From a virus: 23,098 bases of DNA. The notes under the pieces are model-generated. The model was not told the DNA's origin. It saw nothing but the letters and a program-made list of their open reading frames with translations, and ran no database searches. Positions 1 to 23,098 of the stretch are shown piece after piece; position 1 is the first letter of the stretch, and every line of letters begins with the position of its first letter. The stretch covers positions 1 to 23,098 of IMG/VR virus record IMGVR_UViG_3300035204_001071, one strand, 5' to 3'. Both the position numbers and the translations under genes were made by a program.

Positions 1-13
1 TAAGATTATTCAT
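1..13 (-). CDS. Start of a leftward gene cut by the window edge
   Basis: On the minus strand an ATG at 13-11 follows GGAGATAATAA, so a ribosome binding site sits about seven bases upstream, just behind the stop codon of the preceding leftward gene. Only four codons (M-N-N-L) lie inside the window, so the product cannot be identified. The call rests on spacing and the Shine-Dalgarno match alone. Confidence 0.3.
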
Positions 14-16
14 TTA

Positions 17-358
17 TTATCTCCATTTATTAACTAATTTCTGGAATTTATTAATATCATTTACCTCAACTGCTTCAACCTCTCCAATTTCAGGATTAAA
101 TACTTCAACAGTTTCATTAACAAGAGGTGTAGTATTAAGATGTGATTTAATTTGACCATTTATAACTTTAACCTTGGCACCATTCATATATGTTATACCA
201 TCAACAATAGTTATCTTAGCATCAGGGTTAATAGCAAGTATCTCATCACGCTTGGCTTTATTATCTAACCTTCTTTGACGAGACTTAATTGTTTTTGCAA
301 CAGCTAGAGCTTTATGTTTTGCTTTACGCTCCATCTTTCTTTCTTTGGATGATCTCAT
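17..358 (-). CDS. Small basic hypothetical phage protein, 113 aa
   Basis: I do not recognise this protein. The first about 45 residues are very rich in lysine and arginine (M-R-S-S-K-E-R-K-M-E-R-K) and predicted helical, which would suit nucleic-acid binding. The second half is acidic and beta/loop-like, with a hydrophobic patch around ITIVDGITYMNGAKVKVING. There is no signal peptide or membrane segment. The start is the ATG at 358, with a modest AAAGGG eight bases upstream. It lies downstream of the ORF-free, possibly RNA-encoding interval on the same strand and is followed closely by another leftward start, so it is probably part of a leftward transcript of small accessory genes. A DNA- or RNA-binding role is inference only. 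Confidence 0.7.
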   Translation of the reverse strand: MRSSKERKMERKAKHKALAVAKTIKSRQRRLDNKAKRDEILAINPDAKITIVDGITYMNGAKVKVINGQIKSHLNTTPLVNETVEVFNPEIGEVEAVEVNDINKFQKLVNKWR

Positions 359-384
359 TGTTTACCCTTTCATGTTTATGTTAG

Positions 385-839
385 TTAAAATATTACCACT
401 ATCAACGTTTCTCAAGTGGTCAGAGTATTATCGTATAATAAGTGACTAGCTATACGCCTTCCGAAGAACGACTTTTGGAGCCTATCCTAGGTGATTTAAC
501 CTATAGTGTGCCTATGGTCGACACAAAATATTTGATCAGGTCTGACTCTCACCAGACAGTACTTGCCGTATTGAGTATACGTCTTCCACTGCACCCATGG
601 TAGCAATGAGACCGAAACTCCTATGCAAAAGTAGCTGATCAATTTTTAGAGAGAGCCGTCAATATCTCAATGCTCGCGCAGGCTTCTTTCAGCCATATAG
701 GTTGCATCTCATGATAACAGGTAAGCGACCCTGTGTCTGATGAATCATTTTAAAGAGCTTGACCCTTCCTTTACTCTCTCAATTAAGCTTATCAGGGTTT
801 AGTATCATAGTACCCTAAAATATTCCAGAAGCTCTTTAG
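385..839 (-). ncRNA. Candidate large structured phage RNA (about 440 nt)
   Basis: This interval of about 480 bases (359-839) holds no credible ORF. I count 155 G+C in 421-780 (43%) against about 33% in neighbouring genes, as expected for structured RNA in an AT-rich genome. Potential helices (plus coordinates) are: 829-837 with 752-760 (9 bp); 635-642 with 532-539 (8 bp), enclosing hairpins 567-571/577-581 and 540-544/553-557; 681-684/691-694; 794-798/812-816; 489-492/499-502; 432-437/451-456; and 395-400/415-420. Positions 774-780 can pair with 649-655, giving a pseudoknot with the 9-bp helix. A C(UUCG)G tetraloop at 459-468 exists only in the minus-strand RNA, which also gives purine-rich loops, so I prefer leftward transcription. 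Size and phage context recall the large ornate RNAs GOLLD and ROOL, but I cannot confirm family membership. Confidence 0.5.
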
Positions 840-1064
840 TTACTTCGATAAGCCATGTTTACATTCATTACAGATAATATCATAATCGCTATGAAACCAG
901 TAATCGTGACATTCCCTGCACTTTAAGCCCCATCCAAATAGATGGAATATATTTTCAAGGTACATACCTATAAAAATGCAAGTAATTATAAGATATACAG
1001 TCCATTCTAAAGGATTGAGTACAATAAATAATGTTAAATCTTGTATTTTTTGACCTAGGTACAT
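840..1064 (-). CDS. Small membrane protein with C-terminal zinc-ribbon-like Cys motif, 74 aa
   Basis: The protein has one hydrophobic segment (about residues 21-37, YLIITCIFIGMYL) followed by a Cys-rich tail with C49-x2-C52 and C65-x2-C68, the spacing of a small zinc ribbon. I chose the ATG at 1064 because it has a GGGGG about eight bases upstream and sits two bases after the stop of the preceding small gene. An in-frame ATG at 1109 would overlap that gene by 43 bases and has no ribosome binding site. The product probably sits in the inner membrane with the Cys tail on one face. Function is unknown; a role in membrane modification or host takeover would be a guess. The candidate structured RNA begins immediately downstream. 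Confidence 0.55.
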   Translation of the reverse strand: MYLGQKIQDLTLFIVLNPLEWTVYLIITCIFIGMYLENIFHLFGWGLKCRECHDYWFHSDYDIICNECKHGLSK

Positions 1065-1066
1065 AA

Positions 1067-1180
1067 TTATATCCCCCAGACAAGATATGCCCACAATGGA
1101 CTTAGCCATAGCAGCACTATCAGTATAAACATTGAGATTACTAAAATATCATCTTCATGTCTTTCTATGAATTTTCGCAT
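1067..1180 (-). CDS. Very small single-pass membrane protein, 37 aa
   Basis: A 37-codon frame starts at ATG 1180, with a strong AGGAG (plus 1189-1193) eight bases upstream, and ends with TAA at 1067. The product has a charged N-terminus (M-R-K-F-I-E-R-H-E-D-D) followed by one strongly hydrophobic stretch (about residues 12-27, ILVISMFILIVLLWL) and a second short aromatic stretch ending in G-I. This is the pattern of small phage membrane proteins. It is the first gene of a pair; the downstream zinc-ribbon membrane protein starts two bases after its stop, so the two are probably translated together. Function unknown; a pinholin-like or superinfection role is possible but unsupported. Confidence 0.6.
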   Translation of the reverse strand: MRKFIERHEDDILVISMFILIVLLWLSPLWAYLVWGI

Positions 1181-1376
1181 GATTCAAGCTCCTTTTATAA
1201 GTTAGGTAGAGTTAGGTAAAGTAAATGGATAAAGTCTTGTAGAGGGAACAGCTGGGTACCAAGAGGTTAAAGTTATACTTTAAATAATGAGTGTTAGTTT
1301 ATGTGGGAGTTACAGTTTTTAATGCTATGACAAATAGATGAACGGAGTGAATCACAACACATCTGCTCAACCAACC

Positions 1377-1412
1377 ATTAGAGAGAGAGGTCGATAGACC
1401 TCCCTCTCTAAT
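1377..1412 (-). terminator. Long hairpin behind the 104-aa leftward gene
   Basis: A 16-bp stem with a 4-base loop lies ten bases beyond the stop codon of the leftward gene at 1422-1736. Its single irregular pair is a G-U wobble when read as minus-strand RNA but an A-C mismatch on the plus strand, so the leftward transcript is the intended one. No U-tract follows, so it may act in 3'-end protection or RNase III processing rather than as a classic intrinsic terminator. The rest of 1181-1376 holds nothing I can support except a near-repeat of GTTAGGTAGA / GTTAGGTAAA at 1201-1220. Confidence 0.5.
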
Positions 1413-1421
1413 GTAATTCTA

Positions 1422-1736
1422 CTATATTGAATCAGGTGCAGACTCTGAATTCTGAGCAGTATCCTCTGCTGGTACAGTATCAGTAGCAGTCTCTACGATA
1501 TCAGCAGAATCTGGTGTCCATTCCACACCGTCTAAGGTATAGAGAGTGTTATCTGCAGGGTCATAGAGAAGCTCGTTGGGAACTGCAGAAGCCTTCACCT
1601 TGGTTATCATCATAAAGATAGGGTCATCGCTACTACCCTGTATGACATAGCCTACGGCAGTCTCTACACGCTTAATGGATGATAACATGGGATTACCCTT
1701 CTGAGAGATACCCTTATATAAATGTATCAAAGTCAT
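1422..1736 (-). CDS. Hypothetical phage protein, 104 aa
   Basis: I do not recognise this protein. It has a short N-terminal hydrophobic/basic stretch (MTLIHLYKGISQKG), a beta-strand-rich middle (about residues 20-75) and a low-complexity acidic, Ala/Thr/Ser-rich tail (residues 78-104) that is probably disordered. The start is ATG 1736, with AGGAG eight bases upstream. It is the first gene of the leftward side and is divergent from the rightward gene at 1912. A long hairpin follows its stop codon. The compact beta core and acidic tail could be a small virion or inhibitor protein, but nothing in the sequence decides this. Confidence 0.7.
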   Translation of the reverse strand: MTLIHLYKGISQKGNPMLSSIKRVETAVGYVIQGSSDDPIFMMITKVKASAVPNELLYDPADNTLYTLDGVEWTPDSADIVETATDTVPAEDTAQNSESAPDSI

Positions 1737-1795
1737 AATAATTACTCCTATATAAATTAATTGGATTGAAAGTTAACGGTTTCCACTATGTAAAA

Positions 1796-1813
1796 ACCTC
1801 TTCGCAAGGGGGT
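1796..1813 (-). terminator. Terminator-like hairpin in the leftward leader
   Basis: Read leftward, ACCCCCTT, loop GCG and AAGAGGT form a short stem with one bulge, followed by a run of four to five T (plus 1792-1796). It lies about 60 bases upstream of the leftward start at 1736, in the 175-base divergent spacer, so it would act as an attenuator or would block leftward transcription coming from beyond 1813. The stem is weak and imperfect. Confidence 0.3.
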
Positions 1814-1874
1814 ACCTGTTGAATATAGGACATATAACAAAATGCCGTAATTTTGAAACCTTTCCCTAAAGTTC

Positions 1875-1911
1875 TTGCATTTTGCGATTGCATAACGCAT
1901 AAAGTTAGTCC
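1875..1911 (+). promoter_or_regulatory. Promoter-like motif giving a probable leaderless message
   Basis: TTGCAT (1875-1880), a 17-base spacer and CATAAA (1898-1903) lie just before the ATG at 1912, leaving eight bases between the -10-like hexamer and the start codon. No Shine-Dalgarno sequence is present. The same TTGCAT-N10-CATAAC core recurs ahead of the terminase gene at 4364. Transcription should start at or within a few bases of the ATG. Confidence 0.5.
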
Positions 1912-2094
1912 ATGAAGAAAATCTACAATTTACAGATTGCGTTCGATACCGAGACTGAGACCGTAGAACATATACAGGAATGGGTAGATGAGATCAAGGT
2001 ATGTGCAATGCTTGGGGATATTGATTTAGCTAATTATTTTGATGAAGAAACTCTAAATAGAATAGCTGAATCTTATGATATTGGAGAAGCTTGA
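1912..2094 (+). CDS. Small acidic protein, 60 aa, apparently leaderless
   Basis: I do not recognise this protein. It is strongly acidic (many Glu and Asp, for example FDTETETVEHIQEWVDEI), predicted helical, with one Cys and no membrane segment. Small acidic phage proteins of this kind are often host-enzyme inhibitors or DNA mimics, but no family match supports that here. It is the first rightward gene after the divergent spacer. It has no ribosome binding site; a promoter-like motif ends eight bases before the ATG, so it is probably translated from a leaderless message. A hairpin terminator at 2180-2197 would end this short transcript. Reading frame, position and promoter support a real gene. 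Confidence 0.6.
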   Translation: MKKIYNLQIAFDTETETVEHIQEWVDEIKVCAMLGDIDLANYFDEETLNRIAESYDIGEA

Positions 2095-2179
2095 GTATAT
2101 GTCTATAGATAGAGAGAGACTATCTTCTATAGATATGTTTGATAGTTATATTCAGTATAGATATATCTATAGATATAAC

Positions 2180-2197
2180 GACTCCCTTACGGGAGTC
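2180..2197 (+). terminator. Hairpin terminator after the 60-aa gene
   Basis: GACTCCC, loop TTAC and GGGAGTC form a perfect 7-bp GC-rich stem followed by TATTTAT. It stands in an otherwise very AT-rich spacer and ends the short rightward transcript of the gene at 1912-2094. The T-run is interrupted, so strength is uncertain. Confidence 0.6.
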
Positions 2198-2251
2198 TAT
2201 TTATAGATTATGTCTATAGATAGGATATATAGATATATATCTAGATATATA

Positions 2252-2257
2252 TATAAT
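2252..2257 (+). promoter_or_regulatory. Consensus -10 hexamer upstream of the packaging operon
   Basis: A perfect TATAAT lies 23 bases before the ATG at 2281, within the AT-rich tract. No good -35 hexamer is found 16-18 bases upstream, and the whole tract is A/T, so a chance match is possible. Confidence 0.3.
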
Positions 2258-2280
2258 ATATATATACACGCGTACGAGAA

Positions 2281-2463
2281 ATGATGATTAAGACACCTTA
2301 TCCAAAATATAAAAAGAGTAAGTGGAAATACTTGTTTACAGGTATTGATATTGCAATCAAAGGTTATCTTTGCTATGCACTCTACACTCTTTTAGAGTAT
2401 GTAGAATGGATATCTCAAGTGATGTATTATCTACTTCAAAGTAGTGGAGGAGTATCAGTATGA
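2281..2463 (+). CDS. Small membrane-associated protein, 60 aa
   Basis: I do not recognise this protein. A basic N-terminus (residues 1-17, with Lys at 4, 9, 11, 12, 14 and 16) is followed by a hydrophobic, aromatic-rich stretch (about residues 24-53, with Y-L-C-Y-A-L-Y-T-L-L and M-Y-Y-L-L) that could be one membrane helix or an amphipathic helix. The ribosome binding site is weak (GAGAA directly before the ATG). Its stop overlaps the start of the terminase small subunit candidate in an ATGA arrangement, so the two are probably coupled. It is the first gene of the packaging operon. Function is unknown. Confidence 0.6.
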   Translation: MMIKTPYPKYKKSKWKYLFTGIDIAIKGYLCYALYTLLEYVEWISQVMYYLLQSSGGVSV

Positions 2464-3227
2464 GAACTTACAAAGCTTCTGGAACCTTCCATAAGGTCTA
2501 TGACAATAGGGAAGAGTTCTATGTATCTCATTCTGAGATACCAGGGCCATATATTTCTAATAATTGGAAAACTGCTCAGATAGGGGATTGGGTAGAGGCC
2601 GATGATGGATGTATAATTCAAATACTAAGAAAAGGGAAGCTCAAGACTGAGTCTAAGCGTAAGCTTAAATATAGAGAGTATGTAGGGACTTGTACTGGCA
2701 CATTTATGTGTACCAAGAATGTGAAGATGGATACATCTAAAAGAGAGAATATTTGGACTTTCTCAGGGAAGGACACAGAGAGAGTCATATTAGAGAGAAA
2801 GAATGCAACTAAGCATGAAATCCTTTTTTGCCAATTTATGGCTGCAGGACTTGGTCCAGAGCAGTCATACTTAAAAGCATTTAAGACTAACAATATATCT
2901 TATGCAAAAGAGCAATCTTTAAAACTATTAAAAACAGAGAGGATTAGAAAAACCATGAAAGATGAGCTTAAGCCTGTATGTGACGAACTAGGTATTGATG
3001 AGAAGTATGTGTTAAAGGGCATAAAGGATGAAGCGGATACAGCTACTAAGGCTGACGTGAGATTAAAGGCTCTTTTCAAGCTAGGTGATATAATGGATCT
3101 GGAAGATAAAAATCAGACTAAGGTTACTCAAATCCAGGGAGCTATATTCAAGGGTTTTGATGGCAATGCATTAGAGCAAGTTGAAAGACCTCAATTAGGA
3201 GATGGTGATGGACATAAAGATAGTTAA
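2460..3227 (+). CDS. Terminase small subunit candidate (DNA recognition), 255 aa
   Basis: Residues about 118-215 have the pattern of a small terminase: a helix-turn-helix-like segment (KHEILFCQFMAAGLGPEQSY, then YLKAFKTNN, then E-Q-S-L-K-L-L-K-T-E-R-I-R) followed by helices resembling the Terminase_2 type, in which repeated helices assemble a ring. The N-terminal about 110 residues are a separate beta-rich, basic domain (residues 38-62 look SH3-like: IGDWVEADDG and IIQILRKGK) that ordinary small terminases lack. The C-terminus is acidic and Gly/Asp-rich, as often seen where TerS contacts TerL. The start overlaps the preceding stop and has GGAGG upstream. Position a few genes before the large subunit supports the call. 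The final 20 bases overlap the next gene. Confidence 0.6.
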   Translation: MRTYKASGTFHKVYDNREEFYVSHSEIPGPYISNNWKTAQIGDWVEADDGCIIQILRKGKLKTESKRKLKYREYVGTCTGTFMCTKNVKMDTSKRENIWTFSGKDTERVILERKNATKHEILFCQFMAAGLGPEQSYLKAFKTNNISYAKEQSLKLLKTERIRKTMKDELKPVCDELGIDEKYVLKGIKDEADTATKADVRLKALFKLGDIMDLEDKNQTKVTQIQGAIFKGFDGNALEQVERPQLGDGDGHKDS

Positions 3228-3693
3228 TAACTTTATACCTACTGTAGAGACTAGTGAGGTTGTAGGAGGGGCTACATATCTCAATAAAGAAATTGTATCT
3301 AATATAGGCGTTCAAAAAGGGAGCGTAACCAAATTCTTTTCAAGCACCCTTTTTAAAAAATATACTGGCATTGTTAATGCCACTTCTGGTGTTAGTATAG
3401 CTTCTGCTGCCTGTTTTGTTGCGCCCCTTATTGAAGATGAGGGGCCCCAAGAGCCAGCCATGACAAAAGCACTATGTGTAAAGTATGTAGACGGCAAAGG
3501 AAGCTTTCCAGCAGTAACTCTATATTGGGAAAGAATGGCTGGCGGTACACCCCAAACAATTGGATTTGGACCCTTGACTTTAGGTCAGAGTGTAGCTATG
3601 CCTATAATTACCATACCTGGTGAACTATTTCTGACATCTCCTAATTATGTCCAAGGGCAAGATGAAGCAATAGTCACAGCAATTATGATGTAA
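3208..3693 (+). CDS. Beta-rich virion-type protein, 161 aa (paralogue of the next gene)
   Basis: I chose ATG 3208 because AGGAG (3197-3201) then lies six bases upstream; the in-frame ATG at 3202 directly abuts that site. The product is Gly/Thr/Val-rich with alternating hydrophobics and no charged low-complexity regions or membrane helix, as in small capsid or tail decoration proteins. Shared features with the next protein, also exactly 161 aa, are VETSEVVGGATY against VDTSTNVGGVAY near the N-terminus, KYTGIV against QYKGVV around residues 50-56, and a Cys-Phe pair near 68-72. This suggests an old duplication. It sits between the two terminase subunits. Decoration, head-fibre or vertex roles are inference. 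Confidence 0.6.
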   Translation: MDIKIVNNFIPTVETSEVVGGATYLNKEIVSNIGVQKGSVTKFFSSTLFKKYTGIVNATSGVSIASAACFVAPLIEDEGPQEPAMTKALCVKYVDGKGSFPAVTLYWERMAGGTPQTIGFGPLTLGQSVAMPIITIPGELFLTSPNYVQGQDEAIVTAIMM

Positions 3694-3757
3694 AAACTTA
3701 TAACTTAAAACTCTTTATATCTATTTAGATAGAGTTAGTTTTAATTAGGAGAATATA

Positions 3758-4243
3758 ATGGCGAATAAAATAACAGAAGTGTATGCCTATCAGGCAAGAG
3801 TTGATACTAGCACTAATGTAGGGGGTGTGGCTTATGAACAAGAAGCAGCAGACGAGAACCTGCCAAGCTTAAATGGAATTAGTATAAGGCAATATGATCC
3901 AGACAAGTCTATCCAATATAAAGGGGTAGTAGATACACCTTCTTTTAAAACTCTTTATGATGGCGATTGCTTTAAGGCTGGATATACATATACAGGGTAT
4001 GAACCTGATTATTTCTTAGGTATGGTCTTTGTCCAGGTAGATGAACAGATTGGTGCGGGAACATTAGATGTCGCTACTGTGCATCCAAACCTTACTCTGA
4101 TTCATGCCTATCTAAGAGAAAAGGGTGATTCGGTTATGATTCCTTATGCCTATGTAAGCGCAAATTTAGTATCGGTCCGCCACACGGCGTATATCCCTGA
4201 TACTAATGAATTCACCATTACTGCAACGCTAATACAACTTTAA
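3758..4243 (+). CDS. Beta-rich virion-type protein, 161 aa (paralogue of the previous gene)
   Basis: The start at 3758 has a good AGGAG eight bases upstream. The sequence is beta-rich with aromatic strands (for example GYTYTGYEPDYFLG and LTLIHAYLREKG) and ends in an alternating strand, FTITATLIQL, typical of a compact beta barrel or sandwich. Similarity in length and in the VDTSTNVGGVAY and QYKGVV blocks links it to the gene at 3208. A 64-base spacer separates the two, and a hairpin plus a promoter-like motif separate it from the large terminase gene. It is probably a minor virion protein made with the late genes; the exact role is unknown. Confidence 0.65.
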   Translation: MANKITEVYAYQARVDTSTNVGGVAYEQEAADENLPSLNGISIRQYDPDKSIQYKGVVDTPSFKTLYDGDCFKAGYTYTGYEPDYFLGMVFVQVDEQIGAGTLDVATVHPNLTLIHAYLREKGDSVMIPYAYVSANLVSVRHTAYIPDTNEFTITATLIQL

Positions 4244-4275
4244 ATCTTGAAGTCTTTTATATCCACCAAATATAG

Positions 4276-4296
4276 CACTTTTCGGAACAAAAAGTG
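4276..4296 (+). terminator. Hairpin between the 161-aa gene and the terminase promoter
   Basis: CACTTTT and AAAAGTG form a perfect 7-bp stem around a 7-base loop, 33 bases after the stop at 4243. A T-rich run (4315-4327) follows only after about 20 bases, so it is a weak intrinsic terminator at best. It may insulate the operon from the promoter at 4326. Confidence 0.35.
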
Positions 4297-4325
4297 GCAG
4301 TAATGTGACAGTAATTATTTTTTAT

Positions 4326-4363
4326 TTGCATAAACTGTTAGCATAACCTAAAAGCTTACCATT
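4326..4363 (+). promoter_or_regulatory. Promoter-like motif directly before the large terminase gene
   Basis: TTGCAT (4326-4331), a 17-base spacer and TAAAAG (4349-4354) end nine bases before the ATG at 4364. No Shine-Dalgarno sequence is present, in contrast to most genes here. The core TTGCAT-N10-CATAAC also appears at 1875-1896, so this is probably a phage promoter class producing leaderless messages. Confidence 0.5.
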
Positions 4364-5917
4364 ATGGCGAATATAAATCTCCATAATGTATCAGATGAAG
4401 AAAAAGTACTTCGTTTAGCTCAAAATGATCTGATTGCTTTTGGGAAATTATTCCTCCCAGATGATTTTATGCGGTCCGAAACTCCTTTCTTCCATTATGA
4501 AGTTGCTGATGCAGTAAATGACCTGGAGTGTAGACAGCTAGCTGTAATACTTCCCAGGGGTCATGGTAAAACTGTTCTTACCAAATGCTCGATCTTGCAT
4601 GACTTCTGTTTCACGAAAGATCCTTTGTTTTATGGCTGGGTGGCTGCAAGCTCTAAGATTTCGGTGCCTAATCTTGACTATATTAAGTATCACTTAGAAT
4701 ATAATGACAAGATTAGATATTATTTCGGAGATCTAAAAGGTCGTAAGTGGACTGAAGATGATATTGAGCTTAAAAATGGTTGTAAGCTTATTTCAAAGTC
4801 CAACTTGTCAGGTATTAGAGGCGGAGCCAAGTTGCATAAACGGTATGACTTGATTGTTCTGGATGATTTTGAGGATGAGAATAATACGATTACAGCAGAA
4901 TCTAGAGCTAAAATATCAAACCTTGTAACGGCAGTTGTCTTCCCTGCTCTTGAGCCCAAGACTGGTCGCTTGAGAATTAATGGCACACCAGTTCATTTTG
5001 ATAGCTTTATCCAGAAGATACTGGTGGGATATGAGCAATCAAAGAAAGAAAGAGAAGATTTTAGCTGGAGGGTGATTACCTATAAAGCAATAATGCAAAA
5101 TGGCACTCCTCTTTGGCCTGATTGGTTTGGGGAAGAGGAGATGAAGAGAAAGAAAAAGTTCTATTCTGATAGCGGAACTCCGCAAAAGTTTTACCAAGAA
5201 TATATGATGGAGGTTCAATCTGAAGAGGACTCTATCTTTACTAGAGAACATATTAAATATTGGGATGGTGAGTTTATACATGATGAAGAAACAGGAATAT
5301 CAAGCGTAGTTGTAGATGGAGATGTTAAACCAGTTAATGTCTTCGCAGGCGTTGACCCTGCTACTGACTCTACTCGAAGGGATGTTGACTATAGTGTTAT
5401 ACTTTTTGTCGCTTGCGATATGGATAACAATATTTATGTTCTGGATTACATTCGCAAGCGTTCTATACCTGTACTGGGTATACCAGGTTCCGATAAAAAA
5501 GGCATTGTTGATTACATCTTCAGCCATAATAGAATCTATAGACCAGCTCTATTCACAATTGAAGATACTACTATGTCAAAGCCTGTTTTTCAGGCAATCA
5601 AAGCAGAAATGATACGGAAGAATGACTTTAGTGTAAAATGGAAAGAGGAGAAACCAGGAACCAGGATGAGCAAGAGAGACAGAATTCAAGAAATATTAGC
5701 TCAAAGGTTTGCAGTAGGCCAAGTGCATTTAAAGAAAACTCATTATGACCTACAAAGAGAGATTATAACATTCGGGCCCAGGATGGCCCATGATGATACC
5801 ATAGACGCCTTAGCATACGCCTGTAAGTTTGCATATCCTTCCGAAGGCTATGAGCAGGACAAGAAGGGTAGATATATTGTGAGTAAGCCAAGGGCTAAGG
5901 ATTGGATTACGGCATAG
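4364..5917 (+). CDS. terL: Terminase large subunit (DNA packaging ATPase and nuclease), 517 aa
   Basis: This is the packaging motor. The N-terminal ATPase domain has Walker A LPRGHGKT at residues 63-70 and Walker B LIVLDDFED at about 163-171, with a coupling/C-motif-like INGTP at about 205-209. The C-terminal RNase H-like nuclease domain shows the expected acidic residues: D331 in GVDPATDS, E400/D401 in TIEDTT, and D477/D478 with D481 in AHDDTIDAL. Length and domain order match phage large terminases of the Terminase_6 type. The ATG at 4364 has no ribosome binding site; a promoter-like motif ends nine bases upstream, so translation is probably leaderless. It acts with the candidate small subunit at 2460 and the portal at 6079. 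Confidence 0.95.
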   Translation: MANINLHNVSDEEKVLRLAQNDLIAFGKLFLPDDFMRSETPFFHYEVADAVNDLECRQLAVILPRGHGKTVLTKCSILHDFCFTKDPLFYGWVAASSKISVPNLDYIKYHLEYNDKIRYYFGDLKGRKWTEDDIELKNGCKLISKSNLSGIRGGAKLHKRYDLIVLDDFEDENNTITAESRAKISNLVTAVVFPALEPKTGRLRINGTPVHFDSFIQKILVGYEQSKKEREDFSWRVITYKAIMQNGTPLWPDWFGEEEMKRKKKFYSDSGTPQKFYQEYMMEVQSEEDSIFTREHIKYWDGEFIHDEETGISSVVVDGDVKPVNVFAGVDPATDSTRRDVDYSVILFVACDMDNNIYVLDYIRKRSIPVLGIPGSDKKGIVDYIFSHNRIYRPALFTIEDTTMSKPVFQAIKAEMIRKNDFSVKWKEEKPGTRMSKRDRIQEILAQRFAVGQVHLKKTHYDLQREIITFGPRMAHDDTIDALAYACKFAYPSEGYEQDKKGRYIVSKPRAKDWITA

Positions 5918-5930
5918 TACGAAGAAATGA

Positions 5931-6119
5931 ATTGGACAAGTATTAAACATACTGCTTGGATTATCTATAATCCTACTTTTGAAATGGGGAGATCGTTTAG
6001 ACGACTGCCCTATGAGTGGTTACGCTTGTCCTGAATATTGTGAGATAGATCACATACACTTACCAAAAGAGGAATGTAATGGCAAGACTGGCAAAGAAGA
6101 CAAAGGCAGAGCAGATTAG
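5931..6119 (+). CDS. Possible membrane/Cys-rich micro-gene with a non-ATG start
   Basis: Between the terminase and portal genes an open frame of 62 codons runs from just after a TGA (5928-5930) to TAG at 6117-6119, overlapping the first 41 bases of the portal gene in another frame. It would encode a hydrophobic helix (VLNILLGLSIILLLKW) followed by a Cys-rich tail (DDCPMSGYACPEYC, then E-E-C), a layout like the protein at 840-1064. No ATG lies before the helix; possible starts are ATT 5931, CTG 5952 and TTG 5979, with ATG only at 6012. A 35-codon frame from ATG 5927 also exists but looks unnatural. This is a weak call. Confidence 0.25.
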   Translation: MGQVLNILLGLSIILLLKWGDRLDDCPMSGYACPEYCEIDHIHLPKEECNGKTGKEDKGRAD

Positions 6120-8478
6120 GCATTTATTTGCAAGGGCTAATGGACCCCAAAGAGTTCAATGGCAGAAGGTTAATCAGAAAGGATTTGATTTTTCAAATGA
6201 TAATCAGCTGACAGAAACAGAAAAAAGGTCTCTTAAGGTACAGGGAATGCCTACCTTTACTATCAATCGCATAGCTCCTGTAGTGGAAATGCTCAATTAT
6301 TATGCAACTGCTAATCAGCCTAGATGGATGGCGGTAGGCGCAGAAGGTTCAGATGCAGATGTAGCTACTGTCTTTTCAGATATGGCTGACTATATATGGA
6401 ATCTTTCAGATGGATCATCGCTTTACGCTAATTGCATTAATGATGCTGTTACAAAAAGCATTGGCTATATGATGGTAAATATAGATAAGAATATGGATAA
6501 TGGAATGGGAGAGCTTGTATTAGAGCAACCAGAGCCTTTTGATTTATTTGTAGATCCTAAATCTCGTGATATGCTATTTCGAGATGCATCATTTATTATG
6601 ATAAGAAAAATTCTACCTAAATCTCATTTGCATAAATTATATCCAGATAAAAAAAGAGCTATAAATAAAGCTGGGGAATATACTGGGACTGAATTTGACT
6701 ATTCAGAAAGAGCTATAGATGGCGAGCAAAAAGACTTTGCATACCAAGATATAGTCGATGCAGTAACTACAGAGGGAGAACAGGATCCCTTAATGGAGTT
6801 CTTTGAGGTATGGGAGAAGGTAAAAGTTAAATACTGCAATGTCTTCTACAGAGTACCCCAGGATCCAGAAGCTATGAAGCAAGCTCAGGAAAAAGCTGCG
6901 CAACAGTTAGCTGATATGCAAGCTGAGATGATGGTAGAGCTTCAGGAAAAATCCAATCAAATGCAAAAAGAAGTTCAAGCTGGAGAAATGTTGGAAGAAA
7001 GATACCAGCTGGAAATGAAGAAGGCTCAAGAAGCTATTGAAGCAGAAATGCAGCAAAAACAGCAAGAAATGCAAAGCTCTTTGAAGCAGATGAGTAGCGT
7101 AATTGAAAATCAAATTATTACCAGTAAAGAGTATAAAACTTTAATGAAAAATAAGCAGTTTGCTTCTATGGTAACAGATCATATTACTTTCTTTTCTGAT
7201 AGAATTAAGCAGACTGTGTCAACAGGAGATCAGCTCCTTTCTGAAAATATCTTAGGAAATAATATAACTGAATATCCAATAGTTCCGTTTCATTTTAAAT
7301 GGACTGGTACTCCATACCCAATCTCGGCTGTATCACCTCTTATAGGTAAGCAGCAGGAGATAAATAAATCACACCAACTTCTTGTGCATAACGCTTCCCT
7401 GGGAAGCAGCCTAAGGTGGCTATATGAGGAGGGTTCTATAAACACTAGCTACTGGGAGGATTACTCTTCTGCTCCTGGTGCATTGCTTCCTAAGAAGCCT
7501 GGATTTGAAAATCCAACACCAATACAGCCCATGCCTCTTTCCAATGCTTTCTTTGGTATTGTGCAGGAAAGTAAGCAAGACATGGAATACCTGGCAGGGA
7601 TATATGGAGCCATGCAGGGAGATACATCTACCCAACATGAAACCTATCGTGGTATGCTAGCTATGGATGAATATGGCACCAGGAGAGTGAAGCAGTGGAT
7701 GAATCACTGTATTGAGCCTGCATTAAGACAGCTTGGAGAAATTGTAAAACAGTACTCTCAGGCATTGTACACTGCACATAAAGTATTTAGAATCGTACAA
7801 CCATCTGCATTACAGGAAGGTAAAGAGACACAAATTAATGTTCCTATCTATAATGATTTAGGCGAAGCAATTGGAAAATGGAGAGATTATTCCTCTTGTA
7901 AGATTGATACTAGAATAGTATCAGGCTCCACTATGCCAATAAATAGATGGGCATATTTAGAAGAATTAAAACAACTCCTTCAACTTAATGTGGTTGATGA
8001 TATAGCGGTGCTTGCAGAAACGGATATTAGAAATAAAGATAAAATTGCTCAAAGGAAAAGTTTATATGCAAAGCAGCAAGGAGAGATACAAAACTTATCT
8101 GAAGAGGTCAAAGACCTTAATGGTACAATCGAAACTCTTGAAAGACAGCTGGTGACAGCTGGTATTAAAGGCAAAGTTATGCAAGCTGAAATGGAAGTTG
8201 AGAAGGCAAAGCATGATAAAATAACAACCGTCAAGAAATCTACGATAGAAACTCAGGCACAACAAAAATTACTCAGAGACTCAGAAAAGAAGGATGCTCT
8301 GCGTATAAATCAAGCACAACAAGAAACAGCAGCAACTAGGAACAAGCTTATGGATATGGAAGCTAAAGATGTAGCCAGGAATGCCCAAGCCCAAGCCACT
8401 GAAGCAGTAAGAAACCTTCAGTCTGAGCTAAAAGAGGCAGGAAGGCAGGCTAAAAATAAATCTAAAGAAAATGTATAA
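6079..8478 (+). CDS. P22-type portal protein, 799 aa
   Basis: The portal forms the ring at the unique capsid vertex through which DNA is packaged and ejected. The N-terminal part, with FTINRIAPVVEMLNYY and NQPRWMAV and then the KSIGYMMVNID region, has the pattern of P22-like portals, as does the central WTGTPYPISAVSPLIGKQQE and QESKQDMEYLAGIYGAMQG. A Gln/Glu/Lys/Met-rich coiled coil of about 85 residues (about 260-345) interrupts the body. A second long coiled coil (about 663-795) forms the C-terminus, like the barrel helices of P22 portal. It is longer than P22 portal (about 725 aa). Start ATG 6079 has AGAGG upstream. It follows terminase and precedes the scaffold, the usual order. Confidence 0.88.
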   Translation: MARLAKKTKAEQIRHLFARANGPQRVQWQKVNQKGFDFSNDNQLTETEKRSLKVQGMPTFTINRIAPVVEMLNYYATANQPRWMAVGAEGSDADVATVFSDMADYIWNLSDGSSLYANCINDAVTKSIGYMMVNIDKNMDNGMGELVLEQPEPFDLFVDPKSRDMLFRDASFIMIRKILPKSHLHKLYPDKKRAINKAGEYTGTEFDYSERAIDGEQKDFAYQDIVDAVTTEGEQDPLMEFFEVWEKVKVKYCNVFYRVPQDPEAMKQAQEKAAQQLADMQAEMMVELQEKSNQMQKEVQAGEMLEERYQLEMKKAQEAIEAEMQQKQQEMQSSLKQMSSVIENQIITSKEYKTLMKNKQFASMVTDHITFFSDRIKQTVSTGDQLLSENILGNNITEYPIVPFHFKWTGTPYPISAVSPLIGKQQEINKSHQLLVHNASLGSSLRWLYEEGSINTSYWEDYSSAPGALLPKKPGFENPTPIQPMPLSNAFFGIVQESKQDMEYLAGIYGAMQGDTSTQHETYRGMLAMDEYGTRRVKQWMNHCIEPALRQLGEIVKQYSQALYTAHKVFRIVQPSALQEGKETQINVPIYNDLGEAIGKWRDYSSCKIDTRIVSGSTMPINRWAYLEELKQLLQLNVVDDIAVLAETDIRNKDKIAQRKSLYAKQQGEIQNLSEEVKDLNGTIETLERQLVTAGIKGKVMQAEMEVEKAKHDKITTVKKSTIETQAQQKLLRDSEKKDALRINQAQQETAATRNKLMDMEAKDVARNAQAQATEAVRNLQSELKEAGRQAKNKSKENV

Positions 8479-8483
8479 AAGAC

Positions 8484-8512
8484 TTGCATTAATGGCTCTC
8501 ATGTCTAAAAAA
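8484..8512 (+). promoter_or_regulatory. Third, weaker copy of the TTGCAT promoter-like motif
   Basis: TTGCAT (8484-8489) is followed at 16 bases by TAAAAA (8506-8511) and then ACTTAG, resembling the motif before the terminase gene. Here, unlike the other two copies, the next gene starts 30 bases later with its own AAGGAGG. A TATAAC at 8518-8523 is an alternative -10. Confidence 0.3.
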
Positions 8513-8542
8513 CTTAGTATAACTGCAAAATAAGGAGGCTAT

Positions 8543-9445
8543 ATGCCAAACACAGAAAACACTGGTAACTTGAATGACGCTGAAGTCTTCAACTCCAGTG
8601 AGGAATTTTATGATGCGTTAGACGAAAAAACATCTGGAGATGATTCAGATTTATTTACTCAAAAGGTAACCCAACCTAATAAAGGCGACTCCGTACAGGC
8701 AACTCGTCAATCAAACCAGGTTGGCTCCAATGCAACGAGTATGTGGGATAGTGAGGATAATCCCTATAAGAAGAAGGTAGAAGAACTCGATAAAAGATAT
8801 CGAGATTCCAGTAGAGCAAGCGTAGAAAACGCTACTACACTCAAGGAGTTGGAACCCTTTTTGCCTGTCCTCAATGCAATGAAGCAAGATAGTGGACTTG
8901 TTCAACATGTTCGCGAATACTTGGTTGGAGGTGGAAAACCGCCTAAAACTGTGCAGGAAGAGTTAAATTTGTCAGAAGACTTTGTCTATGATGGGCATGA
9001 GGCTATGACAGATCCTAATTCTGATTCTGCAAAAGTATATGAGGCTTCGGTAGATAAAATGGTGCAAAATCGTGTAGGCAACATTCTTCAAAGAGAAAAA
9101 CAAGCTGCCCATATAGCTAATGAAAGAGCTAGACGGTATAAAGAAGCTACTGATTTTCAGAAGACTAAAGGCTTAAATGATGATGAGATGGCTGAATTAT
9201 TGGAATTTGCCAATAATACTCCCATCACTTTAGACCATTATTATATAGCGAAGAATATGAATCAGCGTGATGCTAATATAGCTAAGGCTACTAAGACAGA
9301 TATGCTGAATCAAATGCGAAATACTCAGAACCTGCCAACATCTGCTTCTGGAGCCAATAGTCAGGGAGGGGCTGTATCAGATGATGATATGACCTTTGCC
9401 AGACTCTTTGGTAGTGATTTAGAAAACGATAACCTGTTCGGGTAA
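8543..9445 (+). CDS. Probable capsid scaffolding protein, 300 aa
   Basis: The protein is acidic, soluble and mostly helical with disordered ends. The first about 75 residues are rich in Asp, Glu, Asn and Ser, a central segment (about residues 73-240) is helical and charged, and the C-terminus is Gly/Ser-rich followed by SDDDMTFARLFGSDLE. It has no membrane segment and no enzymatic motif. Position between the portal and major capsid genes, length and composition are those of tailed-phage scaffolds, which guide procapsid assembly and leave or are degraded before maturation; the short C-terminal helix is where such proteins usually touch the shell. ATG 8543 has AAGGAGG at ideal spacing. Sequence similarity itself was not tested. 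Confidence 0.75.
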   Translation: MPNTENTGNLNDAEVFNSSEEFYDALDEKTSGDDSDLFTQKVTQPNKGDSVQATRQSNQVGSNATSMWDSEDNPYKKKVEELDKRYRDSSRASVENATTLKELEPFLPVLNAMKQDSGLVQHVREYLVGGGKPPKTVQEELNLSEDFVYDGHEAMTDPNSDSAKVYEASVDKMVQNRVGNILQREKQAAHIANERARRYKEATDFQKTKGLNDDEMAELLEFANNTPITLDHYYIAKNMNQRDANIAKATKTDMLNQMRNTQNLPTSASGANSQGGAVSDDDMTFARLFGSDLENDNLFG

Positions 9446-9450
9446 ACAGA

Positions 9451-9484
9451 AGAAGCCCCTAGAGCTGTAACTCCAAGGGCTTCT
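9451..9484 (+). terminator. Hairpin after the scaffold gene
   Basis: AGAAGCCC (9451-9458) and GGGCTTCT (9477-9484) form a perfect 8-bp stem just after the scaffold stop; GAG/CTC can extend it inward. No U-tract follows. It probably sets scaffold/capsid message levels by partial termination, processing or protection of the 3' end. Confidence 0.45.
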
Positions 9485-9593
9485 GAGATAGTAAAAGCCT
9501 AGAGAAGACTTTTAGCTACGCAGTTAAATTTAATCTATCTAAGGCCATAATACCTATCCTTGTTTGTCTCGGACATAATTAGGAGATAGACAA

Positions 9594-11159
9594 ATGGCTA
9601 ATGGAATTGATGATTTCGATGGCATAACACAGCCATTCGGTGATCAGCCTTGGACTGTTGATCATCCAAATACGGATCTCAATGTGCCTGATGATAATAG
9701 TAGTCTTTCTACTGGTGATCTTCGTAGAAAGTACAACTTTGGTAATGCTTATACCACATTGTCTGCAAAGAGAGATCCTTTCCTCCACCTTCTCAATCGA
9801 ATAAAAGGTGGGAAAGTGCCTACAGATGATCCTAAGTTCAAATTCACAACAAAGAGAGCCTGCGGACCTCAGCATAGATATGGTTATGTAGTAGACGCAG
9901 ACGCTATGGCGCGGCCTGCTGATCAAGCAGCCTATGCTACAGCAGTTGGTAGCTTTTCAAGTGATTTGACTAATGGTGAATTAACTAGTACTGATGTAGA
10001 TAAGGGTGACTTTATTGTTTTGAAAATTGAGGGTGATTCCTTATATCAGGGCAATAAACGCAATGTATATAAACAGGTAAATGGTAAGGTTGCATTAGGT
10101 GCAAACGATAGTGCTCCTCGGTATTTCTTAAAAGACCAAGTTGTAAAGGTTAATACGAAAGCTGCAGTGGGTACAAATCCTGAAACTAATGATTACTTGC
10201 TTGTCAAGGTTGAGTTTGATCCTGTTTTTGCTACTAATGATACTCATGTATATGTTGGTGGTAGCGTTGTTAAGGAAACCTCTTCATTTGTGCTTTCTAC
10301 GGCATTAACTAATTCAACCTTCCTTGCAGAATCTTATGATAAATCTCCAACTGATTTAGAACCTTATCGGTGCTATCCTGTTGGAAGTGCTTATCATGAA
10401 CTTTCTGGATATGGGGCAGGTTGGAAAGACCAACCCTGGTCAACTGAATATGGGTTTACTCAGATATTCAAGACTACCATGATGATGTCAAATCGTGCTC
10501 AAGCTACTGTTCTCAAATACGAACCTTCTGAATGGAAGCGTGTTTGGGGTGGAAAGCTTAGAGAGCATGCATGGGATGTTGCTCAAGCTGGATATTTCGG
10601 TGTTCAGGATGAGGATGCTGAGGGTGTAACCTTTACTCAGGGAGCGGTTGACTACATTCTTAATAATGGTAATTCATTTACTTGGTCTAATAACTATACA
10701 GTTGATGACTTTATGAATGATATGTCAATCTACAAAGACCCTCGTACTGATCTTGGTGGAAATATTGCTTATTTCTGCAATAGTGAAGTATGGAATTGGA
10801 TGCAAAAGCAAAGTGGATTTTTGAAGAATAATTCAGAAATTTCAACTAACTTTGAATTTCAGTTGGTTGGTCGTGGCATTGCTAAAGGCATACCTTTCAG
10901 TAAGATTTCCACTGTTTACGGTGATCTTAATCTGATGAGAGATGTGCATCTTGATGGTACTAATATCAAGATTTTGGCAATAAACCTTAATGGTGCAAGA
11001 TTCCGCCCCTTGGTTGGAAACGGAAAAAATCGTGACACTACAGTTCATGTAGGTGTAAAAACGATTGAAAACTCTGGTGAAGACTATCGGGTTGATCTCA
11101 TTCAAACAGATGCTGGCTTTGAGTTCAGCTTGCCTGAAACTCACGCCATCTGGCTATAA
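9594..11159 (+). CDS. Major capsid protein (HK97-fold, SU10/DUF5309-like), 521 aa
   Basis: This is the main shell protein. The N-terminal block at about residues 56-88 (LSAKRDPFLHLLNRI, then K-V-P-T-D-D-P-K-F-K-F) matches the pattern of SU10-like capsid proteins, in which a fold segment on radial position is followed by a strand with a charged end. The central segment of about residues 130-250 is beta-rich and could be an inserted domain. Later blocks GFTQIFKTTMMMSN, NIAYFCNSEVWNW and INLNGARFRPLVGN fit A-domain helices and strands. The start at 9594 has AGGAG. Position after the scaffold and the length support the call. It is followed closely by a decoration-like gene with a strong ribosome binding site. 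Confidence 0.85.
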   Translation: MANGIDDFDGITQPFGDQPWTVDHPNTDLNVPDDNSSLSTGDLRRKYNFGNAYTTLSAKRDPFLHLLNRIKGGKVPTDDPKFKFTTKRACGPQHRYGYVVDADAMARPADQAAYATAVGSFSSDLTNGELTSTDVDKGDFIVLKIEGDSLYQGNKRNVYKQVNGKVALGANDSAPRYFLKDQVVKVNTKAAVGTNPETNDYLLVKVEFDPVFATNDTHVYVGGSVVKETSSFVLSTALTNSTFLAESYDKSPTDLEPYRCYPVGSAYHELSGYGAGWKDQPWSTEYGFTQIFKTTMMMSNRAQATVLKYEPSEWKRVWGGKLREHAWDVAQAGYFGVQDEDAEGVTFTQGAVDYILNNGNSFTWSNNYTVDDFMNDMSIYKDPRTDLGGNIAYFCNSEVWNWMQKQSGFLKNNSEISTNFEFQLVGRGIAKGIPFSKISTVYGDLNLMRDVHLDGTNIKILAINLNGARFRPLVGNGKNRDTTVHVGVKTIENSGEDYRVDLIQTDAGFEFSLPETHAIWL

Positions 11160-11171
11160 GGAGGGTTTGCT

Positions 11172-11648
11172 ATGAGTAAATACTGGGTAGCGAATAATCC
11201 TAATGCAGAAATCAATGATGCAAAGGCTCAAAAGTTAGCTGAATTATCAGCTACTGGTGTTTCCTTGGCAGAGTTGGATTCTCTAGACGCTGATGCATAT
11301 TCATTAACATTAACCCCAAGCGATCTTGCCCCTGGTACTAGTGTAGCTTCTGAAGTTGCAATTCAGGTTAAGGATGCAAGTGGTGCTAATGCTACAAAAA
11401 GCACATATTATGTGTGGTGGCTTTCAAGCACTGACGATGGCTTGACTCTAGATTCCGCAGCTGCTGTATTACTTGGTGCGAACGGAATTGTATGTGAGTC
11501 TCTCTCAAATCGGTGCGGATTTGGCATAACTGATGCTAGTGGTATGGGTGGAATCAATGTAACACTCACTGCTGCAGGAGATACATACTTCTGCGCAATG
11601 ATTCCTGGTAGTGATGTTGTTATTAGTGAGCAGATAGTCTGGTCATAA
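11172..11648 (+). CDS. Ig-like decoration or head-fibre protein, 158 aa
   Basis: After about 45 helical N-terminal residues the sequence is a run of beta strands with the layout of an immunoglobulin-like domain common on phage surfaces: SVASEVAIQVKDASG, then TYYVWWLSSTDDG, then GITDASGMGGINVTLT and FCAMIPGSDVVISEQIVW. It begins 12 bases after the capsid stop with AAGGAGG, the usual place for a decoration protein made in equal amounts with the shell. Cys residues at about 108, 113 and 143 could matter for stability. A surface-exposed decoration or head fibre role is likely; the receptor or partner is unknown. Confidence 0.6.
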   Translation: MSKYWVANNPNAEINDAKAQKLAELSATGVSLAELDSLDADAYSLTLTPSDLAPGTSVASEVAIQVKDASGANATKSTYYVWWLSSTDDGLTLDSAAAVLLGANGIVCESLSNRCGFGITDASGMGGINVTLTAAGDTYFCAMIPGSDVVISEQIVWS

Positions 11649-11665
11649 TAGCGGAAAACTGGTGG

Positions 11666-11710
11666 AAGGGCTCTCATTTAACTCCTTCGTGGTTGCTGAA
11701 TGAGGGCCTT
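11666..11710 (+). terminator. Hairpin between decoration and 797-aa gene
   Basis: AAGGGCTCTCATT (11666-11678) pairs with AATGAGGGCCTT (11699-11710) through about 12 pairs with one bulge and one G-U. No U-tract follows, so RNA processing or partial termination at the end of the capsid transcript is more likely than a full stop. Confidence 0.4.
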
Positions 11711-11731
11711 GAAGCCTAATCAGGAGCATAC

Positions 11732-14125
11732 ATGAATTTTTCTACAGAAGTTACTGCTTTAACTAATCATACCTTTGGTGCAACCTCCACTCCAAGTGAA
11801 AGTGATCTAACTTCCTGGATTCAAGACGGAGCCAAGGATATCATTCGTAGAGTAAAGATAACTGATCCTATGTCTTTACATCAGTACGCCACTTCTGGAA
11901 TTATTGCAGATAGGATTCCACTAACTGCCAATGTAGTCGGTATGATAAAAGTTGCAGGAAATCCTATAAAGTTTGTATCTGCCAACACCCTTCTTGACGG
12001 TGATTTCGTAGAAATAACTGGCAGCACTGCTCCCGATCTTATTGGCATTAAAGCCAAGGTTACTGAGAAGAACACAGGAGACTTTGAGCTTGAGGGTATT
12101 ATGGTGGATGATTTTACATTTAATTCTTCAGATACTGCAGTTTTTAATGCAGTAGTTCCTACAGGCACAGTGGAAAAATCAGACTTTTCAGTTCCCAGTG
12201 GTATAGTAATTGATTCCTCTTACGGAGCTACAGATAGTGAAAGAAGCTGTCAAAATATAAGTCTTAATGAATACTTGCAATCCAAGGATTCTGATAGTCT
12301 TTACTATAGAAGTAAATATTATCCAGGTTTATATTTCGATGGATTAAATATAGAATCAAGCCCAGCTCCTTCTCAGTCTAACCAAAACTTTTTAAATGTT
12401 AGATATGTGGCTTATCCAAATATAGGTTACAATACATCTCCATCAAGTGTTGTCGGCTTTGCAAAGGATAAATTAAATCTTATTACTATATATGCTGCTA
12501 TGCAGACTTTGCAGTCTTTGATGGCTCTGACTGCTATGCCGACTGATATTGCAAATTTAACTATCTATGAAAGTCCTCCTACTGCTCCTGCGGCTCCCAA
12601 TTATAGTTATAATGATGCATCATTGGAAGATGCTATCGCTACACTTATAACATTTGTTAATGCGAGCCCTCCTACTTATAATACTAACAATACCCCTATT
12701 GGGCTATCTGCCAACATAGAGAGCTTTTCTCAATTTAGCAATTTTATTCTTGGCGCTCCAGATTTTATAGGATTAAGTCTCGACATGCCTTCTCCAGGAA
12801 AAACTTTAAATTGGACTAATATTGCGGTAGAAGATATGGTAGAACCAGATTTAAGCACTTTGGTGACAGGTTTGACTTCGCCTGTTTATACAAAACCTTC
12901 TAGCGATTCATTGATACCAGCCTGGACTTTCTATGATACTCCAGACTTTAGCCATATAACTATGCCTGATATAACTTCTGTATTAAATGTACCCTCTTCT
13001 TCATTGGCATTTTCTGGAATTACAGTCCCTACTGCATGGACTATAGGTGGTGATTTTGAATTTGACTGGACTGATTTTGATAGTGCTTTAGCTAATGAAG
13101 ACTTTGAAGAAGGAGCAGCCCATCTTACCAAGCTGGCTCAACAAGTAGCAGCTAAGCAGCAAGAGTTTACACATGAAATGGATGTATATAATAAGGCAGT
13201 AGAGGAGAAGGTGAAATTATTTGATTACAATAATGAAAAGCAATGGAATATGGAGCTTGCAGACTGGAATGCTCAAATAGCTCATTACAATCAGCAAGTA
13301 CAGGATGTATTTACTGCATATCAGCATACCTTGTCACTTGAAACTTCAATGTGGACAAATGTAGCTACTCAGAATATAGCTAAGTATAATTCAGATATTA
13401 CAAATGCATTAAATAAGTTCAATGCAGAGAAAGCTATATATGATACTCAGGTTGAAGCAATTACAAAAGGAGTTAGTAATGAATTAGAGGCTCTTTCAAA
13501 AAATTTATCAAAAACAGAGTCAGTCGAAACCGCCAATAAATTAAATAAGTATAAAAAAGACTTAGATCAGTATACGATTGATCTAAGTTTCTACGACTCT
13601 TCTGTAAATAAATATTCAAGAGAAATTCAATCAAAGATTGATGCTTATAATGCAGATTTAGCTGGTGAACTTGATATGTGGAAGACTCAACAGGCTAACT
13701 TGCTTACAGAGAATAAAAATGCTGCTCAGGAAGCTTTAAATATATTTAATGCAGAGAATGCAGAATATCAAGCAAAGCTACAGACAGCAATAGCTGATAC
13801 GAATGCAAACTCTGAGGGGTTGATAAAGAAAATGGATGTTTCAACTAATGTCTCAATTCAGAATAAAGCTCAAGAACTTCAAGGAGAAATACAGAAATAT
13901 AATGCAAAAATGGATAGGTATGTTGGAGAGGTGCAGTCTTATGAGCAGGCAGTTAACAAAGAGGTTGCTGAATATGCTCAAAATATTGCTCGGTACCAGC
14001 ATATCCAGGCCAGTAGACAAACAAGTTATATTTGGATGCAAGATCAATACTCTAGACTTTCATCAGAATATGAAAAAGGGTTTGGCGGGGCCCCCGTAGC
14101 CCCTAAAGCAAGGGAGGCAGCCTAA
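11732..14125 (+). CDS. Large structural protein with connector-like N-terminus and long coiled coil, 797 aa
   Basis: Residues 1-60 (for example DLTSWIQDGAKDIIRRVK) recall head-tail connector or neck-type proteins that start with a short helical pair. Residues about 80-130 contain a small beta module (LLDGDFVEITGST, then GIKAKVTEKNTGDFELEG) of the kind often annotated as FCCH-like. A Pro/Ser/Thr-rich beta region spans about 270-460, and a very long helical coiled coil about 462-780, with recurring blocks such as KFNAEKAIYDTQ and IFNAENAEYQAKL. There is no membrane segment. The coiled coil suggests a trimeric or hexameric fibre, needle or plug. ATG 11732 has AGGAG; the stop overlaps the next start as TAATG. 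The precise role (neck fibre, tail needle, internal) is open. Confidence 0.6.
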   Translation: MNFSTEVTALTNHTFGATSTPSESDLTSWIQDGAKDIIRRVKITDPMSLHQYATSGIIADRIPLTANVVGMIKVAGNPIKFVSANTLLDGDFVEITGSTAPDLIGIKAKVTEKNTGDFELEGIMVDDFTFNSSDTAVFNAVVPTGTVEKSDFSVPSGIVIDSSYGATDSERSCQNISLNEYLQSKDSDSLYYRSKYYPGLYFDGLNIESSPAPSQSNQNFLNVRYVAYPNIGYNTSPSSVVGFAKDKLNLITIYAAMQTLQSLMALTAMPTDIANLTIYESPPTAPAAPNYSYNDASLEDAIATLITFVNASPPTYNTNNTPIGLSANIESFSQFSNFILGAPDFIGLSLDMPSPGKTLNWTNIAVEDMVEPDLSTLVTGLTSPVYTKPSSDSLIPAWTFYDTPDFSHITMPDITSVLNVPSSSLAFSGITVPTAWTIGGDFEFDWTDFDSALANEDFEEGAAHLTKLAQQVAAKQQEFTHEMDVYNKAVEEKVKLFDYNNEKQWNMELADWNAQIAHYNQQVQDVFTAYQHTLSLETSMWTNVATQNIAKYNSDITNALNKFNAEKAIYDTQVEAITKGVSNELEALSKNLSKTESVETANKLNKYKKDLDQYTIDLSFYDSSVNKYSREIQSKIDAYNADLAGELDMWKTQQANLLTENKNAAQEALNIFNAENAEYQAKLQTAIADTNANSEGLIKKMDVSTNVSIQNKAQELQGEIQKYNAKMDRYVGEVQSYEQAVNKEVAEYAQNIARYQHIQASRQTSYIWMQDQYSRLSSEYEKGFGGAPVAPKAREAA

Positions 14126-14385
14126 TGACTATAAAAGAAATAATGGAACGGTCGGGAATAAATAAGACAGGACTTGCCATAGCTTATATAAAAGATGGTC
14201 TTGACGAGATAGCTCAGACTATAGATGATAATATTACTAGCGAAACTGTAAATATTGTAAAAGGCGTTCGTGACTACGATATGCCTGATGATTTACAGCA
14301 ACTGAGAAAGATATTAATTTTAAATGATGATGGACACTGGCAAAACATTCCTCGCCTTACTCATGGTCCAGCAGTGGAGAAATAA
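14125..14385 (+). CDS. Head-tail adaptor, N-terminal half, 86 aa
   Basis: The block SETVNIVKGVRDYDMPDDLQ with LRKILILNDDG is the pattern of head-tail adaptor proteins that dock under the portal: a helix, a short strand with aromatic plus Pro, then a beta pair. The protein stops after HWQNIPRLTHGPAVEK, at the point where such adaptors normally continue. The next gene begins in the -1 frame through a TAATG overlap and supplies the missing continuation. This gene starts at a TAATG after the 797-aa gene, with GGGAGG upstream. The call is moderately secure as an adaptor; see the next entry for the possible split. Confidence 0.55.
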   Translation: MTIKEIMERSGINKTGLAIAYIKDGLDEIAQTIDDNITSETVNIVKGVRDYDMPDDLQQLRKILILNDDGHWQNIPRLTHGPAVEK

Positions 14386-14765
14386 TGGTATATAAAATTA
14401 AAGGTAGGAAGATTGAGTTATTGGAGAAAGATATCTATGGATATTGGGTTACTCCTACAAAAGATGAAGATAATGGATTAAGGTTTGAATATACAAAAAG
14501 AGCATCATTTGTAAATCCAGCTACCAGCTTGGAATGGGATACTTCTACTGATGGGCCTATAGATGAGTCTGCTACAGTAGATGTTCCAGACTATTTAGCT
14601 AAAGCTTTAGTGTATTATTTGAAAGGAAGAATGGCTGAAGATTCTATGGAGATTGAGGCGAGAGAGTTCTTTATGCATCAATTCCAGAAAATGATTGATA
14701 CGCATGAAACTAATAAAACGCATGGTCTTAGTCAGACTATGGTAGGCTCTTGGGGGGTTAGATGA
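14385..14765 (+). CDS. Head-tail adaptor, C-terminal half, 126 aa
   Basis: The start (ATG within TAATG, GGAG seven bases upstream) gives a product opening with VYKIKGRKIELLEKD and then GYWVTPTKDEDNG, beta strands that would follow naturally from the preceding gene. The rest, with YLAKALVYYLKGRMAED and a helical segment (EAREFFMHQFQKMID), is typical of the helical bundle of adaptor/gatekeeper proteins. Either the two genes encode the halves of one adaptor that work together, or a sequencing/assembly frame error separates them. Each has its own ribosome binding site, which favours real separate proteins. It overlaps the following gene by four bases. Confidence 0.55.
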   Translation: MVYKIKGRKIELLEKDIYGYWVTPTKDEDNGLRFEYTKRASFVNPATSLEWDTSTDGPIDESATVDVPDYLAKALVYYLKGRMAEDSMEIEAREFFMHQFQKMIDTHETNKTHGLSQTMVGSWGVR

Positions 14766-15313
14766 ATACTTTAACAAGATACAATTCAATAGAAGGAGCC
14801 AATCATTTATTGGGACAGGCGGGCTTTAAATATATAGGGGATAGCAGTACTCATAAGGCAGAGGCTGTTCCCGTAGGCGATTTTAGCAGTGTAGTTAATG
14901 CTAATGGTAATGCAGCCTTTACATTTAATAAAAATGTTCAAGATATATTTATTACTGGAGACAAATTTATTGTATCTAATTCGGAAAATTATAATGGTGT
15001 TCATACCATATTTACGGTTATCGGACAAATAGTTGTAACATCATCAACTGTTTATATAGATGATGATAGTGGTCGATGGCTTTATGACAATAAAAACAAT
15101 GCTGATATTTATCACCCAGATCTTAATGTGTTTAACTCAATACAGATTTTAAATAATAATAGTACTCCAAGCGACATAGTCTTAAAGGATACTTATAATA
15201 AAGAGCTTACGATTTTAGGTTCATGGATACCTGATCTGATAGGAGTGATAATACCTGGTGCGTGGATAGAGATCGAAGCATCTTCAAACAAAATACTTGG
15301 ATATATAGGATAG
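14762..15313 (+). CDS. Virion-type protein with inserted domain, 183 aa (paralogue of the next gene)
   Basis: Residues 1-35 (SIEGANHLLGQAGFKYIGDS) and about 119-183 (ELTILGSWIPDLIGVII) align with the complete 99-aa product of the next gene. Residues about 36-118 are extra: ITGDKFIVSNSENYNGVHTI followed by V-Y-I-D-D-D-S-G-R-W, a small beta module like the FCCH-type domain repeated in many virion proteins and also hinted at in the 797-aa protein. It appears to be a domain inserted into a duplicated scaffold. Start ATG 14762 overlaps the adaptor stop; GGGGGG lies upstream. Tail or head completion is likely; which partner it binds is unknown. Confidence 0.55.
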   Translation: MNTLTRYNSIEGANHLLGQAGFKYIGDSSTHKAEAVPVGDFSSVVNANGNAAFTFNKNVQDIFITGDKFIVSNSENYNGVHTIFTVIGQIVVTSSTVYIDDDSGRWLYDNKNNADIYHPDLNVFNSIQILNNNSTPSDIVLKDTYNKELTILGSWIPDLIGVIIPGAWIEIEASSNKILGYIG

Positions 15314-15322
15314 GAGCAAATT

Positions 15323-15622
15323 ATGAGCTTTATTAATTATGACCCAGATGAAGCCGCCAATTTGGCATTAGGCCAGGGTGGGTTTGAATTTTTTACTGAT
15401 AGTACTACTCATGAAGCTTCAGCTTCAAATACTAAAAGGTGGGTCAGTATTATGATTTTACAAGAATCTGCTGGATCAGGAGATATAGAATTAATATCAA
15501 ATGTTGGAGATGATCTAACAATAACATCAAGCTGGGTATCAGATCTTGTTGGTACAGTGATTAACGGTGATTTTAAATCCGTTAACGCCAATGGACATGA
15601 TGTACTCTGCTTTAAAGGATAA
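15323..15622 (+). CDS. Small virion-type protein, 99 aa (paralogue of the previous gene)
   Basis: The sequence DEAANLALGQGGFEFFTDST near the N-terminus and DDLTITSSWVSDLVGTVI near the C-terminus match the flanks of the 183-aa protein encoded just upstream. The compact beta-rich form here is probably the ancestral fold without the insert. A good GGAG ribosome binding site lies upstream, and the gene follows its paralogue after nine bases. Probably a virion component of head or tail completion; not otherwise recognised. Confidence 0.55.
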   Translation: MSFINYDPDEAANLALGQGGFEFFTDSTTHEASASNTKRWVSIMILQESAGSGDIELISNVGDDLTITSSWVSDLVGTVINGDFKSVNANGHDVLCFKG

Positions 15623-15632
15623 AGGAGAACAA

Positions 15633-15905
15633 ATGACAAAAACAGGAAAAAAATATCAAAATGTACGATGGACTGGCCCTTCGGATTTGGTGGCAGAGGC
15701 TAAAAGTACAACCGAAGGTACTATGGACTTTACTGGAGCCGTTGGTCCCAATATTCAATCAAGTGGTGCCATTAACACAGGCCATTCAAAAGGGACTTCT
15801 CAGGGTAGTAGGGTGGCTAGAACTGCTAAATCTGCTAAACAAGCTAAAGGTAAATCTGCTAAACCTGCTAAAGGTAATGCAAATGTCTTCGTAAGAAAGA
15901 CATAG
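15633..15905 (+). CDS. Hypothetical basic-tailed protein, 90 aa
   Basis: I chose ATG 15633, which has AGGAG nine bases upstream; an in-frame ATG at 15567 lies inside the previous gene without one. The first 60 residues are Gly/Thr/Ser-rich without clear structure. The end is a Lys/Ala repeat (RTAKSAKQAKGKSAKPAKG) built from a 24-bp tandem duplication, like histone-tail or Ala-Lys linker sequences, suggesting binding to DNA or another acidic partner. The stop abuts the GTG of the muramidase gene. Function unknown; not recognised. Confidence 0.6.
   Translation: MTKTGKKYQNVRWTGPSDLVAEAKSTTEGTMDFTGAVGPNIQSSGAINTGHSKGTSQGSRVARTAKSAKQAKGKSAKPAKGNANVFVRKT
15828..15875 (+). repeat. 24-bp tandem repeat coding for the Lys/Ala tail
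   Basis: Two copies (15828-15851 and 15852-15875) of a unit beginning AAATCTGCTAAAC differ at two bases. In frame they encode K-S-A-K-Q-A-K-G and K-S-A-K-P-A-K-G, so the basic tail probably grew by slipped duplication. Confidence 0.85.
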
Positions 15906-16358
15906 GTGAAAAAGGATGTAAAAGGTATTATCAAGCAGACTCTGGGGCTCATACAGCTGGATTCAGAGTCTGCTAGAGATATGATTTATACAACTGGCAT
16001 GGCAGAGACTGGCTATAGATGTTTAAAGCAAAAAGGTGGAGGGCCAGCCGTTGGATTCTTTCAATGTGAGCCTGCAACCGCTAGGGATATATGGGAGAAT
16101 TATGCTTTATATAGACCTCAATATAGAGATGCTTTATACAGACTTGGATTTGACGAGAGCAATATGAATTACTGTATTTTATCTAATATCGGACTACAGG
16201 TAGCTTTCTGTAGACTGCATTATCGCAGAGTTCCCAAGAAGCTTCCCAGAGCTGGAGACTTGGCAGGTCAAGCGCGATACTGGAAGGCGTTCTATAACAC
16301 GGTAAAAGGAAAAGGGACAGAAAAGCATTTTATAGATACAAACGGAGGTATAGCATGA
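15906..16358 (+). CDS. Lysozyme-like muramidase or transglycosylase, 150 aa
   Basis: It cleaves peptidoglycan glycan strands, either in lysis or locally during DNA entry. The block AETGYRCLKQKGGGPAVGFF with FQCEPATARDIWENY matches the lysozyme-like phage family typified by a catalytic Glu (E34 here, in M-A-E-T-G) before a GGGPAxGxxQxEP motif. ARYWKAFYNTVKGKG near the C-terminus is the usual end of that family. There is no signal peptide, so a holin would be needed for export; one candidate follows directly, overlapping by four bases. The start is GTG 15906, one base after the previous stop, with only a weak upstream site. Endolysin is the simplest reading; a virion-associated enzyme is the alternative. 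Confidence 0.8.
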   Translation: MKKDVKGIIKQTLGLIQLDSESARDMIYTTGMAETGYRCLKQKGGGPAVGFFQCEPATARDIWENYALYRPQYRDALYRLGFDESNMNYCILSNIGLQVAFCRLHYRRVPKKLPRAGDLAGQARYWKAFYNTVKGKGTEKHFIDTNGGIA

Positions 16359-16552
16359 ATGGGTTATTGGACACCTTAGCTCATAAGCCATTGTTAGGGG
16401 CAGGAGGAAGCTTTGGGGGGTGGATAGGGAGCGTTATATCCACTACTCCCCTCTTTCAATTCCTTTCAGCCTTATTTGGCACGATCATAGGGATTATGAC
16501 TATAGTTGGAATGATTCATAGGGCGATCAAATGGCTAAAGGGAAGTGATTAA
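16355..16552 (+). CDS. Holin-like membrane protein, 65 aa
   Basis: The product is short and hydrophobic, with a Gly-rich segment (about residues 15-30) and a strong membrane helix (about 34-56, FLSALFGTIIGIMTIVGM), ending in a charged R-A-I-K-W-L-K-G-S-D. Size, helices, basic tail and direct overlap with the muramidase gene (ATGA) are the marks of a holin, which would permeabilise the inner membrane to release the muramidase. A GGAGG lies eight bases upstream. No spanin candidate was recognised nearby. A general membrane protein of the virion is possible. Confidence 0.6.
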   Translation: MNGLLDTLAHKPLLGAGGSFGGWIGSVISTTPLFQFLSALFGTIIGIMTIVGMIHRAIKWLKGSD

Positions 16553-17445
16553 TGATTTGTCCTAAATGTACTTCATCATGCGTCATAAAGGAAGGGACAA
16601 GAGAGAGAAAAAAGAGTAGGGTCCAGGAGTTTAGTTGTAAAAGTTGTAACAAATGGTTTTCAGTTCCAATAAACAGTGATATTGAAGAGGGCTCTGGAAT
16701 ATTTTTAGAAGATATAGAACCTGGGGATATTTTAGAATATAAAACTGATAAATCTTTTAAACTTCATTGCGCTACTGATATTCATCATGGCGCTATCGAG
16801 CACCACTGGGAAAAGTTTGAAGAATTTGTTGAAGAAGTAGATAGCGATCCAAAGGCAAGGTGGTTTATGAACGGTGATAATATCGAGCTTATACCACCTA
16901 ATTATAAGATATCGCAAAGAGGTCAAGCTATGGAGCCTGACCAACAGCATATCACGTTCATCAAGCGTATTGAAAAGATCGCTGATAAGCTTATCTTCAT
17001 ACGAGGCGGCAACCACGATATGACTCGCTCTATCAATCTTTTAGGGTTTGACGTATCTAAGGTAATGGCAGATATTCTTAGGGTGCCATATTACAGACTG
17101 CCTGGATATACCCGAATTAAAGTAGGGAATCAAACTTGGTATTTTGTTTCTGGGCATGGGAAATCGGGAGCAAAAAATGGTGATTTAGAGTTGGATAAGA
17201 TGGCTGCAGTATATAGCGATGGTGATATTTTCTTTTTAGGGCATAATCATCAGTTATATGCAAAGCCAGTAGACAGTTTGAAGGTTGAAAATAGTGAGGA
17301 AAGAATACATAGAAGATGGTATTGCAGAGGAGGAAGCTTTCTACAGTATGCAGATTATGCAAGGTATTCATTTTTTCCCATAGTTAGGACTGGATGGGTA
17401 ACGGTTGAATTTACAGATAAAAAAATAAAATCATGGACTAATTAG
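16552..17445 (+). CDS. Zinc-ribbon metallophosphoesterase, 297 aa
   Basis: Residues 1-40 form a zinc ribbon with C3-x2-C6 and C29-x2-C32, similar to transposase or nuclease-type nucleic-acid-binding ribbons. The rest has the calcineurin-like phosphoesterase signature in order: D76-x-H78 (ATDIHHGA), G108-D109-N110 (NGDNIE), G153-N154-H155-D156 (RGGNHDM), S200-G-H202-G (SGHGKSG) and G230-H-N-H233 (LGHNHQ). These bind two metals and hydrolyse phosphoesters. It probably cleaves a nucleic acid or nucleotide. Placement inside the virion/lysis block is unusual. It starts through TAATG overlap with the holin-like gene. Substrate is not determined. Confidence 0.85.
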   Translation: MICPKCTSSCVIKEGTRERKKSRVQEFSCKSCNKWFSVPINSDIEEGSGIFLEDIEPGDILEYKTDKSFKLHCATDIHHGAIEHHWEKFEEFVEEVDSDPKARWFMNGDNIELIPPNYKISQRGQAMEPDQQHITFIKRIEKIADKLIFIRGGNHDMTRSINLLGFDVSKVMADILRVPYYRLPGYTRIKVGNQTWYFVSGHGKSGAKNGDLELDKMAAVYSDGDIFFLGHNHQLYAKPVDSLKVENSEERIHRRWYCRGGSFLQYADYARYSFFPIVRTGWVTVEFTDKKIKSWTN

Positions 17446-17453
17446 GAGACGAT

Positions 17454-17813
17454 ATGGCAAATATATTAAAGATAACTGCCACTATAGATGCAGTTATGGA
17501 TAGTGGAGTAAAATTGAATAATAGACAATCTTTAAATGTTGAGTTGGCAAGTGATACAGTGAAACATTTTGTGCAGGAGATCTCTTCCAGCAGTAATTCA
17601 GCGATAGAAATGACTGAAGCAGAAATTGGAACCCCTGGGTACATTATGCTTAAAAACTTAGATGATACAAATTATATTCAAGTAGGATTATCTAATCAAT
17701 GGGTGGTTAAGCTTTTCCCAGGGCAGTTTGCATTATTTCCTGTTGCTGCTGATTTATATGCAAAAGCTGATACAGCAGCATGTGACTTAGAATTTATAGT
17801 ATTTGAAATATAG
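17454..17813 (+). CDS. Small beta-rich virion-type protein, 119 aa
   Basis: Alternating hydrophobic strands, with TPGYIMLKNLDDTNYIQVG, KLFPGQFALFPV and DLYAKADTAACDLEFIVF, form a pattern I associate with a small structural protein found in many tailed phages (the NLDxTNY...KLxPGxxALF...AKADTAxCxxE layout). It is soluble, without a membrane helix. GGAG lies upstream of ATG 17454, and a short gene follows after nine bases. Role unknown: minor capsid, tail or baseplate component, made with the late genes. Confidence 0.6.
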   Translation: MANILKITATIDAVMDSGVKLNNRQSLNVELASDTVKHFVQEISSSSNSAIEMTEAEIGTPGYIMLKNLDDTNYIQVGLSNQWVVKLFPGQFALFPVAADLYAKADTAACDLEFIVFEI

Positions 17814-17822
17814 GAGACTATT

Positions 17823-17975
17823 ATGGCAAAGTTAATTGCATTTCTTACGAAGACATTTCTTACTGAAAAAATAATGAAGATTATTATTATTACCCTGGGA
17901 GATTATTTAGTTCAAAGCTCTAAGAATAAGTTAGATGATAAACTTTGGAATAAGGTGAAAAAGACTCTTGTCTAA
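17823..17975 (+). CDS. Small helical, possibly membrane-associated protein, 50 aa
   Basis: A 50-codon frame from ATG 17823 to TAA 17975 has GGAG seven bases upstream. The product has a hydrophobic, partly amphipathic N-terminal half (about residues 16-30, IMKIIIITLGDYLV) followed by a charged helix (SSKNKLDDKLWNKVKK). Similar short proteins occur in several phages. It overlaps the next gene by eight bases, which starts at the TTG 17968. It could be a second holin or an accessory of the tail proteins; neither is proven. Confidence 0.6.
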   Translation: MAKLIAFLTKTFLTEKIMKIIIITLGDYLVQSSKNKLDDKLWNKVKKTLV

Positions 17976-20900
17976 AACAGCTAAACATATTACCACTTTT
18001 GAGGGAGGCCTTGTAAATGCTGTAGAGGCTTCCGATGTGGGAGATGAGAATGGTCTTTGGAACATAGAAAACCTAGAAGGCATTTTTAAAAAGGGTGTCC
18101 TACTTCCATCTGGTAGTGTTTCAGCTGTACATTCATCCTATGTAGGCTCTGGAGCAAATCAATCCGCTGGGGTAGGCTTTGAATGTATGCAGGGAGATTA
18201 TAAGCCTCATGAAGAGGTGGTAGTTTGGGCAGAGTTTAATCATAGCATCCCAAGCCCAGGGGCGGTTAATATTTCCCTTGGTGATTTTCAAACCGACTGG
18301 GTGAAAAATTGGAGTTTTACGTATCAACTAATTGATGTTCCAACTTCTGGAGATGGAGTACATATTGAATTTCTTGGAACTAGCTACAATGGTAGTAAAT
18401 TACAAATAGTTATCCCTGAAGATCCTCATTCTACTGGCTCTACATGGTTTGAGGAGGGGCAATCGTATAGAATATACTATTCATATAGAACCCCAGGTAT
18501 TTTTCCTAATGGAAATTCATCCAATAATTATATTGAGTATGAAAATAACCATCCCAATCCCTATGTAGGGACAACAGCAGTTGTAAGCCTTCCTAGCTCG
18601 CAAGGAGATACGGTATTATATAATGGGGATGAGCAGTATTTTTTCCATTCATCAGCAGCATCTTGGATGCATGCAGTAACTGTAAGATGTGAGAGTGCAA
18701 CATCTTGGGGGGTGTCTCATGCAGGAGAGAGAAAATATAGCCTTAATCTGCATGCAACAGAACGTTTTCAAGATGGATCAACTTTGTACCCCTATATGGA
18801 TAATGAATATATTTTAGAGGCAATTAAAATAAAGAAAATTAATGAATATGTTGGGACTCAATATTTTCTATGTTCTAATTCTACAGGTCAGGTGGCAGTT
18901 TTTGAAGATGGGGCTGGTACGGCAACTACCTCTTTACAAGTTCAAATTCCAAGTATTGATGATAATGATCCTGATTATTTATTTACATCTAATGCTATCA
19001 GGGTATGCTCATCTCAATTTGGTAGCGATAATAAAGATTATCTTCCTAAGTATTTTGGATTTATAAGTAGGGATTTATTTCCAAATACTTCTAAATCTGA
19101 TATAGTAAGATACATGGAAGGTAAATTTGTAAAGCCAGTTGGAGGAGGTAATATATCTGGGACAATAAATGTCCATACATGGCAGTCATACGCAGAGACA
19201 TCGGGTATTAGCGGTTCACACAATAATACAATTCAGATTAGAGGATGGCATAATCTTGATGCTGGGCTAAAAGCTCCAGATGAAGACTATTGTACAATGG
19301 TCAATCAAAACGATTATTTTGATGCATTAAACTTTTATATAGGAGCAACATTACCAGGCAGTTTAACACTGGCAGATGACAATTTTTATGATGGAGACAG
19401 TGATAAAGGAAACTGGCCTGGAATGGATTTAATGGCAGGGCAAGGACATTTTGCAAAGCATATTAGCAAGGCACAAACCGATGACCCTGGATATTTAATT
19501 AGATTGGAATATAGAGTTAACAGAATCACTACTGTCGGTAGTGATATTAATATTACAGGGACATGGAATGAGGCAAGGGATACTACAGATCCTAAAGATG
19601 ATGAAATAGAAATTGTATATAGATTTTATACTACTTTTGTGTATGATGGTGGCAGTCAGGAATCTACAATGACAAGAATATCAAGAATTGCTCCTATAGG
19701 GGCCGCTCTTGAAAACGGCCAAGGTTCACCTCATTGGGCGAGAAGTATGGATTATGCTTATTTGTCTGGTCATGCAGAAGATGAGATTGCACTACAATTT
19801 AGATCGCACTCGGGCGGGGGTACCATTTCTAATACATTATCTAATGCCTGGGATACATCAATATCATTTCGACCAGTAATATATCCAGGCAATAAAGGTT
19901 TAAATAGCTATCACATGCCAGCCAGGGTTACTGGAGTTAATTTCTATTACTCCAGCTCTCAAGATGATCACTATGGAAGATATTTGCTCATTAATTGTGA
20001 TTTTCTAAATGGTTTAAAATTCTATAATGAAGCAAATCCCCAATACAGGCCTTGGAATATCCTACGCCATAATTGGCTTGGAATGAATTGTTCAAAATCC
20101 AGTAGTTATGAAAATCACAATTATTCAGTTTCTGATTGGAGTGCTAATTATGAAAATAGATTTCCAATACATGAAGGATTTTCATATTCAAGTGATCCTG
20201 GCTATCAAACAATGATAGAGTTTAAAGATCCTCCTAAATTCGAGGATTGGAATTCAATTTATGGGATAAATCCTGATGAATGGCCGAAAATTAAATATAA
20301 AACATCTGTCATTATTAATAATCAAGCCTTTTATGGGAATGTGGAAGTAGATGGAGAGATTGACAAAGAAAAGATTTTAGTTAGTATTTCTGATGGTGGG
20401 TATGATATGGTTCCTAAAGACAATTATATCGATATGACTACAGGTGATGGCGATGAAATAGTAAAGTTATTAACCTATAGTGGCAAGCTCTATGTGTTTA
20501 AAAAGAGAAAACTTGAAATAGTAGAGGTAGAAGAGGAGACTGATTCAATTACTAATACATTCGCTACTGGAGGGGTTGAGTCTAAGCATCATGCGGTTGT
20601 AACAAGCATAGGGTGTATTTGGGCAAATGAGTTTGGGGTATTCTTGCATGATGGCTCTGCAATCACCAATCTAATATTTGGCAAGGTAAATACCTTTAGC
20701 TTAAATAATACAGATAATTTTGTAGTTGGGTATAGCCCAAGAGATGGCAGGGTATATATTCTAGATAAAACAGTAACCTCTCAAGCCAAAACCCTATGGA
20801 TGATTGATATAGAGACTAAAACATGGTGGATAAGTAACACTCAATTTGAGACTGCCTTTGCTTATAGTAATTTTTCTGTTGATAAGAATCTACAATTAAT

Positions 20901-21300
20901 ATGGATGAAAGATGTAAAGAATAATGCTTCTGGAATGATTCAGGAATACTGGAACAATCTCCCAGCAGGGCAGGATGTTTCTTTTGAGATAGGAGACTTA
21001 AATCTTGATGGAGTTACTTCAAATAAACAGCTATATAGTGTTGTTGTATCTGCAAAGAATGCAGGGTCTTTGACTATAACTGGTAATTATACAGCTCCAA
21101 ATGGAACCCAGACTAGCTTGAGTTTTGGGACTAGTACATTAAGTAGTTCAAGTACTGGTTTTGGAAGAACTACACATATAGTCACCCCAAATACTGCAGA
21201 AGATATTACATTCGTAAGTGTTACAATTTCAGGAACAGCCGTTGCAGGTACTGAAATACATAGTGTGTCATTTGTATATAGAGATAAAGGTGTGAAATAA
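17968..21300 (+). CDS. Large tail protein with beta-propeller-like C-terminal region, 1110 aa
   Basis: The start is TTG 17968, preceded by AAGGTG, and the gene overlaps the 50-aa gene. The N-terminus (HITTFEGGLVNAVEASDVGD) has the form typical of tail-hub or stabilisation proteins in short-tailed phages. Most of the protein is beta-rich with many Tyr, Ser and Asn. Residues about 830-960 (KLLTYSGKLYVFKKRK, then WANEFGVFLHDGS and LWMIDIETKTWWIS) look like repeated propeller blades as in tail tubular or hub proteins. A final beta domain of about 1000-1110 (SLTITGNYTAPNGT) could be exposed. It likely forms the tail nozzle or hub below the adaptor. No enzymatic motif seen. Confidence 0.65.
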   Translation: MSKTAKHITTFEGGLVNAVEASDVGDENGLWNIENLEGIFKKGVLLPSGSVSAVHSSYVGSGANQSAGVGFECMQGDYKPHEEVVVWAEFNHSIPSPGAVNISLGDFQTDWVKNWSFTYQLIDVPTSGDGVHIEFLGTSYNGSKLQIVIPEDPHSTGSTWFEEGQSYRIYYSYRTPGIFPNGNSSNNYIEYENNHPNPYVGTTAVVSLPSSQGDTVLYNGDEQYFFHSSAASWMHAVTVRCESATSWGVSHAGERKYSLNLHATERFQDGSTLYPYMDNEYILEAIKIKKINEYVGTQYFLCSNSTGQVAVFEDGAGTATTSLQVQIPSIDDNDPDYLFTSNAIRVCSSQFGSDNKDYLPKYFGFISRDLFPNTSKSDIVRYMEGKFVKPVGGGNISGTINVHTWQSYAETSGISGSHNNTIQIRGWHNLDAGLKAPDEDYCTMVNQNDYFDALNFYIGATLPGSLTLADDNFYDGDSDKGNWPGMDLMAGQGHFAKHISKAQTDDPGYLIRLEYRVNRITTVGSDINITGTWNEARDTTDPKDDEIEIVYRFYTTFVYDGGSQESTMTRISRIAPIGAALENGQGSPHWARSMDYAYLSGHAEDEIALQFRSHSGGGTISNTLSNAWDTSISFRPVIYPGNKGLNSYHMPARVTGVNFYYSSSQDDHYGRYLLINCDFLNGLKFYNEANPQYRPWNILRHNWLGMNCSKSSSYENHNYSVSDWSANYENRFPIHEGFSYSSDPGYQTMIEFKDPPKFEDWNSIYGINPDEWPKIKYKTSVIINNQAFYGNVEVDGEIDKEKILVSISDGGYDMVPKDNYIDMTTGDGDEIVKLLTYSGKLYVFKKRKLEIVEVEEETDSITNTFATGGVESKHHAVVTSIGCIWANEFGVFLHDGSAITNLIFGKVNTFSLNNTDNFVVGYSPRDGRVYILDKTVTSQAKTLWMIDIETKTWWISNTQFETAFAYSNFSVDKNLQLIWMKDVKNNASGMIQEYWNNLPAGQDVSFEIGDLNLDGVTSNKQLYSVVVSAKNAGSLTITGNYTAPNGTQTSLSFGTSTLSSSSTGFGRTTHIVTPNTAEDITFVSVTISGTAVAGTEIHSVSFVYRDKGVK

Positions 21301-23087
21301 TGGGATATTGGGACAATTGGTATGAAACCTCCGCTCTTGGTGAAGAGATAGAGGATAGAAGGCTAAGAAAATTAGCACAGTCTAAGATAAATGCTTCATT
21401 AGAAGCTATAGAAAGAGAGCGCTCTACAGGTGATTTCTGGGAAAAGATGGCTAGAGGAGCAGGTAGTTTAGTGGGGTTTATGGTTGGCGGTTCCGCAGGG
21501 GCGGCAGTGGGCAATCTAGGGGCAGGTGCATTATATGATAAATTTGATGATAGGCAAGAAAGGAATTTTACTAGTCGTGATAACGTGAAAGTGGAAGGAC
21601 AGAATGATATATATACCGACTATAATGCATTAAAATCTGCTCAAAAGTATTTTAATAAAGCTAACAAAGAGGCAGATACTAGGCACTTAACATCCCCTAT
21701 TAAGACTTATCTAACGTCATTAGCTCTTTCCGAACTAGGGACCAGCGACCAAAATTGGAATGAAATGAGTTTCTGGGATAAATCTACTCGTTCAGGTAGC
21801 GATATAGTATCAGATGCGGGCGGATGGGGGGAGATGCTAGGACTTACTAAGAGTGCAGAAGCAACGGAAGCTAGTAAAAAGATGTTAGAAAAGGTTTCTG
21901 GCTCTACAGACCCTTATCAAATTGCAAGTAACGATATTCCCGAGATTGCAGCTCAGCTGAAAGTAGGCAATTTCGATCCCAGGACAGGAAGGAAGATTGC
22001 AGCGCTCAATCCTTCAGATGGTACGCCAATTTATACAGATGAAAAATCTGTCCTGTCTTTATTGCCCCCTAAAAAGTTTGCGGATAAAGAAAAGGATGTA
22101 GCAGCTGAGGTTTTAGCCCAGCAAAGAATAGAAGCTGATAAACTTGCTACAGAAGAAGCATTAAATCTTTTAGATGCTAGGAGGAATGATATAAAATTTT
22201 TACGAGACAACTTTCATGGTGATAAAACTACTCCATACAGGGTGATGAAAGATAATCGAGATAAAGGATTAAAGCCCTTCCTCCCTAAACGTGATCCAGT
22301 ATCTAATCTACCAGAATATTATAGAACAGGTGAGGGAGCTCGATTTGTAGATAAATTTGGCAATATAGATATGGCAGCAGCGAGGGAAGATAGACTTCTA
22401 AAGGATGGATTGTACTTATTTCACGATAAGGGAATAAATCTAGAGAAATTTGATCTGGATCAGAAAGAGGCACTCGTAGAGCAATTAAAGAAAATGAAGT
22501 CAAGGGGTGGAGACGATGAAGATTATAAGTTGTTTATAGATATTGTTAAGAAGGCTGACTCTGATGGGGAAATAGCTGCTACGGTTAGGAAAGATTTATT
22601 TCAAAAAAGCCATCATCCTTCAAAGATGATAGAGTTACATAAAAGACAAGCTTATTCACCAGGGAGCCTTGATAAAGACTGGAAAAAGATAAAAGCCTTT
22701 GATCCTAAGCATATTCCCACTATAGATCCAGTGGTGGCTCGATCACAAGATCCAGTTGTGGTTAAACCTACCTCATACAGAGCTCCAAAGAATCCTCCTA
22801 AAATGTATGATACTACCAGCTTTACGCCTACTGCTATTCCTGGCGATACTACTATAGATAAAAAGGCTTTATTGGACTATGCAATGATAGGGGAAAGCCC
22901 TGAAGTAAAGAAGGCTTTTTCAGGCCCATATAGTCATCAAGATATAGCTAACCTACTTGTATCTAAATATAGTTATGGTGCAGGGGGGTGGGAAGGAAAT
23001 ATGATTGCCAATCATCCAGACGCAAAAGTTATAATTAAAGCTTTGAAAAAATTAGAGCAAGAAGGAAAGATTAAACTACCAAATTAA
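21300..23087 (+). CDS. Internal virion / ejection-type protein with glycine zipper, 595 aa
   Basis: Residues 12-48 are a charged amphipathic helix. Residues about 51-79 (GAGSLVGFMVGGSAGAAVG) are a classic glycine-zipper membrane segment, as in phage internal or pilot proteins that insert in the host membrane during DNA ejection. The remaining about 500 residues are charged and helical with Lys-rich stretches and no recognised enzyme motif. Position after the tail genes fits an ejection protein, which would be stored in the head and injected. It starts by TAATG overlap with the preceding stop. Which internal protein of better-known phages it corresponds to is not determined. Confidence 0.6.
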   Translation: MGYWDNWYETSALGEEIEDRRLRKLAQSKINASLEAIERERSTGDFWEKMARGAGSLVGFMVGGSAGAAVGNLGAGALYDKFDDRQERNFTSRDNVKVEGQNDIYTDYNALKSAQKYFNKANKEADTRHLTSPIKTYLTSLALSELGTSDQNWNEMSFWDKSTRSGSDIVSDAGGWGEMLGLTKSAEATEASKKMLEKVSGSTDPYQIASNDIPEIAAQLKVGNFDPRTGRKIAALNPSDGTPIYTDEKSVLSLLPPKKFADKEKDVAAEVLAQQRIEADKLATEEALNLLDARRNDIKFLRDNFHGDKTTPYRVMKDNRDKGLKPFLPKRDPVSNLPEYYRTGEGARFVDKFGNIDMAAAREDRLLKDGLYLFHDKGINLEKFDLDQKEALVEQLKKMKSRGGDDEDYKLFIDIVKKADSDGEIAATVRKDLFQKSHHPSKMIELHKRQAYSPGSLDKDWKKIKAFDPKHIPTIDPVVARSQDPVVVKPTSYRAPKNPPKMYDTTSFTPTAIPGDTTIDKKALLDYAMIGESPEVKKAFSGPYSHQDIANLLVSKYSYGAGGWEGNMIANHPDAKVIIKALKKLEQEGKIKLPN

Positions 23088-23098
23088 GGAGTAATATT
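23088..23098 (+). promoter_or_regulatory. Ribosome binding site of a gene beyond the right edge
   Basis: GGAGTAATATT directly follows the TAA of the last gene and has the spacing of the other start sites in this operon, so another rightward gene very probably begins just outside the window. Confidence 0.5.

Follow-up and report, generated by a model that had tools for sequence, protein, structure and literature searches.

The interval 385-839 of the window, the whole 23,098-nucleotide stretch of viral DNA analysed here, raises the question of what occupies a noncoding gap in a phage genome: a structured RNA, and if so a single large one, as a sequence-only reading had proposed by likeness to GOLLD and ROOL, or something else. 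The source is an uncultured phage, among whose proteins are a P22-like portal, an SU10-like capsid protein and a terminase large subunit assigned by PHROG. The TerL proteins of isolated phages reach only about 25% identity to it, and no DNA similar to the 385-839 locus was found among phage isolates. According to the list of open reading frames, the genes at 17-358, 840-1109 and 1422-1736 are read leftward and the terminase and structural genes rightward; 385-839 is the gap separating the first two leftward genes. The downstream gene (17-358, minus strand) encodes a lysine/arginine-rich product of 113 aa, with homologues 3′ of the RNA modules described below in the related loci L094, L099 and L100. 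The upstream gene (840-1109, minus strand) encodes 89 aa, and neither product matched Pfam or PHROG. Promoter-like sites around the modules are not above chance (11 against 11.6 expected), and no terminator-like site lies inside 385-839. A terminator-like hairpin, GACTCCCTTACGGGAGTC, is found on both strands at 2180-2197, in the AT-rich repetitive gap that precedes the rightward terminase operon.

Taken by itself, the interval gives weak evidence of structure. The absence of a credible ORF was borne out, the only frames being chance ones of 48-53 aa. The proposed GC shift stands against the nearest flanks (0.43 over 421-780, compared to 0.27-0.34) but is smaller against the window as a whole, where the mean is 0.378 ± 0.033 and 5.8% of 360-nt windows reach 0.43. 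Likewise, the C(UUCG)G hexamer is indeed confined to the minus strand (461-466), but it arises in 6% of shuffled sequences and falls in a non-conserved insert that is missing from the relative L115. Folded alone, the 455 nt are marginally stable (z = -1.17), with 12 of 100 shuffles folding as well; the corresponding values for the single modules defined below are -1.74 (AB), -1.83 (C) and -0.31 (H). This single-sequence evidence is weak; the RNA is established by comparison with relatives.

Among related IMG/VR contigs, a blastn search against 80 loci encoding related terminases yielded short near-identical islands, whose spacing and order change among these loci. Each pair of islands corresponds to the 5′ and 3′ strands of one helix-closed module enclosing a hypervariable insert. 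Pattern scans over 2.9 million viral contigs added many further members. Read leftward, the window contains hairpin G, module AB, module C and module H, then the 113-aa gene, with A/U-rich linkers between modules. Judged by sequence comparison, the minus strand of 385-839 does carry noncoding RNA, with AB, C and perhaps more modules, each structured independently, in tandem; G and H are more tentative. It is highly probable that the modules are separate, new structured RNAs.

Module AB lies at 643-786 on the minus strand (core 649-780) and is defined by its match to model R2 and by covariation. P1 (780-773/656-649, 8 bp) corresponds to the helix 774-780/649-655 singled out previously, which is real and covaries. 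It is followed by J1/2 (772-764, AAAGGAAGG), the 5-bp P2 (763-759/662-658), an AUA bulge (665-663) and P3 (757-755/668-666), between whose strands a hypervariable insert of 23-189 nt is held. The 5′ strand reads GAGAGAGU-AANNGGAAGG-GUCAA-G-C and the 3′ strand G-AUA-UUGAC-G-RCUCUCUC. The window, itself one of the 12 training sequences, matches R2 with 84.6 bits (E = 1.1e-20). Over 12 distinct sequences the 15 pairs are 100% paired; four of them are compensated, through UA/CG, AU/GC and GC/AU/UA exchanges, giving 10 compensated cells, a level reached by none of 500 shuffles and far above slid registers. All 12 sequences have standard pairs throughout P1 and P2 and at the first two positions of P3, and covariation is silent on P2 because P2 never varies. 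Every non-Watson-Crick cell among the 15 pairs is a G-U on the leftward strand; therefore it is the leftward RNA that appears to be selected.

Module C (532-641, minus strand) consists of a closing stem (641-635/539-533, UGAUCAG/CUGAUCA), a variable arm and an invariant hairpin formed by GUCUG (557-553) and CAGAC (544-540). The window scores 64.7 bits against model R3, of whose training set it is a member. Among 11 sequences, 96.3% of the cells are paired and three pairs of the closing stem and arm are compensated, again far above slid registers and shuffles. Compensatory changes in related phages support both AB and C. In L020, L102 and L108, sequence inspection of the C arm reveals a GAAA loop together with a stretch, CCUAAR..UAUGG, that resembles the 11-nt tetraloop receptor. 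In L102 (3839-3984, plus strand) one C module directly follows another, and their inserts differ. Module H (390-524, minus strand) comprises a near-invariant 5′ part, the non-conserved insert with the UUCG loop and a 3′ hairpin (420-415/400-395). It is common to the window, the L099 group and L115, which amount to three sequence types only; the 5′ part is invariant across them, the insert is absent from L115, and two pairs of the 3′ hairpin are compensated among these three types. Hairpin G (793-819, minus strand; GGG-UACUAUGAUACUAAA-CCC) stands just 5′ of AB. In L086, the only other example, an identical loop on a different but paired stem precedes AB.

Further elements are found in relatives. 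Module D, absent from the window, is conserved 5′ of C in L100, L104, L108, L082 and L132. An apparent pseudoknot involves its loop strand, as CUACAA/UUGUAG or, in L102, L108 and L132, CUGUAA/UUACAG. A third element, J (UUUGAAUUGGGRUC .. CAACGGUGUUGAAG), occurs in L027, L029, L041, L061/L100, L104, L108 and L132, and several J elements have an outer stem of the GAGAG type of AB. In L082, about 1.4 kb of unbroken noncoding sequence (6860-8480, plus strand) contains D, C, a long unassigned stretch, E and AB; AAGAATTGGGCTGCTTATRGTCCA stands both in the long stretch and in the 5′ part of L085's GOLLD region. This region gave no Rfam match and is possibly another giant RNA.

None of the 4227 Rfam models matched the window at the gathering score, and none matched positions 1-1400 at E ≤ 10. 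Among the relatives, K-form loci included, GOLLD and tRNA were the only convincing matches; known riboswitch and ribozyme models matched neither window nor relatives. A GTDB scan returned two chance matches only, both without the 3′ strand. AB and C therefore appear to be two RNA families undescribed within Rfam release 15, the reference for newness here, a comparison outside which falls the ambiguous marine motif Ocean-VI (PMC2864571), which has no Rfam accession. A cobalamin-riboswitch likeness of D/C strings, a kink-turn and a CsrA sponge were considered and dropped, Rfam support or matching geometry being missing.

When the AB strands were searched in the opposite order, three relatives were found, and a 29-base pattern for this form, K, retrieved 44 contigs. 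In K it is P3 that closes the element, which reads G-AUA-UUGAC-AGGCGAG..CUAACGAGG-GUCAA-G-C. Over 25 distinct sequences, 94.3% of the cells are paired and 67 are compensated, compared to 23.5 on shuffling and far above slid registers. AB and K have in common the AUA bulge, P2, the flanking G and the P3 register, and the P2-P1 loop differs in detail between them. The hallmarks shared by the 12 AB and 25 K sequences, namely the GUCAA/UUGAC helix, the AUA bulge, the flanking G and a covarying P3, are all present in the window. K can sit 5 nt past a stop codon and about 20 nt ahead of the next start; a test for a positional bias of K toward the downstream start codon gave no statistically significant result. 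The genes near K include a spore photoproduct lyase-like radical SAM protein in L181 (2178-3038, minus strand; PF20903, E = 2.9e-23). Just 3′ of K in L184 (3633-7376, plus strand), a small protein, a 561-aa protein, a weak JAB-like protein and a ThiF/E1-like protein (PF00899, E = 3.4e-22) stand in a row, possibly a phage ubiquitin-like conjugation operon.

The position of the element is conserved. Wherever both could be placed, AB or K and terL lie on opposite strands, the element about 3-7 kb upstream (G001 and G016 being treated as circular), in records whose TerL identity ranges from 84% down to 30%, and the genes downstream differ widely. Of 17 long records, 13 contain a 10-base core word once, G002 contains it twice and three lack it; the reversed control pattern has zero occurrences. 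One of the three, G010 (which contains L025), has an AB with one base changed in the core word; two of the 17 records had no element by these searches. G002 is the sole record with two K elements (L180 5447-5506 and 6192-6275, plus strand), each about 30 nt ahead of a different gene, the second with a base change in P2. No two of AB, K and J co-occur in one locus among those examined (54 K, 41 AB and 9 J, figures that include duplicate contigs and fragments and are not phage counts). They appear to replace one another, as versions of a single element that is usually present once and whose locus is conserved.

GOLLD itself is found at this locus in relatives. RF02032 is matched at 170-172 bits in L085, L087/L004, L098 and L120, from phages that are syntenic with the window (TerL 84% identical): homologues of ORF104 (37%) and of the 255-aa gene that precedes TerL (63%) are arranged there as in the window. 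AB P1 begins 13-14 nt past the 3′ end of GOLLD in L085, L087, L098 and L120, the order in L120 being tRNA, GOLLD, AB. In L095, AB follows tRNA-Met by 8 nt; tRNA-Met is present at the locus in L084, L095, L100, L115 and L120, and no tRNA was found in the window. GOLLD env-38 is reported from a marine metagenome, downstream of a Met-tRNA (PMC12286853). As its marine origin and Met-tRNA setting are alike, env-38 may come from the phage group of the window.

The reading that we favour, with a probability of about 45%, is that a leftward transcript carries G, AB, C and H as discrete RNA modules, with AB, K and J acting as an RNA-level junction element. The modules would fold independently within the transcript of an operon that diverges from the terminase genes. 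AB, K or J would fold where an upstream RNA, whether GOLLD, tRNA-Met, other modules or a gene, meets the downstream message, and the folded junction would be a processing or 5′-end-stabilising signal, through which the structured RNAs are parted from the mRNA of a rapidly changing accessory operon. C and H would be additional members of the array, structured RNAs comparable to the tRNAs of a phage tRNA array. The reading is supported because the modules separate and reorder between phages, because the covariation of AB, C and K far exceeds the controls, and because AB closely follows GOLLD or tRNA-Met. It is also supported because AB often ends 20-40 nt before an RBS and start codon (12/20 cases) and K can be wedged between stop and start, and because the locus is conserved and its AB, K or J is usually single-copy and exclusive of the others. 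The most likely function of AB/K would be that of an RNA-level junction/processing or leader element of the leftward operon. The junction/processing mechanism itself is put forward tentatively: a general processing signal would not be expected to occur once per genome, further modules rather than a gene directly follow AB in the window and several relatives, and the bias of K toward a downstream start is not significant.

The alternatives differ first in what 385-839 would be. A DNA-level element, such as a replication origin or a packaging or recombination site whose hairpins are merely RNA-like, would account for the fixed place near the terminase genes and for inverted-repeat ends around a variable interior. 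It is scarcely credible, since the helices are compensated with G-U wobble confined to one strand, the internal loops are unequal and the orientation relative to genes is fixed. The noncoding, leftward, structured and phage-borne character of the region and its GOLLD setting, all part of the sequence-only reading, hold. The single pseudoknotted GOLLD- or ROOL-like unit in which that reading had combined them is very improbable, even with GOLLD at the syntenic locus and P1 of AB real: the modules occur apart and in other orders, neither the GOLLD nor the ROOL model matches even at E ≤ 10, and the fold energy is marginal. Assembly into cages is likewise unsupported for these sequences. The pseudoknot is unsupported because its partner helix 829-837/752-760 would break the conserved P2 and P3 of AB, which 752-760 overlaps at 759-763/658-662 and 755-757/666-668.

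Other alternatives accept the modules and differ from the junction reading in what AB/K would do. Conserved loop bases on both strands, nearby RBS and start codons in many cases and the usual single copy would also suit a cis-regulatory leader of the operon opposite the terminase genes, either a riboswitch-like aptamer or an operator bound by protein, whose conserved internal loops would sense a host or phage signal. This is rather unlikely, as the downstream genes are so varied, other modules sometimes intervene and Rfam riboswitch models are unmatched; moreover, natural permutation is unusual among riboswitches. Small trans-acting RNAs, cut from the operon transcript like tRNAs and acting on host proteins or RNAs in infection, are unlikely as an account of AB/K, C and H. 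They would fit a usually single-copy element kept at one locus in very diverged phages while its neighbours change, with tRNA-Met and GOLLD in the same array, but promoter and terminator signals around the modules are not above chance and some K elements are squeezed between two genes. Circularly permuted forms of a compact conserved core with hypervariable arms are characteristic of small ribozymes, hammerhead and twister among them, and AB/K could be a new self-cleaving class, its two-strand catalytic core closable at either end, between structured RNAs and messages. An invariant 5-bp helix would be unusual there, the P1-P2 loop differs between AB and K, and Rfam ribozyme models are unmatched, making this improbable. 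A broader conjecture is a long shot: AB and K would be two naturally permuted versions of an undescribed RNA class whose core cleaves itself or binds a ligand, an RNA that a broad marine phage clade keeps, usually in single copy, opposite the terminase genes and that separates structured RNAs such as GOLLD from the following messages.

Uncultured marine phages repeatedly carry structured RNAs of at least two families that Rfam does not list. The AB/K core, its locus and its usual copy number are kept despite TerL identities as low as 30% and a permuted strand order, and this suggests that the RNA core has a real function. The attachment of AB to GOLLD offers a handle on the open question of the role and making of GOLLD: if AB is a processing boundary, the true 3′ end of GOLLD and its co-transcribed partners become testable.

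Compared to known systems, AB/K resembles the hammerhead and twister ribozymes in its compact two-strand conserved core, hypervariable arms and permuted forms, a likeness that is a lead only, as AB/K differs from them in its invariant 5-bp helix and matches no Rfam ribozyme family, cleavage being hypothetical. manA and wcaG (RF01745, RF01761), like the RNAs described here, are structured and come from marine sequences and phages, where they occupy 5′ UTR-like positions (PMC2864571); their models match neither the window nor the K-form loci. ROOL, like the window modules, is phage-borne and structured, often near tRNAs (PMC12286853); the window has no Rfam match to it, and a single large fold or multimer is unsupported there. 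For GOLLD, the model of its conserved 3′ region (416 positions) is unmatched at E ≤ 10 in 1-1400, where small separate modules with other helices are found instead. Yet GOLLD shares with AB the locus, the strand and the phage group, tRNA-Met, though absent from the window, lies near the loci of several relatives as reported for env-38 (PMC12286853), and in L085, L087/L004, L098 and L120 AB comes directly after GOLLD.
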